Positions 1 through 64,000 of a DNA stretch of 64,000 nucleotides are shown piece by piece. Under the pieces are notes generated by a model. It made no database searches and had not been told where the DNA came from. It saw nothing but the letters and a program-made list of their open reading frames with translations. The stretch is from a virus. Within the stretch, counting starts at the first letter, position 1; every line of letters begins with the position of its first letter. The position numbers were made by a program, and so were the translations under genes. The DNA lies in IMG/VR virus record IMGVR_UViG_3300032087_003621, positions 1-64,000 of that record; one strand, given 5' to 3'.

Positions 1-1
1 A

Positions 2-1357
2 AACAAAGAGGCATTCTTTACTTTTGGAAGGATGAATCCTCCTACTATTGGTCATGGAAAGTTGATGTCAGTTCTTGCCACTAAGGCTGGACGTAACCCC
101 TATTATGTGTATCTTTCCCAATCTTCAGACCCAAAGAAGAATCCATTATCTTACGAACAGAAAATAAAACATGTTCGTAAAATGTTCCCAAAACATGCTC
201 GTAATGTTATTCTTGATAAGAAAGTTAGGAACACTTTCGACATTGCTGTAGCCCTCCACAATCAAGGATTTAATAGAATCACTATGGTTGTTGGTGCTGA
301 CCGCATTACTGAGTTTCAAACATTATTGAACAAATACAATGGTACCAAAGCGAGACACGGATTCTACAACTTTGAAAAGATTAACGTAGTATCTGCGGGT
401 GACCGTGACCCCGATGCTGAAGGTGTTGAGGGTATGTCTGCCTCCAAACAACGTGCGAATGTTGCGAATAATGATTTTACTACATTCTCACAGGGCGTAC
501 CATCATCAATGTCTGACAGAGACGCTAAGCGTCTTTTCAATGACCTTCGTGTTGGAATGGGTTTGAAAGAAACCAAAGAATTTAAGAATCACGTCGATTT
601 AGGTGTTGTTTCTGAAACCAGAGAAAAGTATATCGCTGGTGAGTTATTCCAGCCTGGTGACAGAGTTCTTGTAAAAGATACGATGAAAGAAGGTGAGATT
701 TATCGTCTGGGCACAAACTATGTTATTGTAGCATTAGATGAAGGTAGAGTAACACGCCAATGGTTGGACGGTATTGAATTAATTGAATCGAATCAACCTG
801 AATGGGGAACTCCTGCATCTACTAAGAAGGCGAAGAAGATTACGCCTAACGAAGAAACCGATACTCCGCAAGACAAAGAGATTGGTAAGAGAAAGGGAAC
901 ACAACCTGCTCGTTATCACAAAGGTTTATCTAAGGCGCAGAAGATTGCTAGAGACCGTCAGTTTAAGAGACAGTCTAAGATGGACGATGATGACCCTAAC
1001 GCATACAAACCTGCGCCAGGCGATAAGACCACAGAAACCAAGCCTTCCAAGTATACCAAAGCATACAACAAAATGTTTGGTGAAAAATTCCGTAGAGACG
1101 ATGAAGTTTCTTCTGTTAGAAAAGTTATCAATCGTGAACTGGACGCTGATAAGATTCGTCACGATAGAATGATTGATAGGGCTAGGATTACCAAAGCAAG
1201 AAGACAGGCACGAGAAACGAATCCACGAAAAGAAAGTACGAAAAATCCTGTTGCTAAGTTTGCACACAAGTTTAATAAAGCGACTGTTCATACAGACAAG
1301 AAGAAAGCCACTAAAAAAGGTTATGTTAAACATAAGGGTAAAAACAATGAAGTTTAA
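2..1357 (+). CDS. Cytidylyltransferase-like nucleotidyltransferase, 5' end outside window
   Basis: The reading frame is open from the first bases. An ATG lies at 32, but the codons before it complete the nucleotidyltransferase motif (AFFTFGRMNPPTIGH), so the true start lies upstream and this gene is partial. The motif is the (H/T)xGH nucleotide-binding signature of the NMNAT/cytidylyltransferase superfamily, so the first ~190 residues probably transfer a nucleotidyl group; the substrate is unknown. A small beta-rich segment follows (VTRQWLDGIE near residue 250), then a highly basic tail containing KPSKYTKAYNKMFGE, a module I recall from other marine T4-like phage proteins. It overlaps the next gene by 11 bases. 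The basic tail and neighbours suggest a DNA-associated, head-packaged protein; that is inference. Confidence 0.8.
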   Translation, partial: NKEAFFTFGRMNPPTIGHGKLMSVLATKAGRNPYYVYLSQSSDPKKNPLSYEQKIKHVRKMFPKHARNVILDKKVRNTFDIAVALHNQGFNRITMVVGADRITEFQTLLNKYNGTKARHGFYNFEKINVVSAGDRDPDAEGVEGMSASKQRANVANNDFTTFSQGVPSSMSDRDAKRLFNDLRVGMGLKETKEFKNHVDLGVVSETREKYIAGELFQPGDRVLVKDTMKEGEIYRLGTNYVIVALDEGRVTRQWLDGIELIESNQPEWGTPASTKKAKKITPNEETDTPQDKEIGKRKGTQPARYHKGLSKAQKIARDRQFKRQSKMDDDDPNAYKPAPGDKTTETKPSKYTKAYNKMFGEKFRRDDEVSSVRKVINRELDADKIRHDRMIDRARITKARRQARETNPRKESTKNPVAKFAHKFNKATVHTDKKKATKKGYVKHKGKNNEV

Positions 1358-1574
1358 AGATTACGTGATTACCGAAGACGCTCTCGCAGACAAAGCTGCG
1401 AAGTCTGGTATTTCAAGGGCAACATTAAAAAAAGTTTATGACCGTGGTGTTGCTGCATGGAAAACGGGCCATCGTCCAGGCACTACTCCACAACAATGGG
1501 GATATGCTAGGGTCAATGCGTTTATTGTTAAAAAGAAGAAAGGTGGTCTCAATCACGATAAAGATTTGGCGTAA
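1347..1574 (+). CDS. Small DUF5824-like protein with capsid-targeting-like N-terminus
   Basis: A 75-residue protein. I chose the ATG at 1347 over the much longer upstream extension, because the extension is only a shadow of the previous gene and the N-terminus MKFKDYVITE matches the style of T4 capsid-targeting peptides. The rest (SGISRATLKKVYDRGVAAW, then GHRPGTTPQQWGYARVNAF) is a compact helical domain I associate with DUF5824, common in marine myophages, of unknown biochemical function. It overlaps the upstream gene and sits in the putative internal-protein block. Cleavage after VITE by the prohead protease would leave a basic ~65-residue domain. Confidence 0.75.
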   Translation: MKFKDYVITEDALADKAAKSGISRATLKKVYDRGVAAWKTGHRPGTTPQQWGYARVNAFIVKKKKGGLNHDKDLA

Positions 1575-1582
1575 TATAAATA
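1575..1582 (+). promoter_or_regulatory. TATAAATA late-promoter match
   Basis: An exact T4 late-promoter octamer lies between the DUF5824-like gene and the polyprotein gene. It ends only 6 bases before the next ATG, so a transcript from it would be nearly leaderless for that gene. It may be fortuitous or serve the genes further downstream. Confidence 0.45.
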
Positions 1583-1588
1583 GAAGTT

Positions 1589-3208
1589 ATGAACATTAAA
1601 AAAGAATCTCTTAAAGTTAGACAAAAAGATTTTAAGAACGCAGCAAAACACGTTGCGGGAACTTATATCGAGAAAGGAAACTTTAAGAAAGTCATGGACC
1701 TTTTAAAATTTTTAGGGAAAAAAGTTACTGTGGATAAATCCGACATTTCAAAAGCGACCTACACATTTGAACAGTTTCGTGGAAAACTTGACGAGAAGTC
1801 AGTATCGAAACAACAGCAAAAGTTTATGGGTATGGTTCGTGCTGTGCAGAAAGGTGAAATGGACGCACCTTCTCCCGAAGTTGCTCAAGCAGCTAAGACG
1901 ATGAAGAAAAAGGATGTCAAAGATTTTGCAAAGACAAAACACAAAGGTCTTCCTGATAAAGTAAAAGAAGCAACCGACCAAGTAAATCAAGATTTTCCTA
2001 ACACGCTTGAGTCACTTGATGAAACAACCATCAAAGATATCAAAGACATTCTGACAACTATCGGTTCATCTAAGAACATGGACCAAGCAGTTCAGATGGT
2101 GATGAAGAAGTATAAGGTTCCTCAAGGTCAAGCAAAGGCGATGGTCAAGAAGGCAATCGATTCTGGTGTCACATACGACAAGATTAAGAAGAAGTATGCA
2201 AAAGAATCAGTCGAACTTGATGAAGCAACCAGAGTGTCTCGTAAAGATTTTGACAAGCTCAAGAAAGGTTCCATGATTACAATCGATTATGGTTCTGGCA
2301 TTAGAGGTAGCACTAAACGTACCTTCATGGTGAAAGGTAAATCACGCAGTGCAAAGTACAACGTTGATAAGGTCAATATGGTTGACCCCAATAAGCCTGG
2401 TGGAATGAAGTTCCATCTTTATAGTCGAGATGGTGAAGACGCAACCCTCGCATTGGGTGATATGGGAGCGACTATCAATTCCTACAGCATCAAAGAGTCA
2501 ATCGAAGAAAAAAGAGATGCTGGTAAGTCTGCGACTGGATATGACATCTATCACGATACGTATTCTGCGGCAATGCAACACGCATATGCCCATGCTAAGA
2601 AGAAACATGGTGTAACTGTTCGTCCTGATGAAATCGATAGTAAAGTCGCATCAGGCCCAAGAAAACCTTCGACTGGCAAAACCGTATCGCATATTCTCAA
2701 GACAGACAAGAAACAGAACCTTCACGTTCAAGTGTACAACACAGGTCGCAAGTACGAGTTGAATATGTACGTTGAGTCGGTCAACGAAGCATCGAAGGTT
2801 CCCGCAGGAATGAAATTTATTGCTTCCTATGTTTACAAGGATGCGAATGGTAAAGACCACACTCACACACATCTCCGTAAAGGCAAAAAGATGACTGACC
2901 CCGTTGTTGTGCACATTGACGGGAAAGAGTGGAAAACCTTTCAATCATTTACCAAAGCAAAGCAGGCTGCGATTAGTCATATCAAGTCAATGAATGAATC
3001 AGTCGAACTTGATGAAGCAAACGCTATTGACCTTGCACGTGATGTTGTTAAGAACAAAGGTGCAAAGAAAGGTCTGGACATGCAGACTGCTAACGCAATC
3101 TTGACTGTATATGATAAAGTCAATGATGCAAACAAAAAGAAAATGGAAAAGATGCCTGTTGCTAAGTTGGCATCAGCGGTATGGAAAATCTTAGGGAAAG
3201 CTAAGTGA
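1589..3208 (+). CDS. Modular polyprotein with repeated ELDEA-type protease sites
   Basis: 539 residues, very Lys-rich, built of small unrelated modules. Residues 70-127 (SVSKQQQKFMGMVRAVQKGE through DFAKTKHKGLP) match DUF3008. The later modules are about 146-206, 214-302, 310-395, 401-470 and 477-539. Their joints carry short similar linkers: KLDE at 66-69, ESLDE at 141-145, ESVELDEA at 206-213, ESIEE at 303-307, ESVNEA at 396-401 and ESVELDEA at 471-477. Hydrophobic-x-Glu is the cleavage signature of the T4 prohead protease gp21, so I infer a head-packaged precursor cut into several peptides. Each module resembles stand-alone domains I recall from other marine T4-like phages; none has a known activity. 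It overlaps the next gene by 4 bases. Confidence 0.7.
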   Translation: MNIKKESLKVRQKDFKNAAKHVAGTYIEKGNFKKVMDLLKFLGKKVTVDKSDISKATYTFEQFRGKLDEKSVSKQQQKFMGMVRAVQKGEMDAPSPEVAQAAKTMKKKDVKDFAKTKHKGLPDKVKEATDQVNQDFPNTLESLDETTIKDIKDILTTIGSSKNMDQAVQMVMKKYKVPQGQAKAMVKKAIDSGVTYDKIKKKYAKESVELDEATRVSRKDFDKLKKGSMITIDYGSGIRGSTKRTFMVKGKSRSAKYNVDKVNMVDPNKPGGMKFHLYSRDGEDATLALGDMGATINSYSIKESIEEKRDAGKSATGYDIYHDTYSAAMQHAYAHAKKKHGVTVRPDEIDSKVASGPRKPSTGKTVSHILKTDKKQNLHVQVYNTGRKYELNMYVESVNEASKVPAGMKFIASYVYKDANGKDHTHTHLRKGKKMTDPVVVHIDGKEWKTFQSFTKAKQAAISHIKSMNESVELDEANAIDLARDVVKNKGAKKGLDMQTANAILTVYDKVNDANKKKMEKMPVAKLASAVWKILGKAK

Positions 3209-3612
3209 AAACATTTAAGGCATTTATTAACGAAGCGTGTTGCGACGATTGTCGTGAACCCGACTTTGATGCCGAACCAGAGTTCGCTTTGTTCGAAGGT
3301 AGAAACGTTCCTCTTGAACGACCTATGTTTGAAGAGGCGCAACCTGAGTTGAACAAACCAAAGGCAGGTGGTCCTAAAAAGTATTACGTATATGTCAAGG
3401 ACCCCTCAACGGGTAACATTAAGAAAGTTACTTGGGGAGATACTACAGGGTTAAAGGTTAAGTTGAATGACCCTAAAGCCCGTAAGTCGTTTGCTGCGAG
3501 ACATAAGTGTTCGCAACAGAATGATAAGACAACGGCAGCCTATTGGGCGTGTCGTTTACCTCGTTATGCAAAACAATTAGGATTGAGTGGTGGTGGAAAC
3601 TACTTCTGGTAA
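3205..3612 (+). CDS. Capsid-targeted-type protein with DUF5872-like C-terminal domain
   Basis: 135 residues. The N-terminus MKTFKAFINEA closely resembles the T4 capsid-targeting peptide (MKTYQEFIAEA), with the expected protease cut after INE. An acidic linker with two CxxC-like Cys (CCDDC) follows. The C-terminal half (KKVTWGDTTGLKVKLNDP, then RKSFAARHKCSQQ and YWACRLPRYA) is a small basic domain I recall as DUF5872, frequent in T4-like phages. The start ATGA overlaps the stop of the polyprotein gene. A head-internal, DNA-co-injected protein is inferred from the targeting peptide and position; function unknown. Confidence 0.75.
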   Translation: MKTFKAFINEACCDDCREPDFDAEPEFALFEGRNVPLERPMFEEAQPELNKPKAGGPKKYYVYVKDPSTGNIKKVTWGDTTGLKVKLNDPKARKSFAARHKCSQQNDKTTAAYWACRLPRYAKQLGLSGGGNYFW

Positions 3613-3850
3613 ACCTTATACTGATAACGAAAGTATAAGAACGATACACAATCAATCCGAAGAGTTTGAATGGCATCGTGATAGACAAGATAGAGTTATC
3701 ACGGTATTAGAAGGACAAGGTTGGCAGTTGCAGTACAATGGTGAATTGCCGATAGAGTTAATAGAAGGTGAACAATACCATATTCCTGCAATGATGTATC
3801 ATAGAGTCATTAAAGGAATGAACGATTTAGTAATAGACATTCAGGAATAA
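3587..3850 (+). CDS. Cupin-like small protein
   Basis: Up to 87 residues; the start is one of three consecutive GTG codons (3587, 3590, 3593), all overlapping the end of the preceding gene. The sequence shows a small beta-barrel pattern: WHRDRQDRVITVLEGQGW, then a long strand pair and YHIPAMMYHRVIKG, with His residues placed as in cupin metal sites. I recall this family from marine phages, where it is unassigned. No catalytic claim can be made. The lack of an ATG and the tight overlap suggest translational coupling to the upstream gene. Confidence 0.6.
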   Translation: MVVETTSGKPYTDNESIRTIHNQSEEFEWHRDRQDRVITVLEGQGWQLQYNGELPIELIEGEQYHIPAMMYHRVIKGMNDLVIDIQE

Positions 3851-3856
3851 GGTAGA

Positions 3857-4153
3857 ATGGCAGAAACACAAGCAAAGCGTCTTGAACGCATTGAAGAGAA
3901 AATTGACAAGATTACAGACGCGGTGGGTGATTTAACCACAACCACTGCCGTAATGAGCACCAAGATAGAAGACCTTGAGATGCGAAGAGAGGAGTCTCAT
4001 CAGAGAGCAAACAAGTTTTCTGAGAAACTGGACCATGTACACGAATGTATGCACGATGTCAAAGCAAGAGTAGATATCGTTTCAAGGGTTACATGGGGTG
4101 TGGGTGCAGCAATTATTGTTGCATTAATTAACGAAGTTGTAAAATTAGTCTAG
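3857..4153 (+). CDS. Coiled-coil protein with C-terminal membrane anchor (XhlA-like)
   Basis: 98 residues. A long amphipathic coiled coil (about residues 5-75) ends in one hydrophobic segment (TWGVGAAIIVALINEVV) near the C-terminus. The topology resembles the haemolysin XhlA/DUF1515-type small membrane proteins found near phage lysis or tail genes, but the match is architectural only. It lies 6 bases after the cupin-like gene and 12 before the next, within one operon. Possible roles are membrane association during lysis or entry. Confidence 0.65.
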   Translation: MAETQAKRLERIEEKIDKITDAVGDLTTTTAVMSTKIEDLEMRREESHQRANKFSEKLDHVHECMHDVKARVDIVSRVTWGVGAAIIVALINEVVKLV

Positions 4154-4165
4154 GAGTAGTACGAC

Positions 4166-4999
4166 ATGGATCGTAAATTAATTGATAGTATCACAGCAGC
4201 TTGGCAGGAAGTTGTTGAGAAAAAAAATAAAAAACTTGATCCTGTCGATAAAGATGAATTGAAAGGCAAACACGCTGACCGTGATGACAAAGACATCGAC
4301 AATGATGGTGATGTCGATTCATCAGATGAGTATCTTCACAAGCGTCGTAAGGCAATTGCTAAGAGTGAAGAAGTCGAACAGGATATGGATAAGGATGGTA
4401 TGAAGAAGTGTGCTGAGTGTGGCGGTTCTTCAGAGAATCACGACCCCGAATGTTCTAAGTACGACTCTGCTGAAAAGAAGAAAATGTCTGAAGAAGATAT
4501 GGACGATAAGTCAGCAACTAAAGCTCTCAAGCACGATTGTGCATCACACGTAACATCTGAACAGTGGGGTTATGGTGAGTGTATTCCGGGCGAACATACA
4601 TTAGTAGAACAAGAAGACGGTACTGCCATCGTCACTCACTACGATGTAATGTTTGAACACGGTGTTGAGTTTGATGTTCCTGTCGAAGAACTCACGATTG
4701 TCTCAGAAAAGAATCATTCACACGCTTCTAAGAAAAAAATGAAAGAAGGTAAGACCTACGCAGAACGTTCTAAGGGTGCTGCAAAGGGTGAAACCATGCT
4801 TGACAAGTATAAGGGTAAAGCGGCAAAGGATATGGCGAAAGACCATGATATGGAGAATCCCGAAGTCGATGACACAGAAGAAAAAGGTCACGACGATGCT
4901 TCAAAGGCAGGTCGAGTTACTAAACTTTCCAAGTTGCGTCCAGGCGAAAAACGTGTAGGTCATCTTAATCCTGAGAAACCCAAAGACACAACAAAATGA
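4166..4999 (+). CDS. Acidic/Lys-rich structural-region protein with EF-hand-like calcium loop
   Basis: 277 residues, strongly charged. A 12-residue EF-hand-type loop sits at about 43-54 (DIDNDGDVDSSD), with Asp at nearly every ligand position, followed by YLHKRRKA. A Cys pair (CAECGG) and further Cys/His follow, then a beta-rich segment around residues 125-180 (EQWGYGECIPGEHTLVEQ, THYDVMFEHGVEF) resembling small SH3-like domains in marine phage internal proteins. The tail is basic and low complexity. I recall similar proteins among marine T4-like phages near head genes. Function is unknown; calcium binding is inferred from the loop. Confidence 0.65.
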   Translation: MDRKLIDSITAAWQEVVEKKNKKLDPVDKDELKGKHADRDDKDIDNDGDVDSSDEYLHKRRKAIAKSEEVEQDMDKDGMKKCAECGGSSENHDPECSKYDSAEKKKMSEEDMDDKSATKALKHDCASHVTSEQWGYGECIPGEHTLVEQEDGTAIVTHYDVMFEHGVEFDVPVEELTIVSEKNHSHASKKKMKEGKTYAERSKGAAKGETMLDKYKGKAAKDMAKDHDMENPEVDDTEEKGHDDASKAGRVTKLSKLRPGEKRVGHLNPEKPKDTTK

Positions 5000-5154
5000 G
5001 TAACAAAGAATCTGATGTGAAAATGTTGCATGAGGCTCCCGTGAATGGTGTAGCCCCTCTTCATCATGATTGGACAAAACATTATTTTAATGATGATGCC
5101 GAACAATCAAACGACGAAGAGGTAAAGAAAGATGGCAGCAAAGAAAACAGTTGA
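4996..5154 (+). CDS. Small hypothetical protein, 52 aa
   Basis: Starts with ATG overlapping the stop of the previous gene (ATGA) and overlaps the start of the next by 23 bases. The product is acidic and His-containing (HEAPVNGVAPLHHDW, then NDDAEQSNDEE), with no recognisable domain. Support comes only from tight coupling in a compact operon and from filling an otherwise empty gap. Confidence 0.45.
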   Translation: MSNKESDVKMLHEAPVNGVAPLHHDWTKHYFNDDAEQSNDEEVKKDGSKENS

Positions 5155-5473
5155 TGAAAAATTAGCCGCAGCGGATGCTAACGGAGATGGACACATCTCT
5201 ATGGACGAACTCGAAGCACATATGGACTTAGAGTTTAAAAGGAAAGAACTAGAAGACCAAGATGCACAAAGAGACGCCATTCGTAAGATGGCTTGGTTTT
5301 CATTAATAGGATTGTTGTTATATCCTTTTGGTATTTTCTGCACATCATTGTTTGGTTTAGATACCGCAGCAAGTTTGATTGCTGATATTGCACCAACATA
5401 TTTTGCCTCTATTGCAGTGTTAGTGTCTGCATTCTTTGCGGCTGATGCGGTGGGTAATAAGAAGAAAGAGTAA
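5132..5473 (+). CDS. EF-hand membrane protein
   Basis: 113 residues. The N-terminal part holds a good EF-hand loop (DANGDGHISMDE, residues 15-26) followed by an amphipathic charged helix. The C-terminal half has two hydrophobic segments, about 54-72 and 90-108, and ends in NKKKE. This layout (cytosolic calcium loop plus hairpin in the inner membrane) is unusual for a phage; I recall similar small proteins in marine myophages without a function. Calcium-responsive membrane or holin-like behaviour would be speculation. It is translationally coupled on both sides (TAATG with the next gene). Confidence 0.7.
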   Translation: MAAKKTVDEKLAAADANGDGHISMDELEAHMDLEFKRKELEDQDAQRDAIRKMAWFSLIGLLLYPFGIFCTSLFGLDTAASLIADIAPTYFASIAVLVSAFFAADAVGNKKKE

Positions 5474-5622
5474 TGGAATACATTTTGATAGGTGTTCTAA
5501 TTACTTTTGGTTCATGGGTCGGTACTAAGATTGTTGATATTATCGAACCAAAAGAAACAATCGAAATTCGAGAAGAACATTTACAATGTGTTATTGTAGT
5601 TGAAGAAGAAGATGAAGAATAA
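5473..5622 (+). CDS. Small membrane protein, 49 aa
   Basis: A short gene whose ATG overlaps the preceding TAA. One N-terminal hydrophobic segment (ILIGVLITFGSWVGTKIV) is followed by a highly acidic tail ending EEEDEE. No family recognised. Together with the EF-hand protein before it and the anchored coiled-coil protein after it, it forms a run of three small membrane proteins in one operon. Confidence 0.55.
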   Translation: MEYILIGVLITFGSWVGTKIVDIIEPKETIEIREEHLQCVIVVEEEDEE

Positions 5623-6127
5623 AAGTTTTGATGTAAGCGAAGACTCTGCTATCACTATACCGCTTCGTAATTTGATTGGATTAATTATCACAGCGGGCAT
5701 TGTTGTGATGGGTTATTTCCAACTGGTAGAACGCATCACTTTTCTCGAGCGAGACTTGACCTTGGCAAGTCAATATATTGAACAGAACTCTCATTTTAGA
5801 CAGAAGTGGCCTCTTGGAGAGTTAGGTGCATTGCCCGATGATATGATTCAGAACAGTAAGATTCAAGCACTCGAAAAAGTGGTTGAGGTTAATACTGAAT
5901 TCCGAAACAACTGGGCACCACCTGAAGAGGTACAACAATCAGTTAAGATAAATAATGAACAAGAGATAAAGATAAAGTATCTTGAAACTCGTATTCAGTT
6001 GTTAGAGACGCAGCTGAAAGATTTCAATAGAATGGAAATTACACAATCTCGTCACGAATCTGAGATTGAAACTCAAGCCGAGAAGATTGAAACATTATTC
6101 GATCTTTGGAACAATAAGAGCAACTAA
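5612..6127 (+). CDS. Membrane-anchored coiled-coil protein
   Basis: 171 residues from the ATG at 5612, preferred over a TTG at 5600 lying deep in the previous gene. A transmembrane helix at about 21-41 (LIGLIITAGIVVMGYFQLV) is followed by a heptad-rich coiled coil (QALEKVVEVNTEFRNNW; IKYLETRIQLLETQLKDF). This gives a single-pass inner-membrane protein with a large soluble coil. The stop overlaps the start of the structural gene that follows. Function unknown; similarity to spanin topology is superficial, as no lipoprotein partner lies beside it. Confidence 0.6.
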   Translation: MKNKSFDVSEDSAITIPLRNLIGLIITAGIVVMGYFQLVERITFLERDLTLASQYIEQNSHFRQKWPLGELGALPDDMIQNSKIQALEKVVEVNTEFRNNWAPPEEVQQSVKINNEQEIKIKYLETRIQLLETQLKDFNRMEITQSRHESEIETQAEKIETLFDLWNNKSN

Positions 6128-7680
6128 TGGCGCAGTTTGATACCAATAAACAGACGCTGAACCGAAATAACAATGTGTTATACGAAGTTCAGATGGTCGC
6201 AGACCAATATGGTCGTATTCACAACGAAGGTGCGACTTCACGATCTGCTTTTGGTGAGAATATTTCTATTCCGGTCAATCCAGTTTTTCAATTGGATGGA
6301 CTTTACGGATTAGATCCACAACTGTTTGAAACCTTTACCGGCACCTTTACCGGAAATCCAGGCACCGCAACTACCACTGACACATTGATGCAAGTGACAA
6401 CTGATGCGACCGGTATTGGTTCCTATGGGGTTATTCGTTCTCGACGTGCTGTTAGATATCGTCCCGGCCAAGGTGCACTGGGAAGATTCACCGCAAAGTT
6501 TAGTACTGGTGTTGCTGGGTATACACAACGTGCGGGTTTCTTTACACAAGAACAAGCAGTTCAGGTTGGTTATGATGGAACATCGTTTGGTGTTCTGAGA
6601 CAGAACGGCGGTAAAGCACATATTGAAATTCTCACTGTAACTGCCACTGCAACTGAAACTGTACAGGTAGAACTGGACGGTGTTAGCACTGGAGTAGCAA
6701 TTCTTTCTACTGATACTAATCAAGAAGCGGCAGTAAAAATTGCAGATGCTTTTGCGGGTAATGCTAGTTGGATTGTTGAAACTTACGACGATAAAGTTTG
6801 TTTCTTGGCAACAAGTGTTGGTCCCAAAGCAGGTGCTTTTAGTTACACTGGTACTTCTGCTACACTTACTACTCAACAAACAGGTGTGGCACACACGGAT
6901 CTATGGACTCCTCAAGCAGAATTTAATCAAGACACTTTAGATGGAAATGGTCCATCCAAAGTTACTATCGACCCACAGAAACTCAATGTGTATCAAATCA
7001 ACTTCCGTTGGTTGGGCGCTGGAGAGATTCGTTATGCTATCGAGAATCCCACCAATGGTGATATGATTCATTTTCATCACGAGCATTATAGTAACCGTAA
7101 CACTGATGTTCACATCGATAACCCTTCTCTGAAAATTGGTTATGTTGCCGCATCACTGGGTGGTGATGGTACAAGTATTGTGGTTGAAGGTGCGTCGATG
7201 ATGGGTGCTATCGAAGGACTGATCAATACTACAAAATTACCAACTGCAACTTTCCGAGAAAGTACTACTAACCTAAATGCCAACACTTGGTATCACGTTT
7301 TAACAGCGGCCAATAATAGAGTGTTTAGAAACAAAATCAACACAAGAGAAATAATATTAAAAAATATTAATTGCGCTTTTAGTGGTACTGGTCCTGTTAC
7401 AGTTGCTCTAATTCTAAACCCAACAGGAGTAGCAGACACCAGAGAGTTCAACTCTATAAACGAATTTTCTTCAGTATCCACCTCTAATACAACTTCCGTA
7501 GTGACATTGGGAGACCAAAGATTAATGTATATCTTTGATGTTGAAGCGGGTGGTTCAGGTACTCAAGTTCTAGAAGACCTTCGAATTGCAATCCCTCCAG
7601 GCAATGAAGTGTCTGTTCTGATTAGAAGTTCCCAGCAAATAACTCGTAATGCTATCTCTATGTCTTGGATTGAAGATTAA
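6127..7680 (+). CDS. Virion structural protein (putative fibre or decoration)
   Basis: 517 residues, beta-rich, poor in Cys and rich in Thr/Gly/Asn, as in phage surface proteins. The N-terminal region (QTLNRNNNVLYEVQMVADQYG, GENISIPVNPVFQLDG) leads into repeated beta-strand segments and a central region (IRSRRAVRYRPGQGALGRFT) that looks like a lectin/jelly-roll-like fold, by appearance only. I recall similar large beta proteins in marine myophages as structural proteins of unknown location. It ends the first late operon; a late promoter follows within 5 bases of its stop. Confidence 0.6.
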   Translation: MAQFDTNKQTLNRNNNVLYEVQMVADQYGRIHNEGATSRSAFGENISIPVNPVFQLDGLYGLDPQLFETFTGTFTGNPGTATTTDTLMQVTTDATGIGSYGVIRSRRAVRYRPGQGALGRFTAKFSTGVAGYTQRAGFFTQEQAVQVGYDGTSFGVLRQNGGKAHIEILTVTATATETVQVELDGVSTGVAILSTDTNQEAAVKIADAFAGNASWIVETYDDKVCFLATSVGPKAGAFSYTGTSATLTTQQTGVAHTDLWTPQAEFNQDTLDGNGPSKVTIDPQKLNVYQINFRWLGAGEIRYAIENPTNGDMIHFHHEHYSNRNTDVHIDNPSLKIGYVAASLGGDGTSIVVEGASMMGAIEGLINTTKLPTATFRESTTNLNANTWYHVLTAANNRVFRNKINTREIILKNINCAFSGTGPVTVALILNPTGVADTREFNSINEFSSVSTSNTTSVVTLGDQRLMYIFDVEAGGSGTQVLEDLRIAIPPGNEVSVLIRSSQQITRNAISMSWIED

Positions 7681-7684
7681 ATCT

Positions 7685-7692
7685 TATAAATA
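7685..7692 (+). promoter_or_regulatory. T4-type late promoter TATAAATA
   Basis: Exact octamer, 22 bases before the next ATG, in a short intergenic gap after the structural gene. It is well placed to drive the exported-protein operon that begins at 7715. Confidence 0.75.
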
Positions 7693-7714
7693 TACCTGAC
7701 ATTATAACTAGGAT

Positions 7715-8278
7715 ATGGTAATGCGATACTTACTATTCTTTGTTATGGCTTTCTGTGCGAGTGTGACATTTGGACAAGAAGTGACACCCCCTGATGACAC
7801 GATTCGAACTGAATCAATCACAGATAGCAATGTGAATACAAACTCGACAACGACAACGACTTTAAAGTCGCCACCCGCGTCAGCTATTACTCCAACGATT
7901 AATACGTCAAACTCAGACTTATGTACGTTCGGAGTTGCTGGTGCAATTCAAACACAGATTCTAGGTATCTCGACTGGCACTCAGGTAACAGACGAGAACT
8001 GTGAACGACTCAAACTGTCTAAGACTTTGTACGATATGGGTATGAAAGTCGCAGCAGTTTCTACGATGTGTCAAGACCCAAGAGTCTTTGACGCGATGAT
8101 GATGGCTGGCACACCATGTCCGTATGACGGATTGATTGGGGAGCAAGCAAAAGCAGCATGGGTTACCAATGAAGAAGCTCAACCTGGCATGAAAGAAAAG
8201 GAAGGGATGAATGAAGGTACTAAGACGCTGCTTGGCGGTGCTGGTGTTGCTAGTTTACTCTTGTTACTCCTTATCTGA
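7715..8278 (+). CDS. Sec-exported protein with C-terminal membrane segment
   Basis: 187 residues (or two fewer from the second ATG). A classical signal peptide (RYLLFFVMAFCASVTFG, cut near GQE) is followed by a Thr/Ser-rich stretch, a Cys-containing domain (SDLCTFGVAGAIQTQILG, TMCQDPRVFDAMMMAGTPCP) and a C-terminal hydrophobic segment (GGAGVASLLLLLLI). It is therefore predicted periplasmic and anchored at its C-terminus. I recall this as a conserved family of marine T4-like phages with no known role. First gene after a late promoter; its 3' end overlaps the next gene by 68 bases, so the tail and the next signal peptide share DNA. Confidence 0.75.
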   Translation: MVMRYLLFFVMAFCASVTFGQEVTPPDDTIRTESITDSNVNTNSTTTTTLKSPPASAITPTINTSNSDLCTFGVAGAIQTQILGISTGTQVTDENCERLKLSKTLYDMGMKVAAVSTMCQDPRVFDAMMMAGTPCPYDGLIGEQAKAAWVTNEEAQPGMKEKEGMNEGTKTLLGGAGVASLLLLLLI

Positions 8279-9101
8279 AGAGTTTGACACCTCACCTGTT
8301 TACGGGACAACGAACAATGCTGCACAGTTTGGTTTGAACTGGGTAATGACTCGTGTGCTCCCACAGCAGGCAGGGTTGCAGGTAAGCAATGTAGTGTATC
8401 GATACGAAGTTGAGAAGAACACTGAGGACGATATGTTGGTTCATGTGCAGAACGAAAATGCACGAGGGCCTGGTTATATTTTTCGTTCGACTGATGATTG
8501 GTCGGGTATACCAGGCAATTCAATTAACAAAGCGGTGCCTGTAGATTACATCGACATCTCTTACTGGGGTGCTGGGTCAATTGAGGTTGAGGGGTTTGGT
8601 ACGGTCAAAAATCCGGAAGTGTATTACACATATCAGTATGACCCTTGTTTTGACCCTCAGTCTAATCCTCAGTGTCCAGGCTATCAGGACCCTTTTGTGA
8701 TTGAATTAAACGAGGTCGAAGTTTATGATCCTCTTGAAGACGATGTGGTACAAGAAGAGTTGGATCGGAAAGCAAATAGGAAAGCACAAGAAGATGACGA
8801 GAAAGAAAAGGCTAGGCAAAAGGCTTTAGAGAAAGTAGAAGAAATTGAAAAGAGACTGGAGCAGTTACTCGGTATTGCTAATGAGACTGACATAGCAGGT
8901 GATGCACAACGCTTGCACGATATGTTGATGGCAATACGACAACTACCTCAGTCTTACCAAGCTCAACTGGTCGGAGGATCTTATCCGGATGGGGCAATGC
9001 CACCTGACGGAAAGATACCATCGAACAGCAGAGGATTGAGACAAGGGCTTGCTTCAGAAATGAAGCATCAAGAACTTGTCCGACTACAGTATGAAAAGTA
9101 G
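8211..9101 (+). CDS. Sec-exported coiled-coil protein
   Basis: 296 residues. N-terminal signal peptide (LRRCLAVLVLLVYSCYSLS), then a beta-rich domain to about residue 170 (WGAGSIEVEGFGTVKNPEVY, CFDPQSNPQCPGY, with paired Cys that could form a periplasmic disulfide), then a charged coiled coil (about 180-230) and a Pro/Gly-rich tail. The start ATG lies inside the end of the upstream gene, with GGAAG-like Shine-Dalgarno before it. The family recurs in marine myophages but is unassigned. Secretion to the periplasm is the only firm inference. Confidence 0.72.
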   Translation: MKVLRRCLAVLVLLVYSCYSLSEEFDTSPVYGTTNNAAQFGLNWVMTRVLPQQAGLQVSNVVYRYEVEKNTEDDMLVHVQNENARGPGYIFRSTDDWSGIPGNSINKAVPVDYIDISYWGAGSIEVEGFGTVKNPEVYYTYQYDPCFDPQSNPQCPGYQDPFVIELNEVEVYDPLEDDVVQEELDRKANRKAQEDDEKEKARQKALEKVEEIEKRLEQLLGIANETDIAGDAQRLHDMLMAIRQLPQSYQAQLVGGSYPDGAMPPDGKIPSNSRGLRQGLASEMKHQELVRLQYEK

Positions 9102-9128
9102 TAAACAAACCAAAAAGGGAGAACAGCA

Positions 9129-9632
9129 ATGTTCAATAAAACTTTTATATCATTGGCGGTACTTATGACCTTTTGTGCTAGTGCGTTTGCGGAAGAGATT
9201 CCCATTAGCGGTTCAGTGGAATCTAAGTGCATCGTAACGCAAGACACTGCGGGAGTTTACGGTAACGCATCACCCGAAGTACTCACTACGGCGAGTGCAT
9301 CTGGCGGTGTACATCCGGTTGTACGGTTTGATGTGATTCAGGCTGATTATTATATGGCTCGAATTTCTCATCCTACTTCCTTTACCGAATCTCCTGTCTT
9401 GAACGATGTCGTTACTTGGACTGGCAGCACGTCTGTTGACCAAGTTAGCGATGCCGGGATGTCTGCTTATGATACCAGTAAAGTAGAGTATGATAACGTA
9501 ACCGAAATTGACCTTTCAATCGCAGGTTCTACGTGGTTTAAAGTAGAATCAGAAGCTGATTATGGGTACAATAAGGCGTTTCCTGGCGGTCAGTACCAAG
9601 CGGTTGTAACTGCTGAGTGTATCGCAATTTAA
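9129..9632 (+). CDS. Exported pilin-like beta protein
   Basis: 167 residues with a clear signal peptide (SLAVLMTFCASAFA, cut before EE) and a good Shine-Dalgarno (AAGGGAG). The mature part is all-beta, with one Cys near its N-terminus (SKCIVTQDTAGVYG) and one near the C-terminus (VVTAECIAI), the spacing expected for a single-domain fimbrial subunit or spore-coat-U-like fold closed by a disulfide. The next gene encodes a chaperone-like exported protein. Fimbrial similarity is by pattern only; it may be a secreted surface or superinfection-exclusion factor. Confidence 0.65.
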   Translation: MFNKTFISLAVLMTFCASAFAEEIPISGSVESKCIVTQDTAGVYGNASPEVLTTASASGGVHPVVRFDVIQADYYMARISHPTSFTESPVLNDVVTWTGSTSVDQVSDAGMSAYDTSKVEYDNVTEIDLSIAGSTWFKVESEADYGYNKAFPGGQYQAVVTAECIAI

Positions 9633-9642
9633 GGAAAATCAT

Positions 9643-10020
9643 ATGAAAAAGATCATGTTGTTGTTGACGTTACTAAGTGGGCAAGCCTCGCTTGCCCACG
9701 ACTTTACTCCGACGTACCCGAAGTTGGAAACAACTCATATTACGGGTGCGTTGAAGGCAAGTATGAAACTATTCAATAAGCGTGATGACATTAGGTATTA
9801 TAGGGTAAACGTTTATGACAGTGAGTGGAACAAGATTCCGTTTATTGTCCAAGGCGGGAAAGTTATTAATGTAGAGTATCTTGATACAAAGAGATTTGAT
9901 GTCTATATTCAGGAGAAGAACAGAGATAGAGTAACTTATATTTGCACTAAGTCTCTGACACTCCAAGACGGATCTACGAAATCAATTATGGCTTCGAGGA
10001 TTTGCTCGAAAGTGAAATGA
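9643..10020 (+). CDS. Exported Ig-like protein, pilus-chaperone-like
   Basis: 125 residues: signal peptide (KKIMLLLTLLSGQASLA, cut before HD), then one beta-sandwich-sized domain (LKASMKLFNKRDDIRYYRV, KRFDVYIQEKNRDRVTYICT) ending in RICSKVK. The strand order and the VYIQE/VTYIC strands resemble the first Ig domain of PapD-type periplasmic chaperones; no second domain is present. Two Cys may pair. It sits 10 bases after the pilin-like gene, and its ATGA overlap couples it to the next exported protein. Confidence 0.62.
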   Translation: MKKIMLLLTLLSGQASLAHDFTPTYPKLETTHITGALKASMKLFNKRDDIRYYRVNVYDSEWNKIPFIVQGGKVINVEYLDTKRFDVYIQEKNRDRVTYICTKSLTLQDGSTKSIMASRICSKVK

Positions 10021-10469
10021 AACTTATGAGAATATTGTTATTTGTGTTGTTGTTGTTTGTATGTGACCGAGTGTATGCGGAGTCAAGTTCTTTGAACTTG
10101 GCATTACCGTCATCGCCGGGTTCATATGCATCAGACAGAGTAAGAGCGGGTAACTTAGAGTGCTCTAACGCTATCGGTGGTGCTACGGCACTAGAGTTTG
10201 GCGTTGTGGGTATTCTAAACCAAAATGGTCCGTACAATAATAGGTTCGGAAGTTCCTATACCATGCCGGACTATTACGACTCGAACGAACTTGTCAAAGA
10301 CGTTGGCGTCTATGCGAAGATTACGATTCCGCTAGACAAACCTAAAGAACGTCTTAACTGTAACACTCTCTATAAGCTGGAACTCGAAAGAAGAAGACTA
10401 GAGATACAAAGATTACAAGCAGAGGTCGCGCAGCTGCGTAATTTGCAGTTTGCTGACGATGAGGAGTAA
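10017..10469 (+). CDS. Sec-exported protein with C-terminal coiled coil
   Basis: 150 residues from the ATG at 10017 (ATGA overlap with the previous stop). A short signal peptide (LMRILLFVLLLFVCDRVYA, cut before ESSS) is followed by a Ser/Gly-rich domain with two Cys (NLECSNAIGG, ERLNCNTLYK) and a coiled coil (LELERRRLEIQRLQAEVAQL). Fourth exported product in a row. Unassigned family, seen in other marine T4-like phages to my recollection. Coiled-coil end and exported state suggest assembly with the 8211 product; inference only. Confidence 0.68.
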   Translation: MKLMRILLFVLLLFVCDRVYAESSSLNLALPSSPGSYASDRVRAGNLECSNAIGGATALEFGVVGILNQNGPYNNRFGSSYTMPDYYDSNELVKDVGVYAKITIPLDKPKERLNCNTLYKLELERRRLEIQRLQAEVAQLRNLQFADDEE

Positions 10470-10471
10470 AC

Positions 10472-10930
10472 ATGGCTGAAGTAGAATTTGCAGGAATGAC
10501 CTTCAAAGGTGGGAAGATGATGATTCTTCTCACAGCATTATCCACTGCGGGTGGTGCGCTTTGGGGTGGTTTCGAATTCTATAAGGACTACATGGACATG
10601 AAGGAGATAATCCAGAATATCGATGTGGGAGAGATAGAAGCACGAAACAATGTCATCGAAACAAAACTAGATGAAGCGATTGATTACTCAAGAAGCATTA
10701 AGAACGATCTGAGAGATGACTTCAATCGGATGGAGAAGAATGTGGACAGAATCGAAGACCAGAATCGGGAAATGGAAGATAAAGTCAAAGATATGATTGA
10801 CAAGGCGACTGAACGTTTTGACAATCGTAGGGAGAGTTTACAGACAGATACAGAACTGAAAATCAAAGCGGTTGAAGATCGCTTGAATAGTAAGATTCAA
10901 ACTGCACTGGACAACCCTCTCGCTGACTAG
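10472..10930 (+). CDS. Membrane-anchored coiled-coil protein
   Basis: 152 residues. A hydrophobic helix at about 16-36 (MMILLTALSTAGGALWGGFEF) precedes a long, strongly charged coiled coil reaching the C-terminus. This resembles the anchored coils at 5612 and 15337 in plan but not in sequence. Located directly after four exported proteins, so it may act at the inner membrane with them. No enzymatic motif. Confidence 0.6.
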   Translation: MAEVEFAGMTFKGGKMMILLTALSTAGGALWGGFEFYKDYMDMKEIIQNIDVGEIEARNNVIETKLDEAIDYSRSIKNDLRDDFNRMEKNVDRIEDQNREMEDKVKDMIDKATERFDNRRESLQTDTELKIKAVEDRLNSKIQTALDNPLAD

Positions 10931-10948
10931 GATAGGGAGTACAGACTC

Positions 10949-11155
10949 ATGCGTGTTAAAGTAACGTTTGTTAATGGAAACACGATATATGGAAGATTGA
11001 CGGGTGAAGAAACTCACACGCTCAAATCTGAGGATGTCATTCCTTGGATTATGAACGATGATAGAATGTTCATACCTTTCATTCAACCAAGCGGTGCTGA
11101 GGTTCATTTGAACAAATCAAATATCGCTTATATCGTGTTAGATGAGGAGGAGTAA
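10949..11155 (+). CDS. Small beta protein, paralogue of the 12059 gene
   Basis: 68 residues (VKVTFVNGNTIYGRLTGE, then WIMNDDRMFIPF, GAEVHLNKSNIAYIVL). It shares a framework with the 65-residue protein encoded 900 bases downstream: MND-R-F-PI, then a Gly-x-Glu-Val-x-x-x-Lys strand ending in hydrophobics. I recall small DUF6812/PilZ-like proteins of this look. Start has a spacer of 18 bases from the previous stop. Function unknown. Confidence 0.6.
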   Translation: MRVKVTFVNGNTIYGRLTGEETHTLKSEDVIPWIMNDDRMFIPFIQPSGAEVHLNKSNIAYIVLDEEE

Positions 11156-11266
11156 ATGGGCTGCAGGGTTTTTGAAACCCGCGAAGTCCGATACAGTCAC
11201 CAGTTCCTTCTTATGTGCAGTATTGGACTGAACATAGGGTTGGTGTTGGGGTTTGTAGTATTCTGA
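11156..11266 (+). CDS. Small hydrophobic peptide, 36 aa
   Basis: ATG directly after the previous TAA, preceded by a strong AGGAGG. The product has a basic, Cys-containing N-terminus (MGCRVFETREVRY) and one hydrophobic helix (LLMCSIGLNIGLVLGFVVF). It ends 9 bases before a strong terminator, so it would be the last gene of the operon. Support is the ribosome-binding site and the membrane-helix composition. Confidence 0.45.
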   Translation: MGCRVFETREVRYSHQFLLMCSIGLNIGLVLGFVVF

Positions 11267-11275
11267 CTCAGCGGG

Positions 11276-11302
11276 AGGGCACCTACGGGTGCCCTTTTTT
11301 TT
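11276..11302 (+). terminator. Rho-independent terminator
   Basis: An 8-bp GC-rich stem (AGGGCACC / GGGTGCCCT) with a TAC loop is followed by a run of eight T. It closes the exported-protein operon and lies at the convergent junction with the minus-strand gene at 11301. Confidence 0.9.
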
Positions 11303-11570
11303 ATACGTCCCGCTGTTCGGGTTGGCATTGCTTGAGAGTCTTAGCATACTCAGGATCATACTCCATCCAAACTTCACATTCTAATTTGTAATCAATACCA
11401 CCGTCTAGTGATTCAAGGTATCGCTTACGCTTGAGAGAGTTAAAGGGTTTCATGCGATACTCGCAGAACGATTCTCCGCGTTCCCAACAATCATCGATTT
11501 TGTTTTTGACTAACGCGTCCGCAACAATACCACCTGGAACTAAAAGCAAAAACACAAGTACTGCTTCCAT
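11301..11570 (-). CDS. Exported small protein, minus strand
   Basis: 89 residues on the minus strand between two plus-strand operons. N-terminal signal or anchor (AVLVFLLLVPGGIVADA), then a charged, Cys-bearing domain (IDDCWERGESFCEYRMKPF, YKLECEVWMEYDPEYAKTL) with four Cys suited to periplasmic disulfides. It is divergent from the next plus-strand gene; the AT-rich 11571-11708 gap probably holds promoters for both. No family recognised. Confidence rests on the signal peptide and on occupying space no other gene uses. Confidence 0.6.
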   Translation of the reverse strand: MEAVLVFLLLVPGGIVADALVKNKIDDCWERGESFCEYRMKPFNSLKRKRYLESLDGGIDYKLECEVWMEYDPEYAKTLKQCQPEQRDV

Positions 11571-11708
11571 AGTTAAGACTCAGTTAAGGTTCGTCGTTAC
11601 TTATTAAAGAAACCGTTATTTTTTATTTAAGTTCGCTAAAACTTAATGAGAATTAATCTCATCTTTTCTATATAAAAAGGAATTTTAATAAATTTAAGGA
11701 ATCTTAAT

Positions 11709-12047
11709 ATGAGATACTTAATCATAGTAATTGGCGTCTTGTGTTTATTAGCTACTTGTTCAGTCAAAGCAAGTCCCTATATAGAAATCAAATCAGAACA
11801 TGTCTTCAAAGACTTTGCTTCTACTGACGCAGTACACCACACTCGTTTCGGTTATGAGAAAAAATCACTCACTGGCAACAAGATTTACTTTGAAGGTGGA
11901 CACATGACAGGTGGTTCGTCTTGGGAAGCAGGATATAAGACTCGTTTGTCTGACACGCTTATTGTCAAGGGTAAACTCGAAGGCAAACGTGAACGAGGTA
12001 AAGAAGCAAAGACTAAACTCGAAACTGAGATTCGATTTACTTGGTGA
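11709..12047 (+). CDS. Exported beta-strand protein
   Basis: 112 residues with an N-terminal signal peptide (YLIIVIGVLCLLATCSVKAS). The mature part alternates polar and hydrophobic residues in short strands (YIEIKSEHVF, KIYFEGGHMTGG, WEAGYKTRLSD, TLIVKGKLEGK) and ends EIRFTW. A C-terminal aromatic after strands is typical of outer-membrane beta proteins, although only about six strands fit. It could lie in the outer membrane or periplasm. The upstream AT-rich region has no exact late-promoter octamer. Confidence 0.6.
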   Translation: MRYLIIVIGVLCLLATCSVKASPYIEIKSEHVFKDFASTDAVHHTRFGYEKKSLTGNKIYFEGGHMTGGSSWEAGYKTRLSDTLIVKGKLEGKRERGKEAKTKLETEIRFTW

Positions 12048-12058
12048 CTATATAAAGT

Positions 12059-12256
12059 ATGGAAACCTTTAGAATAGTGAAAGTTATAGTATCGTTATCG
12101 GACGGGACTCGTTGGCTTGATTGTGAAATCTATTTACCAACGGGTTCACGTTTGTCTGATGTCATGAATGATGAAAGAAAATTCTTGCCTATTAAAAGAG
12201 AAGGTAAAGAAATTGTAGTGCATAAAGATAAAGTAGTATTTTTAACTGAATCTTAA
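12059..12256 (+). CDS. Small beta protein, paralogue of the 10949 gene
   Basis: 65 residues (VIVSLSDGTRWLDCEIYL, SDVMNDERKFLPIKREGKEI, VVHKDKVVFLTES). Shares the MND-x-R-x-F-x-PI framework and the closing Lys-containing strand with the other paralogue, so one duplication or two acquisitions of a DUF6812-like family are likely. Function unknown. Confidence 0.6.
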   Translation: METFRIVKVIVSLSDGTRWLDCEIYLPTGSRLSDVMNDERKFLPIKREGKEIVVHKDKVVFLTES

Positions 12257-12258
12257 AA

Positions 12259-12266
12259 TATAAATA
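12259..12266 (+). promoter_or_regulatory. T4-type late promoter TATAAATA
   Basis: Exact octamer 27 bases upstream of the ATG of the 12294 gene and just after the preceding stop. It probably starts the lipase/IscU/lysis late operon. Confidence 0.75.
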
Positions 12267-12293
12267 CTCCTAGAATTCATCTGGGAGTTTTAC

Positions 12294-12650
12294 ATGGAAA
12301 CCTTATCCGCTATGTTCGGTGATACGCTGTGGATATACACAGCTATCGCCGGTTCTGTTTTTGGCGCTGCGTTTTTGGCGTGGTTCAAAGACACTCATAT
12401 GGCACTCTGGTGTTATGCTAAATTCGACCTTTTCTTAGATTCACTCGTCGATAAATTTGGATGGGAATGGTTGCAGGATGACCCCACAGCGTGGCGAAAG
12501 AAATATCCTAAAGTCACCAAAAAAATTGATGAACTTGAATCTCGTATTGCACAGTTAGAAAAACACAGTCACCCGTGTAAAGAACTACACGAGTTTGACG
12601 TGTGGCCCGAACTTGATGCAAGAATCAAAAAACTGGAGAAAAAGAAATGA
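12294..12650 (+). CDS. Membrane protein with coiled-coil C-terminus
   Basis: 118 residues. N-terminal hydrophobic segment (LWIYTAIAGSVFGAAFLAWF), an aromatic stretch (WCYAKFDLFLDSLVDKFGW) and two short coiled-coil pieces (IDELESRIAQLEKH, ELDARIKKLEKKK) with an intervening HPCKELHEF. The overlap with the lipase start (ATGA) couples the two genes, so it may position the lipase at the membrane or act as a holin-like accessory; both are guesses. Confidence 0.6.
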   Translation: METLSAMFGDTLWIYTAIAGSVFGAAFLAWFKDTHMALWCYAKFDLFLDSLVDKFGWEWLQDDPTAWRKKYPKVTKKIDELESRIAQLEKHSHPCKELHEFDVWPELDARIKKLEKKK

Positions 12651-13420
12651 TTAGTAAACTATCACATAAAGAAAGAAGTGTACTATTTGCAAATCTGAGC
12701 AGTATCGCATACCTTGATGAAAAAGAAGCGAAGAAAGCTGTTAAAGCATATGGTTTCACTCAAGTAGAGTTTTATAATCGAGATGGTGCTCAAGCATATC
12801 GTTTTCAAAACAAAAATGACATGGTAATTGCATGTCGTGGAACTCAACCCACAGAATTTAATGATATCAAAGCAGACCTAAGAGCAATTCCAGTTTTATC
12901 CGAGACGGTCAGTAGAGTGCACAAGGGATTCAAGGGTGAAGTTGATGAACTATGGCCTATGATTCTAGAAGACTTAAGTCCTAAAGCTGTTGGTAAGAGA
13001 AAGGTGTGGGTAACAGGTCACAGTCTTGGTGCTGCAATGGCGACAATCGTCGCTGCACGATGTTCTCTTGACAAGGAAAAGATTCCTGACGTTGAAGTGG
13101 AAGAACTATACACCTATGGTTCCCCACGTGTTGGTTGGAATAAGTATTGTAAAAGTTTACCTGTAACACATTATCGTTGGAGAAACAATAATGATATTGT
13201 GACCACTGTTCCTCCAGTCTTTATGGGTTATAAACATCACGGCGAATCTCGTTACATTAACGCACATGGTTTGGTCAGAAATTTGTCTGGTTGGCAATTG
13301 GTCAAAGATAAGTTGCGTGGTATGTGGATGGGTATTAAAAGTGGGCGTATAGATAATTTCAGTGACCATAGTATTCACGAATACATTCATCATTTAGAAC
13401 GATGGTGTAAAGAAGATTAA
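12647..13420 (+). CDS. Class 3 lipase-like alpha/beta hydrolase
   Basis: 257 residues with a complete lipase class 3 pattern. The nucleophile elbow GHSLG is at 124-128 (Ser126), preceded by a strand VWVT. ACRGTQP at about 62-68 is the oxyanion region. The acid is probably Asp183 (NNNDIVTTVPP) and the base His241 (DHSIHEY). It would hydrolyse an acyl ester, perhaps a membrane lipid. No signal peptide is seen, so it acts in the cytoplasm or on the inner leaflet, or leaves at lysis. Coupled upstream to a membrane protein and downstream (TAATG) to IscU; the neighbouring lysis cassette suggests help in envelope breakdown, but metabolic use is possible. Confidence 0.85.
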   Translation: MISKLSHKERSVLFANLSSIAYLDEKEAKKAVKAYGFTQVEFYNRDGAQAYRFQNKNDMVIACRGTQPTEFNDIKADLRAIPVLSETVSRVHKGFKGEVDELWPMILEDLSPKAVGKRKVWVTGHSLGAAMATIVAARCSLDKEKIPDVEVEELYTYGSPRVGWNKYCKSLPVTHYRWRNNNDIVTTVPPVFMGYKHHGESRYINAHGLVRNLSGWQLVKDKLRGMWMGIKSGRIDNFSDHSIHEYIHHLERWCKED

Positions 13421-13830
13421 TGGCATATAGTGATAAAGTAATGGACCACTACGAAAACCCTCGTAACGTTGGTCGTTTTGACGAAGACGATGAAGATATC
13501 GGCACAGGTATGGTGGGAGCGCCTGCCTGTGGCGATGTAATGAGATTACAGATAAAGGTGAATGATGATGGAATTATCGAAGATGCTCGGTTTAAAACCT
13601 ACGGATGCGGAAGTGCTATCGCTTCTTCCTCCCTCCTTACCGAATGGGTTAAAGGTCGCAGTCTTGATGAAGCTGGGAATATTAAAAACACCGACATCGC
13701 AGAAGAACTCACACTCCCCCCAGTCAAAATCCACTGTAGTGTACTTGCCGAAGATGCGATAAAAGCAGCGATTAATGATTATAGGATGAAACATGAAGAC
13801 ACAACCAAACTCAAACAAAGCACAGAATAA
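13420..13830 (+). CDS. iscU: Iron-sulfur cluster scaffold IscU
   Basis: 136 residues matching bacterial IscU almost end to end as I remember the E. coli protein. All cluster ligands are at the canonical positions: Cys37 (GAPACGD), Asp39, Cys63 (KTYGCGSAIASSS), His105 and Cys106. The HscA-binding loop LPPVK is intact at 99-103, so the phage protein should accept clusters from host IscS and pass them on through host HscAB. Only the last ~12 residues diverge. The close match suggests a fairly recent gain from a proteobacterium. No IscS or IscA lies nearby. It may support phage or host Fe-S enzymes during infection. Confidence 0.92.
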   Translation: MAYSDKVMDHYENPRNVGRFDEDDEDIGTGMVGAPACGDVMRLQIKVNDDGIIEDARFKTYGCGSAIASSSLLTEWVKGRSLDEAGNIKNTDIAEELTLPPVKIHCSVLAEDAIKAAINDYRMKHEDTTKLKQSTE

Positions 13831-14221
13831 ACTTTGGGGTGAAATTACGGGTTCGTTGCTCAAGGCACTTCCCAATCCAAGTAAAGGGTATGAACAAAGA
13901 ATTTCTATTCCAGAATTTACTTTTCTGGGAGTCAAAGGTCAACCAGATTTTGGGAACATCACCATTTGGTTTTATGGCGACAAAAAGACCATTGAACTCA
14001 AATCGTTAAAAGAATACATCTATCAGTATCGTGATATCATTGTAAGTTATGAACGATGTATTGATGTAATGTATCAACAACTTTATGCGATGTACACACC
14101 AGAACGATTGCGTATAGAGATTGAGTTTGCTCCGAGAGGAGGAATAAGTAGTAAGATGACCGCTGATTCTGATTGGGGTCATCTGGGCGGTTCCGATAAA
14201 CTTTGGCAGCATCATAAATGA
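13793..14221 (+). CDS. QueF-like protein lacking the catalytic cysteine
   Basis: 142 residues with the tunnel-fold pattern of preQ0 reductase (QueF, short form): PEFTFLGVKGQPDF at 40-53, the substrate-binding ELKSLK at 68-73, and EFAPRGGIS at 111-119. In QueF the first motif carries the nucleophile (SLCPITGQPDF); here that Cys is absent and the loop is one residue shorter. The FHED motif reads SYER, losing the His. Asp52 and the ELKSLK Glu are kept. Nitrile reduction is therefore unlikely; binding of a 7-deazaguanine or pterin-like ligand, or a new reaction, is possible. The gene overlaps iscU by 38 bases. No other queuosine or deazaguanine genes are in this window. Confidence 0.75.
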   Translation: MKTQPNSNKAQNKLWGEITGSLLKALPNPSKGYEQRISIPEFTFLGVKGQPDFGNITIWFYGDKKTIELKSLKEYIYQYRDIIVSYERCIDVMYQQLYAMYTPERLRIEIEFAPRGGISSKMTADSDWGHLGGSDKLWQHHK

Positions 14222-14589
14222 AACTATTCGAAACACTGAGTGAAGATGTATTTCCTATCTTTGCTGCTAGGCATTATTATAACCCCACTTGCATCGATGC
14301 AGATGAATTCCACGAAGACTTAAAACGTTTTAAATACGTTAAAAGATTAATCAACCGTTATGTTGAAGGTGGTAAGTTATCTGAACGACTGATTCTCAAT
14401 CATTTAATTGTCATATTCAATGTTTTCAGTGTTCCTGCTGGATTAAAGATGCTTGAGTACAAAATGGATATTAATCGGCACTGGCCTGTAATAAAACCAT
14501 TTTTAATATTTCTGAAAGTAATTGAAAATGATAAATACATAGGTGTCCGTATGGACGAGAATGTTGTTGAATCATTAAGGAACATATAG
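14218..14589 (+). CDS. DUF7207-like marine phage protein with CTS-like N-terminus
   Basis: 123 residues, helical. The core (KRFKYVKRLINRYVEGGKLS, then RLILNHLIVIFNVF) is a pattern I recall from a conserved marine T4-like family (DUF7207), position-linked to the next gene. The N-terminus MKLFETLSED resembles a short capsid-targeting peptide with a possible cut after LSE. Coupled by ATGA to the QueF-like gene and by TAGTG to the next. Function unknown. Confidence 0.65.
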   Translation: MKLFETLSEDVFPIFAARHYYNPTCIDADEFHEDLKRFKYVKRLINRYVEGGKLSERLILNHLIVIFNVFSVPAGLKMLEYKMDINRHWPVIKPFLIFLKVIENDKYIGVRMDENVVESLRNI

Positions 14590-15176
14590 TGTCATTACTC
14601 ACAAAAGCAGGTGACTTGGTTTACACTTTTCGTTTTTTAAAACTACTGGTTACGAAGTGGGAAGATACTGACGCCTTTAAATTGGGTCTTATTGATGCGA
14701 AAGGTAAACGTATCAAATCAAAGGGACTAAACACTTCAGAAGAACGTGGCGCATACACAACCTTTCATCGATTAGTCTACAACATCAAACGATTATTAGA
14801 AAAGATTCCAGGCGGGTCATCTAGAATAGGTACTTACGCGGCTGCACTTTTTTTACTTAAAGAACATTTTGGTGTATCTGATAAAAATTTAGAAAAAATT
14901 ACCAAAGAAAGTGGCATTGATATTTTAGATATGTTGGAAGAACAACATGGATGGTATCTTTTAAATGATAATCAGATTTCACCAGGCATTTATCGAGTCA
15001 AGAACGAAAAATTAATTTCTGAAACCTTAGATGACATTGTAATTGCGAAAGATAAAGTAAAAGTTGAGGATAACTGTTTTCCAGTTGGGGACGTTTTTGG
15101 TATCAATGTTTATCAGGGAATTCACATCAACACCGGACAAAAAATTCATTTTACCTTGGGAGAAATCTACAAGTGA
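14589..15176 (+). CDS. Conserved marine T4-like protein of unknown function
   Basis: 195 residues, starting at a GTG that overlaps the previous TAG. The N-terminal helical part (GDLVYTFRFLKLLVTKWEDT, FHRLVYNIKRLLEKIPGG, YAAALFLLKEHFGV) is highly characteristic of a family I recall beside the DUF7207-like gene in marine T4-like phages. The C-terminal part is beta-rich (VEDNCFPVGDVFGINVYQGI). No catalytic motif. It may be a virion-associated or injected protein, given the CTS-bearing genes on both sides. Confidence 0.65.
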   Translation: MSLLTKAGDLVYTFRFLKLLVTKWEDTDAFKLGLIDAKGKRIKSKGLNTSEERGAYTTFHRLVYNIKRLLEKIPGGSSRIGTYAAALFLLKEHFGVSDKNLEKITKESGIDILDMLEEQHGWYLLNDNQISPGIYRVKNEKLISETLDDIVIAKDKVKVEDNCFPVGDVFGINVYQGIHINTGQKIHFTLGEIYK

Positions 15177-15337
15177 AGACATTTAAACAATTCACAGAAA
15201 CAATGACAACAAGTTCTGGTATTGCTGGACTTCCACCTGATGACCCACCCGGCCCTCGAAAGAAGAAGAAAAAATATAAAGTATTAACTCGTGGATATAT
15301 AGAAGTAGCAGGGAAAAGAAAAAGAGTTGTAAAATAA
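15173..15337 (+). CDS. Small basic protein with capsid-targeting-like N-terminus
   Basis: 54 residues from a GTG overlapping the previous stop (GTGA). MKTFKQFTETM at the N-terminus resembles the T4 capsid-targeting peptide. The rest is a Pro-rich linker (GIAGLPPDDPPGP), a poly-Lys block and KVLTRGYIEVAGKRKRVV. I recall near-identical small proteins across marine T4-like phages. A packaged DNA-binding peptide fits its charge. Confidence 0.65.
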   Translation: MKTFKQFTETMTTSSGIAGLPPDDPPGPRKKKKKYKVLTRGYIEVAGKRKRVVK

Positions 15338-15795
15338 TGCCATACATCATATTATTATTTGTTATTGTTCTTGGTGGAGGATTTGCTTATCACCAAGTGA
15401 CTGTTTCTAATCTAGAGGCAGCGAAAGCACAACTAGAGGCAAACAACCGCACCTTGAAAGAGAATCAGGTGCAGATGGAAAAAGCAGTGGAAACTGCACA
15501 AGCGTCACTTGCTGCAGCGGAAGCAAATGCAAAGAAATCAGAGGCGGCAATGTCTGCACTCACCGCAAGGAATAATGAGTTACAGCGAGAGAAAGATAAT
15601 GCTATGAAGATCTTTAAAGATCACAACTTAACGAGACTTGCTCGTGCGAAGCCAGGGATGATTGAAAAACGCATGAACGCTAAAACAGAACAAGTCTTTC
15701 GAGACCTAGAAAATGATACGAAAGAACTTATGGATGCTGATGATACTCCTGACCCTACAGGGGTGTCAGATGCTGAAGGCAGTGGGACCAGTTAA
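15337..15795 (+). CDS. Rz-like inner-membrane spanin candidate
   Basis: 152 residues. An N-terminal transmembrane helix (YIILLFVIVLGGGFAY) with no cleavage site is followed by a long periplasm-sized coiled coil (about 25-95, Ala/Glu/Lys heptads) and an acidic tail. This is the plan of i-spanins such as Rz. A small lipoprotein gene is nested in another frame across its 3' end, the classic Rz/Rz1 layout. TAATG coupling to the preceding gene. The spanin call rests on topology and gene arrangement, not on sequence similarity. Confidence 0.65.
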   Translation: MPYIILLFVIVLGGGFAYHQVTVSNLEAAKAQLEANNRTLKENQVQMEKAVETAQASLAAAEANAKKSEAAMSALTARNNELQREKDNAMKIFKDHNLTRLARAKPGMIEKRMNAKTEQVFRDLENDTKELMDADDTPDPTGVSDAEGSGTS

Positions 15796-15898
15796 ATATA
15801 ATTCACCATGCGGAAGACAAGTCATGGTATGTGAACAGTGGGGAAGTAAAAAATTATGTACATGTGTAAACCGATCATCTATCTCTCGCTCGCTTTAA
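15713..15898 (+). CDS. Rz1-like outer-membrane lipoprotein, nested in the Rz-like gene
   Basis: 61 residues, starting with ATG inside the 3' end of the Rz-like gene in a different frame. Signal: MIRK, hydrophobic LWMLMILLTL, lipobox LQGC (Cys18 would be lipidated), giving a ~44-residue mature lipoprotein with several Cys. Small size, lipobox and embedding are typical of o-spanins. It is not proline-rich, unlike lambda Rz1, and the -2 Gln of the lipobox is unusual. Its 3' end overlaps yet another lipoprotein gene. Confidence 0.55.
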   Translation: MIRKNLWMLMILLTLQGCQMLKAVGPVKYNSPCGRQVMVCEQWGSKKLCTCVNRSSISRSL

Positions 15899-16308
15899 CA
15901 GCGGGATGTTCTTGGATGCCTCGCCTTGAGTGGGGACCAGAACCAGAAATTATTCCACCAGAACCCCAAATTATAACAGTGACGGAGAAGGTTCCTCTGC
16001 GAATCTATCAACCGCCGTTACCACAGGAGATTGACCTTCTTAACGTAAACTTCTTCGTCATCACTGAAGAGAACTATGAAGAGAAGAAGAAAGAAGTTGA
16101 GAAGATTCTTGACGGCAATTTCGTGGTGTTTGCTTTGACACCCGATGGCTATGAGAAAATGGCAGAGAACTTCCAAGAAGTTCGCCGTTATGTGAGGCAA
16201 CAGAAAGAACTCATCATTTACTATCGTGAAGCGACAACCGAATCAGAAGGTACTACTGCCGAAGATTGGTTAGAAAACAATGAGCCAAACAGTCAAACTT
16301 CTAATTGA
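15856..16308 (+). CDS. Lipoprotein with proline-rich N-terminal segment
   Basis: 150 residues (or 148 from the second ATG). Signal peptide with lipobox LTAGC (SLALTAGCSWMP), then a Pro-rich stretch (PEIIPPEPQ, YQPPLPQ), then a compact alpha/beta domain (FFVITEENYEEKKKEVEKIL, VFALTPDGYEKMAENFQEVR). I recall this as a conserved lipoprotein family of marine T4-like phages. Its proline-rich linker makes it an alternative o-spanin for the Rz-like gene. Localised to the outer membrane (no Asp at +2). Confidence 0.7.
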   Translation: MYMCKPIIYLSLALTAGCSWMPRLEWGPEPEIIPPEPQIITVTEKVPLRIYQPPLPQEIDLLNVNFFVITEENYEEKKKEVEKILDGNFVVFALTPDGYEKMAENFQEVRRYVRQQKELIIYYREATTESEGTTAEDWLENNEPNSQTSN

Positions 16309-16432
16309 TTTCATCGGTGAAGTTTTAAGTTTCATCATTGATTTCGCTCAAGCAAATCCCGACATAACATGGTTGACAGTTGTTGCAGTCTGTGCGGGTT
16401 TGATTAAAATTATGATAGAATTAATTGATTGA
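16280..16432 (+). CDS. Small membrane protein, 50 aa
   Basis: Overlaps the lipoprotein gene by 29 bases and ends just before an early promoter. Two hydrophobic stretches (KLLIDFIGEVLSFIIDF, ITWLTVVAVCAGLIKIMI) separated by a polar turn. The size and position at the end of the lysis cassette would suit a holin or antiholin; no motif confirms it. Confidence 0.5.
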   Translation: MSQTVKLLIDFIGEVLSFIIDFAQANPDITWLTVVAVCAGLIKIMIELID

Positions 16433-16437
16433 CTGGT

Positions 16438-16465
16438 TGTCAAACAACGAATAATACTATATAAT
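16438..16465 (+). promoter_or_regulatory. sigma70-type promoter for nrdJ
   Basis: TTGTCA, a 16-base spacer and a perfect TATAAT, about 45 bases upstream of the nrdJ start and just downstream of the last gene of the late lysis operon. Marks the change from late to early or middle transcription. Confidence 0.7.
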
Positions 16466-16514
16466 ATTTCCACCGATAACAATAACCCCTTGACGAATGA
16501 GGAGGCGCATTCTT

Positions 16515-18440
16515 ATGCCCAGTAATTACTTACCCACGAGTTACCAAGAATTTATCCACCTTTCCAGATACTCACGATGGTTACCTGAGAAAGGGAGACG
16601 AGAAACGTGGGAAGAAACTATTTCTAGATACTTTGACTTTTTTACTGAACATCTAGAAGAAACTTGTGATTATAAACTAACAAACAACCTTCGTAATGAA
16701 CTTGAAGAAGCGGTATTATCGCAAAAAATAATGCCGTCAATGCGTTGTCTTATGACCGCCGGTGAAGCATTGAAACGAGAAAATATTGCTGGGTACAACT
16801 GTTCTTACATTGCGGTAGATAAACCACACGCCTTCGATGAAATTCTTTATGTGCTAATGAATGGTACTGGTGTAGGTTTTTCTGTAGAACGTCAATACGT
16901 ATCACAACTACCTGTAGTTGCAGAGGAGTTTCATAGTACAGACACAACGATTATTGTAGCTGACTCTAAATTGGGTTGGGCGAAAGCCTTGAAAGAATTG
17001 ATTGGTTTATTATATGCTGGTCAAGTCCCAATGTGGGACCTGAGTAAAGTACGTCCCGCTGGTGCACCTCTCAAGACTTTTGGTGGGCGTGCATCTGGTC
17101 CCGAACCTCTCAATCAGTTGTTTGAGTTTTGTGTGTCTACATTTAAGAACGCTGCTGGTCGTAAACTTAACTCCGTTGAGTGTCATGATATCGTCTGTAA
17201 GATTGCAGAGATTGTTGTGGTGGGTGGTGTACGCCGTTCTGCGTTAATCTCGTTGTCAAACCTTTCTGATGACCGTATGCGTCATGCGAAAGCTGGACAA
17301 TGGTGGAATGATTTTGGACATCGTGCTCTTGCAAACAACTCTGCCTGTTACACTGAGAAACCCGACATCGGTATCTTTATGGACGAGTGGAAATCACTCT
17401 ATGATTCTAAGTCGGGTGAACGTGGTATCTTCAATCGTGCATCTGCTAACATGATGGCAGCCGCATCAGGCCGAAGGGAAATTGGGGACCATGAGTTTGG
17501 TACAAACCCTTGTTCAGAGATTATTCTGCGTTCACGTGAATTCTGTAACCTCTCAGAGGTTGTAGTACGTCCAAGTGACACTTGGGAAGACCTCGCAGAG
17601 AAAACCCGTCTGGCGACGATTCTGGGGACTTTCCAGAGTAGTTTGGTTAACTTCAAGTATGTTTCATCATCTTGGAAAAAGAACTGTGAGGAGGAACGCC
17701 TGTTGGGTGTTTCTATGACAGGTATTATGGACAACCCGTTAACCAATGGCAAGAAAGGTAAAAAAGACCTTGCTGACAACCTTGAAAAACTCAAGCAGAT
17801 TGCAGTTGAGACTAATGCACATATGTCTAAGTTATTAGGTATTAATCAGTCAGTCGCAATCACTTGTGTTAAACCATCAGGTACGGTATCTCAATTGGTT
17901 GATGCAGCCTCAGGTATTCACGCACGTCACAACCCTTACTACATTCGTACAGTACGTGGTGATAAGAAAGACCCATTGACTCAGATGATGGTTGATGCCG
18001 GATTTCCTGTAGAAGATGACCAAATGAATCCATCTCACACATCTGTATTTTCTTTTCCTATCAAGGTAGACAAGGGTGCGGTCTTTCGTACCGACATGAC
18101 CGCTATCGAACAGTTAGAGATGTGGTTGACCTATCAGATACACTGGTGCGAACACAAGCCTTCTATCACCGTCTCAGTGAAAGAGCACGAATGGTTAGAC
18201 GTGGGTGCATGGGTGTACAATCACTTTGATTTTATGAGTGGTGTATCGTTCTTACCATTCTCTGACCACACGTATGCACAAGCACCGTATCAAGATACTG
18301 ACGAAGCGGGTTACAAGGAGTTGCTCGCACAAATGCCCAAGGATGTGGACTGGAACAAACTTGCAGAATATGAGGCGTCCGATATGACAGTGGGTAGCCA
18401 AGAACTAGCTTGCGCTTCAGGATTCTGCGAGATAGCATAA
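16515..18440 (+). CDS. nrdJ: Class II (B12-dependent) ribonucleotide reductase
   Basis: 641 residues. Reduces ribonucleotides to deoxyribonucleotides with adenosylcobalamin, feeding phage DNA synthesis. It is the single-chain RTPR-like type. The radical-site block NPCSEIILRSREFCNLSE has the Cys-x-Glu and second Cys 11 residues on, the partner Cys lies in YNCSYIAVD, and the C-terminal thiol pair is CASGFC. I start at the ATG at 16515, because an AGGAGG sits 9 bases before it; an upstream in-frame ATG at 16497 would place that Shine-Dalgarno inside the coding region. A perfect -10 precedes the gene. Independence from oxygen suits low-oxygen or B12-using marine hosts. Confidence 0.93.
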   Translation: MPSNYLPTSYQEFIHLSRYSRWLPEKGRRETWEETISRYFDFFTEHLEETCDYKLTNNLRNELEEAVLSQKIMPSMRCLMTAGEALKRENIAGYNCSYIAVDKPHAFDEILYVLMNGTGVGFSVERQYVSQLPVVAEEFHSTDTTIIVADSKLGWAKALKELIGLLYAGQVPMWDLSKVRPAGAPLKTFGGRASGPEPLNQLFEFCVSTFKNAAGRKLNSVECHDIVCKIAEIVVVGGVRRSALISLSNLSDDRMRHAKAGQWWNDFGHRALANNSACYTEKPDIGIFMDEWKSLYDSKSGERGIFNRASANMMAAASGRREIGDHEFGTNPCSEIILRSREFCNLSEVVVRPSDTWEDLAEKTRLATILGTFQSSLVNFKYVSSSWKKNCEEERLLGVSMTGIMDNPLTNGKKGKKDLADNLEKLKQIAVETNAHMSKLLGINQSVAITCVKPSGTVSQLVDAASGIHARHNPYYIRTVRGDKKDPLTQMMVDAGFPVEDDQMNPSHTSVFSFPIKVDKGAVFRTDMTAIEQLEMWLTYQIHWCEHKPSITVSVKEHEWLDVGAWVYNHFDFMSGVSFLPFSDHTYAQAPYQDTDEAGYKELLAQMPKDVDWNKLAEYEASDMTVGSQELACASGFCEIA

Positions 18441-18580
18441 TGGATGAGTATAATTACACATTAGAATGTCCTTCTTGTGAATGTGTATGTCATCTTGTCG
18501 TATATGGTGAAGATGAACTCCCCTGCAATTGTCCAATGTGTGGCGAAGATGTCAACGAAGAGTGGACAATAGCTGACTGA
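18440..18580 (+). CDS. Small zinc-ribbon protein
   Basis: 46 residues, with ATG overlapping the nrdJ stop. Two Cys pairs (ECPSCECVC and CNCPMCGED) form a zinc-ribbon, and the rest is acidic. Coupling to nrdJ suggests a redox or accessory role, perhaps as an electron donor-like mini-ribbon, but this is speculative. Sub-family not recognised. Confidence 0.65.
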   Translation: MDEYNYTLECPSCECVCHLVVYGEDELPCNCPMCGEDVNEEWTIAD

Positions 18581-18592
18581 CTATATAATACC

Positions 18593-19009
18593 ATGACTTG
18601 GTATTATGAAGACAAAATATATGAACCCAGCGAAGAGGATTTGCGTTCTCTCGTTGGGTTTGTTTATTGTATTGAAGAAAAAACTACTGGTATGAAGTAT
18701 ATCGGTAAAAAGTTTTTTTGGAAGTCCAAGATACTCCCTATAACAAAAACCCGCAAGAGGCGCAAGAGAACCCTCGTAGAGAGTGATTGGCGCACATACT
18801 TTGGGTCAAACGAAGTTTTAAAAGAACGTGTTATCCAGAACGGGGAAAGTATATATAATAGAGTAATATTGAAATTATGTAAGACCAAAGGCGACTGTTC
18901 ATATTATGAAGCTAAGTTACAGTTTGAAAATGACGTTCTATTGGATGATAAGTATTACAATAGTTTCATTGGTTGTAAAATACATTCTAATCACTTAAGC
19001 AGATGTTAA
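18593..19009 (+). CDS. GIY-YIG-like nuclease domain protein
   Basis: 138 residues. GFVYCIEEKTTGMKYIGKKF has the two short strands of the GIY-YIG fold (VYC and YIG) and a Lys-rich stretch follows. A later helix (YYEAKLQFENDVLLDDKYYN) supplies a Glu where the fold has its metal ligand, followed by NSF. I recall similar T4-like phage proteins annotated as Seg-like or homing-nuclease-like. No adjacent intron or insertion is visible, so it may be a DNA-processing rather than a homing enzyme. Overlaps the next gene by 7 bases. Confidence 0.62.
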   Translation: MTWYYEDKIYEPSEEDLRSLVGFVYCIEEKTTGMKYIGKKFFWKSKILPITKTRKRRKRTLVESDWRTYFGSNEVLKERVIQNGESIYNRVILKLCKTKGDCSYYEAKLQFENDVLLDDKYYNSFIGCKIHSNHLSRC

Positions 19010-19668
19010 AATTTAAACAGTTTATTTCAGAAGGGGTCAATGACCCCGCAATCTTCAAAGCAATCTTCCTCGCAGGTGGGCCTGGTTCGGGCAAATCTTT
19101 TATCGTCGGTCAGACCGCACTCACGGCATTAGGTATGCGTGTAGTGAACTCCGACGATGCCTTCGAGAATGCTATGAAGAAGGCGGGTATGGAAATGAAT
19201 CCCGAAAACATCTTCTCTGTCAAAGGTCAAGAAATGCGTGGCCGGGCAAAAACTCTCACTGGTAAAAAACAAGAGCTCTACCTTAAAGGTCGTTTGGGTA
19301 TCGTCATTGATGGTACTGGTAGAGACTACGACAAGATTAAGAAACAGTCTGTGGAGTTGCAACGTCTTGGTTATGACACCGCAATGATATTCGTCAACAC
19401 CGATAAAGAAACCGCCTTGGCACGCAACAGGGCGCGTGCTAGGTCCCTTCCTGATGATGAAGTCTCAAAGATGTGGCAGGCAGTACAGAACAACATCGGT
19501 AAATTCCAAGGGCACTTTGGTAGAAATTTCATCGTCCTAGATAATAGTGATGGTGCGAATTGGAAGGCAGGAACTCAACAAGGTTATAAGTGGGCTAAAA
19601 AGTTTACTGAACAAGAACCGACCAAACCCGTTGCTAAAAAATGGATTGCAAAAGAAAAATCTAAATAA
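19003..19668 (+). CDS. P-loop kinase (zeta-toxin-like) with capsid-targeting-like N-terminus
   Basis: 221 residues. The N-terminus MLKFKQFISEG resembles the capsid-targeting peptide, with a likely cut after ISE. Then comes a P-loop NTPase: Walker A GGPGSGKS (25-32), NSDDAFE, IVIDGTGRD and a LID-like RNRARARSLPDDEV. This is the plan of zeta-toxin and polynucleotide-kinase-type phosphotransferases. The substrate is not identifiable. If the N-terminus works as in T4, the kinase is packed in the head and injected to act on the host at once. Its operon position next to nucleotide genes is unlike a structural gene. A strong promoter follows its stop. Confidence 0.75.
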   Translation: MLKFKQFISEGVNDPAIFKAIFLAGGPGSGKSFIVGQTALTALGMRVVNSDDAFENAMKKAGMEMNPENIFSVKGQEMRGRAKTLTGKKQELYLKGRLGIVIDGTGRDYDKIKKQSVELQRLGYDTAMIFVNTDKETALARNRARARSLPDDEVSKMWQAVQNNIGKFQGHFGRNFIVLDNSDGANWKAGTQQGYKWAKKFTEQEPTKPVAKKWIAKEKSK

Positions 19669-19669
19669 C

Positions 19670-19698
19670 TTGACAAGCACGTTTATGATGTGTATAAT
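19670..19698 (+). promoter_or_regulatory. Consensus sigma70 promoter
   Basis: TTGACA, 17 bases, TATAAT: a perfect match to the housekeeping consensus, starting within the stop of the P-loop kinase gene and 29 bases before the next ATG. Likely a strong immediate-early promoter for the 19728-onward operon. Confidence 0.88.
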
Positions 19699-19727
19699 GA
19701 AGCTTAACACGCCAGGGATAATATTAT

Positions 19728-20165
19728 ATGGCAATCAGTATGAAAAAATTGGAAGTGTTTGAGATACTGAATAAAGTATCTTCTGCTAAAACACGAAAGG
19801 ACAAAATCAACGTTCTACAAGAAAACAACATCATGCCTGTAAGAGATGTTCTGCAAGGCACCTTTGATCCTAATATTCAATGGAATCTTCCAGCTGGAGA
19901 TGTACCTTACACTCCAAATAAAGAAGAATCATATCCCTCTACTTTACTCAAACAACATATGAAATTCAAGTATTTCGTAAAAGGTTTACGTGAAAGTGAA
20001 AACTTGAATTCAATTAAAAGAGAGAGAATGTTCATTGAAATTTGTGAATCAGTCCACCCAGAAGATGCTAGAGTACTAGTATCTATGATAAACAAAAAAC
20101 CACCTGTGAAAGGATTAACAGAAAAATTAGTTAAGGAGGCCTACCCAGATTTAATCCCGACTTGA
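19728..20165 (+). CDS. DUF6433-like early protein
   Basis: 145 residues, helical. Conserved-looking features are FEILNKVSSAKTRKDKINVL, the NLPAGDVPYTPN turn and the C-terminal VKGLTEKLVKEAYPDLIP. I recall this arrangement as DUF6433 in marine T4-like phages, where its role is unknown. It is the first gene after a perfect early promoter, consistent with a host-takeover or replication accessory function (inference). Confidence 0.7.
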   Translation: MAISMKKLEVFEILNKVSSAKTRKDKINVLQENNIMPVRDVLQGTFDPNIQWNLPAGDVPYTPNKEESYPSTLLKQHMKFKYFVKGLRESENLNSIKRERMFIEICESVHPEDARVLVSMINKKPPVKGLTEKLVKEAYPDLIPT

Positions 20166-20200
20166 TTATGATTCCCATTAACTAGAACAGGAGTTTGCCT

Positions 20201-20359
20201 ATGGTAGCAAATCAAATTGAAAGACTTAAAAAAGATTCTAGAGAACTTGGACATTATATCCATAAGTTAAATAAAAAGGGGAAATCGGAGGCAGCATATA
20301 GAATGCAGAAAAAACAAGCATTCTTAGATGCCGCTATACAACAAGTTATAAGGGGGTGA
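20201..20359 (+). CDS. Small basic early protein, 52 aa
   Basis: ATG preceded by an ACAGGAG Shine-Dalgarno. The product (QIERLKKDSRELGHYIHKL, GKSEAAYRMQKKQAFLDAAI) is a charged helical hairpin of a kind widely found in T4-like phages, unassigned. A hairpin begins right after its stop. Confidence 0.65.
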   Translation: MVANQIERLKKDSRELGHYIHKLNKKGKSEAAYRMQKKQAFLDAAIQQVIRG

Positions 20360-20360
20360 T

Positions 20361-20399
20361 CCTAATCTAACGGGCACCTCTAACGGGGTGCCTATTAGG
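20361..20399 (+). terminator. Strong RNA hairpin, possible terminator or attenuator
   Basis: Nested inverted repeats: CCTAAT...ATTAGG outside, GGGCACC...GGGTGCC inside. Only a short AT-rich stretch (AATTTATT) follows, not a T run, so it may attenuate or stabilise the message rather than end it. The next gene begins 9 bases after it. Confidence 0.6.
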
Positions 20400-20407
20400 A
20401 ATTTATT

Positions 20408-20641
20408 ATGCCTACATACGATATGAAAAATGTGAAGACCGGAGAAATCAAAGAAATGTTTTTGAAAATCTCTGAAAAAGAAAAACTAGTTGAATCAGGT
20501 GAATGGGAACAAGTGCATCTTGAAGCAATGAAAATTGTTCGCACAACAACCTCGTCTTTATCCAAAACATCAGATGGATGGAAAGACCACCTGAAAGCCA
20601 TTAAACAGGGTTCCGGTAAAAACAATACCATTAAAGTATGA
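20408..20641 (+). CDS. Cys-free FmdB-like small protein
   Basis: 77 residues. MPTYDMKNVKTGEIKEMFLK and ISEKEKLVESGEW have the strand pattern of FmdB-type zinc ribbons found in many phages, but no Cys is present, so the metal site is lost. The C-terminal SKTSDGWKDHLKAIKQG resembles the KDVLKEIK tail of phage FmdB-like proteins. Coupled by ATGA to phoH. Function unknown. Confidence 0.62.
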   Translation: MPTYDMKNVKTGEIKEMFLKISEKEKLVESGEWEQVHLEAMKIVRTTTSSLSKTSDGWKDHLKAIKQGSGKNNTIKV

Positions 20642-21333
20642 AACAAAACAAACAAACGGAACAAATGAATATTCGATTGGATAATCTAATTACCGTAGAC
20701 CCAATCACCGACAAACAGAGAGAGGCCTTCTTATCTTGGAGAGATGGAGACCATCTTGCACTCACGGGTACAGCTGGAACAGGTAAAACTTTTCTTGCAT
20801 TGTATCTCGCACTAGAAGAGGTGATGGATAAATCCACGCCTTACGATAAAGTTCAAATCATTCGCAGCGTTGTCCCCACACGAGAAGTGGGATACTTGCC
20901 TGGAACATTAGAAGATAAACTCAATGCATTTACTGGACCTTATCGGGCAATATGTACTGAACTTTTTGATGATGTCAAGGCATACGAAAAATTAGTCCAC
21001 AATGGATATGTCGGTTTTGATTCGACCTCATATATTCGTGGTGTTACATATGATAACTGTATTATTGTTGTGGACGAAATGCAGAACTTAAATTTTCATG
21101 AACTAGATTCTGTAATCACTAGGATTGGACAGGCTACTAAAATTATTTTCTGTGGTGACTATCACCAATCAGATTTTAAACAAGAGAAAGACAAACAAGG
21201 CGTAAATACGTTTTTAGAAATACTTGACAATATGCGGCATTTCAGTATAATATCATTTGGTTGGGAAGATATTGTTCGCAGCGATTTTGTACGTGACTAT
21301 ATAATGACTAAAGAATGGATGGGGATAAAGTAA
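20638..21333 (+). CDS. phoH: PhoH-like ATPase
   Basis: 231 residues: Walker A GTAGTGKT (44-51), the VVPTREVGYLPGT loop typical of PhoH, Walker B IIVVDEMQN and the sensor CGDYHQSD. PhoH proteins are P-loop NTPases, probably RNA-related helicase-like enzymes. They are common in marine phages; phosphate regulation in phages is unproven. Starts with ATGA overlap; an alternative ATG at 20665 is possible. It lies in the early operon, and a promoter is embedded near its 3' end. Confidence 0.93.
   Translation: MKQNKQTEQMNIRLDNLITVDPITDKQREAFLSWRDGDHLALTGTAGTGKTFLALYLALEEVMDKSTPYDKVQIIRSVVPTREVGYLPGTLEDKLNAFTGPYRAICTELFDDVKAYEKLVHNGYVGFDSTSYIRGVTYDNCIIVVDEMQNLNFHELDSVITRIGQATKIIFCGDYHQSDFKQEKDKQGVNTFLEILDNMRHFSIISFGWEDIVRSDFVRDYIMTKEWMGIK
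21224..21251 (+). promoter_or_regulatory. Consensus sigma70 promoter inside phoH
   Basis: TTGACA, 16 bases, TATAAT within the last ~110 bases of phoH. It would fire the genes from 21333 (small proteins, lysozyme) independently of the phoH message. Confidence 0.6.
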
Positions 21334-21572
21334 TGGAACATATTTCAAAAGCAATGAGAAGTTACCTTGAAGGACGATTGCAGTATCATATCGCAAACTG
21401 GAATACCTTTGTAAAAAATCCAGTAGGTGTTGCTGAACACGGCAATTTCATGGAAACTTTAGAAAAAGAATTAGAAGCTGTCGCTAAGTATAAAGAGTTG
21501 TTAGATGCTCTAGATTATGTTAGTGGTACGCCCGGTAATTTACCAGACATTTTAACTGAAGGTGATAAGTGA
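21333..21572 (+). CDS. Small helical protein, 79 aa
   Basis: ATG at 21333 overlaps the phoH TAA; a longer form from 21315 is less likely. Helical and amphipathic (LQYHIANWNTFVKNPVGVAE, TLEKELEAVAKYKELLDAL). This looks like a phage family often found near lysozyme or gp-small early genes; no function known to me. Confidence 0.6.
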   Translation: MEHISKAMRSYLEGRLQYHIANWNTFVKNPVGVAEHGNFMETLEKELEAVAKYKELLDALDYVSGTPGNLPDILTEGDK

Positions 21573-21736
21573 ACTATGTAGACCTCGGTACTATTAGTAA
21601 TGATGAAGATTTAATTACTGAGATTAAAAGGGTTTTTCCTCAGTGTCCAAATCCAAATCAGTATCCAAAGGTCTTTGATTGGTATTGTAGATTATATATA
21701 TTTTACCAACGTAGAAAACAAAGGTACGGAACATGA
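21569..21736 (+). CDS. Small protein, 55 aa, GTG start
   Basis: GTG overlaps the preceding TGA (GTGA) and its own stop overlaps the lysozyme ATG (ATGA). The product (NYVDLGTISNDEDLITEIKR, CPNPNQYPKVFDWYCRLYIF) is rich in Tyr and has two Cys. No family recognised; double coupling supports that it is expressed. Confidence 0.5.
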   Translation: MNYVDLGTISNDEDLITEIKRVFPQCPNPNQYPKVFDWYCRLYIFYQRRKQRYGT

Positions 21737-22173
21737 ACAGAGAAGAAGTATTCGAAACACTTAAGATTGATGAAGGTGTAGAATATAAAGTATACGCTGA
21801 CCATCTTGGTCTTCATACATTTGGTGTTGGTCACTTGATTGTTGAAGGTGACCCAGAGTGGGGTCAACCCTTTGAAACCCCCGTGTCAGAAGAACGAGTA
21901 TGGGAAGCATTTGAAAAAGATTTAGATGTTGCTATTTCTGAATGCAACATTTTGTTTGATACGTTTGATGACTTTCCCGAAGAAGCACAACAAGTGATTG
22001 TCAACATGATGTTCAATATGGGCAGGCCTCGTTTATCGGGGTTCAAGAAATTCTGTGCGGCAGCAAAAGAAGGTGACTGGAAGACTGCAGCAGTAGAAGG
22101 TCGTGACTCAAAATGGTATCGTCAAGTAACTAACCGAGCAGAAAGACTAATGAGTCGATTGGAGGCAATATGA
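21733..22173 (+). CDS. T4-type lysozyme (glycoside hydrolase 24)
   Basis: 146 residues. Catalytic Glu14 (LKIDEGVE), Asp23 (YADHLG) and Thr29 (HTFGVGH) match the Glu11/Asp20/Thr26 triad of T4 lysozyme in spacing, and the C-terminal FNMGRPRLSGFKKF and W-x-x-QVTNRAERL pattern fits the family. Cleaves the glycan strands of peptidoglycan; without a signal peptide it needs a holin. A small membrane protein is encoded immediately downstream. It is the endolysin, separate from the tail-associated lysozyme further along. Confidence 0.95.
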   Translation: MNREEVFETLKIDEGVEYKVYADHLGLHTFGVGHLIVEGDPEWGQPFETPVSEERVWEAFEKDLDVAISECNILFDTFDDFPEEAQQVIVNMMFNMGRPRLSGFKKFCAAAKEGDWKTAAVEGRDSKWYRQVTNRAERLMSRLEAI

Positions 22174-22331
22174 AATATGTAGGTAAACTCTTAGGAGAAA
22201 GAACCACATTAGATGGCGCCATGTTGATTGGTGTTTGTGGTGCGGTAATTCTTTTTGGTGGTATTGCGAAAATGTTGGCGTGGGCTGGTTTAGCCTACGG
22301 TATTTGGACATTCTTGAAAACTGAGGATTAA
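22170..22331 (+). CDS. Small membrane protein, possible holin
   Basis: 53 residues, ATGA-coupled to the lysozyme. Two hydrophobic stretches (GAMLIGVCGAVILFGGIAK and MLAWAGLAYGIWTFL) flanked by charges. Size, hydrophobicity and position after the endolysin fit a class II/III holin, but similar peptides occur in marine phages without proof of function. Confidence 0.55.
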   Translation: MKYVGKLLGERTTLDGAMLIGVCGAVILFGGIAKMLAWAGLAYGIWTFLKTED

Positions 22332-22334
22332 ATC

Positions 22335-22478
22335 ATGGCGAAGTCCCTTAATAGTAATTTAGTAAGACCTGAAACAAAACCAAAGGGAACGTCAATTGGT
22401 AATGGACATTTCAAACGGGCGTCAATGAATAAAAAGAAAAAGGCGTCTTTCAAAAAATACAGAGGACAAGGAAGGTAA
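22335..22478 (+). CDS. Small very basic protein, 47 aa
   Basis: TSIGNGHFKRASMNKKKKA followed by KKYRGQGR at the C-terminus. The KYRGQGR ending recurs in a conserved small protein of T4-like phages (function unknown). The stop overlaps the next ATG (TAATG). Nucleic-acid binding is suggested by its charge only. Confidence 0.62.
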   Translation: MAKSLNSNLVRPETKPKGTSIGNGHFKRASMNKKKKASFKKYRGQGR

Positions 22479-22894
22479 TGGACAAGAACCAAGCAGTAGA
22501 AAAAGTAAATAGTCTCTTCGAATACGAGTATGATAAAGTACAATACAATGCTGCGGATTACTGGAGAGTTTTAGATGTTAGTGCTGAAAAAGATGAAGGC
22601 GATTGTGAAGACTACGCTTTGACTGTTGCTTGGTTACTTGCTGGCCAAAGTAGATTAAAATTTTTATGGATGTTACTAACAGGTAAATTTAAAATTTGTT
22701 ATGTAACAGTGAATGGTGGTGGTCACGCCATTCTTTATCATGATGGTATGTATGTGGATAATTGGAAACGTGAGTGGACACTAAAGACTGTTTATGAAAA
22801 AGATTATGCCAAATACAACTGGACCTTTAAGTACTATTATAATCCGTTCACGGTTATTTTAAAATTGACACAAGGAAAGTTTTGGAAAAAATAA
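22478..22894 (+). CDS. Transglutaminase-like cysteine protease
   Basis: 138 residues. DEGDCEDYAL carries the catalytic Cys followed by the Glu-Asp-Tyr-Ala pattern of the bacterial transglutaminase-like cysteine proteinases (BTLCP, peptidase C93). GGGHAILYHDGMYVDNW carries the catalytic His and Asp. A family member could cut or cross-link peptides. An aromatic C-terminus (YNWTFKYYYNPFTVILKL) is unusual. In phages this family is of unknown target. Coupled on both sides by TAATG. Confidence 0.8.
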   Translation: MDKNQAVEKVNSLFEYEYDKVQYNAADYWRVLDVSAEKDEGDCEDYALTVAWLLAGQSRLKFLWMLLTGKFKICYVTVNGGGHAILYHDGMYVDNWKREWTLKTVYEKDYAKYNWTFKYYYNPFTVILKLTQGKFWKK

Positions 22895-23049
22895 TGGCTA
22901 AGTATTCGAGATTTGATCCGAAAAACAAGAAAAAGAAAAACGATAAGTACAGAGCAGAAAAGAAAAAAACTAATAAAAATGTTTCTTCATCTAAAAACGA
23001 TTGGAATGATGAAACCGAACGTTTATTAGAAAAATATAATTATCGTTAA
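22894..23049 (+). CDS. Small Lys-rich protein, 51 aa
   Basis: Coupled to the protease gene by TAATG. The N-terminus (YSRFDPKNKKKKNDKYRAEK) is almost entirely basic; the C-terminus is acidic (DETERLLEKYNY). No family known. Last gene before the glycan island. Confidence 0.5.
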   Translation: MAKYSRFDPKNKKKKNDKYRAEKKKTNKNVSSSKNDWNDETERLLEKYNYR

Positions 23050-23067
23050 AAACTAAAGACCTTCATC

Positions 23068-23856
23068 ATGAAAAGATTGATATATCAGGTTTACATAGGT
23101 AAAAAATCTAAGTTATATGATTTTTGCACAAATTCTGTAAAAGAATATTGTGAAAAATATGACATAGATTATATCTGTCAAAAGACACCTATTTTGAGAA
23201 TTAAACCTAATCCCTTTCTTACCAATAGACACCCTCGCGCTTGGGAACAACACGGTGGGTTTCTTCCTATTTTCGAAAAAGAAAACGCTTTCGATTATTT
23301 TGATAGATACGATCAAATATGTATTATCGATGCTGACATTTTTATTAGACCCGAATCACCAAATGTATTTGATCAGATAAACGCTGACCAAGATTTTGCG
23401 GCCTGCTGTGAAAGAGAAATGCCACTAAACAATCTTTTTAAAGGTAAGGTTGTTGAATATTCAGATGCGCAATTCTCGGATTTGAAAGATGTAGATTGGC
23501 GTTGGGAAAATGGTTCAGCTGAATATTATAACATGGGTCTCATGTTAATGAATAATAGTTTCTCAAAACATTTCAACGGTCAAACAGCTCGACAATTTTT
23601 AGGTCGTTCTGAATTTCAAAGATTTGTTGACGGTGTTGGGAAATGGAAATGGTCTACTGATCAAGTGTTATTGAATTGGTGGATTAAAAAGTGTAAAATG
23701 AATGTTAACAATTTAGAATGGAAATTCAATTGTATGTTTTCTGCAATTGAACCCGAAGTTTTATCTGAAGCTCATTTTATTCATTTCTTTAAACGAGACA
23801 GATTGCCCAACAAGGGCGAAGATGTTGTATCACTTAAAAAAATGATTCGAGTATAG
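23068..23856 (+). CDS. Glycosyltransferase-like protein, paralogue 1
   Basis: 262 residues. Begins KRLIYQVYIGKKSKLYDFC, has IDADIFI (DxD metal motif) near residue 90 and a C-terminal HFIHFFKRDRLPNKGED. This is a GT-A-fold donor-binding pattern (strand then DxD then strand). Four further genes in the island share the LIYQ start and the DxD block, so it belongs to a family expanded here. Acceptor unknown. Weak ribosome-binding site; first gene of the island. It most resembles the 24399 paralogue. Confidence 0.75.
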   Translation: MKRLIYQVYIGKKSKLYDFCTNSVKEYCEKYDIDYICQKTPILRIKPNPFLTNRHPRAWEQHGGFLPIFEKENAFDYFDRYDQICIIDADIFIRPESPNVFDQINADQDFAACCEREMPLNNLFKGKVVEYSDAQFSDLKDVDWRWENGSAEYYNMGLMLMNNSFSKHFNGQTARQFLGRSEFQRFVDGVGKWKWSTDQVLLNWWIKKCKMNVNNLEWKFNCMFSAIEPEVLSEAHFIHFFKRDRLPNKGEDVVSLKKMIRV

Positions 23857-23859
23857 TAT

Positions 23860-24399
23860 ATGTCGGAAGAAGAAATAAATTTATTAAAAAAAATATCTAA
23901 TAAGGGTCACTTAACAGAGAAAGAGTATTTGTACATATCTGGATTTGTGCGAAATAAAAATTTATTAGTATTCGGAACAGGTAACGATACACCTTATTGG
24001 AAACTTTTAGGTTCGTTCGTTGTTTTTTTAGAAAATTCAAAAAGATGGTTCGATAAGACTGATCCTAATCAATACTTGGTACACTATCAAACAAAGAAAA
24101 AAGAATCGGATATTCTACTCAGTTGTTATCGTTCAGGCATAACAAAACGTTTAGAAATGGATTTGCCGAACATTGTATACGAAACCTCTTGGGATGCAAT
24201 TTTTGTCGATGGGCCTCAAGGTTGGGGCGACGATACGCCAGGAAGAATGCAAAGTCTCTATATGGCCAAAGTTCTATCTAATAAAAATACCGATGTGTTT
24301 GTACATGATTTCGATAGAGAAGTTGAAAGGGTGTGGTCGCTTGAATTGTTTTCGAATATGGTCAATCTTGTCGATAAAATTGTTCATCTGAGAGTATAA
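23860..24399 (+). CDS. DUF579-like glucuronoxylan 4-O-methyltransferase homologue
   Basis: 179 residues. Motifs in order: LLVFGTGNDTPYW (35-47, SAM-binding loop), VVFLEN (54-59), VYETSWD (106-112), VDGPQGW (116-122), PGRMQSLY (127-134) and TDVFVHDFDRE (144-154). From memory, Arabidopsis GXMT1 reads LVFGLGHDSLMW, LFLEEDEAW, VYETQWD, VDAPTGY, APGRMSAIY and TDVFVHDINR in the same order. I therefore call it a DUF579 (Polysacc_synt_4) sugar 4-O-methyltransferase, likely acting on uronic acid or a hexose of the glycan made by its neighbours. It sits between two paralogous glycosyltransferases, coupled by TAATG to the second. Confidence 0.82.
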   Translation: MSEEEINLLKKISNKGHLTEKEYLYISGFVRNKNLLVFGTGNDTPYWKLLGSFVVFLENSKRWFDKTDPNQYLVHYQTKKKESDILLSCYRSGITKRLEMDLPNIVYETSWDAIFVDGPQGWGDDTPGRMQSLYMAKVLSNKNTDVFVHDFDREVERVWSLELFSNMVNLVDKIVHLRV

Positions 24400-25196
24400 T
24401 GAAAAGGTTAATATATCAGGTTTATGTCGGTAACAGAACAAAACTTTATGATTTCTGTACTAGTTCAGTAAAAAAGTATGCTGAAAGAATTGGTGCAGAT
24501 TATATCTGTCAAACAAAACCAATACTTAGAATAATACCGGACCCTTTTAATACCGGCCGTGTAGACAAATGTGGGGGTTGGAAAAAACACGGGTATATGC
24601 CCATCTTTGAAAAAGAAAACGTATTTAATTATTTTAAAGATTATGACCAGTGTTGCGTAATAGATGCTGACATTTATATTCATGATTCAGCACCTTCAAT
24701 ATTCGAAGAACTGAAAGGTACAGTGGCCTCAGTATACGAAGCTGAATTACCGTTAACAGAACAAGATAAACAAAAAATAATCGGTTATTCTCGAATGATG
24801 ATGAAACCGTTGAATGATGTTCAGTGGGAGTGGACAGAAAACGGCGGCATGTTTTTTAATTCGGGTGTCATGTTATACGACGCTAAAAAAATGTTAGAAG
24901 TGTTGAAAGGAAGAACACCCAAACAAGTTTTAGACCTTTGGTATTTGAAAGACTTAGTTGATGGCAAAGGTCCTTTTAAATGGCAATCAGACCAAATCAC
25001 GTTGAACTACTTTTTTAAAAAGAATAAAGTTAATGTTCAAAAATTGGATTGGAAATGGAACAGCCTTTACACCGCTATACCAAAAGATAGAGAAAAGGAA
25101 ACATATTTTCTACACTTTTTTTTGAAAGACCATCTTCCCGAAAAGGGTGAAAATGTTGAGAAATTGATTGAAGAAATTAATAAGATATATGTATAA
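24399..25196 (+). CDS. Glycosyltransferase-like protein, paralogue 2
   Basis: 265 residues, the closest relative in this window of the 23068 gene (KRLIYQVYVGNRTKLYDFCT, VIDADIYI, and the C-terminal FLHFFLKDHLPEKGEN). The same GT-A-like core with DxD near residue 90. The intervening DUF579 methyltransferase suggests a duplicated pair that builds and caps a glycan. Starts in TAATG overlap. A possible promoter lies across its end. Confidence 0.75.
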   Translation: MKRLIYQVYVGNRTKLYDFCTSSVKKYAERIGADYICQTKPILRIIPDPFNTGRVDKCGGWKKHGYMPIFEKENVFNYFKDYDQCCVIDADIYIHDSAPSIFEELKGTVASVYEAELPLTEQDKQKIIGYSRMMMKPLNDVQWEWTENGGMFFNSGVMLYDAKKMLEVLKGRTPKQVLDLWYLKDLVDGKGPFKWQSDQITLNYFFKKNKVNVQKLDWKWNSLYTAIPKDREKETYFLHFFLKDHLPEKGENVEKLIEEINKIYV

Positions 25197-25197
25197 T
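25168..25197 (+). promoter_or_regulatory. Possible sigma70-type promoter
   Basis: TTGAAG, 18 bases, TATAAT, about 50 bases before the HAD/nucleotidyltransferase gene, with a small hairpin (AGACT-AAAA-AGTCT) between. The -35 box is imperfect and part lies in the preceding coding region. Confidence 0.45.
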
Positions 25198-25243
25198 ACA
25201 CTTTACAGTAGTCGAGACTAAAAAGTCTTGGAAATAATTTAAT

Positions 25244-26599
25244 ATGATAAAATTAGTTCTTTTTGATTTGGATGGTGTTTTAGTAGACGCTAAAAATATT
25301 CACTATGTGTCTTTGAACAAAGCTCTTCCTGAAGAATATGTTATCACTCCTGAAGAACATCGCAATGTTTATGATGGTAGGAAGACCAAAGAAAAACTCC
25401 AGATGTTAACGGAGTCTAAAGGTCTTCCAGTAGAACTCCACGAATCAATTTTCAACCGTAAACAAAAAGAGACGGTTGAGATGATGCATAACCTACCTAT
25501 CAACACTCATGCCCTAGACCTTTTCAAAGAGTTGGAAAATCTAGGGTATATTATTGGTGTGTGTTCTAATAGTATTCGTAGAACCGTCTTGACAGCTCTT
25601 GCAAAATCTGGTTTAATAGAATACTGTTCAGTTATACTATCTAATGAAGATGTAAAGAACTCAAAACCGCATCCAGAAATATACTGGAAAGCAATGTCTA
25701 TGATGAGTTGTCTTCCCGAAGAGACTGTGATTGTCGAGGACTCTCCGCCTGGTCTTCTAGCTGCTGAAAGATCTAGAGCTTCATATATAAGAGTACAGAG
25801 TCCTAAAGAAGTGACTAGAGAAAACATTATGCCTAAATTAAAATCAGAAAAAATTATAAACTGTTGGAGTGACGAGAAACTAAATGTACTCATACCGATG
25901 GCTGGTGCAGGTACTCGATTCCAACAAGCTGGATACACCTTTCCCAAACCATTGATTGATGTTAATGGTAAACCAATGATTCAAGTTGTGGTTGAGAACT
26001 TAGGCCTCGATGCAAACTATATCTTTGTGGTACAAAAAGAACATCGTGAAAAGTTTCATCTCGAAAACATGTTACCTCTGATCGCTCCTGATGGTCGAGA
26101 TTGCAAGGTTGTAGAAGTAGATGAGTTAACTCAAGGTGCTGCCTGTACTGCACTATTAGCGAAAGAATATATTAATAACGATTCACCGTTGTTCTTTGCT
26201 AATAGTGACCAGTGGGTGGATTGGGACCCTGTTCAGTTTATGTATGATATGCAAGAGTCTGATGCTGATGGTGGTATCGTTATATTTAAAGCAACGCATC
26301 CCAAATGGTCTTATGCTGCAGTAGATATGAAAACGGGTTTAGTAACAGAAGTCGCAGAGAAAAATCCTATCAGTGATTGTGCAACTGTAGGCTATTACTA
26401 TTGGAAACACGGTTCTGATTTTGTCAAGTATGCGGAACAGATGATCGAAAAAGATATTCGTGTTAATAACGAGTTTTATGTGTGCCCTGTGTTTAACGAA
26501 GCGATTGCAGACGGTAAAGAAATTAGAACGAGTATCGCTAAAGAAATGTGGGGATTGGGAACACCCGAAGATTTAGAATATTACCTGAAAGAAAAATAA
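25244..26599 (+). CDS. HAD phosphatase - nucleotidyltransferase fusion
   Basis: 451 residues in two domains. Residues 1 to ~205 form a HAD hydrolase: FDLDGVLVDA (nucleophile Asp), CSNS (motif II), Lys in NSKPHPE and VEDSPPG (metal motif). Residues ~215 to 451 form a sugar-phosphate nucleotidyltransferase (IPMAGAGTRFQQAGYTFPKP, then FANSDQW and a C-terminal GLGTPEDLEYYL). Such a protein can both dephosphorylate a sugar phosphate and activate a sugar to an NDP-sugar, supplying donors to the glycosyltransferases around it. The exact sugar is not readable. Similar fusions occur in capsule and marine phage clusters. Confidence 0.88.
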   Translation: MIKLVLFDLDGVLVDAKNIHYVSLNKALPEEYVITPEEHRNVYDGRKTKEKLQMLTESKGLPVELHESIFNRKQKETVEMMHNLPINTHALDLFKELENLGYIIGVCSNSIRRTVLTALAKSGLIEYCSVILSNEDVKNSKPHPEIYWKAMSMMSCLPEETVIVEDSPPGLLAAERSRASYIRVQSPKEVTRENIMPKLKSEKIINCWSDEKLNVLIPMAGAGTRFQQAGYTFPKPLIDVNGKPMIQVVVENLGLDANYIFVVQKEHREKFHLENMLPLIAPDGRDCKVVEVDELTQGAACTALLAKEYINNDSPLFFANSDQWVDWDPVQFMYDMQESDADGGIVIFKATHPKWSYAAVDMKTGLVTEVAEKNPISDCATVGYYYWKHGSDFVKYAEQMIEKDIRVNNEFYVCPVFNEAIADGKEIRTSIAKEMWGLGTPEDLEYYLKEK

Positions 26600-26611
26600 A
26601 AGAAAACGAAA

Positions 26612-27358
26612 ATGAAAAAAAGTATTTTTATTCATATACCGAAATGTGGTGGAAGTAATTTTTGGTCGGATTTAAATAGAAAACAGTTAGATTCGAATAA
26701 TGAGGTATTATACCCAGATTGGAATCATCTTACATTTGATCAAAAATACTTAACAGAACAATTACGTTTAGTGGACAATGTGAGAGCTGACGAAAACATA
26801 GGTCACGTTAGACTTAGTGATTGGAAACAAGATTTAATTAACGAATATAAACCGTTTGGAATTGTAAGAAACCCTTGGTCTCGGGCCTTTGCACAATATA
26901 AAAATTTCATGAATGATTCTGGGCCCCATGCAAGGGGAGCCGATAGTAATAAACTTCGAGCCCAAGATATTCAGAATAGAAGAACAGTGAGAAAAAAATA
27001 TAATATCGAAAGTTTCGAAAAATGGATGAAAGTGACATTTGAATTATATAATGAAGTGCCTTATACGTGGTTGTCGGCCCATGAAAATTGGTGGTCACAA
27101 AAAAGTTATTTGGTTGATACAAATGATAACTTCGTCTCCGATGTTCTGAGACTTGAAAATTATGATAACGACGTGAAAAAATATTTTTCCGTACAATTTC
27201 ATAAAACTAATGTAGCTAAAGATTCTACTAAGTATACGGAAGTATATGACGATAGATTAATACAGTTTGTTGCAGATGTGATGAAAGAAGATATAGATTT
27301 TTTTGGTTTCGATTTTGATACCTCTGCAACTAAAAATTTGTGGAAAGAAATATTATGA
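26612..27358 (+). CDS. Sulfotransferase-like protein
   Basis: 248 residues. The N-terminal IFIHIPKCGGSNFW is the PAPS-binding 5'-phosphosulfate loop of the carbohydrate sulfotransferase family 2, and FGIVRNPWSRAFAQYKNF is the 3'-phosphate-binding loop (RNPxxR). It would transfer sulfate from PAPS to a sugar hydroxyl. This implies a sulfated glycan as product, or a PAPS-dependent role unrelated to glycans. Adjacent to the HAD fusion and coupled by ATGA to the next gene. Confidence 0.82.
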   Translation: MKKSIFIHIPKCGGSNFWSDLNRKQLDSNNEVLYPDWNHLTFDQKYLTEQLRLVDNVRADENIGHVRLSDWKQDLINEYKPFGIVRNPWSRAFAQYKNFMNDSGPHARGADSNKLRAQDIQNRRTVRKKYNIESFEKWMKVTFELYNEVPYTWLSAHENWWSQKSYLVDTNDNFVSDVLRLENYDNDVKKYFSVQFHKTNVAKDSTKYTEVYDDRLIQFVADVMKEDIDFFGFDFDTSATKNLWKEIL

Positions 27359-28092
27359 AAGTAGCAGTTTGTGTAAGTGGTTTAACATATCCCGATTCAC
27401 CAAAATTAATGAAAGAACTTGAAAATAGATTTCCACATTATTCTTTTTTCTATGGTGTGTGGAAAGGTCGAGAAGATGATATTTCAAGAAAGTTTAAAGC
27501 ATTCTCTTTTGATGAACCGGAAGCAACTTATCATCCTTATTTGGATATAGACAGAAAAACTTGGCCACCAAATATTGACCATATCGTAGGTTTGCTCGAA
27601 GAAAAACGCAGTAGAAACCCTCCAGAATTGGAATGGATTAATAAGAGTAAACATCAGACTAAACAAATCTTAATGCATTCTCATATGTTGGATAGTATTC
27701 CAGAAGAATACGATATGATAATTCGAGCTAGATGGGACCTGTGGTTATATGATAAAACCATACCTTATGAAGATTATGTAAAAGAATCTTACTATTTAAA
27801 CAAACCAATTGGTTGGGCTAGAAAAATGAGTAGAAACAACGGTTCTCATTGGTCGGCAAAAGGCACGCATAGAAATCATTGGTGGGAAGGATTTATATGT
27901 GATCTTATGATTATGCATCCAAGAAAACTTTTTAAGAAAGATAAAGTATGGAAATTGCACGAAGAACAAAAACTTTTGGCCGCCGAATTTGGTTGGTACC
28001 AATCTTTGTGTGATGATAGAAGTGAAAAACACGATTGTTACTTTGCTAATTTAAACATGACGAGTCGAGATAGATACCAGAGATGGGCGTGA
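27355..28092 (+). CDS. Putative glycosyltransferase-like protein
   Basis: 245 residues from the ATG at 27355 (ATGA overlap). MKVAVCVSGLTYPDSPKLMK and the IPEEYDMIIRARWDLWLYDK motif recall the WavE/LPS-synthesis-like glycosyltransferases found in marine phages (strand-Asp-x-Trp-Asp). No DxD is certain. Aromatic and basic C-terminus. It is assigned to sugar chemistry by its neighbours and start motif; a weak call. Confidence 0.5.
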   Translation: MKVAVCVSGLTYPDSPKLMKELENRFPHYSFFYGVWKGREDDISRKFKAFSFDEPEATYHPYLDIDRKTWPPNIDHIVGLLEEKRSRNPPELEWINKSKHQTKQILMHSHMLDSIPEEYDMIIRARWDLWLYDKTIPYEDYVKESYYLNKPIGWARKMSRNNGSHWSAKGTHRNHWWEGFICDLMIMHPRKLFKKDKVWKLHEEQKLLAAEFGWYQSLCDDRSEKHDCYFANLNMTSRDRYQRWA

Positions 28093-28103
28093 GGTGAAAC
28101 ATT

Positions 28104-28949
28104 ATGAGAAATTTAATCTACCAATATTGGGATACGTATCAAATCAAAGGAATTCCTTCTGCCGTACAAGTGTCAAGAGACAACATAAAGGCATATGCTG
28201 ATAAAATTGGTGCTGAATATTTATTCGAATTAAATCCAAAACGACTACATTATGATCCTTCAGCCGCTTACCACAGTGCATTGAATCCAGTATTCCGTGA
28301 AGAATTCCATGAGTATGACAACGTATTGTTTTTGGACGCCGATGTTTATGCGGTTGAAGGTCTAGAAGAAAATATATTCGAAAATTTTTCTGGTGAAATT
28401 GGAATTTGTGAAGAGATATTTGAACCCAAGGCTCAAATTATAGAAGATAAACGTCGATTGGGTAGACCTGTTTACGAAGCTTGGGCAAAAGCTGTCGAAA
28501 GTCGTTATCGAATGAAATTACCTAGAACTAAAGATGGTTTACTCAGAGCGTTTAATAGTGGTGTTGTCCTTTGGTCTAAAGAAGGACTAAAAAAAGCAAA
28601 AGAGAGTTTTATAGAATTCGAAGATTATATTACATGTGTTAGACTGAACAGATTGGAGAAATTTCTTGCAGCTGACCAACATTATCTTAACACGTGTATG
28701 TGGAAATCGAAAATGGATGTTCAAATTATGGATTGTAAATGGAACACTTTAATACTACCTTTTAATAAGAGTCCAACTGAAATTCTCTTTGACCGCAACG
28801 AAAACACCTGTTTTGTTCATGTTCAACTTCGTGGTATGAGATGGGAACAACCGCCGGAAGTCATTTGGAAAATTGTCAACCTGCCTGTTGAGGAATGGGG
28901 TTTTGGATTTACCAACATTACTGAAAGAGAAAGATCAAGACTACTATGA
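28104..28949 (+). CDS. Glycosyltransferase-like protein, paralogue 3
   Basis: 281 residues, preceded by a GAGGTG Shine-Dalgarno. RNLIYQYWDTYQIKGIPSAV start, LFLDADVYA DxD block, and a C-terminal CFVHVQLRGMRW region. Shares the family core of the other LIYQ genes, being nearest to the 30523 paralogue (both with GxxxSAV/GTKAS, FNSGVV/YNSGVV and VHIQLR/VHVQLR). Transfers a sugar from an NDP donor by inference. Coupled by ATGA to the next paralogue. Confidence 0.75.
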   Translation: MRNLIYQYWDTYQIKGIPSAVQVSRDNIKAYADKIGAEYLFELNPKRLHYDPSAAYHSALNPVFREEFHEYDNVLFLDADVYAVEGLEENIFENFSGEIGICEEIFEPKAQIIEDKRRLGRPVYEAWAKAVESRYRMKLPRTKDGLLRAFNSGVVLWSKEGLKKAKESFIEFEDYITCVRLNRLEKFLAADQHYLNTCMWKSKMDVQIMDCKWNTLILPFNKSPTEILFDRNENTCFVHVQLRGMRWEQPPEVIWKIVNLPVEEWGFGFTNITERERSRLL

Positions 28950-29614
28950 ATATAATTTTACAACACTTTGATGGTGAACTTAGACCACTAGACAAATTGT
29001 CTATTGAAAATATTAAAACATATGCAGAAAAGGTTGGTGCTGAATATAAACTAATAACTGGGCGTCCCTTCAGAAAACACTTGACATCACCCTGTCAAAA
29101 AGTGTATCTTATAGACAAGGAGTTTGATGATTATGATGATGTCTTAATGTTAGACATCGATATGTTTGTTCCGAAAGACATGAATGAAAATGTATTTGAT
29201 GTTCCAGGCATAGGTCTTTATGCTGACACACAAAAAAGACTTCATTCTAGGTTAGCACAAATACACCCTCTTCAAGCTTCCTTGTTTAGTCCTTATTGGG
29301 GCGGTGCGATTTATAAACTGGATAGGGAATCTAGAATTAAACTCCGAAGTGGTTTAGGGGGAAATGAAAGTTGGATGGACGCTTATAACAAAGCGTATAC
29401 ATATGAAGATGAAGGTATCATGCATACACTGGCTTTTAAAACTGGGTTTAGTCCAAAAAACCCTTACATGGATAATAAATGGTGTCAGTGTAGTTTTTTA
29501 CCTAATCCAGAAAAGGCCGGTTTCATTCATATCAGAACTAAGATAACACCTACAGGACCCAAAAGGGAAAAAATAGAAAACTATAATGAGTTAGTGAATA
29601 AAGGTATTATATAA
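28946..29614 (+). CDS. Glycosyltransferase-like protein, paralogue 4 (short)
   Basis: 222 residues, the shortest of the five. ILQHFDGELRPLDKLSIENI replaces the LIYQ start; the metal block is LMLDIDMFV, and WGGAIYKLD and FIHIRTKITP fit the later strands. The intermediate region around residues 120-150 is shorter than in its paralogues. Ends directly before the epimerase gene. Confidence 0.7.
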   Translation: MNIILQHFDGELRPLDKLSIENIKTYAEKVGAEYKLITGRPFRKHLTSPCQKVYLIDKEFDDYDDVLMLDIDMFVPKDMNENVFDVPGIGLYADTQKRLHSRLAQIHPLQASLFSPYWGGAIYKLDRESRIKLRSGLGGNESWMDAYNKAYTYEDEGIMHTLAFKTGFSPKNPYMDNKWCQCSFLPNPEKAGFIHIRTKITPTGPKREKIENYNELVNKGII

Positions 29615-30526
29615 ATGAACGTTCTTATCACCGGACATTCCGGTTTTCTTGGAGACCATACAGCTAAATATTTTATCAGTAAGGGTCACAAAGTTTATGG
29701 TCTTTCAAGATCTATTCGACAAAACTGTGAATATCAACAATATGCTTGCGACATTCTAGATAAAAATAAAGTCTCACAAATTGTCAGTGAAAAATTCATT
29801 GGACAGATAATTCATATTGCAGGTAAACCTATTGTTGCTGATTGCGATAAAGACCCCTTCAATGCTTTTATGATTAATGGTTTAGGTACAGCATCAATCT
29901 TAGAAGCAGCAAAGTTCGCTGGGTGTGAAAAAACCATTGTAGTAGAAACTGATAAAGTTTATGGTTTTCAAGAAGAAGTTCCTACAAAAGAAGATGCGGA
30001 ATTAAAACCAAACTCACCTTATGAGTTATCTAAAGCGTTGTCTGCACAGTTCTGTGATTTCTATCGCAAGCATTATAGTATGGATATTGTTAGTGTAAGA
30101 CCTGTGAATCTTTTTGGTGAAGGTGACTATTCTTACAGTAGAGTTATTCCGGCATCGATGAGAAATGTTAATCAAGGTGTTGGTATTCCAGTACATGAAG
30201 ATGGTGATAAAATTTTTAGAGATTTTCTTTATGTGAAAGATGCAGCTGAAATGTTGTATATCCTATCAACAAATAAAACAAAACACAAGGTGTATAATTT
30301 TAGTTCCAATTCAGCTATCTCGATTACTCAACTGGCTAAAGACATTACTAGAATCTTGAACCATAACGTAAGTCCTGTTACAATTAAAAAACCTGGCAAT
30401 TATAGAGAGATACCTTATCAGTCTATCGATGGTTCTAGATTTATTGAAGAGTTCGATTATAAATTCACTCCTTTCGAAGTTGCAATAAAAGAAACTCATG
30501 AGGCATATAAAAAGGCGTTCGAATGA
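29615..30526 (+). CDS. NAD-dependent epimerase/dehydratase
   Basis: 303 residues, extended short-chain dehydrogenase fold. NVLITGHSGFLGDHTAKYF (GxxGxxG NAD site), IIHIAGKP, VVETDKVYG and YELSKALSAQF (YxxxK catalytic pair). Such enzymes epimerise, reduce or dehydrate NDP-sugars. The TDKVYG and PVNLFG motifs resemble CDP-glucose 4,6-dehydratase-like or GDP-mannose-type members. It would act on the NDP-sugar made by the HAD/nucleotidyltransferase fusion upstream. ATGA coupling to the next glycosyltransferase. Confidence 0.88.
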   Translation: MNVLITGHSGFLGDHTAKYFISKGHKVYGLSRSIRQNCEYQQYACDILDKNKVSQIVSEKFIGQIIHIAGKPIVADCDKDPFNAFMINGLGTASILEAAKFAGCEKTIVVETDKVYGFQEEVPTKEDAELKPNSPYELSKALSAQFCDFYRKHYSMDIVSVRPVNLFGEGDYSYSRVIPASMRNVNQGVGIPVHEDGDKIFRDFLYVKDAAEMLYILSTNKTKHKVYNFSSNSAISITQLAKDITRILNHNVSPVTIKKPGNYREIPYQSIDGSRFIEEFDYKFTPFEVAIKETHEAYKKAFE

Positions 30527-31338
30527 AACATTTGATATATCAATATTATGACGGCGAAATTTTATCTGGTACAAAAGCTTCTGTCAAACTGATGAAAGAA
30601 TATGCCGGCAGAATCGGTGCAGACTATATTTTCGAAGAAAATCCCCAGTGGCTTTTAAAACAAAATCGAAGGGTTGGTAGATACACACCACATTACGGTC
30701 AATTTAAAGTTGTGTATGATCCTTTTTTTGAAAAATACGATAGCATTCTTTTTTTGGACACAGATATCTATCCGGTTGATGGACTAACTGAAAATATATT
30801 TGAAGTGCCTGTAAAACATTTAGGCATCTGTACCGAAGGATTACAACCGGATTTGCGTAAAAAAACTAGGGGAAATATAAACCACTATTCTGATGAAAGA
30901 TTTGCTTCCGTTATAAAAAACATCTATAATAAAGAATTACCCAGAAGACAAGATGGTCTACTGAAAGTTTATAATAGCGGTGTTGTTCTTTATACCAAAG
31001 AAGGTAGAGAACATTGCAGAAAAAATTTCATTAAGTTCGAACCATTCTATAAGATTGTGGTTTCTTCTGGCTTAGATTCTTTTTACGCTTCTGACCAAGG
31101 GTATCTTCATGCCATGTTAAAAATTGCTAAAATAGATTGGACGGAATTAGATTCAGGTTGGAATAGTTATGTGCACTATAAACCGGAAACTGACGGACCT
31201 AGAAGACCAGTTATAGATACTCGAACCGAAAACACTAAATTCGTCCACATTCAACTTAGGGCAGCTGACCATTATGATTATGATAAGTTATGGAGAATAA
31301 CAAATCTGGAAGAAAGTGCCTGGGGCATATATGAATGA
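30523..31338 (+). CDS. Glycosyltransferase-like protein, paralogue 5
   Basis: 271 residues. KHLIYQYYDGEILSGTKASV start, ILFLDTDIYPVDGLTENIFE metal block, GICTEGLQPDLR and YNSGVVLYTKEG. It has a longer loop before the DxD than paralogues 1 and 2. Same GT-A-like core. Directly upstream of two methyltransferase genes, matching the pattern of methyl-capped glycans. Confidence 0.75.
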   Translation: MKHLIYQYYDGEILSGTKASVKLMKEYAGRIGADYIFEENPQWLLKQNRRVGRYTPHYGQFKVVYDPFFEKYDSILFLDTDIYPVDGLTENIFEVPVKHLGICTEGLQPDLRKKTRGNINHYSDERFASVIKNIYNKELPRRQDGLLKVYNSGVVLYTKEGREHCRKNFIKFEPFYKIVVSSGLDSFYASDQGYLHAMLKIAKIDWTELDSGWNSYVHYKPETDGPRRPVIDTRTENTKFVHIQLRAADHYDYDKLWRITNLEESAWGIYE

Positions 31339-31895
31339 AAATTTATGAATATAAAAATTACGAAGATTATGTAGAATGGCAAACAAAGGTTAATAAAATT
31401 AAATTAGATTGGGTTTATGTTCGAGAAAATGTAATCAAAATTATCTGTAAAAAAACCCCCTTTGCGAGTTTTATTATATGTCATGGAACGAGAAATGGCG
31501 CTGAACAAAAATTCTTTAAGAAAAGGTTTCCTGAAGCATACATTATCGGAACAGAAATTAGTGATACGGCTTCACAGTTTGAAATGACAATTCAACATGA
31601 TTTTACTATTCCCAAAGAAGAATGGATAGGAAAAGCTGACATAGTGTATTCAAATTCTTTTGATCATACTATAGAACCAGAAAAAACTATAATGACATGG
31701 AAAGATCAATTATCGTCTTCAGGAGTACTTTATTTAGAATATAGTGAATCAGATTCGGTTTGTGAAGCAGGCGATCCACTTTTAGCTACTCAACATGAAA
31801 TTGAAAGTCTTATCACAAGTAAAGATATGACCATCACTGAAAAATTTTTAGGAAGTAAAACAAGCACAGTTTTAGTTTGTAGGAGAAACGATTAA
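31335..31895 (+). CDS. SAM-dependent methyltransferase-like protein
   Basis: 186 residues. A Rossmann-like order is visible: FIICHGTRNGAEQKFF (loop I), AYIIGTEISD (acidic end of strand 2), ADIVYSNSFDHTIEP and SGVLYLEYSESD. The GxGxG is degenerate (HGTRNG). I recall FkbM-like and class I methyltransferases of this kind in marine phage glycan islands. Coupled to the next gene by TAATG. Confidence 0.65.
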   Translation: MKIYEYKNYEDYVEWQTKVNKIKLDWVYVRENVIKIICKKTPFASFIICHGTRNGAEQKFFKKRFPEAYIIGTEISDTASQFEMTIQHDFTIPKEEWIGKADIVYSNSFDHTIEPEKTIMTWKDQLSSSGVLYLEYSESDSVCEAGDPLLATQHEIESLITSKDMTITEKFLGSKTSTVLVCRRND

Positions 31896-32482
31896 TGATA
31901 AATGCTAAATTGGACCATGTAAAAACCTTACCCGAATTTTATACTGAAATACGAAAACAACAAGAAGAGGCTCACGGTTCTGAATATTGTTGGCAACATG
32001 ATGCTATGCAAAAACTTATGCGGGAAGAATGTAACACCTATAAAGAGTTAGGAACTCATCAAGGTGCCAGTGCTGCAGCCGCGTGTTTAACAAATCCAAA
32101 ATCCGCTGAACTGATAGACATTAATCACGAGAAGATTCGTCCCTTCGAACACATATTCGTAGAATATTGCAAAGAAAATAATATTAAATTGAACATTCGT
32201 GAAATGTCTTCTATCGACCCTAAGTCGGTAAGTCCAGTAGATTTATTGTTAATTGATAGTAATCATCAACCCACGCATTTGATTAAAGAACTTCAATTAC
32301 ATAAAGATTATGTGAGAAAATATATTGTTTTGCACGATACTTCGAGGTTATTCGGAAAACAAGACGATAGGTTGTGGCAAGTTGCTCAGGGCTTTTGTTC
32401 TGGTATTACTCCTTGGGTAATACATTATAGAGAAACAATTAATGTTGGTTATACAGTTTTGAGAAATACGATTAATACATAA
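31895..32482 (+). CDS. Class I SAM-dependent methyltransferase
   Basis: 195 residues. YKELGTHQGASAAAACL is the SAM-binding Gly loop, AELIDINHEK the ribose-binding acidic motif, and PVDLLLIDSNHQPTHLIKEL and YIVLHDTS fit Methyltransf_24-type enzymes (LLLIDxxHxxxx). The product is likely O-methylated sugar or peptide; substrate unknown. Overlap TAATG with both neighbours. Confidence 0.75.
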   Translation: MINAKLDHVKTLPEFYTEIRKQQEEAHGSEYCWQHDAMQKLMREECNTYKELGTHQGASAAAACLTNPKSAELIDINHEKIRPFEHIFVEYCKENNIKLNIREMSSIDPKSVSPVDLLLIDSNHQPTHLIKELQLHKDYVRKYIVLHDTSRLFGKQDDRLWQVAQGFCSGITPWVIHYRETINVGYTVLRNTINT

Positions 32483-33129
32483 TGAAATCATTTGTTATAA
32501 CAATCAAATCAAACCCCAAGTCTGTAGAGGCCGCGTCTCGTTGTGTAAAGTCGATGCCTGAACACAATGTACAAATGTTCGATGCGATTACACCAAAAGA
32601 CAATCCTGAAAAATTGTTTGAGGAAAAGGGCATCAACCCCGAAGGTTTTATTGAAAAGTATTCTTATCTTGAATCGTGTATGTCTGCCTTTCTTTCTCAC
32701 CATACGCTATGGGAGAAGTGTGTACAGGATAATCAAGAATACCAAATCTTTGAACACGATGCTGTGGCGGTAAATAATGTCCCTTTGTTCATTAACTATG
32801 ACAAAGTAATCTCTTTGGGTCAACCTAGTTATGGAAAGTATAATACCCCAATGCACATTGGTGCTGGACCACTAGTGTCGAAGAGATATTTTCCAGGCGC
32901 CCATGCATACAGACTAAAACCTGCCGGTGCGAAGATTCTTATTGAGTCTGCAAAAACCAAAGGTGGCCCAACAGACGTTTACCTTAACTTGGTTCACTTT
33001 CCTTGGTTAGAGGAGTTCTATCCTTGGCCTGTTGTTGCAAAAGATTATTTCACAACCATTCAAAAAACCGAAGGGTGCTTAGCGAAACATAATTGGAAAG
33101 GTGGTCAGAATTATGAAATCGTTCGATAA
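32482..33129 (+). CDS. Glycosyltransferase family 25-like protein
   Basis: 215 residues. SFVITIKSNPKSVEAASRCV, MFDAITPKDN, SCMSAFLSHHTLWEKCV and EYQIFEHDAVAVNNVP match GT25 (LPS galactosyltransferase) signatures: dAi, S...SH..lw, lEDDa replaced by FEHDA. The last has one Asp fewer than usual. Predicted to add a sugar to a lipid- or protein-linked acceptor. Confidence 0.75.
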   Translation: MKSFVITIKSNPKSVEAASRCVKSMPEHNVQMFDAITPKDNPEKLFEEKGINPEGFIEKYSYLESCMSAFLSHHTLWEKCVQDNQEYQIFEHDAVAVNNVPLFINYDKVISLGQPSYGKYNTPMHIGAGPLVSKRYFPGAHAYRLKPAGAKILIESAKTKGGPTDVYLNLVHFPWLEEFYPWPVVAKDYFTTIQKTEGCLAKHNWKGGQNYEIVR

Positions 33130-33772
33130 GTGTTTCGTCACTGGATGTGACCAAAACACCGAATGGATGTTGCCATGGTTCATGAAGAACTACCTGAAAC
33201 ACAATAAAACTCCCATAGTGTTCGCTGACTTTGGAGTCAGTGATGCGACTCGTGCCTGGGCATATCAGATTGGTGGTTTCGCTGAAATGTTCCAAGTTGA
33301 TAAACAGAGAACGGGTGGGTGGTTCTATAAACCACAAGCGTTAAGAAAAACTAACGGAAAATATGTTTGCTGGTTAGATACAGATATTCATATCCTTGGT
33401 GATATGTCTGGCGTCTTCGATCATTTCGAACCTAACAAATTAGCTATGGTGGAAGATGTTGGGTGGAGTAAACGAAGAGGAGAAACATGGCACAACTCTG
33501 GTGTTGTAGGAATAATTGATAAACCAAACATCTTGACACAGTGGGAACAACAGTGTAAAATAAACCCTTCAGTCGGAGATCAGGAAGTTCTTCACGAAAT
33601 GGTTAGAGTTAGTCCTTTAGCGAGAATGTCAAACATTACTTCTTTACCTAATATATACAACTGGATGCGTCTTCAAATATTGGATGGACAAGACAATCCA
33701 AATAAACTGGCTATGCATTGGACGGGTTTTAGGGGTAAAGAACAGATTAGGAAGATAATGTATAATGAATAA
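33113..33772 (+). CDS. GT8-like glycosyltransferase
   Basis: 219 residues from the ATG at 33113, preceded by an AAGGTGG. CWLDTDIHILGDMSGVFDHF is a DxD block, GGWFYKPQALRKTNGK and WHNSGVVGIIDKPNILTQWE are typical of GT8/GT-A members, and MHWTGFRGK supplies the His of the C-terminal motif. Family more remote from the LIYQ paralogues. Overlaps the previous gene by 17 bases and the next by 8. Confidence 0.72.
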   Translation: MKSFDKCFVTGCDQNTEWMLPWFMKNYLKHNKTPIVFADFGVSDATRAWAYQIGGFAEMFQVDKQRTGGWFYKPQALRKTNGKYVCWLDTDIHILGDMSGVFDHFEPNKLAMVEDVGWSKRRGETWHNSGVVGIIDKPNILTQWEQQCKINPSVGDQEVLHEMVRVSPLARMSNITSLPNIYNWMRLQILDGQDNPNKLAMHWTGFRGKEQIRKIMYNE

Positions 33773-34559
33773 GAATGACGTTGTTCACATTATTGGTAAC
33801 GGAGACAAAAGTGTTTTCTGGAATGAAATGAATGAACCAGAAGGTGTTCGTTTAGTCTGTAATATGCCACCGTTTCACGTCGAAGACGTATATGCAACCG
33901 TGATGGTTGATTTTAAAATGATGATGGCGTTGACCGAAGGTCACGTGAATCTGGATATGTACCGTTGGGTTTTAGGTAATCGTCCTAAAATATGGATGAA
34001 TGACCCTAGACAATCTTCCTTTTATTTGAAGTATGCACAAAACATTAGAGAATTTTATTTACATGTTCCTGAATATTGTGGACCAGTAGGTGAACCACAA
34101 TCCGCTACAAACTTTAACTGTGGTCACATGGCGACTCACTTCGCTGCGACTAAGTTCAAACCCAAAGAAATTCATATGTATGGTTTTGATACCATCATGG
34201 ATTTTAATATGAGATCTATTACCGATGTATATTTGAATAGTGACCGTTCAAATACAAATAATTATAGGCTGTTGAATAACTGGCGCCCAATATGGTATCA
34301 TTTATTTAAGGAGTTTGAAGGTCAGACTCGATTTATTCTTCATCACGATCATGATGAGATGAAAATTCCTCAAGGAAAAAATGTCGAAGTTGTGACACAC
34401 AAAACACGCAAACAAGAAAAACTTGATAAAAAAGAAGCCGTTAAGGCAATGGAATCACGAGAGATTCTAACTGAAGAACAACTATCAAAACTCAACCGTA
34501 AACAAAGAAGGGTGTACGAAGCTAAGTTGCGTAAAGGTAAACTCAAGGCACGAAAATAA
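33765..34559 (+). CDS. GT42/DUF115-like putative sialyl- or sugar transferase
   Basis: 264 residues. VHIIGNGDKSVFW at the N-terminus is the glycine-rich NDP/CMP-binding loop seen in GT42-like (Campylobacter Cst) and DUF115-type proteins, and IHMYGFDTIMDF is a matching later strand. The C-terminal ~60 residues are highly charged and basic. Overlaps the previous gene by 8 bases; last gene of the glycan island. The class is uncertain. Confidence 0.45.
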   Translation: MNKNDVVHIIGNGDKSVFWNEMNEPEGVRLVCNMPPFHVEDVYATVMVDFKMMMALTEGHVNLDMYRWVLGNRPKIWMNDPRQSSFYLKYAQNIREFYLHVPEYCGPVGEPQSATNFNCGHMATHFAATKFKPKEIHMYGFDTIMDFNMRSITDVYLNSDRSNTNNYRLLNNWRPIWYHLFKEFEGQTRFILHHDHDEMKIPQGKNVEVVTHKTRKQEKLDKKEAVKAMESREILTEEQLSKLNRKQRRVYEAKLRKGKLKARK

Positions 34560-34562
34560 ATT

Positions 34563-35228
34563 ATGTTCGAACATGTGAAAATTGATTTGGGGTATGATGA
34601 CCTCCAATCTGTTACAGAAGAATCTGGCCGTAGATACGCTACACCGACTGGAACAAAATATCCATCTATCACTACGGTACTCAGTATTCTGTCTAAGGAT
34701 TCAATTGCGAAATGGCGAAAAAGAATAGGCGAAGACAAAGCCGACCAAATTACTTTTCGTGCTTCTCAAAGAGGTACAAGTGTTCACGAATTAATCGAAA
34801 AATACATAAATAACGATTCGAAATATTTGTCTGGTTACATGCCAAACATTGTTGCTAACTTCTTATCTGTTAAGGATATCTTAGATGAACGAATCGGAAA
34901 AGTATACGGCCAGGAACTTCCTCTTTATAGCGACCATCTACGTCTTGCTGGGCGTGTCGATTGTGTTGCTGAATTTGACGGAAAGATATCGATCATTGAC
35001 TTCAAAACTTCCCGAAAACTCAAGCGTCGAGAGTACATCGAAAACTACTTCTGCCAAGAAGCTGGGTACGCTGTCATGTGGGAAGAACGAACTGGAATGC
35101 CAATTGAACAACTCGTTACTATAATCGCTGTAGATGATGAAGACCCCCAAATCTTTATCGAAACGAGAGATAAGTGGATTGGTAAACTTATCGAAACTGT
35201 AGAACTCTACGAGAACACCCCCAACTGA
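34563..35228 (+). CDS. PD-(D/E)XK exonuclease
   Basis: 221 residues. The active-site signature is GRVDCVAEFDG with Asp133, then IIDFKTSRK with Asp146 and Lys148, and a preceding Glu (GQELP) at 118; GTSVHELIEKY upstream is the motif of MGME1/RecB-like nucleases. Predicted metal-dependent exonuclease for DNA processing or host DNA breakdown. It follows the island directly, and the gene ends at the first palindrome-promoter module. Confidence 0.85.
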   Translation: MFEHVKIDLGYDDLQSVTEESGRRYATPTGTKYPSITTVLSILSKDSIAKWRKRIGEDKADQITFRASQRGTSVHELIEKYINNDSKYLSGYMPNIVANFLSVKDILDERIGKVYGQELPLYSDHLRLAGRVDCVAEFDGKISIIDFKTSRKLKRREYIENYFCQEAGYAVMWEERTGMPIEQLVTIIAVDDEDPQIFIETRDKWIGKLIETVELYENTPN

Positions 35229-35237
35229 TGAAAATCT

Positions 35238-35265
35238 GGAATATAATGTATTCCTAAATTTCATG
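35238..35265 (+). repeat. Palindromic operator-like repeat, copy 1
   Basis: GGAATA-TAATG-TATTCC, a perfect 6-bp dyad, followed by TAAATTTCATG. The 28-bp unit recurs at 35845-35872 with three substitutions (27-28 bp alignment). It lies exactly 10 bases upstream of a TTGACA -35 box, as copy 2 does. Confidence 0.75.
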
Positions 35266-35275
35266 CTTTTTTCTG

Positions 35276-35304
35276 TTGACAAACTTGTCGTTACGTGAGA
35301 TCAT
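35276..35304 (+). promoter_or_regulatory. sigma70-type promoter, module 1
   Basis: TTGACA, 17 bases, GATCAT, upstream of the 35329 gene. The -10 is weaker than in module 2 (GATAAT), but spacing and the upstream palindrome are the same. Confidence 0.7.
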
Positions 35305-35328
35305 TACCACGTAATTAAGGAGATTGAT

Positions 35329-35520
35329 ATGGAATTAGTCGGTAAACGAGTTGACGCATTCTTCGGTGCTCTAGAACCTACCGTTGGTGGTAAGATATGG
35401 GCTGTTCAATGGGGTCATGCTTACATCGAGACCGACATCGGTGAGAAGTATAAAATCGCTATCGAGGACTTAAAAACTGGTCCGTTCGGTAAGGTTGGTA
35501 TCTACTTGGAGGAGTTGTAA
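35329..35520 (+). CDS. Small protein, 63 aa
   Basis: Shine-Dalgarno AAGGAG precedes the ATG. A small beta-rich protein (GKRVDAFFGALEPTVGGKIW, VQWGHAYIETDIGEKY, GIYLEEL). Hypothetical; first gene of a promoter module. Coupled by TAATG to the next. Confidence 0.6.
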   Translation: MELVGKRVDAFFGALEPTVGGKIWAVQWGHAYIETDIGEKYKIAIEDLKTGPFGKVGIYLEEL

Positions 35521-35621
35521 TGGACGAAACTGTTAAAGAAATCGTTGCTGGTGTTGTGGGTCTTTTGGGTATTTTCGCTTTTATGGTAGCACTCGCTATA
35601 TTACCTTGGGGAGTGATTTAA
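35520..35621 (+). CDS. Small membrane peptide, 33 aa
   Basis: ATG overlaps the previous TAA. One hydrophobic helix (VAGVVGLLGIFAFMVALAIL) with acidic N-terminus. A short single-pass peptide, typical of early phage peptides that act on host membranes; no homologue recognised. Confidence 0.5.
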   Translation: MDETVKEIVAGVVGLLGIFAFMVALAILPWGVI

Positions 35622-35623
35622 CT

Positions 35624-35845
35624 GTGGCAGTAAAACTTAAGCAAGAAATCACTGTTTGGGACAAGTGTGAATATGAGGTTCCGAATCATATCTATTTGAT
35701 AGAAAATCGTCAATTGGTCGGATATATTCCTGTGGGGACTACAAAGGCACAGTATTTCAAACAACCAAAAAAACAGTGGGCCACCACTCGTCGCAAGTTT
35801 CGAGACATCACGAGTAAAAAAGAACTCGCAATGTATGAATTTTAG
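35624..35845 (+). CDS. Small basic protein, 73 aa, GTG start
   Basis: Starts at GTG 35624 (GGGGAG about 10 bases upstream) rather than at an upstream TTG inside the previous gene. KLKQEITVWDKCEYEVPNHI, then KQPKKQWATTRRKFRDITSK. Unrecognised. Last gene of promoter module 1. Confidence 0.55.
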   Translation: MAVKLKQEITVWDKCEYEVPNHIYLIENRQLVGYIPVGTTKAQYFKQPKKQWATTRRKFRDITSKKELAMYEF

Positions 35846-35872
35846 GAATATAACGTATTCCCAAATTTCATG
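35845..35872 (+). repeat. Palindromic operator-like repeat, copy 2
   Basis: GGAATA-TAACG-TATTCC, then CAAATTTCATG. Same unit as copy 1. It starts in the last base of the preceding gene and lies 10 bases before the -35 box of promoter module 2. Confidence 0.75.
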
Positions 35873-35882
35873 GTTCAAACCC

Positions 35883-35911
35883 TTGACTTTTACAGCGAAA
35901 TGACCGATAAT
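35883..35911 (+). promoter_or_regulatory. sigma70-type promoter, module 2
   Basis: TTGACT, 17 bases, GATAAT. Probable start near 35918, giving a ~145-base leader before the 36065 ATG, within which a folded element lies. Confidence 0.78.
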
Positions 35912-35932
35912 ACCTGTATTGAATGAGAGAAC

Positions 35933-36041
35933 GGAGAGATTAGAAACCAACTGAATCGAGATAGAAAACAACTGAATGCTACTGGAGTCTACGGACTAGA
36001 ATTTAACTGAAAGCAACTGGAACTCGAACTGGAATCTCTCC
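35933..36041 (+). other. Repeat-rich leader RNA element
   Basis: A 9-bp inverted repeat, GGAGAGATT (35933-35941) and AATCTCTCC (36033-36041), closes a ~90-base loop. Inside are two adjoining 21-base repeats (35941-35961, 35962-35982; consensus TAGAAAmCAACTGAAT) and a third degenerate copy (35997-36017). The element lies in the 5' leader, just upstream of the Shine-Dalgarno. Multiple CAACTGAAT copies suggest protein or antisense-RNA binding; no known riboswitch is recognised. Confidence 0.6.
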
Positions 36042-36064
36042 CCCCACTTTAAAAAGGAAATGAA

Positions 36065-36352
36065 ATGTTAAAGTTTGAAAATACTGCTGAAATTGGTGAC
36101 ATGATTCGTGCTTATGACTTCGAACCCATTCCGGGCCGTCCTGAGTTCTATGTCACGGGTCGTGTTGTGGCAAAAGGTCCTATCTATCATGAAGCTGGTC
36201 GATACATCTGCGATGGTTACACCATCATCTGCCACTATGACTGTGATGATGACCGTCGCCATGGGGAAACGATTTATGTGCCCTTTGAAATGAGTCTCAC
36301 AGACTTTGACAACCGTATTGAAAATATCACTAAAATGGTGGAGGTAGCGTAA
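36065..36352 (+). CDS. Small early protein, 95 aa
   Basis: AAGGAAATGAA precedes the ATG. IGDMIRAYDFEPIPGRPEF, YVTGRVVAKG, and then HYDCDDDRRHGETIYVPFEM, with paired Cys and His. I recall a conserved early family in marine T4-like phages starting GDLIRAYDFEP; function unknown. It lies behind the repeat-rich leader, suggesting regulated translation. Coupled by TAATG. Confidence 0.65.
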   Translation: MLKFENTAEIGDMIRAYDFEPIPGRPEFYVTGRVVAKGPIYHEAGRYICDGYTIICHYDCDDDRRHGETIYVPFEMSLTDFDNRIENITKMVEVA

Positions 36353-36606
36353 TGGTAGCAGCAAACTTGAAGATGCAGAAAATCCCTGTAGCAGTAACTC
36401 GGGTGGATGTGATTCGTGAGATGAAGCGTATGCTTGACAAGAAGATTGCCAAAACTATGACGCAGTTGCACAAGTATGAACAAGATGGCAATGAAGAGAT
36501 GGCGAACTGTATGGATTGGTACGCCGAGGGCATGGAGTATGCTGTCGCCTGCATCTTGTCGCTTGACGAAGAGTACAAGAAAGTGTATACTGTAAAGGTG
36601 TCGTAA
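36352..36606 (+). CDS. Small helical early protein, 84 aa
   Basis: TAATG overlap with the previous gene. VIREMKRMLDKKIAKTMTQL, ANCMDWYAEGMEYAVACILS: an amphipathic helical protein, Met- and Lys-rich, unrecognised. A promoter lies across its 3' end. Confidence 0.55.
   Translation: MVAANLKMQKIPVAVTRVDVIREMKRMLDKKIAKTMTQLHKYEQDGNEEMANCMDWYAEGMEYAVACILSLDEEYKKVYTVKVS
36563..36591 (+). promoter_or_regulatory. sigma70-type promoter for the RNA region
   Basis: TTGACG, 17 bases, TATACT, near the end of the 36352 gene. It would start transcription near 36598, just before the structured RNA and the tRNA genes. Confidence 0.65.
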
Positions 36607-36775
36607 AAATATCTCCTTGGGGGTGGTTCCCCGTTGCGGGGAGGGTAATGCCTCCCCCATATATAATATTTCTTGGTAAGATAGTCTTTCTTGTTCTCCT
36701 CTCAACTTAGGACTATCGGATACAGTGCGGGGCGGAGTATGTCTCACTAAAGAGGTGGAGGGGCAACTGTATCAC
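36598..36775 (+). ncRNA. Candidate structured RNA upstream of tRNAs
   Basis: No gene lies here. Three stems can be drawn: TGGGGG (36618-36623) with CCCCCA (36654-36659) enclosing CCCC/GGGG; GATAGTC (36680-36686) with GACTATC (36711-36717); and GATACAGT (36719-36726) with ACTGTATC (36766-36773), an exact 8-bp pair enclosing a G-rich loop (GCGGGGCGGAG, AGGTGGAGGGG). GC content is far above the surroundings. It matches no RNA family I know, and the T-run needed for a terminator is absent. Could be processed with the tRNAs. Confidence 0.5.
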
Positions 36776-36815
36776 TTTAACTATTAAGGAAACGAAAATA
36801 AGAAAACACTTAAAA

Positions 36816-36891
36816 GCCGCTATAGCTCAGCAGGTAGAGCAACTGATTTGTAATCAGTAGGTCCCGAGTTCGATTCTTGGTGGCGGCACCA
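36816..36891 (+). tRNA. tRNA-Thr (TGT)
   Basis: 76 bases with encoded CCA. Acceptor GCCGCTA pairs with TGGCGGC, anticodon stem ACTGA/TCAGT, anticodon TGT (reads ACA), GGTTCGAATC-type T arm (AGTTCGATT). The whole cloverleaf is drawable. Confidence 0.92.
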
Positions 36892-36895
36892 TTAT

Positions 36896-36971
36896 TCCCT
36901 GTTAGCTCAGTTGGTAGAGCAAATGACTGTTAATCATTGGGTCCGTGGTTCGAGCCCACGACAGGGAGCCA
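36896..36971 (+). tRNA. tRNA-Asn (GTT)
   Basis: 76 bases with encoded CCA. Acceptor TCCCTGT pairs with ACAGGGA, anticodon arm AATGA-CTGTTAA-TCATT, anticodon GTT, T arm GGTTCGAGCC. Four bases separate it from tRNA-Thr. Confidence 0.92.
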
Positions 36972-37086
36972 ATTCCGGAGAGTATCCCAACAACTCTGAT
37001 AGTGGGTGAGGAAAGGCTGGCAGGCCCGGACCAACACACAACAATGGAGACAACGACGGTTGCTCTCAGGTCTGCCATTTAATATT

Positions 37087-37191
37087 ATGTTAGAACAATA
37101 CGCACATGAAATCGTTGTTTTGTTTTTGTTCGGATTGGGCATACTGTTGTTTTATCTTGGACTGAAAGATGTTAATGCCAAAAAAGATTAA
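37087..37191 (+). CDS. Small membrane peptide, 34 aa
   Basis: A single hydrophobic helix (IVVLFLFGLGILLFYLGLK) with basic end (DVNAKKD). It lies between two tRNA genes; ATG with weak ribosome-binding site. The 36972-37086 gap before it may fold (TGGCAG near 37018 with CTGCCA near 37073) but holds no clear gene. Confidence 0.45.
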   Translation: MLEQYAHEIVVLFLFGLGILLFYLGLKDVNAKKD

Positions 37192-37279
37192 TGGACAATG
37201 GTTTCAGGGAGATACTCTGGTTGGTGAACCACAAATTGTTAGTAATGAGGAAAAAGAACAATATGTCCAATCTCAACTT

Positions 37280-37364
37280 GGAAGGGTGGGTGAGTGGTTA
37301 AAACCATCAGACTGTAAATCTGACGCCGATGGCTACGCTGGTTCGAATCCAGCCCCTTCCACCA
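37280..37364 (+). tRNA. tRNA-Tyr (GTA)
   Basis: 85 bases, class II with a long variable arm, encoded CCA. Acceptor GGAAGGG pairs with CCCTTCC, anticodon arm CAGA-CTGTAAA-TCTG (anticodon GTA), T arm GGTTCGAATCC. An open frame from 37169 runs straight through it. Confidence 0.93.
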
Positions 37365-37387
37365 ATGACTTGCCGAGGATGTAAAAA

Positions 37388-37630
37388 ATGTTTAATAGAA
37401 TCCATAAAATTGAAGAGTATTTCGAAGGACAAATCTATGACTCCGCTGTACAAATGGTTGAAGAACTATTTGAGTGTGATGTTCCCGATTTGACGAAAGA
37501 ACAGATTGACATGTTGGGAGAATGGATTGAGAATAACGAGTACAGTGTAATGTGTTCGGGTTTCAATCAAGTGATTCATTGGTGGGAAGATGCCAACATG
37601 TTCGATGAAGAATACGATGATGAAACTTAA
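37388..37630 (+). CDS. Small acidic protein, 80 aa
   Basis: ATG 24 bases after the tRNA-Tyr CCA. Helical and acidic (QMVEELFECDVPDLTKEQID, VIHWWEDANMFDEEYDDE). Unrecognised. The 3' end is overlapped by the following peptide gene. Confidence 0.55.
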   Translation: MFNRIHKIEEYFEGQIYDSAVQMVEELFECDVPDLTKEQIDMLGEWIENNEYSVMCSGFNQVIHWWEDANMFDEEYDDET

Positions 37631-37712
37631 TTTGACTTTACTGGATTTATTTGGTATTCTATATCTAATCTTTTTGATGCTTCTATTAATGGGGAGTGAT
37701 AATAGTGATTGA
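37617..37712 (+). CDS. Small membrane peptide, 31 aa
   Basis: Starts inside the end of the preceding gene (MMKLN) and has one hydrophobic helix (LLDLFGILYLIFLMLLLMG). No family. Overlaps the next gene's GTG. Together with the next gene it makes a pair of overlapping membrane peptides. Confidence 0.42.
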   Translation: MMKLNLTLLDLFGILYLIFLMLLLMGSDNSD

Positions 37713-37851
37713 TGAAATTCTAAATCTGTTTGGTCTGTTTTTGTTTCTATTGGTTGGAATTTGTGGTTGCGTATACGCATTGAACCCTAGCGACAAATAT
37801 GAACTTTATAAGAAAAGTGATGAACATTACAATGATGAGGATTGTACATGA
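37705..37851 (+). CDS. Small membrane protein, 48 aa, GTG start
   Basis: GTG start within the end of the previous peptide. One hydrophobic helix (ILNLFGLFLFLLVGICGCVYA), then a charged tail (YELYKKSDEHYNDEDCT). Overlaps the ATG of the next gene (ATGA). Hypothetical. Confidence 0.48.
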   Translation: MIDEILNLFGLFLFLLVGICGCVYALNPSDKYELYKKSDEHYNDEDCT

Positions 37852-38042
37852 TAACCCGAAGTGATTTGAACGAACATGCATTTGAGCAATTGATACGTAA
37901 TGAATTAATTGAGCAACTTGCAGATGTAGAAGATACTATGAACGATGATAGTATTCGTGATACTAAATTGGTTGAAGCGTTTAAACGTGTAATTGCATAC
38001 AACAGTGTGCCTGGAACTTATGAGGACGGAAAGTATGACTAG
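37848..38042 (+). CDS. Small acidic protein, 64 aa
   Basis: ATG 37848, ATGA coupled. LNEHAFEQLIRNELIEQLAD, EDTMNDDSIRDTKLVEAFKR: helical, acidic. Overlaps the thyX start by 8 bases. Unrecognised. Confidence 0.52.
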   Translation: MITRSDLNEHAFEQLIRNELIEQLADVEDTMNDDSIRDTKLVEAFKRVIAYNSVPGTYEDGKYD

Positions 38043-38718
38043 TGAAGTGAGTCTTGTTGGTATGACGCAACCCAGTGCAACTACTGGTTGTCATACAGCA
38101 AATGAATTGATTGCCTATGCGGCTCGTGTAAGCAATCCTAGTAATCAAAACAATGAGAAAACTGCACCCAAGTTGTTGCGGTATCTTATCAAAGAAGGTC
38201 ACTGGTCGCCGTTTGAAATGGTGAGTGTCACGATGGAAATCAAAACGACTCGGGACATCTCGCGCCAAATTCTTCGTCACCGTTCGTTTTCGTTTCAAGA
38301 GTTTTCTCAACGTTATGCGGTCAGTGAAGGGTTTAACACTAATCGAGAGGCACGTAAACAACATCCTACAAATCGTCAGCTGTCAATGATAGACGAGGAC
38401 ATCGAGAAACAACGCAAGGCTCAAGAAGTGTTCAGTGAAATGCAGGCAGAGGTTTGTAAAGTCGCCAAAGATTACTATGAAATGGCACTGAACACTGGTA
38501 TCGCAAAAGAACAGGCACGTGCTCTACTACCCGAAGGTTTGACAGAGACAACTGTCTATATGGCAGGAACATTACGTTCATGGATTCACTACTGTGAATT
38601 GCGTAGAGGTCATGGAACGCAAGCCGAACACATTGAAGTTGCGGATAAGTGTTGGGATGTTCTTGGAACACATTTTCCTGATGTCATTAAAGCTGTGGAG
38701 ATGTTACATGAAGATTAA
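38035..38718 (+). CDS. thyX: Flavin-dependent thymidylate synthase ThyX
   Basis: 227 residues from ATG 38035; a 14-residue upstream extension belongs to the previous gene's frame. RHRSFSFQEFSQRY (81-94) is the ThyX signature (RHRxxSxNExSxRY with Gln for Asn). LPEGLTETTVYMAGTLRSW and GTQAEHIEVADK fit the FAD-binding and C-terminal parts. Makes dTMP from dUMP with NADPH and methylene-tetrahydrofolate, working alongside the class II reductase to feed DNA synthesis. The T4 phage itself uses the unrelated Td enzyme. Confidence 0.95.
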   Translation: MTSEVSLVGMTQPSATTGCHTANELIAYAARVSNPSNQNNEKTAPKLLRYLIKEGHWSPFEMVSVTMEIKTTRDISRQILRHRSFSFQEFSQRYAVSEGFNTNREARKQHPTNRQLSMIDEDIEKQRKAQEVFSEMQAEVCKVAKDYYEMALNTGIAKEQARALLPEGLTETTVYMAGTLRSWIHYCELRRGHGTQAEHIEVADKCWDVLGTHFPDVIKAVEMLHED

Positions 38719-38884
38719 AATAACCAAAGGTCATGCTAAAGGTAGGAAAGGTACCGTAGCAGAAAAAACTGACGATGGTGTATTGGTGTTGATGGACCGT
38801 AAGCGAGACAAAAACTACAAACATCACAAAACTGAATACTATGTGTTTATTGAGGAAGGTTCCTATGAAGTTCGAAATCGGTAA
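38708..38884 (+). CDS. KOW-like small protein, 58 aa
   Basis: True start is the ATG at 38708 (MKIKITKGHAKGRKGTV), not the longer upstream frame. The HAKGRKGTVAEKTDDGVLVL segment resembles a KOW/SH3-like turn (nucleic-acid or ribosomal binding). Overlaps thyX by 11 bases. Function unknown. Confidence 0.58.
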   Translation: MKIKITKGHAKGRKGTVAEKTDDGVLVLMDRKRDKNYKHHKTEYYVFIEEGSYEVRNR

Positions 38885-39284
38885 AGAATACGTTATCGGC
38901 AACAAGTATAAAAAATCTGTCGAAGAATTTTCTTTTCTTAACAGAGAAAAGGACAGAATGGTTATCGAAATCTTGTGGCGAAGTGGTGAGTGGTTGGTCA
39001 CTCCGCAAGATGAAGATGAGTGTGAAATACTTCAAGACGCTTATGACAATGAATCAGACATGGAGGTTTGTTTTCAAGAGATGGAGTTCTTGTATACCGA
39101 TGACGGTATCTACGAAGAGTTCAAATTCTATGGTGACGTTGAATTTAACGAAGATGAGCAAGAGCGCCTTAAAGAAGGATATTACGACGAAGGGTATTGT
39201 TTCCTCGAAGAAGAAGGTTTTATCGAACTAGACCCCGAGGTGTATATCATTGGAGGTATTCGAGCTGAGGAGAAAACAGTATGA
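38865..39284 (+). CDS. Acidic protein, 139 aa
   Basis: ATG 38865 overlaps the previous gene by 20 bases. FEIGKEYVIGNKYKKSVEEF start, then a very acidic chain (ECEILQDAYDNESDMEVCF, DVEFNEDEQERLKEGYYDE). Unrecognised; such acidic early proteins often mimic DNA or bind host proteins, which is only a suggestion. Confidence 0.58.
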   Translation: MKFEIGKEYVIGNKYKKSVEEFSFLNREKDRMVIEILWRSGEWLVTPQDEDECEILQDAYDNESDMEVCFQEMEFLYTDDGIYEEFKFYGDVEFNEDEQERLKEGYYDEGYCFLEEEGFIELDPEVYIIGGIRAEEKTV

Positions 39285-39457
39285 ACGGTAAGAAGGCAAA
39301 ACTTTTAAGAAAAAATACTGATGGAGGGGTTGACAAGAAAGTTAAAAGGATGTATAATCAACTTTCACATCACGACAAAAACGTGTTAACTCAGGTTTTT
39401 GATTTCGCCAAATCTATCAAAAAAGAAGAGGACGATGAACGTATTCGTACTGAATAG
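39281..39457 (+). CDS. Small protein, 58 aa
   Basis: ATGA coupled to the previous gene. RKNTDGGVDKKVKRMYNQLS, then HHDKNVLTQVFDFAKSIK. A helical, basic early protein of a kind seen in T4-like phages. A perfect promoter sequence lies within the codons, so coding and promoter signals share bases 39330-39358. Confidence 0.55.
   Translation: MNGKKAKLLRKNTDGGVDKKVKRMYNQLSHHDKNVLTQVFDFAKSIKKEEDDERIRTE
39330..39358 (+). promoter_or_regulatory. Consensus sigma70 promoter inside a coding region
   Basis: TTGACA, 17 bases, TATAAT: a perfect match to the consensus within the 39281 gene, ~75 bases before the next ATG. It would drive the 39435-onward genes. Confidence 0.6.
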
Positions 39458-40052
39458 AGACCCAGTACAATGTGCTAAGGAACATATCGACAAACATGTT
39501 GTAAAAATGTGTACCGAATATGCTCAATTACTTAGCACTTGCCATCGAACAGTTGACGGCACATATTGGAGAGGAACAACCCAGAATGGTCGTTCCGTTG
39601 CAAGATACTATCTTGACGATTCCTATATGAATATTACTTTGTATAAAGCCTGTCATATCAATCACCCATGTAATATTTGGTTACGAGAGTCAGCCGAAAA
39701 TTATAAGTGGTTATACAAGTTATGGGTTCATCTCGGTAAGGAGTATACATATCGGTATGGTAAAATTCATAAGTCTCTATTTGACCTACGTAAGGTCCTA
39801 TTAGAACCACCAGAAAATTTAGAGTCTAAGGGTTTTACAGAACCACCTCCTGCAATGAGTGAGTTTCCTCAGTGCATCGTTGAAAATAATATTGTCGCTT
39901 CTTATCGCAATTACTACTGGGAAGCTAAACGAAGTTTTTCTTCATGGACTCGAAGAAACCCTCCAACGTGGTGGAAAGAATTTGAAAAGAGAGAAAAGGA
40001 AGGTACTCTTGGAATGTTAAACGATAATAACAATGGTTTAATTTTGGAGTAA
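39435..40052 (+). CDS. Conserved phage protein of unknown function
   Basis: 205 residues from ATG 39435 (earlier in-frame starts lie inside the preceding gene). MNVFVLNRDPVQCAKEHIDK, HVVKMCTEYAQLLSTCHRTV: the N-terminal DP-x(n)-DKHVVKM-x(n)-AQLL pattern recurs in many phages. Trp-rich C-terminus (SFSSWTRRNPPTWWKEFEKR). Several His/Cys could bind a metal. No enzymatic identity known to me. Confidence 0.65.
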   Translation: MNVFVLNRDPVQCAKEHIDKHVVKMCTEYAQLLSTCHRTVDGTYWRGTTQNGRSVARYYLDDSYMNITLYKACHINHPCNIWLRESAENYKWLYKLWVHLGKEYTYRYGKIHKSLFDLRKVLLEPPENLESKGFTEPPPAMSEFPQCIVENNIVASYRNYYWEAKRSFSSWTRRNPPTWWKEFEKREKEGTLGMLNDNNNGLILE

Positions 40053-40054
40053 AA

Positions 40055-40363
40055 ATGTCTGGTAAAGGTTCAAAACGCAGGCCAACATTAGTCGAACAAG
40101 AACTAGTTGACCGTAATTGGGATATAATTTTTGGTGGAAAAAATATGAAACACGAACACAAACGTGGTGTCATCTCTGAAGAAATTTCAAAGTACATGTC
40201 TGAAAACGGTAAAAAGGAGGCCATCGTAATCAGAACTGAAAAGGGTTATATGGTCGAACTGTACGAAAGAAGTCGTTACATTCGTACAGTGGATGTATCA
40301 GAACACAATTTGACTTACGCAGAAGATACTGCTGAGAATTACGTACTGGATGTGTTCGAATAA
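40055..40363 (+). CDS. Conserved small protein starting MSGKGSKRRP
   Basis: 102 residues. MSGKGSKRRPTLVEQ and RNWDIIFGGKNM are a recurrent N-terminal pattern of small phage proteins, followed by a beta segment (AIVIRTEKGYMVELYERSRY). Its 3' end overlaps the convergent minus-strand gene by 25 bases. Function unknown. Confidence 0.6.
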   Translation: MSGKGSKRRPTLVEQELVDRNWDIIFGGKNMKHEHKRGVISEEISKYMSENGKKEAIVIRTEKGYMVELYERSRYIRTVDVSEHNLTYAEDTAENYVLDVFE

Positions 40364-40617
40364 ATCCCTTGAATATAATCCTCAAATTGTTCGACCTTCT
40401 GTAATCTGTTAGGCCAATAAATATAGTCTTTCTCAGGATTCTTTTTGAGATTCGACAACAACGGTTGAATTGCATTGTATAATTTATCTAGTTTTTGTTG
40501 AGTAGTACTCACATCAGCAGATACAGATTGTATGGTTTGGTTCGCTTGTTGAACCGCATCCAATTCATCTTCTGTGACCGCTGTAAAACCGAAATCGAAA
40601 ATATCACTACTTGACAT
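40339..40617 (-). CDS. Conserved T4-like small protein, minus strand
   Basis: 92 residues from the ATG at 40617; a longer frame reaching 40836 is only the shadow of the next gene. SSSDIFDFGFTAVTEDELDA, KLDKLYNAIQPLLSNLKKNP, EKDYIYWPNRLQKVEQF: highly characteristic of a conserved small protein near gp32/gp33 in marine T4-like phages. Central coiled coil. Function unknown. Convergent with its plus-strand neighbour, overlapping by 25 bases. Confidence 0.72.
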   Translation of the reverse strand: MSSSDIFDFGFTAVTEDELDAVQQANQTIQSVSADVSTTQQKLDKLYNAIQPLLSNLKKNPEKDYIYWPNRLQKVEQFEDYIQGIYSNTSST

Positions 40618-40675
40618 CTGAAAACCTTTATGGTAAGCTTGTACAGTATTTAGGGTTAATAAGGAATTAACATTT

Positions 40676-41173
40676 ATGAACAAATGGGAAGAACCCGAAA
40701 AAGAGATTAAGCGAAAAAAGATTCGTCGTAAAAGAAAACCTATGACGGAAGAACAAAAGAAGGCTGCAGCTGAAAGACTGGCACTCGCACGTGCTGCGAA
40801 AGGTCCGGTCAAGAATCTCTCACTTCCTGAGAACATTCGTAACTTAACAGATGACCATTATCTTTCACCCAAGAAAGTTAAACAATGGTTAAAGGTGTGG
40901 AAAGCTAAACTAACTGGAATCAAGTATTGGAAAGATTCCAAAGACCGAAAAGAAAGACTAGAATATCAGATTGCTGAAACGTATGTGAAGAATATGCAAA
41001 GCTATCTGACCACTGGTATCTGGTCTGACTTTCGTTACGGAGAAAACAGAGAACACAAAATCGTCTGGAAGGTTGTTGCCCCTGCATATGAATCCAATGG
41101 TGAAATGAAAAGAACGCAGGGTTACTTCTATGACGATATTGGTTTTTACGGTAACCAAGGAGGGGAAGAATAA
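40676..41173 (+). CDS. Conserved T4-like protein preceding gp33
   Basis: 165 residues. Very basic N-terminus (IKRKKIRRKRKPMTEEQKKA), then SPKKVKQWLKVWKAKL, and a C-terminal half with NMQSYLTTGIWSDFRYGENR and YESNGEMKRTQGYFYDDIGF. I recall the same organisation, upstream of gp33 and gp32, in marine T4-like phages. Its place is where T4 has gp59 helicase loader, but I see no clear similarity. The stop TAATG couples it to gp33. Confidence 0.65.
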   Translation: MNKWEEPEKEIKRKKIRRKRKPMTEEQKKAAAERLALARAAKGPVKNLSLPENIRNLTDDHYLSPKKVKQWLKVWKAKLTGIKYWKDSKDRKERLEYQIAETYVKNMQSYLTTGIWSDFRYGENREHKIVWKVVAPAYESNGEMKRTQGYFYDDIGFYGNQGGEE

Positions 41174-41421
41174 TGACAATCGGGTTGGATGGTCTAATGT
41201 TAACTAAGAACAAATTTTCTAAGATGGTTGAAGATGTGGTGAAAACTAGCAACAGTTCCTATATGGATGCTATCATTCACTTGTGTGAAAAGAACAACAT
41301 CGAGATTGAAGATATCAAAAAATATATCTCACCGACCATCAAAAACAAACTTGAGGTTGAGGCTCAAAACCTGAACTTCATGGTAGAACCTAAAGGCAAT
41401 ACCTTGCCATTGGGTGAATAA
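41173..41421 (+). CDS. 33: Late-promoter transcription co-activator gp33
   Basis: 82 residues. The helical core SYMDAIIHLCEKNNIEIED, then IKKYISPTIKNKLEVEAQNL and FM, matches phage late-transcription co-activators (gp33). gp33 links RNA polymerase to the sliding clamp and gp55 at TATAAATA promoters. Its presence is consistent with the seven or so exact octamers seen in this window. ATG overlaps the upstream stop. gp55 is not in the window. Confidence 0.8.
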   Translation: MTIGLDGLMLTKNKFSKMVEDVVKTSNSSYMDAIIHLCEKNNIEIEDIKKYISPTIKNKLEVEAQNLNFMVEPKGNTLPLGE

Positions 41422-41429
41422 TGTGGTAT

Positions 41430-41437
41430 TATAAATA
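41430..41437 (+). promoter_or_regulatory. T4-type late promoter TATAAATA
   Basis: Exact octamer 75 bases upstream of the gp32 ATG, within the gp33-gp32 gap. Leaves a 60-70-base leader where autoregulatory folds would lie (a stretch with GTGGATACGCTG and AT-rich flanks). Confidence 0.75.
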
Positions 41438-41512
41438 CTTCATATATTATGTGAATAAAGTGGATACGCTGAAATACAAAAAAACATACACTGAACATAC
41501 GAGGAAATACAT

Positions 41513-42406
41513 ATGTCTTTTGCAAATCTAAAGCGCAATCGCGCTAACTCTATCGCTAAACTTGTCGCCGCAGCTGGTGATAGTGGCGAACAAAAAAAAT
41601 CAACAAAATCCTATGTCGATGAACGCCAATGGAAACCTACTGTCGATAAGGCAGGCAATGGTTACGCCGTTCTTCGATTCCTTCCTGCTGCGGAAGGTAA
41701 CGACCTACCTTGGGTTCGTTATTGGGACCACGGGTTCAAAGGTCCAACTGGACAATGGTATATCGAGAAGTCTCTGACATCCATTGGTCAACAAGACCCT
41801 GTTTCAGAAATGAACAGCAAGTTGTGGAACTCTGGTGTTGAATCCGACAAAGAACTTGCGAGAGAACGCAAGCGTCGATTGCACTATGTTGCGAACGTTC
41901 TTGTTGAACAAGACGCAAGCAACCCTGAAAACGAAGGTAAGGTTATGCTCTTTACTTTCGGTAAGAAAATCTTTGACAAGATTATGGATGTGATGCAACC
42001 TCAGTTTGCAGACGAAGAACCAATGAACCCCTTTGATTTCTGGGATGGTGCTTCATTCAAATTGAAGATTCGCAATGTCGAAGGTTATCGTAACTATGAT
42101 AAGTCTGAGTTCTCTTCTCCATCTCCTCTTTCGGAGAATGAAGCTGAACTAGAAGAGGTTTACGACCAACTTCATGACCTGAATGAATTCACTGATGCCG
42201 CAAACTACAAGTCTTATGATGAGTTGTATGCAAGGTTGATGTTGGTTCTAGGTGAAGCGACTAACAATAGTTATCGTCCCGAACTGGAAGAGGTTGAAGA
42301 ACCTGTTGAACGTAAAACTTCTCCAGCGCCAGAGATTGCTTCTGCGAGTGACGAGGATGACGATGACACTATGTCATACTTCGCCAAGTTGGCCGCTGAA
42401 GAATAG
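41513..42406 (+). CDS. 32: Single-stranded DNA-binding protein gp32
   Basis: 297 residues. Basic N-terminus (LKRNRANSIAKLV) like the T4 gp32 cooperativity region, an OB-fold core (GYAVLRFLPAAEGNDLPWVRY, WYIEKSLTSIGQQDPVSEM, NSKLWNSG, YVANVLVEQDASNPENEGKV) and an acidic tail (SASDEDDDDTMSYFAKLAAE). It coats ssDNA during replication and recombination. Unlike T4 gp32, no Cys occur at the zinc-binding positions (WYIENCPTTIGxPCPxC becomes EKSLTSIGQQDPVSE), so the zinc finger is lost. Shine-Dalgarno GAGGAAAT precedes the ATG; a terminator follows. Confidence 0.93.
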   Translation: MSFANLKRNRANSIAKLVAAAGDSGEQKKSTKSYVDERQWKPTVDKAGNGYAVLRFLPAAEGNDLPWVRYWDHGFKGPTGQWYIEKSLTSIGQQDPVSEMNSKLWNSGVESDKELARERKRRLHYVANVLVEQDASNPENEGKVMLFTFGKKIFDKIMDVMQPQFADEEPMNPFDFWDGASFKLKIRNVEGYRNYDKSEFSSPSPLSENEAELEEVYDQLHDLNEFTDAANYKSYDELYARLMLVLGEATNNSYRPELEEVEEPVERKTSPAPEIASASDEDDDDTMSYFAKLAAEE

Positions 42407-42482
42407 GGTTGATTACCTTGGGTATCCTGCAGCGACTTTACCTAAGTCACAAATAAGACGGGACATCACCAAAACAATTACT

Positions 42483-42505
42483 AGGGGACTGCGGTCCCCT
42501 TTTTA
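42483..42505 (+). terminator. Rho-independent terminator after gp32
   Basis: AGGGGAC-TGCG-GTCCCCT stem followed by TTTTTATTTT. It ends gp32 transcription before the convergent tape measure gene. Confidence 0.85.
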
Positions 42506-42507
42506 TT

Positions 42508-44382
42508 TTAGTAACTCATTGAAAGACCATCGACAGCAGATGGTGTGTCGAAGTATGCAGAAGATTGACTAACGTTACTTACGTTAGACGTTGGTGCATT
42601 CACTACGTTGACAGCTTGTTGACTTTGTTGGTCCGCTTTCGCCTCTTCACGAGCTGTTGTCTGAGTACCCAATTCCTGAGTAATACTCGCTCTCTTTGTT
42701 TCTGCTGGTGCAACCTCAACTGGTGAGGTTTCCGCTGGAGATGAGAAGAAATCTCCAATCTTATCCAAAACAGATTTCTGTTTATTTTCTAAAAACATTC
42801 TAACTTCATCTGGTGACGCACCGTCAGCAATCAATCGTCTCACTTGACCAAAAGTAATACCTGTAACCTTATATTCTTGCATAATGTTGTTAAGTTCATT
42901 ATCAGCATCTCTAGTTTGATACACAATGGTGCCTTCACCCGTTTCTGTGTCGAACTGACCAATTATTTCTTTATTTTTACTTGTTGTCATTTCTTCACCT
43001 AGAAATGCAGTCCGGGCGCCACGTCCAGTCTGTTCACCTTCAATAGAGGTAATCATACTTTTTGTTGTTGTCTGAGTATCAACACTACCGTCGCTTGACT
43101 GGGTTGATACGGTATCAACACTTTGACCAGCTGATATATCCGAAGTATTTGCATCAGGCATAAAAGGATAGAAAGGACCAAACCCAACTTTGCCGATAAC
43201 AGGTACATCGAACTCGATACGAGGTACACCAATCTCAGCGAACATATTAGTGAGCATAGACTTTATCTTACTCAAGTCGAACATTTCTCCCATATCAGTG
43301 AAGAAATCACCGATACCTGTTAACGTCTCATCGAACCATGTTGATATAGCGTCGATGGTTTCATTAAACCACGCTGTGATTCTATCTGGGATACCTGTAA
43401 TCCAAGTTTCGAAGGTATCCATCAACTCAGCGAACCCTTCTTGGAAACTGAACGAATCTAGGAAACTTTCTATCTCAGTGAAACCAAGTGCTCCTGCAAG
43501 CCAGGATACCATGTCTTTAATTAAATCGGCTGGCCACATGATGATTGCACTAATAACTTGTTCTATACCTCTAGAGATGCCTCGAAGAAATCTTTCGGCT
43601 AAATTATCATCTTCGTTTGCAGTGAAACCTTCAATAAAACCATCTATGACGTTATAAAGCGCATAAAGAGGTAAAAGTATTCTTCCAAATACTCGTAACA
43701 GGTTTTTACCTATTTTAATGATTGCTGGAAGTAGTGTCTTCGTTATAAAAGTTGCTGCGGCGGTAACGGAAGTTATAATCCCCTTAACTAATAACACTAT
43801 TCCTGTACCAATCGTTTTAAAAACTGGAATCAATAAAGGAACGACACGTGCTACAGTCGCTATGACACCACTAATCACACCACCTACGCCCATTAAATCA
43901 GCGACATATTTTAGAAATCCTTTTTCTTCTAATTCTTTTTGTGCATCACCGACATCTTTAAGAAAAGTTGAAGTAAACCCTTTGGAACCTTCTCTTTTCT
44001 CTTCAGACTCTCCAAGAGCCTCTCTTTTGGCCTTTTGTTCTTCGTTTTCCGCCTGTTCACGATTTAAAAGAAGTTGTTCCTCTTCGTTTTCTAAAGATTC
44101 TTTTTGTATAGTAATTGATTGAATATGATTCTGATTGATTGAATCAAACATTTTAGAAATGTTTTTTGTGAAGTCTTTAATATCGTTAGAAATACGAATT
44201 AACGTTTTATCCATTGACATAAAGATTGAACGGATTTCGACTGTAGGGTCATCAGAAGAAGAACCACCTCCACCACCCATCATTGCGGCATTTTGGGCTT
44301 GTAAGGAACGTGTAACTTCTACTAGGTTAGCAGTAGCTGGTAAAAGTTCACCTGAGATTGTTTGTATGTCGTTATCCGCCAT
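42508..44382 (-). CDS. Tail tape measure-like protein (gp29 position)
   Basis: 624 residues on the minus strand. An N-terminal helical part with a Gly5-Ser3 run near residue 36 and a charged coiled coil (SLENEEEQLLLNREQAENEE, 96-115), a long hydrophobic helical block about 162-245 (GVGGVISGVIATVARVVPLL; TAAATFITKTLLPAIIKIG), then amphipathic Trp-containing segments, and a Ser/Thr/Asp-rich C-terminal domain. Length, central hydrophobic block and position behind the chaperone genes fit a tape measure setting tail length and lining the tail tube. T4 gp29 itself is about 590 residues. Similarity is architectural, not a motif match. Confidence 0.65.
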   Translation of the reverse strand: MADNDIQTISGELLPATANLVEVTRSLQAQNAAMMGGGGGSSSDDPTVEIRSIFMSMDKTLIRISNDIKDFTKNISKMFDSINQNHIQSITIQKESLENEEEQLLLNREQAENEEQKAKREALGESEEKREGSKGFTSTFLKDVGDAQKELEEKGFLKYVADLMGVGGVISGVIATVARVVPLLIPVFKTIGTGIVLLVKGIITSVTAAATFITKTLLPAIIKIGKNLLRVFGRILLPLYALYNVIDGFIEGFTANEDDNLAERFLRGISRGIEQVISAIIMWPADLIKDMVSWLAGALGFTEIESFLDSFSFQEGFAELMDTFETWITGIPDRITAWFNETIDAISTWFDETLTGIGDFFTDMGEMFDLSKIKSMLTNMFAEIGVPRIEFDVPVIGKVGFGPFYPFMPDANTSDISAGQSVDTVSTQSSDGSVDTQTTTKSMITSIEGEQTGRGARTAFLGEEMTTSKNKEIIGQFDTETGEGTIVYQTRDADNELNNIMQEYKVTGITFGQVRRLIADGASPDEVRMFLENKQKSVLDKIGDFFSSPAETSPVEVAPAETKRASITQELGTQTTAREEAKADQQSQQAVNVVNAPTSNVSNVSQSSAYFDTPSAVDGLSMSY

Positions 44383-44565
44383 TTCTTTGCCTGATTCGTT
44401 CGTTTTCTTCTTTAACGTGTTGAATTAACATCATGACATAAATTTCCCTCTCCCAAGGCAACATCTCATTCAATTCCGTCAAAGAGTATTTATGATGTTG
44501 CATCAACTGAAAATTCAGTTGGTAATGATTAACTAAGTTATCATGAGAGAGGCATATCAGAAAAA
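44372..44565 (-). CDS. -1 frame extension of the chaperone gene (GT-type, gp51-like)
   Basis: This frame is open from the slippery site to a TAA overlapping the tape measure start by 11 bases. After a -1 shift at TTTTTTC it adds 62 residues: LICLSHDNLVNHYQLNFQLM, then MQHHKYSLTELNEMLPWERE, IYVMMLIQHVKEENER. The LxEMLPWEREIY core is a recurring motif of short tail-assembly proteins in marine T4-like phages, for which I recall the label gp51 (hub assembly catalyst). No Shine-Dalgarno precedes the only internal ATG (44503), supporting synthesis by frameshift as a 297-residue fusion. Confidence 0.7.
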
Positions 44566-45264
44566 ATTCTGCATACCCTCAACAATTCTATCGTTTTCCT
44601 CGTTACAGTCTGTACATGTAAATTGTAAGTGATAGGTTGTCTTAGGCATATCTTGTAGAAATGCAGCAACCTTTGCAAATTGTCCTGAAGTCATTGATTC
44701 TAAAAACTCGTCAATCGCCTCTTGTGGTTCATCGTCCAAAGAAACACGTTCTTCTGATGTGCGAATAGCTTCCATACACTTTGAGATTAACATGAACGCA
44801 TTCTTAGACGAATCTTCTAAGTCTACTTGACCTTCAGATAAATGTTTATAAGAAGGGTACCGCATCTCAACACTGATATCATCGTTCAGTTTAATAATAT
44901 TATCAATCTTCTCAGGCATATTAACCTTCACCTGTTCAAGGTCAATTTCTACCTCGTTTTGAATATTACAGTGTTCGCATTTGACAGCAACTTTAGTCTT
45001 TTCACCAACCGACTTTGCTCTAATCTGAGTGAACATGTACTCAACGTCAAAGGTAGTTAGTTTGTTCTGATTGAACGAATCTTCAACACAAGATTCGATG
45101 GTATCGAGTACAGCTCTTAATGTTGCTTTTTCATCACCAGATTCGAACGCCATCAAAAGTATTTTTTCTTCTTTTACAAGATAGGGTCTAAATCTTACCG
45201 TCTTTTGAGTTGACGGGATTGTCAACTCATATTTTGGTGCGGAATTAAGTTTAGGTAACGCCAT
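44557..45264 (-). CDS. 26: Tail assembly chaperone / baseplate hub-like gp26
   Basis: 235 residues. ALPKLNSAPKYELTIPSTQK, RFRPYLVKEEKILLMAFESG, and two CxxC pairs (VKCEHCN with Cys96/99 and FTCTDCN with Cys217/220), which would bind one zinc. The pattern is the T4 gp26 family (Pfam T4_baseplate), usually described as a hub assembly protein. Its gene ends TTT TTC TGA, a canonical slippery heptamer before the stop, and lies between a tail-tube-fold gene and the tape measure gene, the place of G/GT chaperones in other tailed phages. Confidence 0.8.
   Translation of the reverse strand: MALPKLNSAPKYELTIPSTQKTVRFRPYLVKEEKILLMAFESGDEKATLRAVLDTIESCVEDSFNQNKLTTFDVEYMFTQIRAKSVGEKTKVAVKCEHCNIQNEVEIDLEQVKVNMPEKIDNIIKLNDDISVEMRYPSYKHLSEGQVDLEDSSKNAFMLISKCMEAIRTSEERVSLDDEPQEAIDEFLESMTSGQFAKVAAFLQDMPKTTYHLQFTCTDCNEENDRIVEGMQNFF
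44560..44566 (-). promoter_or_regulatory. -1 slippery heptamer TTTTTTC
   Basis: Minus-strand TTTTTTC, in frame as T-TTT-TTC (X-XXY-YYZ), directly followed by the gp26 stop TGA. The -1 frame continues through a conserved-looking 62-codon extension. No clear stimulatory stem was checked by folding. Confidence 0.75.
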
Positions 45265-45303
45265 TTCATGATTCTCCGTTTAATATAGGCATAAAAAATA
45301 TAT

Positions 45304-45990
45304 TTAAGCACCGCCAGGAGTCTGGGGTGGTTTGCTATTTTCCAATAAGATTTTTTGTTGATTCTTTTGTAAATCAAAAGATTGTCCACTAGACCTTTTA
45401 GTTTCTCTCCAGTTTTTATACACAAAGTCAACAGATATTTCTACTAACTGGTCCGGAGCATCATTATACTGAGGGCCTGTCATTGTTACTGGATATGCAT
45501 CTTCAAGCAAACAGTCATAAACAACCTCATAAGGTATATCGAGGTCTTGTTTATTACCCGATGTTGTTGATGTTGGGTCACTAGGCGAAGTTACATTTGC
45601 TTGTAATTTGTCTATGGTTGTGGTTGGTTTTAATTGTTGAATATTAATATTCCTAGTATAGTCATTGAAATAACCAATTTGGTATGTAGTATTATCAACA
45701 ATTAAGTTCATCCATTCTTCGAAGAAATATCTAACATAGGGGTCGTTCAAAACCAAAAACGTCATAGTAACATTTGGTTTTTCATAACCATACGCAACTG
45801 TTTGTTTAGAAACACCTATCAACCTTTCGTTTGTAAGAATCTGTCTGCCAGGCATGTTTGTAGAACGACAGAGAAGGTCTATGTTTTGTGCCTGTTCCTG
45901 AGCAGGTAAAATCACACGAAATAGATTTCCGGAAGCGACACCTCCACCTGAACCTACTGCATTTTTTATCTGTTCTATACTATAAGCCAC
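45304..45990 (-). CDS. Tail-tube-fold protein (gp19/gp54 family)
   Basis: 228 residues. NLLCRSTNMPGRQILTNERL, IGVSKQTVAYGYEKPNVTMT, FLVLNDPYVRYFFEEWMNLI and a C-terminal LVEISVDFVYKNWRE follow the strand order of the T4 gp19/gp54 tube family. It could be the tube-initiator gp54 or another tube-like protein; the main tube gene gp19 could lie elsewhere. Located on the minus strand immediately upstream of gp26, as a tube gene precedes chaperones in many phages. Its start overlaps the next gene by 11 bases. Confidence 0.72.
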   Translation of the reverse strand: MAYSIEQIKNAVGSGGGVASGNLFRVILPAQEQAQNIDLLCRSTNMPGRQILTNERLIGVSKQTVAYGYEKPNVTMTFLVLNDPYVRYFFEEWMNLIVDNTTYQIGYFNDYTRNINIQQLKPTTTIDKLQANVTSPSDPTSTTSGNKQDLDIPYEVVYDCLLEDAYPVTMTGPQYNDAPDQLVEISVDFVYKNWRETKRSSGQSFDLQKNQQKILLENSKPPQTPGGA

Positions 45991-46588
45991 TTATAATTTC
46001 CCTTGTGTTTTTGTATGCAGCGGATTGACCTCCACCTCTCCATTGAGCGGTGGGTAAAAATGTCGCTATTTCCCATTCTGGTGCTGACACAAATGCTATG
46101 TTCTGTTCTACCTGGCTAGTCAAGTAGTGTTTAAAACACGGTTGAAAATATCTTAACCTTGAGGTATTCTTTAACATTCTATATGTAATACCTAACCGTG
46201 TGTCTTCATCATAGTTATTATCAGTTGTATAGTTCATTAACGAATCAAGAAACTTCGCTCTCAATGCGATTGGCAGATAATGTAGATTCAACCCATAGAA
46301 ACCTTTGGGCGCTGGGCCTGCAATAATCACCAGAGGAAACGCATCCCAATACGGTAATGTGTCTCTATGTTTTGCATCATAAAAGAACATCGCCATCTTA
46401 CCAATCACTGCTTTATTTCTTCCAGCACTTGCGGCTCTCGAATCTATGGGGTCTTCTTTCATCAATGCACGTCGATTGACTTGCATATTCTGAACCTTTT
46501 TTCTAAACCACTCACGAGATTCACGTGAACGTGGTGTGATACCTGCTCGGAACGCTTCCTGTTCGACTCTTTGGAATAGATTACTCAT
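45980..46588 (-). CDS. Conserved T4-like protein, possible DNA-end protector (gp2-like)
   Basis: 202 residues. FRAGITPRSRESREWFRKKV, GKMAMFFYDAKHRDTLPYWD, AFPLVIIAGPAPKGFYGLNL and MNYTTDNNYDEDTRLGITYR are strongly characteristic of a family I recall among marine T4-like phages next to gp4; some annotations call it DNA end protector gp2. I cannot verify similarity to T4 gp2. The location beside gp4 (which needs gp2 for head completion in T4) favours that label. Function tentative. Confidence 0.55.
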   Translation of the reverse strand: MSNLFQRVEQEAFRAGITPRSRESREWFRKKVQNMQVNRRALMKEDPIDSRAASAGRNKAVIGKMAMFFYDAKHRDTLPYWDAFPLVIIAGPAPKGFYGLNLHYLPIALRAKFLDSLMNYTTDNNYDEDTRLGITYRMLKNTSRLRYFQPCFKHYLTSQVEQNIAFVSAPEWEIATFLPTAQWRGGGQSAAYKNTREIISGL

Positions 46589-46593
46589 GCAAA

Positions 46594-47082
46594 CTATTTA
46601 GTCTTTTTTCTAGAGTATTTTGGAAGTGGTTTTAGTTTTTTGAGTGGTTTCGGCAAAATCCCCATCAACCTCAATTCAATTTCAGTCCATACTTCAAACT
46701 TCCATTTATGGTCTTTACAATATTCTTCAGCCGCCTCCCATTTGTTCTGATTCTTAATGTAAGTATAGGCTTCCGTAATATATCGTTTGGTACGTTTGTT
46801 ACCTTTGGGTGGTTCAGTTTCCTTATGTGGTTTCACCTCAATTAATGATGTTGAACCATTTTTCCACGTGACCGTAAAGTCAGGATAGTAACGATGGTAT
46901 TTTTTGTCAGCCTCGTAGTAGTAAGGTATGATAATTTCTTCACTTGACCAAGAGATAACCTCTTTGGAGGTGTCGAAGTACATCATACAATATTTCTCCC
47001 ACATACTGCGGTAAACAACGTTTGTAGGGTCGCCTTTATATTTCTTTGGATTTTTAACCTTGTATTTACCCGAATATGTCAT
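46594..47082 (-). CDS. 4: Head completion protein gp4
   Basis: 162 residues. YSGKYKVKNPKKYKGDPTNV, VYRSMWEKYCMMYFDTSKEV, then YYPDFTVTWKNGSTSLIEVK (a PD...ExK nuclease-like signature) and IELRLMGILPKPLKKLKPLP. This matches T4 gp4, which helps finish packaged heads before tail joining and carries a PD-(D/E)xK-like fold. Minus strand, first gene after the divergent late promoter. Confidence 0.88.
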   Translation of the reverse strand: MTYSGKYKVKNPKKYKGDPTNVVYRSMWEKYCMMYFDTSKEVISWSSEEIIIPYYYEADKKYHRYYPDFTVTWKNGSTSLIEVKPHKETEPPKGNKRTKRYITEAYTYIKNQNKWEAAEEYCKDHKWKFEVWTEIELRLMGILPKPLKKLKPLPKYSRKKTK

Positions 47083-47091
47083 GGCATCACT

Positions 47092-47099
47092 TATAAATA
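47092..47099 (+). promoter_or_regulatory. T4-type late promoter TATAAATA (baseplate operon)
   Basis: Exact octamer 25 bases upstream of the gp48 ATG, in the 42-base divergent gap. Confidence 0.8.
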
Positions 47100-47103
47100 A
47101 AAT

Positions 47104-47111
47104 TATTTATT
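47104..47111 (-). promoter_or_regulatory. Late-promoter-like AATAAATA, minus strand
   Basis: Minus-strand AATAAATA, seven of eight matches to the late octamer, 21 bases before the gp4 ATG. With the plus-strand octamer it makes a divergent pair. Confidence 0.5.
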
Positions 47112-47124
47112 AGAGTTTCAAATA

Positions 47125-48198
47125 ATGGCTGAAACACAATTAGAAACAACCTCAACCTCTCTAGTCGCGGGAAAAGTCATTGCAGATGCCACTTTTTCTG
47201 AAGATGAGAAAGATAATCTCGTTTTTCCAATATCCTATAGACAAGATTATTTGGGTAAAGTTATTTTTTCTGTAATCGAAGAAGAAGAGACAAATATAGA
47301 AGAAATAAAACAGGCAATGAAAACTAAACAAGAGTCGTTGTCAGAAAATAGTAACGCATTCGATGAACGTGGGGAAAAACTGAAAAAAAATGCACAGGAA
47401 AATGCTGAAGAATTAAAAAGACGAGCTGAAGCTAAATCCCAGTCGTATCGAAAAAGTACTGTTAATAAATCCGCTTTACAAAATGAACCAACACCCACAT
47501 TAAAAAATGCAACTTTGTTCTTGCCGCAGGCGATAACGTTTGCAGATGGTGTGCAATATGAAAATGTTGACTTAGGTACTTTGGGTGGTTTAGGTCAACA
47601 AGCTGCTAGGGGTGCGATTGCGGGGGATGGTTTCTTAGGTTCTACTGGTGGAGCTATTACGTCTTTGGTTGATTCATTCAAAGGGCCCACTGGTGAAGGT
47701 GCTGGACGTTTAGCTGCAAACACAACATCTAAAATTTTTGGAGACGGGTTTTCGGCTGGTGTTCGAGCTGAGACAAAAGTGACACTAAACCCTAACACAC
47801 GCTCGTTGTTCAAATCAGTCAATTTACGTTCTTTTAGTTTCACCTTTAAAATGATTCCACTGTCAATCGATGAAAGTGTTGCTATTAAGAAAATAGTCAA
47901 ATTTTTTAGAACTGAACTGTACCCTGAACATATTCTTCTGGGAGAAGACCAAGACCAAGCTGGACAGGTTCCATTGGGATATAGATTTCCAAACAAATTT
48001 TTAATTGAAATGTTCTATAACGAAAAACAAATAGCGACAAAAATTTTACCTTGTTATCTTCAAAGTATGCAAACAGTCTATAATGGTACTTCGATGGGTA
48101 TACACGAAGACGGTAGTTTCCAAGAAGTTGATATTACACTTAACTTTACAGAATCCAGAACACTAAACCGAAAAGATGTTCTTGACAACGGATATTAA
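47125..48198 (+). CDS. 48: Baseplate tail-tube cap gp48
   Basis: 357 residues, close to T4 gp48. N-terminal region with a Lys/Glu/Ser-rich coil (about 50-115), a Gly-rich linker, then the tube-like C-terminal domain (NPNTRSLFKSVNLRSFSFTF, KMIPLSIDESVAIKKIVKFF, FPNKFLIEMFYNEKQIATKI, VDITLNFTESRTLNRKDVL). gp48 caps the baseplate hub and begins the tail tube together with gp54. First gene of a long late operon. Confidence 0.85.
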   Translation: MAETQLETTSTSLVAGKVIADATFSEDEKDNLVFPISYRQDYLGKVIFSVIEEEETNIEEIKQAMKTKQESLSENSNAFDERGEKLKKNAQENAEELKRRAEAKSQSYRKSTVNKSALQNEPTPTLKNATLFLPQAITFADGVQYENVDLGTLGGLGQQAARGAIAGDGFLGSTGGAITSLVDSFKGPTGEGAGRLAANTTSKIFGDGFSAGVRAETKVTLNPNTRSLFKSVNLRSFSFTFKMIPLSIDESVAIKKIVKFFRTELYPEHILLGEDQDQAGQVPLGYRFPNKFLIEMFYNEKQIATKILPCYLQSMQTVYNGTSMGIHEDGSFQEVDITLNFTESRTLNRKDVLDNGY

Positions 48199-48200
48199 AA

Positions 48201-49019
48201 ATGACACAATACTATTTTAGAAATTTCCCTTTCATAAAATATTCTTTCGGTGATAATGAACCAGAAGTATATTTTCAGAAAATGTCATCTGCCATTGATT
48301 TATTCGATAACATAAAACAAGATGTTGCATTTGTGACCACAAAAGAAATTGTTGATTTTGAGAGACCTGATACATTCTCCTATAAACTTTATAAAACGCC
48401 AGATTATTACTGGACTTTCTTTTTGATGAATGATAAGTTAAGAGAATCTGGTTGGCCTCTCGATGTTGACCGAGAGTTTGAAGTGATAAAGGAAAGATAT
48501 CCTTACTGGTCTTTCATCACGGCCGATTTTTTCGCAGGACTCTTACAAGTGGGACAAGAACTTCTTCTCGGGGGTGTCGGTGCTGCTGGATTCTTTGGTA
48601 AGGTTGTTAGAGCGGACCCTTCATTTGGTCAAATCATTTTTGAACCTACGTTTAAAAGGCAGAATCCATTAGACCTTACAGCTCCACCTGTTGACGTGGA
48701 TGCTGGAACAGTTGAGAATTCTTTTCCTGCAATTCAAGGTATACAGTTTGAAACTAATGATGTAACTTATACTTTGGCTGGTGCTTTCGGAAATTCGTCA
48801 ACCACAAAAGAATATCTTGGTGTGCATCACTGGGAAAATACGGATGGTGAATATCAAGACGTTAATCCTTTGACACAAGATACGACAGGTGTAAAAAGAG
48901 TAACGTTCAAAGATAATTTTCAAGCTAGGAATCAGTCTTTGAGAGAAATATCTGTTTTAAGACCAGGCATCGCCAATCAGGTGGTGGGTGAGTTCCAAAA
49001 CCTAATAGCATCGTCATGA
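48201..49019 (+). CDS. 53: Baseplate wedge gp53
   Basis: 272 residues. QYYFRNFPFIKYSFGDNEPE, IKQDVAFVTTKEIVDFERPD, TFSYKLYKTPDYYWTFFLMN and ESGWPLDVDREFEVIKERYP are the hallmark of phage gp53 (LysM-like wedge protein). It joins wedges to each other. A beta-rich middle replaces part of the T4 sequence. Two bases separate it from gp48. Confidence 0.9.
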   Translation: MTQYYFRNFPFIKYSFGDNEPEVYFQKMSSAIDLFDNIKQDVAFVTTKEIVDFERPDTFSYKLYKTPDYYWTFFLMNDKLRESGWPLDVDREFEVIKERYPYWSFITADFFAGLLQVGQELLLGGVGAAGFFGKVVRADPSFGQIIFEPTFKRQNPLDLTAPPVDVDAGTVENSFPAIQGIQFETNDVTYTLAGAFGNSSTTKEYLGVHHWENTDGEYQDVNPLTQDTTGVKRVTFKDNFQARNQSLREISVLRPGIANQVVGEFQNLIASS

Positions 49020-50395
49020 CACAAACTCGTTCGCAACAGTATAAGATACTAAAGGCAGAAATATCTGCTGAAAAATTGGGAGACCGAACCGTCGATGTTC
49101 GTTCACTTATTCCCGAATTGGTGTTTTATGAAAATTTAGAATACCCTTACATCACTGGTAAGATGTTGTTGGTTGATGATAATTCGGTTTTTGAATCTAT
49201 AAATTTTAGAGGCACAGAAAAGATAACCTTTGAGATTGCAGGTGTTGGTAATGATTCCGAACCTATTATCGGTGGTTCGGAGGGTAAAGAAAAAAGTTTT
49301 ATTATGACTAAGGTAGAAAAAACTGTTCGAACCAATGACCGAACAGATGTTTTATTAATATCTTTGGTCGAAGAACATTTTCTATTGAGTAAATTGACAA
49401 AGGTTAGTAAAGCTTTCACCACTAACCTAGAAACTATGATAACAGAAATTATCGTAGGTTATCTAAAAAAGAATGTAGACCAGTCTTATCTAACAAAGTC
49501 GGCACAAGGTGTTAGAAAAATTAATGTACCGTATATGACTCCATTGGATGCTATTGATTGGATACGTGACAGAATGACTACCGAGATAGGTGCACCTTAC
49601 TTTGTTCATTCGTCACTATACGATAACAACATTCGAATTTCAAGCCTTGAGGGATTTTTAATACAAACTCCCTTCAATAAGAAAGTGCCCTTTGTTTATT
49701 CTTCGAGTTTTTCTGGAAATGCAGAAGCTATCTCCGAAGATAAAAAATATTTTATGATAGAAAACTATAAGAAAGAATCTTCTGAAGATTCTTTAATGAT
49801 GGTAAGTAAAGGAGCACTAGGCGCATCTTACACTAATACGGACATTGGAAACGGTATAACCACACGTGACAGTTTCAAAATTAGAGACATTCTATTAGAT
49901 ATGAAGAGTAAAGAACTTTTGCCTGACACTTCAACTCAAAGTGTTTTTGATGAGAGTAAAGTGATAGAAAACAATTTCATTGATAATTATCAGTCTAAAA
50001 ATTATCATCAGATAAGTTCTTTCGGCACTTATGATACCTTTTTAGGATACCATGATGTTGTTGATTCTCTTGATAATACTTTGAAACTTAAAAACATTTC
50101 GTTGAGAAACTCTCTGTATCGAAATATGGTTAATATAATTGCACCCGGCGTGGCCTTTATGCACTCTAAAGCAAGTGTCGGTGACATAATGAAATGTACA
50201 TTTAATTCCAGTGCAGCTGACCCCAAAAATTTAAGTTCAAATGATATAATAGATAAACAAAAATCAGGTGATTACTTGATATACGCTATTCGACATACCT
50301 TTAAAGAATCACGTCACAGTGTATCTGTTAATGCTACCAAGATAACCAGAGAATTCCCTGAACGAGTGAATACAGGAGAAAGTGGTTTTGCTTAA
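49016..50395 (+). CDS. 27: Baseplate hub subunit (gp27-like)
   Basis: 459 residues. N-terminal beta-barrel (QYKILKAEISAEKLGDRTVD, LEYPYITGKMLLVDDNSVFE), a domain with VPYMTPLDAIDWIRDRMTTE, and a C-terminal MKCTFNSSAADPKN plus GDYLIYAIRHTFKESRHSVS. This is the plan of gp27/gpD-type hubs, trimeric tube-like proteins that hold the cell-puncturing gp5. It precedes the OB-fold gp5-like gene, as hub and puncturing genes usually pair. Overlaps gp53 by 4 bases. Longer than T4 gp27. Confidence 0.75.
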   Translation: MTQTRSQQYKILKAEISAEKLGDRTVDVRSLIPELVFYENLEYPYITGKMLLVDDNSVFESINFRGTEKITFEIAGVGNDSEPIIGGSEGKEKSFIMTKVEKTVRTNDRTDVLLISLVEEHFLLSKLTKVSKAFTTNLETMITEIIVGYLKKNVDQSYLTKSAQGVRKINVPYMTPLDAIDWIRDRMTTEIGAPYFVHSSLYDNNIRISSLEGFLIQTPFNKKVPFVYSSSFSGNAEAISEDKKYFMIENYKKESSEDSLMMVSKGALGASYTNTDIGNGITTRDSFKIRDILLDMKSKELLPDTSTQSVFDESKVIENNFIDNYQSKNYHQISSFGTYDTFLGYHDVVDSLDNTLKLKNISLRNSLYRNMVNIIAPGVAFMHSKASVGDIMKCTFNSSAADPKNLSSNDIIDKQKSGDYLIYAIRHTFKESRHSVSVNATKITREFPERVNTGESGFA

Positions 50396-51320
50396 ATCTA
50401 TACAAACAGAATATTATGGTGACCAACTTAGATGGTTTGTTGCTACTGTTATCAACTCTTCACCACCTGCTGGGTTAGAGGGTAGAGTTCGTATTCGTAT
50501 TCACGGAATTCATGACCCATACACTGGAAACGTTTTAGAGTCTGATTTACCTTGGGCGACAACTATGATACCATTAACCGAAGGAGGTAGTTCTGGTTTT
50601 GGAAGAGTGCCTCAAGTTCTTCCGGGCGCATTGGTGTATGGTTTTTTTATGGATGGTAAATCGTCACAAACACCTTTGATACTAGGTTCTTTAAATAAAA
50701 CTGAGTTTCCAACTGATGTTCAGGCTAGGTCTTCTAAAGACAAGACGTTAAGTCGTTTTAAAAATGAATATGACCCAGATAGAAAAATCGATATTGCTTC
50801 GCAAGAAATTTTAGATGATAGAATACCAGACGCTAATGTTGCAACCAGAAGAAGTCAAGCGATGCGTTTTTTCATTGATAATGGATATACACCTAGACAA
50901 GCCGCTGGAATCGTCGGATGTCTTGAAGCAATTTCTAGGTTTGTAACCTTCAACCCAGATAATCCCGATTTACAATTTTTCGGTATCGCTCAATGGGATA
51001 AGAACGGAACAAGATATAAAAATCTGATTAAGTTCGCAACACAAATCGAGAAACGTTCATCTATTAATCTGTTTTCGATTCAATTACAATATGTTTTATC
51101 AGAACTTAGAACAAGATTCGCCAACGTCAATGCGAAACTTTTAAAAACCGAACTGATTGACGGAACAGGTGGGTCAGTCGATATTATCAGTCGATTATAC
51201 TTAAAGGACCGATTTATTGCTGGTGGTAACACAACATCGTTTGAAATGAGAAACAATAGGAAAGTTAACTTAGCGATATCGAACGCAACAAAGGCCTATA
51301 ATGAAGTTACGGTGAGTTAA
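50382..51320 (+). CDS. 5: gp5-like baseplate protein: OB-fold plus tail lysozyme domain
   Basis: 312 residues from a GTG (or TTG at 50388; GGAG lies 9 bases before that). The first ~110 residues are the gp5 OB-fold (VATVINSSPPAGLEGRVRIR, IHGIHDPYTGNVLESDLPWA, LPGALVYGFFMDGKSSQTPL, ILGSLNK). About residues 165-290 look like a tail-associated lysozyme (QAAGIVGCLEAISRFVTFNP, FGIAQWDKNGTRYKNLIKFA), type Phage_lysozyme2. The T4 gp5 beta-helix is missing from this chain and appears in a separate gene two frames on. It would cut peptidoglycan during entry. Confidence 0.82.
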   Translation: MVLLKSIQTEYYGDQLRWFVATVINSSPPAGLEGRVRIRIHGIHDPYTGNVLESDLPWATTMIPLTEGGSSGFGRVPQVLPGALVYGFFMDGKSSQTPLILGSLNKTEFPTDVQARSSKDKTLSRFKNEYDPDRKIDIASQEILDDRIPDANVATRRSQAMRFFIDNGYTPRQAAGIVGCLEAISRFVTFNPDNPDLQFFGIAQWDKNGTRYKNLIKFATQIEKRSSINLFSIQLQYVLSELRTRFANVNAKLLKTELIDGTGGSVDIISRLYLKDRFIAGGNTTSFEMRNNRKVNLAISNATKAYNEVTVS

Positions 51321-53063
51321 ATGACAATAACAAAAGAACAATTAGATAAAGCATTAAATTCGACTAAAACCACTTTGTCTTACGGTGGTGTAGACGAAGC
51401 ATCAACCAATGTCAAAGAAACATTCGATACTGTCAAAGTAACTGAAGTAGGTAAAGAAGTAAATCAGATTATAGGTGGTGTTAAATCCGTCACAAGTAAA
51501 ACTGATATTATTGGTGCAGAAAATTTTACTCCAACTGAAGGGGTTTTAACATCTGGAGCTTTGAACGGTTCTATTAATCCAGCACTTAATACAGATATTA
51601 GTAGTCTATCTTCCGAGATTGGTGTTGGTGTTTCAATAACATATAACGATAGTGGACGTAACACTGGAATAACATATGACAAAAAAACAAGTGGTTCGTT
51701 ATCTTCAATCTTGAGTGGAATCACTGGCCTGGGCGTTGCGCCTGGTTATCTGCAAAATATGATTTCAAATGCTAATTCGAAAGGGCTGAACACATCGATT
51801 AATTCTGTTGCTGGAAATGTTGGAGCTTTTTCTAGTATTGGTGCAGTGAACAATCTGTCATCGAGGACTCAAAGTATTATTAACGATGTTGTAACTAATG
51901 CAGTTACGGATGGTAAAACAGGTTCGACCACTAGGTTAACAGCTTTTCAAAACGAAGGAAATGACGCTATTACTGATGTTGCAAATACTGTGGTTAGTGC
52001 AATATCTCCTGATGTTGGCAGTGTGTTGGGTGCGGTTACTGGCAGAAAAGGTCAAGACGTTATACCTTTAGTTAGAAAATATAAAAATACTAGAGCGGGT
52101 GTTGTGAATGAGAAGAATAAATTCATATCATCATTAGAAAGAACCTTTCCTATCGGTCAGTTGGGTTTTGTTCAAAATCTGGTCAGGAAACTGGACACCA
52201 AAAGTTTAGACACTGTTTTTATAGCGAACGGGATAAGGTTAGAGGAAAAGGACCGTAGTGAAATTATTCGTTTGTCGCAAGGGACAGAAGTCCAAAAAGC
52301 TGAGGCCCGAAGAATCTTACAGGAAAAACATGGAAAGTCACCCAAAGAAGTGACTGACCTGTTAGCTGAACTAGATTCGACTATTGCTGGTTCAGTTGTT
52401 GTTGATACATCTAATAGTGTATTTGATGACCCCTTTAATGTGGGTGATGCTCAACGTTGGAACAATGGTGTTGGTGCTGAAGATTTTACGTTTACTTTTA
52501 TTTCTTCTGTGGAAGAGTTGGACGCCGAATTTCGTTCAATCACTAGGGACGTAACTGAAATTGTGGTTCACTGGACAGAATCGTTTTCTAATGTCAACAT
52601 TGGAAGTGAAGAAATAAATAAAACCCAGATTAGATTGGGTTTAAATAGTATTGGTTATCATTATGTAATTCGTAGGGATGGTTCTGTACAAAGAGGAAGG
52701 CCTGTAAATATTCAAGGAGACCATGCAAACATCAATGGTCACAACGAGAGAAGTATAGGGGTTGTTTTCGTTGGAGGTATTAATGCGCCCACTGGGACAC
52801 CAGACCCCTTAGAATATAAATCTGTTACTTCTTTAACACGAAGTCAGTTTACATCATTTCAAGAGATTTGTAAAGCGTTTTATAGAACTTTTCCAGGCGG
52901 ACAAGTATTAGGACACAATGACCTAGACCCCCTAGAAGATGACCCCGGCTTTGACGTGAGAGATTTTTGTGAAGATGTGTTTGGTAAAAAATCGTTGTTT
53001 ACTGACCCATCAACCCAACCACCTTTCACCAGCCAACAGATAAACGAAAGTAAGATATTATGA
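51321..53063 (+). CDS. Baseplate-operon protein with N-acetylmuramoyl-L-alanine amidase domain
   Basis: 580 residues. The C-terminal ~185 residues are an Amidase_2/PGRP domain: EIVVHWTESF (first zinc His), GYHYVIRRDGSVQRGR, HANINGHNERSIGVVFVGG, and GHNDLDPLEDDPGFDV (second His and the Asp or Cys-site ligand). The N-terminal ~390 residues are low complexity and beta/Ser/Thr-rich with helical parts, unrecognised. It is inserted between the two gp5 parts, so the puncturing device seems to carry two peptidoglycan activities: lysozyme and amidase. Adjacent gene starts overlap by 4 bases. Confidence 0.82.
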   Translation: MTITKEQLDKALNSTKTTLSYGGVDEASTNVKETFDTVKVTEVGKEVNQIIGGVKSVTSKTDIIGAENFTPTEGVLTSGALNGSINPALNTDISSLSSEIGVGVSITYNDSGRNTGITYDKKTSGSLSSILSGITGLGVAPGYLQNMISNANSKGLNTSINSVAGNVGAFSSIGAVNNLSSRTQSIINDVVTNAVTDGKTGSTTRLTAFQNEGNDAITDVANTVVSAISPDVGSVLGAVTGRKGQDVIPLVRKYKNTRAGVVNEKNKFISSLERTFPIGQLGFVQNLVRKLDTKSLDTVFIANGIRLEEKDRSEIIRLSQGTEVQKAEARRILQEKHGKSPKEVTDLLAELDSTIAGSVVVDTSNSVFDDPFNVGDAQRWNNGVGAEDFTFTFISSVEELDAEFRSITRDVTEIVVHWTESFSNVNIGSEEINKTQIRLGLNSIGYHYVIRRDGSVQRGRPVNIQGDHANINGHNERSIGVVFVGGINAPTGTPDPLEYKSVTSLTRSQFTSFQEICKAFYRTFPGGQVLGHNDLDPLEDDPGFDVRDFCEDVFGKKSLFTDPSTQPPFTSQQINESKIL

Positions 53064-54514
53064 CAACAATTTTAGACAATTTTCGAAACCGAATAAAAGA
53101 ACTGGGTGCTGGTCAGGAAAACACTGAAGGTGTTCCCCGAGAAGGTTTTAATGAAGCATCAGGCGAATTTCCTAGACGAGATTATTTTTTCGGTTCGTCT
53201 ATAAACAAGTCGGCTCGAGGAGAGACCATAGAATCCTTGTTTGCAGGTGGTGGTGATTATGGGGTTTCTGTAGAATTCTCTGACCAAAAACCTTCTACAT
53301 TTCCATATAATCAGGCACAAGAAACTACCTCTGGTCATGCTATTCATGTAGATGATACACCTGGCGGTGAAAGGATTCTAATCAAACATCGAACGGGTGC
53401 TGGACTAGAATTAAGAGCCGATGGAAGTGTTCTATTTTCCTCCGTCAATAAAAAGGTTTCTGTAACAGGTGGTGATGATGTTGTGATTGTGGAAGGTCAA
53501 GCAGACCTTGTATACAAAGGCAACGTCAATGTTAAAATTGCTGGAGATTATAATTTAGAAGTCGAAGGTAATATTAACGTTACTACCGCTGGTAATAAAA
53601 CTGAAAAGATACATCGTAATCACACTAAGACTGTAGACGAAAATCAAAACCATGTGGTGAAAGGTTCTAGGTCTCTTCGAGTGGTTGATGTTAATACTGA
53701 AACTATGTTATCAGACAGAAACGTATTTGTCAAGGGAGAACAAAATAATTTTGTTGAAGGTAATGTTGAATTCACTAGTGGTGATAAACTGATTACCACA
53801 GCTGTCAATGAATGGGTCGCTTCATCCCAAATCGCAAATATATCGGGAGACACGGTTTCTATTATTGGTGTGACAGGAACAATTGGTGGACAGTTAATTG
53901 ACCACTATGGTAAAGTCTTCTCAGGACCACCTGGCGGTTCTGGTTTGGGTGGTACAACACATTACGGAACATTTATTGGTAAAGCCACAGAAGCAATCAC
54001 ATCAGACTTTGCAAACAAGGCAGGGGAAGCTTCCTTCGCACAATCAGCACCTGCTGAAGTAGGAACAGCAACAGGTGCGTCGAAGGTAAGGAATCCTAAA
54101 ACATATCCTACGGAAATGCCTTACGTTCAAATTGAACCCACAGCGGATATGCCAACCACCGCAATCATAACACCTTTATTGTCATCTGGCAACTATGGTA
54201 TACGAAATGTAAATGTTGACCCAGGCGATGAATTGAAACTAGAAATTCTAAAGACCGACGATTATGATGGTTTATTTAACAGAGAACCCAGTATTCACGA
54301 AATACGTTCTAAATTAAGAGACCCTGCAAATCTTCAGAACGCAACGTTGATTGGTGCATTGATTGGGGAAGGTAGACTTTCAAGTAAGTATGCGGATGTA
54401 AGACCACCCTTTATTGGCCGAGCATACAACAAGAAACCAAGTTTACAATTTGGTCGAACACTATTGGGTAACAACCCAGCTGAAAATAGAAGTAAGAGGT
54501 TCACTCCGTCATGA
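53060..54514 (+). CDS. gp5 beta-helix (needle)-like protein
   Basis: 484 residues. SGHAIHVDDTPGGERILIKH, RTGAGLELRADGSVLFSSVN and a long run of VxVxxxxNLxVEGNINVTT-type repeats (about residues 120-250) match the gp5 C-terminal/VgrG triple beta-helix. It continues with a Gly-rich segment (GTHYGTFIGKATE by position) and a C-terminal ~170-residue domain. In T4 this helix is part of gp5; here it is a separate chain. Start overlaps the amidase stop (ATGA). Confidence 0.8.
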   Translation: MTTILDNFRNRIKELGAGQENTEGVPREGFNEASGEFPRRDYFFGSSINKSARGETIESLFAGGGDYGVSVEFSDQKPSTFPYNQAQETTSGHAIHVDDTPGGERILIKHRTGAGLELRADGSVLFSSVNKKVSVTGGDDVVIVEGQADLVYKGNVNVKIAGDYNLEVEGNINVTTAGNKTEKIHRNHTKTVDENQNHVVKGSRSLRVVDVNTETMLSDRNVFVKGEQNNFVEGNVEFTSGDKLITTAVNEWVASSQIANISGDTVSIIGVTGTIGGQLIDHYGKVFSGPPGGSGLGGTTHYGTFIGKATEAITSDFANKAGEASFAQSAPAEVGTATGASKVRNPKTYPTEMPYVQIEPTADMPTTAIITPLLSSGNYGIRNVNVDPGDELKLEILKTDDYDGLFNREPSIHEIRSKLRDPANLQNATLIGALIGEGRLSSKYADVRPPFIGRAYNKKPSLQFGRTLLGNNPAENRSKRFTPS

Positions 54515-55101
54515 TATATCTTGTTGACCCAGTATACAATCCAAACTTTCAATCGGACATCACTTCCGCAACTCCTCTTGCGCCTGGAATTACCGTTGCT
54601 AAATTTCTAGGTTCTAAGGGTTCTCGTTTACAGTTTGAACAATTGAGTGGAGATAAAAAACTTATTGCACGTCAACTTTATCTTCAAGCTGAATCGATGC
54701 GAACTGTCATCACCAACAAAACTTTCGAAAAGAACCGATTAATTGTGTCAGAAGGTTTATATAAACCATCGCCTGGTGAAACCCCCACCAAAGATTCTAT
54801 CAATGACTATAAGCAGACTGGACGAGCGATTGTTTATCAGTTGTTAGGTGAGGATGGTAAGATTGATTTCGAAAACACTTTTGAGTTAGCCGTTTACTGG
54901 AAAGACTTCTTGAAGTATCAAGAGTTGATTCTCGATTATGATACATACGACCCTTCTGGTGAACTTAGTTGTCAGATAGTACTCGTAATGCCAGTTGCAA
55001 ATGAGAATTTTGACCTTAATTTCAGTAAAAGTCTTAAAACAACTTTTAATGGTAGTACTTTATCACTAAATGAAGTAGTCGAAGTGTTCGTTCCCATATA
55101 A
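54511..55101 (+). CDS. Baseplate-region protein of unknown function
   Basis: 196 residues. YLVDPVYNPNFQSDITSATP, QLYLQAESMRTVITNKTFEK, DFENTFELAVYWKDFLKYQE. Beta-rich; ATGA coupled to the needle gene and ends 4 bases beyond the start of the next late promoter. I recall similar proteins beside gp5-like genes in marine myophages (possible needle tip or hub plug) but cannot assign it. Confidence 0.55.
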   Translation: MIYLVDPVYNPNFQSDITSATPLAPGITVAKFLGSKGSRLQFEQLSGDKKLIARQLYLQAESMRTVITNKTFEKNRLIVSEGLYKPSPGETPTKDSINDYKQTGRAIVYQLLGEDGKIDFENTFELAVYWKDFLKYQELILDYDTYDPSGELSCQIVLVMPVANENFDLNFSKSLKTTFNGSTLSLNEVVEVFVPI

Positions 55102-55104
55102 ATA
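55097..55104 (+). promoter_or_regulatory. T4-type late promoter TATAAATA
   Basis: Exact octamer 24 bases upstream of gp25, overlapping the final codons of the previous gene. Confidence 0.78.
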
Positions 55105-55128
55105 AAAATAATGTTTTGAGTACTAAAA

Positions 55129-55572
55129 ATGGCAACCAGAGTTTTTTCACAAGAAGATGCTGATATCTCTAAAATCAGCGTAACCAGTACAAGAACAAGA
55201 CCGTATTTGGACCTCGACCTAAGTTTTTTGGCGAGCAATACTGGAAGTGTTTTTAAAAAAACTGAAGGTGCGGCTGTCAAACAAGCCGTTAAAACTCTAC
55301 TTAACAGTAATAAGTTCGATAAACCTTTCGACCCTAATTTTGGTATTGACCTTCAGAGGTTTTTCTTTGAATTGGCAGATGACCAAACTGGTGGTAGAAT
55401 TGTAGAAAGAATTAAAAGTATTATAGAAACATATGAACCCAGAGCGTCAGTAAGGTCTGTAAAAGTTGGTGTGCAAGAAGATATCAATGCAATCAACATA
55501 CTTTTAACTTTTTCGATTAGAAATACGGACCAAACTATAACATTAGAAACCACAATTTCGAGGTTAAGATAA
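55129..55572 (+). CDS. 25: Baseplate wedge gp25
   Basis: 147 residues. ISVTSTRTRPYLDLDLSFLA, AVKQAVKTLLNSNKFDKPFD, PNFGIDLQRFFFELADDQTG and RSVKVGVQEDINAINILLTF are the GPW_gp25 family (lysozyme-like fold without activity). gp25 triggers sheath polymerisation in the baseplate. The next gene gp6 starts at the base after its stop. Confidence 0.93.
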   Translation: MATRVFSQEDADISKISVTSTRTRPYLDLDLSFLASNTGSVFKKTEGAAVKQAVKTLLNSNKFDKPFDPNFGIDLQRFFFELADDQTGGRIVERIKSIIETYEPRASVRSVKVGVQEDINAINILLTFSIRNTDQTITLETTISRLR

Positions 55573-57441
55573 ATGGCAACCACAGTTAAGTCAACAGCTT
55601 TAGATTTTGATGCGATAAAAAACAATCTAAAGACTTTCTTTGAAGCTCAGAGTGAGTTTACTGATTATGATTTTGAGGCCTCTGGTTTATCAAATTTACT
55701 TGATGTACTTGCATATAACACTCACTATAACGCTTTGGTTGCGAACTACGCTCTTAACGAATCTTTTTTGGGAACCGCTCAGCTTCGAAGTTCTATCGTA
55801 TCATTATCTGAAGCTATTGGATATATTCCAGGCTCTAGGGTAACATCGAAAGCTAAGGTACAGCTTACCGCTTCTATTGGTACAGGTAACGAACCACCCT
55901 CTATTACGATACCAAAGGGTTTTAAATTCAATTCGACAATCAATGATGTGTCTTATTCCTTTATTACTACTGATGCTGTAACCGCTACTAATAATCAGGG
56001 AAACTATTCCTTTGAATTACCTTCAGGTGATAATCCAGATAGAATTCAAATTTCTGAAGGAACTTTAAAAACTAAAACCTTCATTGTAGGTTCAACGGAC
56101 ACTGATGAATTGTATGTAATACCAGACAAAAATCTTGACAGGTCTACCGTGACAGTTCGGGTTTTTGATACACCATCTTCTACCGATTTTCAGATTTACA
56201 CTGCGTTACCGGAAGCGACTACCATTAACGAAAATTCGTTAATATATGTTCTTAAAGAATCACCTAATGGATTCTTTGAACTTAGTTTCGGAAACGGAAA
56301 CACTCTGGGCCCAACTCCGGAAGCTGGTAACAAAATAACGGTTGAGTATATTAGTTGCAGTGGAAGCATCGCTAACGGTGGTAAAGTTTTCACTGCTGCA
56401 GAACAGTTGTCAGTGACTTTGACCAATAATGATATTGAAAACGTTGATATTATTGCTTCGACGTTTTCCAACTCTGCCGGAGGCGCTGAAAAGGAAACTA
56501 ATAATTCGATTAAGAGAAACGCTCCTTTTCAATATACCACCCAAAATAGAATGGTTGTTGCGAACGATTATTCGACACTTGTATTTGCAAGGTTCAGAGA
56601 ATACATTGAAGAAATTAATGCTTGGGGTGGTGAGGATAACGACCCACCGGAATATGGTGCGGTTTATCTCAGTATAAGATGGAATGATGGTTTAACCGAT
56701 GACCAAAAAGATGATTTAAAAATTGAAATCGAAACTTATGTTAATCAATTGGCCATCGTATCTTGGAAACTTAGATTCTTAGACCCAATCACAACTTTTG
56801 TCGAAACTTTAGTTTATTATCAGTATAACCCACGATTCACAACTTTAGGTCTGAATACAATTAAGACTCTTGTTGGGAATGCTGTGAGTAATTATTTTAC
56901 GAATAGTATTGGTCAATTTGGACAATCGTTTCGTAGGTCTAATCTACTTACAGAGATAGATGCAGTAGACCCTTCGATTCTTTCCAGTAGAGCTGATATA
57001 AAAATGCAACAGAGATTAGTACCAACGGGTCTTAACGGTGCTGGTCAGAGTATAAGTTTACTTGGAATAAGTTCTAACTATAATTTTTATTTCCCTCAAG
57101 ACATTGCTCGACCAAATAGTGTCGATTATCGTCTGACTTCTACATTGTTTAGACTTAACGGTAAAACGTGTTTCTTAAGGAACAAACTAAATAGTCGAAA
57201 CATACAGGTCATCGAACAGGGTTCCGGTAACGCCATTGTTGATAACATAGGAGAATACTTTCTAGATGGTAGAGTTAGAATAATAGGGTTTGCACCAGAA
57301 TCTATTTTAGGTGGAAACAATTTTATAAAAATTTCAGTAACGCCAGGTAATCAGAGTGCAATTTCTCCAGCTAGAAACAACATCTTATTGTTCGATGATG
57401 ATGTTTCTTTTGAAACTCCAGTAGAAGTGTCAAGTATTTAA
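55573..57441 (+). CDS. 6: Baseplate wedge gp6
   Basis: 622 residues, close to T4 gp6. DFDAIKNNLKTFFEAQSEFT, DYDFEASGLSNLLDVLAYNT, HYNALVANYALNESFLGTAQ and EAIGYIPGSRVTSKAKVQL are the strongest family signature. gp6 dimers form the continuous inner ring of the baseplate; it is the J-like wedge. ATG immediately after gp25. Confidence 0.95.
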   Translation: MATTVKSTALDFDAIKNNLKTFFEAQSEFTDYDFEASGLSNLLDVLAYNTHYNALVANYALNESFLGTAQLRSSIVSLSEAIGYIPGSRVTSKAKVQLTASIGTGNEPPSITIPKGFKFNSTINDVSYSFITTDAVTATNNQGNYSFELPSGDNPDRIQISEGTLKTKTFIVGSTDTDELYVIPDKNLDRSTVTVRVFDTPSSTDFQIYTALPEATTINENSLIYVLKESPNGFFELSFGNGNTLGPTPEAGNKITVEYISCSGSIANGGKVFTAAEQLSVTLTNNDIENVDIIASTFSNSAGGAEKETNNSIKRNAPFQYTTQNRMVVANDYSTLVFARFREYIEEINAWGGEDNDPPEYGAVYLSIRWNDGLTDDQKDDLKIEIETYVNQLAIVSWKLRFLDPITTFVETLVYYQYNPRFTTLGLNTIKTLVGNAVSNYFTNSIGQFGQSFRRSNLLTEIDAVDPSILSSRADIKMQQRLVPTGLNGAGQSISLLGISSNYNFYFPQDIARPNSVDYRLTSTLFRLNGKTCFLRNKLNSRNIQVIEQGSGNAIVDNIGEYFLDGRVRIIGFAPESILGGNNFIKISVTPGNQSAISPARNNILLFDDDVSFETPVEVSSI

Positions 57442-57442
57442 C

Positions 57443-58546
57443 ATGCATAGTGGAAACAAAGAAAGAAATAGACGAGAACTTGTTCTATATGACAGGAAAA
57501 TTGAAGAAGTACTTCCTGATCATTTTAGACAAGACTATCCTCAGTTTATTACCTTTCTAGAAAAATATTACGAGTGGGCCTCGAGCGAAGAGTCTCCAGC
57601 TGAGTTAGTCGAACATCTTTTCGAAACTAAAGATGTTGTGGAGACGGACGAAGACCTTTTATCTTTTCTAGAAGATGAATTACTTTTAGGTGAAAGTTAT
57701 TTTCAGGGGTTTGCTGATAAGAGGGGTGCTGCACAGATAGCTGGGAATTTGTATAAAACAAAAGGTTCCGAACTATCTATTCAACAGTTCTTTCGTTCAT
57801 TTTTTGGAGAGGACCCAGACGTTGAATATACTAGTGAAAAGATTTTCAAATTAAACAATTCAGAAATTGGCGCACTCAGTAACAGATTTTTAACGGACGA
57901 TAAACTATATCAGACCTTTGCGATATTAATTAAAATAGGTATTCCTATTTCAGTATGGCGAGAAGTTTATAAGCTGTTCGTTCATCCGGCTGGATTTTAT
58001 CTTGCTGGACAAATTCAAGCAGTTGGTGAAGCTGGGTTTGGTGGTTTACCGTTTGATGGTTATGATGTTATGGATAGTGCTGGTCCGAAGAGGTCGCCTC
58101 TCGTACTCATTGTCGATTCTGCTACAGTATCACCTTTGGTTGCAAATCAGGGAGAACTCAGTCACTATGCTATTTACGATTCTGAATACACAGGTGGTCT
58201 TGGTAAGGTTAAAGTTTCATTGGATAGATATCATATAGAACAATTTGAAGATTATACACTCAACCCTCTGGCAACATTCTCACCGACCACACTAAAACTA
58301 TTGGGCGGATTTGTAGTTCCAGGCGAAAGAGATGCTTTCTCTGGTGTTGATGGTAATAACGCTCTTGTCGGAACGATTGGTGTTGATTATGACTCTTCAT
58401 ATGTCACACCGAAACTTTCGTCTTTTGATATGGATAGTAGTGCGGATGCTGACCAAATCCTTGGTAGTACAATTGACTTCTCAATGGATTCAGACCCATC
58501 ACTTACAACGTTTATGGGTACTTTCTCAACATTCGATAGAAAATAA
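57443..58546 (+). CDS. Baseplate wedge-associated structural protein (gp7 position)
   Basis: 367 residues. LVLYDRKIEEVLPDHFRQDY, PQFITFLEKYYEWASSEESP, YKTKGSELSIQQFFRSFFGE and LFVHPAGFYLAGQIQAVGEA are features of a family I recall after gp6 in marine T4-like phages. It occupies the place of gp7, but is far shorter than the 1000-residue T4 gp7. Ends 3 bases before a late promoter. Confidence 0.65.
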   Translation: MHSGNKERNRRELVLYDRKIEEVLPDHFRQDYPQFITFLEKYYEWASSEESPAELVEHLFETKDVVETDEDLLSFLEDELLLGESYFQGFADKRGAAQIAGNLYKTKGSELSIQQFFRSFFGEDPDVEYTSEKIFKLNNSEIGALSNRFLTDDKLYQTFAILIKIGIPISVWREVYKLFVHPAGFYLAGQIQAVGEAGFGGLPFDGYDVMDSAGPKRSPLVLIVDSATVSPLVANQGELSHYAIYDSEYTGGLGKVKVSLDRYHIEQFEDYTLNPLATFSPTTLKLLGGFVVPGERDAFSGVDGNNALVGTIGVDYDSSYVTPKLSSFDMDSSADADQILGSTIDFSMDSDPSLTTFMGTFSTFDRK

Positions 58547-58548
58547 CA

Positions 58549-58556
58549 TATAAATA
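58549..58556 (+). promoter_or_regulatory. T4-type late promoter TATAAATA
   Basis: Exact octamer 26 bases upstream of the fibre-like gene. Confidence 0.78.
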
Positions 58557-58582
58557 AAAACTAAGGCAAATTGGATTAAAAA

Positions 58583-59617
58583 ATGACAAGGCAAATTATT
58601 TTTACTGGCACAACAGCGAACGATGGAACAGGAGACACTCTCCGTGACGGCGCTGCTAAAATAAATGCCAATTTCCGAGAAATTTATGAGACTTTTGGGC
58701 CTGATGGATTAATCATTGGAACACAGGTAGATTTTGATAGTGCGACTATCAATTTTATTGATACTACGTTAACGTTTAAAACGAATGTTGGTGCTGTTGG
58801 GCCCACAGCAGACCGAACAATTAGATTTCCTGATTATTCTGCTTTGGTTGTTCTTGATTCAGCAACACAAACATTAACAAATAAAACTTTAGATTCTTGT
58901 TCTTATGGTGCATTATTAATTAATGACCTTAGTGCCGACCATCAATATAAAGTTTTACCATCTGAACTTGCAGCTAACACGACAATTACTCTGCCTGTGT
59001 TAACGAATAATGATACGTTTGTCTTCGCTGATGCGTCACAATCCTTGAAAAACAAATCGTTAGATTCGGATACTATAAGCAACGCCATTATTACTGATAC
59101 TGTTTGGGTAGATACAAATGGTAATGGTATATTAGAATTTTCGAAAGTAACTGGTTCACCAGTTAACTATTTGCAGTTAAGAAATTCTTTAACAAACAGT
59201 CCGGTAGATATTACGGCGGATGGTACAGATACCGATGTTAGTATACGTCTTTTACCAAAGGGTGCGGGTGCTGTAGAACTCAGTGGAAAAGTTATGTTTG
59301 GTGATGGACAGTTCAACACCCTAACGGCTGATGGTGGGGCTTTGCCTAGTAGCCAACCTGCTATATTTTTAAACACTACAACTGGAACTCCTCCTCATGC
59401 TTGGACATTGAGTGACGGAGATGAGAAGGGTGAAGTAATATACATAACAAATATATCTGGTGCCAACAATGTAGAAATCACTCCAACCAATTTCGGTCAG
59501 GGTACTAAGTTTACGTTGACTGGAGGAACAGGTTCGAGTCCGACAGTTGCTCACCTGATTTGGGACGGTAGCAATTGGTATGTAATCAACAAAAGTGATG
59601 TAACCATAACAGTATAA
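58583..59617 (+). CDS. Tail fibre or structural protein
   Basis: 344 residues. The N-terminal FTGTTANDGTGDTLRDGAAK and INANFREIYETFG pattern recurs at the start of many phage fibre and structural proteins. It continues as repeats with short beta segments (ASQSLKNKSLDSDTISNAII; TQTLTNKTLDSCSYGALLI), then KGAGAVELSGKVMFGDGQ and a C-terminal ISGANNVEITPTNFGQGTKF domain. Beta-rich and Cys-poor; probably forms a virion fibre or adsorption component, with host range in its C-terminus (inference). Confidence 0.72.
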   Translation: MTRQIIFTGTTANDGTGDTLRDGAAKINANFREIYETFGPDGLIIGTQVDFDSATINFIDTTLTFKTNVGAVGPTADRTIRFPDYSALVVLDSATQTLTNKTLDSCSYGALLINDLSADHQYKVLPSELAANTTITLPVLTNNDTFVFADASQSLKNKSLDSDTISNAIITDTVWVDTNGNGILEFSKVTGSPVNYLQLRNSLTNSPVDITADGTDTDVSIRLLPKGAGAVELSGKVMFGDGQFNTLTADGGALPSSQPAIFLNTTTGTPPHAWTLSDGDEKGEVIYITNISGANNVEITPTNFGQGTKFTLTGGTGSSPTVAHLIWDGSNWYVINKSDVTITV

Positions 59618-59634
59618 AATAAGGTTAAAAAGAA

Positions 59635-61077
59635 ATGACAGCAACAATAACTGATCAATTCAAACGAGAACTAACGGAAGAACTCCGACGAGATTATGAT
59701 TCTGGCGATAACTACTATATTGTTATTGGTAGGTCAGAACAATGGAATGCTACCGACACGGTTCCAGATGCTTCTCAAATTGATTATCTGCAATCACCCT
59801 CTTGGTCCAAATTAACCAGAAATGCTTTTCAAGCTTCGAAACTGGTTACCAAATTAAGTTATGTTATTCCCAGATACAACTGGACTTCAGGAACAATATA
59901 TCAGGGTTACAACGATAATCACACTGACCATGATGATGATTCAAGAAGATACTATGTTTTGAATGACCAGAATCAGGTTTATATGTGTCTAAGAGCTGGT
60001 GTTGCTGGTGGTGTTTTCGTTGACCCCAATACAGGGAAAGCATTGCCTAATGCTTCAATTTCAACTGTTCAACCTACTGGTGGATTAAACGGTGTTCCTT
60101 TTCAAACTGCTGATGGATATTTTTGGAAGTTCATGTATACCATTAGTGTTGCGGATACTGACAACTATGTCACATCAAAATTTATTCCCGTAAAGTTTAT
60201 TGACTCAGCTGGTCCAGATGATGCTGCAACGGATATTCAGCAAAAGGCAGTACAAGACCAGGCCAATCCAAAGGCAATCGTAGGTTTTCAGGTTTTGGAT
60301 GCTGGGGATGGTAGTTACACTTCACCACCCACAGTTCAGATTATAGGTAATGGTTCTGGTGCTGCGGGACGAGCACAAATAGATAACAACGGTTATTTAA
60401 TTAGTGTACAAATTGATAGTAATGGTGCTGGTACGGGTTGGCAATTTGGTACAGACTACGACTATGCGAACGTTTTGATTAACGGTGAAAAAAATGTTGT
60501 TCGTCCAATTTTTTCTCCTAAAAACGGGATTGGTGCTGACCCAACCGTTGATTTACGTGCTACTCAATTAATGTTCAATGTTCAGTTGGATGGTAATGAA
60601 AATGATACAATTATACCATTAAGGCCTGGATATACCACTTATTTTAGACAAATCTCTCTATTAAAAGACCCTACAACTACACTTAACGATAGTGATTATT
60701 TCACCGACCTATCGGGTAACAATCTTAGAGGGTTTACTTTAAGCAGCCCAAGTGGTGGTTCTTTTGGACCAAACGATTTTATCACTGGAGGAACAAGTGG
60801 TGCCTCTGCGGTTGTTGACCACTACTATGATAGTAGCGATGGTATTACTACCACAGGATATCTTTATTATCACCAAAACGATTCTACTGGATATGGTGCA
60901 TTTGTATTAAACGATACCATTACAAGAACTCAGGGTGGTCCTAATGGCGACATAGCCACCTTTATTACACCAGACATAGATAATTACTCCGGTGAGCTTT
61001 TGTATGTTGATAATCGTGGAGAAATCCCAAGAGACGATGAATCACGTCAAGATTTAAAGATAGTAATAACATTCTAA
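59635..61077 (+). CDS. 8: Baseplate wedge gp8-like
   Basis: 480 residues. DQFKRELTEELRRDYDSGDN, YYIVIGRSEQWNATDTVPDA, LVTKLSYVIPRYNWTSGTIY and ADGYFWKFMYTISVADTDNY match T4-like gp8 N-terminal domains. gp8 is part of the wedge that binds the long-tail-fibre region. The C-terminal half is Gly/Asp-rich. Followed 12 bases later by the truncated gene. Confidence 0.85.
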   Translation: MTATITDQFKRELTEELRRDYDSGDNYYIVIGRSEQWNATDTVPDASQIDYLQSPSWSKLTRNAFQASKLVTKLSYVIPRYNWTSGTIYQGYNDNHTDHDDDSRRYYVLNDQNQVYMCLRAGVAGGVFVDPNTGKALPNASISTVQPTGGLNGVPFQTADGYFWKFMYTISVADTDNYVTSKFIPVKFIDSAGPDDAATDIQQKAVQDQANPKAIVGFQVLDAGDGSYTSPPTVQIIGNGSGAAGRAQIDNNGYLISVQIDSNGAGTGWQFGTDYDYANVLINGEKNVVRPIFSPKNGIGADPTVDLRATQLMFNVQLDGNENDTIIPLRPGYTTYFRQISLLKDPTTTLNDSDYFTDLSGNNLRGFTLSSPSGGSFGPNDFITGGTSGASAVVDHYYDSSDGITTTGYLYYHQNDSTGYGAFVLNDTITRTQGGPNGDIATFITPDIDNYSGELLYVDNRGEIPRDDESRQDLKIVITF

Positions 61078-61089
61078 GGATTATTAAAA

Positions 61090-64000
61090 ATGCCAACTAC
61101 TTATAATAGTAACATTGAGTATACCACGTATAAAGACGATTACGATGCTAAACGTGGTTATCATAAGGTATTGTTTAATTCTGGTAGAGCACTACAAGCT
61201 AGGGAATTAAATGAATTACAAACGATAATCCAGAAAGAAATCTCTAGACTGGGTGGGCATCTTTTCAAATCCGGTGCAGCAGTTAAGCCTGGCGGTATCA
61301 CCGTTAACAATAATTACGAATATGTTCGATTGGTTTCGTCTGCAAATACGACCAGTTCAAACCTAGTTGGCAAAACAATAACAGGTTTTACTTCACAAAT
61401 CACTGCTCAGGTTGTTCAGTTCGTTCCTGGCACAGATGATGTTGGGGACACGACTAACGTACCTACTATTTTCGTAAGATACAAAGACACCAATCCTACA
61501 ACTGACACATCAATTACCGCAACAGATAATTCAGGTAAAGGGGCTGTCAGATTTACTCCTGGCGAACCACTTGTTGTTACAGGTGGCGATGATGTTATTG
61601 TTGAGGCGTCTAATACTAATCCACTTATTTGGCCGGTAGGTTCAGGTAGTAAGGTTGGTGTTGGTGCTGGTCATTACTTTGTTTTGGGACACTTTGTAGA
61701 GGTTCCCAAACAAGCCGTAATTTTATCTAAGTACTTTACCGGATATACAGGTGAAATCGGTTTCGTTGTTTATCAAGATATTCTTACTTCGTCTGACAGT
61801 AATCTTCTATTCGATAATCAGGGTTCCACACCTAATCTAACATCACCTGGCGCTGACCGATATCGCATACGATTAAAGTTGGTGAAGAGAGAGGACACTT
61901 TACCTTCTGAAAATTACATATTCTTAGCACGTATTGCTAACGGTAAAGTTGCACAGGCCACTACTGGTTTAAACGAATATAATAAAATTAATGATGTTCT
62001 TGCACAAAGAACTTATGAAGAATCGGGTAATTACATTGCAGAACCTTACAAGATTCGTTTCGTCGAAATTGATTCTGCGGCAGCTGAAGATAGATTGTAT
62101 CTGGAAGTTTCTAAGGGTGTTGCGTATATTAATGGTTACAGAGCAGAAAACCCTGCACTGAAAAAATTAGTAATCCCCAAACCAACTGCTGCCGAATTAG
62201 TAGCGGGTGAAAATGTACCTGTAATTTATGACCGATATCTAAACGGTAATTCTACGGATAAGACAACTCATAGGGGTACACTGACTCTTAATTCTACGGT
62301 AAATCTCTACGATGGTACTGGCGGTACAGGTAACATCGTAGGTAAAGTGAAAGTGCGTTCAATCGAAAGGACCACGGGTTCTATCGGAAGTGTTAACTCG
62401 GTTACTAGAATTTATATTTCTAGTTCAGGTGATATTTCAGAGAGTATTAGAAACGCTAGAAGTATTGGCACTGGTCCAACTAATTATTTTCAATTAGTTC
62501 TGGAAGGTAATCCAGCACGTGCCCTAATCAAAGGTAATCAGAGAAATAAAGACCTTCTCTTTTCTTTGCCTAGGTCAAGACCATCTAACGTTGACCCACT
62601 TGATTACGATTATATTTTCCAACAAACATTTACAGCTGATGCTAGTGGAACAACCGTTGTAACTACTACAGACAACGATTACACTGATACATCTAGTTGG
62701 ATTATTACAAGTGAGGATTCGGGTTCAGTATCTTTTAACGCTGCACTAAACGTTAATGCTGACCAAGTAACAATCACTGGTTTAGACCTTGCTGGTACGT
62801 CATATACTATTACTGGTTATAAATCTATCACCAACGCCACTCCCAAAGAGAAAAAACCAGTTGAAACAACATCGACTGGTACAGTAGTTTCTGGTACACC
62901 TTATAATTTGGGACAGTATGATATTAAAACAGTTTCAGAGATTAAAGATAGTGCTAACGGTAATAGTATCTTTTCATATTTTACTTTGGATAATGGTCAG
63001 AGAGACAATCATTATGTTAAAGGAAGACTCTTACAGACCTTCCCTTACTCTGGTCCAATTTACGTAAAATATGAATATTGGAAGAGGGGTAGTACTGGTA
63101 ATTATTACTCAAAGAATTCTTATGTAGATAATACAACCATAGCTCCATTTATCAACATCACTTATAATGATATTCCATCATATAAGCCTAACTATGATGC
63201 GACTACTCGTTTATATAACGTTTTAGATTTTAGACCAGATTTTGATAGTGCTTCTGGTGTCTTAGAAAATGGAACAGAAAATTTCTACCTACCCAAGCGT
63301 TCAACACAAATCACGGGTGATATCAGTTACTACTTGCCTAGAGCAGATAAGTTGGTGATGTCACAAGAAGGTAAGTTGATGTACATTCGTGGTGTTCCCG
63401 ATAAAAATCCACAGTACAAGAAAACGCCTGATAAGTCATTAGAATTGTATAAGATTCTAATGAATGCAAACACTTTAACACCCGAAGATTTGTCGATTAC
63501 CAAAGTTGAATCGAAAAGATACACGATGAAAGACATTGGTAAGTTGGAAAAGAAACTTGATAGACTTGAAGAAGTAACGACTTTAAGTTTGTTAGAACTT
63601 GACACCAAAAATTTAAATCTTTTGGATGCTAATGGAAATGTTAGAACTAAGTCTGGTTTCTTTGTAGAGAATTTTAAAGACCAAACTCTTTCAGCTACTA
63701 AATCACAAGAGTATCGTGCTGCTTTAGATTTTCAGAGTAATACCGTTCGACCTACTTTTTCTTCTGACAATATTCGTTTGATTTGGGATAGTGTTAATTC
63801 TAGTGGCATTGTTAAAAAAGGTGACATGTTATATTTGGATTATACTGAAGTTGATTGGAAGTCTGTTGAAATTGCTTCACGTAACGAACCCGTTAACCCA
63901 TTCATTATTCAAATATTCAATGGACAAATGACTCTTTCTCCGAGTTCGGACGAGTGGAAAGATACAAAGTACAAAGCTCCAAAAATCATTCCTAATGGTA
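61090..64000 (+). CDS. DUF4815-like virion structural protein, 3' end outside window
   Basis: At least 970 residues with no stop before the window end. The N-terminus DDYDAKRGYHKVLFNSGRAL, then QARELNELQTIIQKEI and GGHLFKSGAAVKPGG, is the DUF4815 signature of large baseplate/tail proteins in marine myophages. Later beta-rich stretches (YLEVSKGVAYINGYRAENPA; YNVLDFRPDFDSAS) and a helical part near residue 810 (GKLEKKLDRLEEVTTLSLLE) fit. It takes the place of T4 gp10-type wedge/fibre connectors. The start has a weak ribosome-binding site. Confidence 0.8.
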   Translation, partial: MPTTYNSNIEYTTYKDDYDAKRGYHKVLFNSGRALQARELNELQTIIQKEISRLGGHLFKSGAAVKPGGITVNNNYEYVRLVSSANTTSSNLVGKTITGFTSQITAQVVQFVPGTDDVGDTTNVPTIFVRYKDTNPTTDTSITATDNSGKGAVRFTPGEPLVVTGGDDVIVEASNTNPLIWPVGSGSKVGVGAGHYFVLGHFVEVPKQAVILSKYFTGYTGEIGFVVYQDILTSSDSNLLFDNQGSTPNLTSPGADRYRIRLKLVKREDTLPSENYIFLARIANGKVAQATTGLNEYNKINDVLAQRTYEESGNYIAEPYKIRFVEIDSAAAEDRLYLEVSKGVAYINGYRAENPALKKLVIPKPTAAELVAGENVPVIYDRYLNGNSTDKTTHRGTLTLNSTVNLYDGTGGTGNIVGKVKVRSIERTTGSIGSVNSVTRIYISSSGDISESIRNARSIGTGPTNYFQLVLEGNPARALIKGNQRNKDLLFSLPRSRPSNVDPLDYDYIFQQTFTADASGTTVVTTTDNDYTDTSSWIITSEDSGSVSFNAALNVNADQVTITGLDLAGTSYTITGYKSITNATPKEKKPVETTSTGTVVSGTPYNLGQYDIKTVSEIKDSANGNSIFSYFTLDNGQRDNHYVKGRLLQTFPYSGPIYVKYEYWKRGSTGNYYSKNSYVDNTTIAPFINITYNDIPSYKPNYDATTRLYNVLDFRPDFDSASGVLENGTENFYLPKRSTQITGDISYYLPRADKLVMSQEGKLMYIRGVPDKNPQYKKTPDKSLELYKILMNANTLTPEDLSITKVESKRYTMKDIGKLEKKLDRLEEVTTLSLLELDTKNLNLLDANGNVRTKSGFFVENFKDQTLSATKSQEYRAALDFQSNTVRPTFSSDNIRLIWDSVNSSGIVKKGDMLYLDYTEVDWKSVEIASRNEPVNPFIIQIFNGQMTLSPSSDEWKDTKYKAPKIIPNG

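What the first reader, a model, noticed from the sequence alone, without database searches (positions are those of the whole stretch)
1589..3208. Head-protein polyprotein with modules split by repeated prohead-protease sites
Seen: one 539-residue protein carries at least five unrelated small modules, and short linkers of one style (ESLDE, ESVELDEA, ESIEE, ESVNEA, ESVELDEA, plus KLDE) stand at the module borders; two are identical ESVELDEA. Known: T4 gp21 cleaves head proteins after hydrophobic-x-Glu. Inference: the chain is a polyprotein packed in the prohead and cut into separate DNA-co-injected effector peptides. A chain of separable modules under one packaging event would be an economical delivery system that, as far as I know, is not described.
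Basis: partly seen in the sequence, partly recalled or inferred. Interest (0 to 1): 0.85.

Follow-up and report, generated by a model that had tools for sequence, protein, structure and literature searches.

The report
Phage head polyprotein of shuffled modules
A marine T4-like phage encodes a chain of small basic protein modules, each bordered by the short motif that the phage's capsid-maturation protease cuts, and relatives shuffle the modules while keeping the motif, so the chain looks like a pre-packed polyprotein cut into separate pieces inside the phage head.

Summary
ORF 1589-3208 (539 aa) carries five ES[VIL](EL)DE-type linkers; shuffling its residues gives 0.002 on average. In 118 non-redundant relatives, [LIV]xE is about threefold enriched at independently called homology borders (LDE 60 seen, 18 expected), whereas LDD, LDK and [LIV]xD are not enriched. 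Before module B, 26 of 26 copies with unrelated upstream sequence read [LIV]-x-E|K. Stand-alone bacterial and phage versions of B start exactly there, at MPAVSK. Modules B, D and E also occur right after N-terminal capsid-targeting-like peptides. The genome has a gp21 (S77) protease and a capsid protein with an L-x-E site. The NMNAT-like neighbour gene and stand-alone module B were found in cyanophage virions by published mass spectrometry (PMC9602691, PMC10665884). Cleavage and packaging are well supported by inference, not shown. That the pieces are injected effectors remains a guess. Novelty: new variant of the T4 internal-protein system.

The parts
1589..3208 (+). 539-aa modular chain P0001 (predicted head polyprotein)
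   Evidence: near-identical copy in IMG/VR contig L002
1589..1795 (+). module A, aa 1-69 (8.0 kDa, pI 9.8), ends FRGKLDE
   Evidence: homologues in L005, L012 and L017 with other neighbours
1784..1795 (+). site KLDE|K (after E69)
   Evidence: [LIV]-x-E|K[AS] immediately before module B in 26/26 copies with divergent upstreams
1796..1969 (+). module B, aa 70-127, DUF3008-like (VSKQQQKFMGM...KHKGLP)
   Evidence: PF11450 19.7 bits here, 47.8 bits in relative L196; stand-alone in bacteria and in S-SCSM1 ORF93
   Evidence: [LIVM]xE within 9 aa after KHKGLP in most relatives (30 of 40 listed ends, 3 of which are not module B)
1970..2023 (+). 18-aa micro-module ATDQVNQDFPNTLESLDE, aa 128-145
   Evidence: same micro-module between two sites with other neighbours in L015
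2009..2023 (+). site ESLDE|T (after E145)
   Evidence: relatives L090 and L092 have ETLDE|A at this border
2024..2224 (+). module C, aa 146-212
   Evidence: at the C-terminus in L090 and L092, preceded by ETLDE|A
2204..2227 (+). site ESVELDE|A (after E212)
   Evidence: [LIVMF]xE upstream of module D in 25/25 copies; DNA identical to the copy at 2996-3019
2225..2509 (+). module D, aa 213-307, compact alpha+beta domain
   Evidence: AF2 mean pLDDT 76, both linkers <50; starts N-terminal proteins in L090, L092 and L118
2495..2509 (+). site ESIEE|K (after E307)
2510..2788 (+). module E, aa 308-400, alpha+beta domain
   Evidence: AF2 mean pLDDT 78, linker <50; stand-alone with CTS-like leaders in L011, L020 and L021
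2774..2791 (+). site ESVNE|A (after E400), Val at P3
   Evidence: same place ESVELDE|A or ESVELNE|A in L005, L006, L007 and L015
2789..3016 (+). module F, aa 401-476
   Evidence: homologues in L003, L004, L015, L171, L172 and L196 with other neighbours
2996..3019 (+). site ESVELDE|A (after E476)
   Evidence: [LIVMF]xE upstream of module G in 15/15 copies
3017..3205 (+). module G, aa 477-539
   Evidence: separate 66-aa gene in L007; internal or C-terminal in other relatives
1..1357 (+). neighbour: NMNAT/cytidylyltransferase-like protein (N-terminus outside the window; MIPSFKQFLVEE in L002)
   Evidence: homologues detected in virions of S-SCSM1 and S-CREM2
1347..1574 (+). neighbour: 75-aa ORF with CTS-like leader MKFKDYVITE|D
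   Evidence: read from the sequence
3205..3612 (+). neighbour: 135-aa ORF with CTS-like leader MKTFKAFINE|A

Best explanation
P0001 is a precursor chain of small basic modules that joins the prohead core and is cut by the phage's gp21-type prohead protease at [L/I/V]-x-Glu sites between modules. This releases seven small proteins (roughly 6-10 kDa) and an 18-aa peptide into the head, as T4 does one at a time with its internal proteins. Shown here: the linkers are real, conserved and Glu-specific, lie at module borders while modules shuffle, and occupy the same place as the end of N-terminal capsid-targeting-like peptides. The genome has the protease and a capsid protein with an L-x-E site. Inferred: packaging, cutting, and delivery of the pieces with the DNA. 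Guessed: that the pieces act on the host early in infection, as T4 IPI does.
For: Linker statistics. Module shuffling: 19 different combinations and orders of modules B-G, including BCDEFG, DEFC, DC, ED, EDG, DEG, GE, FE, BE and DEFB. Borders called without reference to the motif are enriched in [LI]xE (242 vs 86, z 17) and LDE (60 vs 18) but not LDD (0) or [LIV]xD (58 vs 86); T4's own targeting sequence is not processed when position 10 is Asp (PMC9026906). Module B upstream: P3 L/I/V and P1 Glu in 26/26 while the other upstream columns stay at low identity; stand-alone B starts at the cut point. Positional equivalence of internal linkers and N-terminal leaders: MRDFFELREA|RNAGKSATGYDIYH (L020), MKSFKELRE|GKNDYSLYH (L011) and VKLSDLRE|KAVSKQQQ (L030) against ESIEE|KRDAGKSATGYDIYH and KLDE|KSVSKQQQ. 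gp21 in this genome and in 9 of 12 large relatives; gp23 L-x-E site here and in relatives. MS detection of relatives: S-SCSM1 ORF93 (stand-alone B) and ORF91 (NMNAT), S-CREM2 ORFs 154, 155, 156 and 160. Fragments at the E69/E145/E212/E307/E400/E476 cuts are 6.8-10.5 kDa, pI 9.2-10.0. Linkers have low pLDDT, modules are folded.
Against: No proteomics for this phage or for a close full-length relative. P0001's own N-terminus (MNIKKESLKVRQ) is not a canonical capsid-targeting sequence. Sites E127 and E400 have Val at P3, which no gp23 site in the family shows. 6 of 53 module E and 3 of 10 module F copies have no [LIVMF]xE just upstream. LxE also occurs inside proteins away from borders. Relatives were fetched with P0001 and its relatives as bait and are not fully independent. 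No S77 protease was found in 3 of 12 contigs, which may be fragments.
Confidence: 0.75

Rival explanations
1. Prohead core (scaffold-like) protein: the chain is packaged and cut at many sites, but like T4 gp22, gp67 and gp68 the pieces are mostly waste that leaves the head to make room for DNA. The modules serve head assembly, not the host.
For: T4 gp22 and the other core proteins are cut by gp21 into many fragments that mostly leave the head (PMC9026906). The chain is lysine-rich and no module has an enzymatic signature.
Against: Modules are conserved folds that shuffle, are lost or become separate genes, which is unlike an essential core; the genome has its own gp22. Stand-alone module B persists in mature S-SCSM1 virions, and a DUF3008 gene is found in bacteria outside a phage context.
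Confidence: 0.15
2. Unprocessed multidomain late protein: the ES..DE linkers are only flexible, acidic connectors or DNA recombination seeds that let modules be exchanged.
For: The two ESVELDEA copies are identical over 24 nt, and same-protein copies are more alike in DNA than copies from different phages (20.0 vs 18.4 of 21 nt). Linkers are predicted to be disordered.
Against: Asp is not enriched at borders while Glu is 2.2-fold. Upstream of B only P3 and P1 are kept while the other upstream residues vary, which a DNA-level seed does not predict. Sites coincide with the ends of N-terminal leaders.
Confidence: 0.08
3. Relict fusions: formerly separate capsid-targeted genes fused by loss of stop codons, each site being a leftover leader that may or may not still be cut.
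For: Internal MKTFKQFQEG and MKTFREMREG follow module B in L004 and L012, and ISFFSLRE precedes module E in L007.
Against: Sites keep P3 and Glu over wide divergence and are usually reduced to the last 5-8 residues without the targeting half, which suggests the cut site is selected on its own. This is compatible with the main reading as its origin.
Confidence: 0.02

Closest known systems
T4 internal proteins IPI, IPII, IPIII and Alt with capsid targeting sequence and gp21 cleavage
   Same: Small basic proteins targeted to the prohead; L/I-x-E cleavage by an S77 protease; neighbouring genes here carry MKxFxxF(I/L)xE leaders; T4 IPI is a small protein that inhibits host restriction enzymes after injection (PMC9026906).
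   Different: T4 has one module per gene and one cut, or two in Alt; here up to seven sites join modules in one chain, and modules shuffle between phages.
T4 prohead core proteins gp22 and gp67
   Same: One chain cut by gp21 at several sites.
   Different: Core fragments mostly leave the head; here the fragments are conserved, separately inherited domains.
phiKZ/201phi2-1/SPN3US head proteins (x-x-Glu prohead protease, S/A-x-E in phiKZ)
   Same: Many head and ejected proteins cut after Glu, some with several sites in the propeptide (PMC9026906).
   Different: Extra sites there are described as redundancy for propeptide removal, not as separators of different functional modules.
Polyvalent proteins (Iyer et al. 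2017, PMC5512222), P1 DdrB and DarA
   Same: Multidomain phage proteins delivered with DNA and compared by their authors with polyproteins; DarA and DdrB are processed and carried in the head.
   Different: Those have enzymatic domains, often with embedded peptidases; here the modules are 60-95 aa without known enzymes and the protease would be the prohead protease acting in trans. Cyanophages are not mentioned there.

Membership tests
T4-type gp21-processed internal (head) proteins | S77 prohead protease in the genome | tested here: met
   PF03420 at G000:101054-101485, E 3.7e-44
T4-type gp21-processed internal (head) proteins | L/I-x-E cleavage motif at module borders | tested here: met
   5 of 7 sites in P0001 have L or I at P3, 2 have V; enrichment at borders in relatives
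T4-type gp21-processed internal (head) proteins | N-terminal capsid targeting sequence (MKTYQEFIAE-like) | tested here: inconclusive
   P0001 starts MNIKKESLKVRQ, no clear match; its homologue in L005 starts MKSFKES; neighbours and many relatives have MKxFxxLRE or MKxFxxFIxE
T4-type gp21-processed internal (head) proteins | Present in the virion | not testable with these tools
   No virion data for this phage; homologues of the NMNAT neighbour and of module B are virion proteins
T4-type gp21-processed internal (head) proteins | Cleaved during head maturation | not testable with these tools
   Needs mass spectrometry or in vitro cleavage
Polyvalent proteins (PMC5512222) | Several known enzymatic or conflict domains, often with an embedded peptidase | tested here: not met
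   Pfam and PHROGs scans of P0001 find only a DUF3008-like module
DUF3008 (PF11450), module B only | Pfam profile match over the gathering score | tested here: inconclusive
   19.7 bits against cut-off 24 in P0001; the homologous module in L196 scores 47.8 and S-PM2 p146 scores 27

The most novel reading that the evidence does not exclude
A large class of aquatic T4-like phages delivers sets of early-acting small proteins as one prohead-targeted polyprotein. Each prohead-protease site is also the joint at which module cassettes are swapped, so a phage can change its injected set by recombination at the linkers while keeping one packaging event.
Probability: 0.45. Interest if true: 0.85.

Novelty: new variant of a known kind. 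Interest (0 to 1): 0.72.

Why it matters
It would add a polyprotein strategy to the T4 internal-protein system in abundant marine phages. It would explain many 'hypothetical' mosaic proteins of these phages, including DUF3008, DUF5824, DUF5872 and DUF6321 proteins. It would also give a reading rule, cut after [LIV]-x-Glu, that divides them into testable candidate injected proteins such as anti-defence factors. It makes the question of what these phages inject directly testable by re-reading existing cyanophage virion mass-spectrometry data.

Tried and rejected
Module F as a relative of the 69-aa gene next to gp21 (MKNFKEIREA..., a gp68-like position): no BLASTP or HMM support, dropped. PDB sequence hit of P0001 to LmuC (E 0.003): a weak stretch of lysine-rich helix, treated as chance. 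Foldseek of modules D and E against PDB: best E-values 0.14-0.22, no function. Joint MAFFT alignment of all module fragments misaligned; modules were aligned separately instead. The TATAAATA late-promoter octamer 14 bp before the ORF is real, but the window count is not above chance (7 vs 4.6), so it is not used. Literature searches for a described prohead-protease polyprotein in T4-like or marine phages found none; the library covers open-licence papers only.

Full report
What was checked. The ORF at 1589-3208 is open, 539 aa, in a 146,377-bp viral record. Residue shuffling gives ES[VIL](EL)?[DNE]E 0.002 times against 5 observed, and LDE 0.08 against 4. Bare hydrophobic-x-Glu is not in excess (9 vs 6), so the claim depends on where the sites stand. 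Two further sites belong to the set: KLDE|K (E69) before module B and KVKE|A (E127) after it.

Relatives. Four scans of IMG/VR brought some 240 loci. No phage record covers 80% of the chain; hits are module by module. HMMs of modules B-G show 19 different combinations and orders in single proteins: B-C-D-E-F-G here, D-E-F-C, D-C, E-D, E-D-G, D-E-G, G-E, F-E, B-E, D-E-F-B and others. Some modules stand alone: E in L011, L020 and L021, G in L007, B in S-SCSM1 and in bacteria. Linkers stay at the borders through this shuffling.

Test without the motif. I called module borders as the ends of local alignments between non-redundant relatives (118 proteins), with no use of the motif. Around 535 borders supported by at least three alignment ends, the residues within 6 aa are 2.2-fold richer in Glu and not richer in Asp. 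[LI]xE is found 242 times against 86 expected, VxE 138 against 39, LDE 60 against 18, LDD 0, LDK 4 against 3, [LIV]xD 58 against 86. An acidic spacer would not tell Glu from Asp; the T4 prohead protease does (Asp at position 10 of the IPIII targeting sequence blocks processing, PMC9026906). The relatives are not independent, so z-scores are upper bounds.

Position test. Upstream of module B, 42 of 42 distinct sequences have [LIVMF]xE. Among the 26 whose upstream stretches are unrelated, P3 is L, I or V in 26 and P1 is Glu in 26, followed by Lys and Ala or Ser, while the other upstream columns stay at low identity. The bacterial DUF3008 proteins and S-SCSM1 ORF93 begin MPA[VK]SK at exactly that point. 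For D 25 of 25, G 15 of 15, E 47 of 53 and F 7 of 10 copies have a site just upstream, against 29% of random windows. The sites sit where the same modules elsewhere follow an N-terminal leader: MRDFFELREA|RNAGKSATGYDIYH, MKSFKELRE|GKNDYSLYH, VKLSDLRE|KAVSKQQQ. In L004 and L012 an internal MKTFKQFQEG or MKTFREMREG still follows module B. This suggests that capsid-targeted genes were fused and their leaders trimmed to the cut site.

Protease and head context. The genome has gp21 (S77, E 3.7e-44), gp22 and gp23 (gp22 is assigned from its place and composition, not by a profile). The gp23 region aligned to the T4 cut LTE|A reads LNE|V, and relatives read LTE, LSE, LAE, LNE, LME or LKE, so the family protease is expected to use L-x-E. 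Val at P3, as in ESVNE|A and KVKE|A, is common at borders but has no gp23 precedent and is the weakest point. Large relatives also carry S77 proteases (9 of 12). The gene lies in a cluster whose members have CTS-like leaders: NMNAT-like (MIPSFKQFLVEE in L002), a KWDG-motif protein (MKTLSDFLTEQ), and 3205-3612 (MKTFKAFINEA). In S-SCSM1 the corresponding cluster, ORFs 89-93, including NMNAT and stand-alone module B, is annotated as virion proteins in a record whose paper reports virion mass spectrometry; in S-CREM2 NMNAT (ORF154) and ORFs 155, 156 and 160 were found. The authors themselves note that highly expressed proteins can remain in CsCl-purified phage.

Products. Cutting at the listed Glu plus E69 would give seven fragments of 6.8-10.5 kDa with pI 9.2-10, in the range of T4 internal proteins; E127 would release an 18-aa peptide, ATDQVNQDFPNTLESLDE, from the second of these. 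That 18-mer recurs between two sites in L015. AlphaFold2 gives compact folds of moderate confidence for D and E with disordered linkers but no relatives in the PDB. Function is therefore open; 'effector' is an analogy with T4 IPI.

Conclusion. Packaging and cutting are inferred from strong comparative evidence; delivery and effector action are not shown. It is best described as a new, chained and shuffled variant of the T4 internal-protein system; I found no description of it in the held literature.

Noticed in passing
window 2204-2227 and 2996-3019: The two ESVELDEA linkers are identical in DNA (24/24 nt) in unrelated flanks; in relatives, same-protein copies are also more alike than copies between phages, which hints at recombination or recent duplication at the linkers.
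   Followed up: partly
L086 9805-11028 (record position 144805-146028): 407-aa conserved protein with CTS-like leader MKTLSDFLTEQ and VSVKWDGAPAIF, a KxDG motif as in nucleotidyltransferase/ligase enzymes; conserved upstream of the NMNAT gene in relatives.
   Followed up: no
window 1-1357: NMNAT/cytidylyltransferase-like protein with C-terminal DUF5824-like and DUF7230 segments; itself a modular chain, and a virion protein in several cyanophages.
   Followed up: partly
window 1575-1582: T4 late-promoter octamer TATAAATA 14 bp before the ORF start; all seven copies in the window are on the + strand, mostly just before ORF starts.
   Followed up: partly
L004 3995-4624 and L012 3995-4540: In-frame internal MKTF... 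leaders after module B, with AAAGG upstream, that could be internal start sites giving separate proteins from the same ORF.
   Followed up: no
L253 7343-8236 (S-CREM2 ORF160): Cultured cyanophage virion protein with the same module/[LI]xE layout (GINE, KLSE|A, NLEE|K, EISE|G), a ready test case for cleavage.
   Followed up: no
window 3587-3850: Small cupin-like ORF (PF07883) in the same cluster.
   Followed up: no
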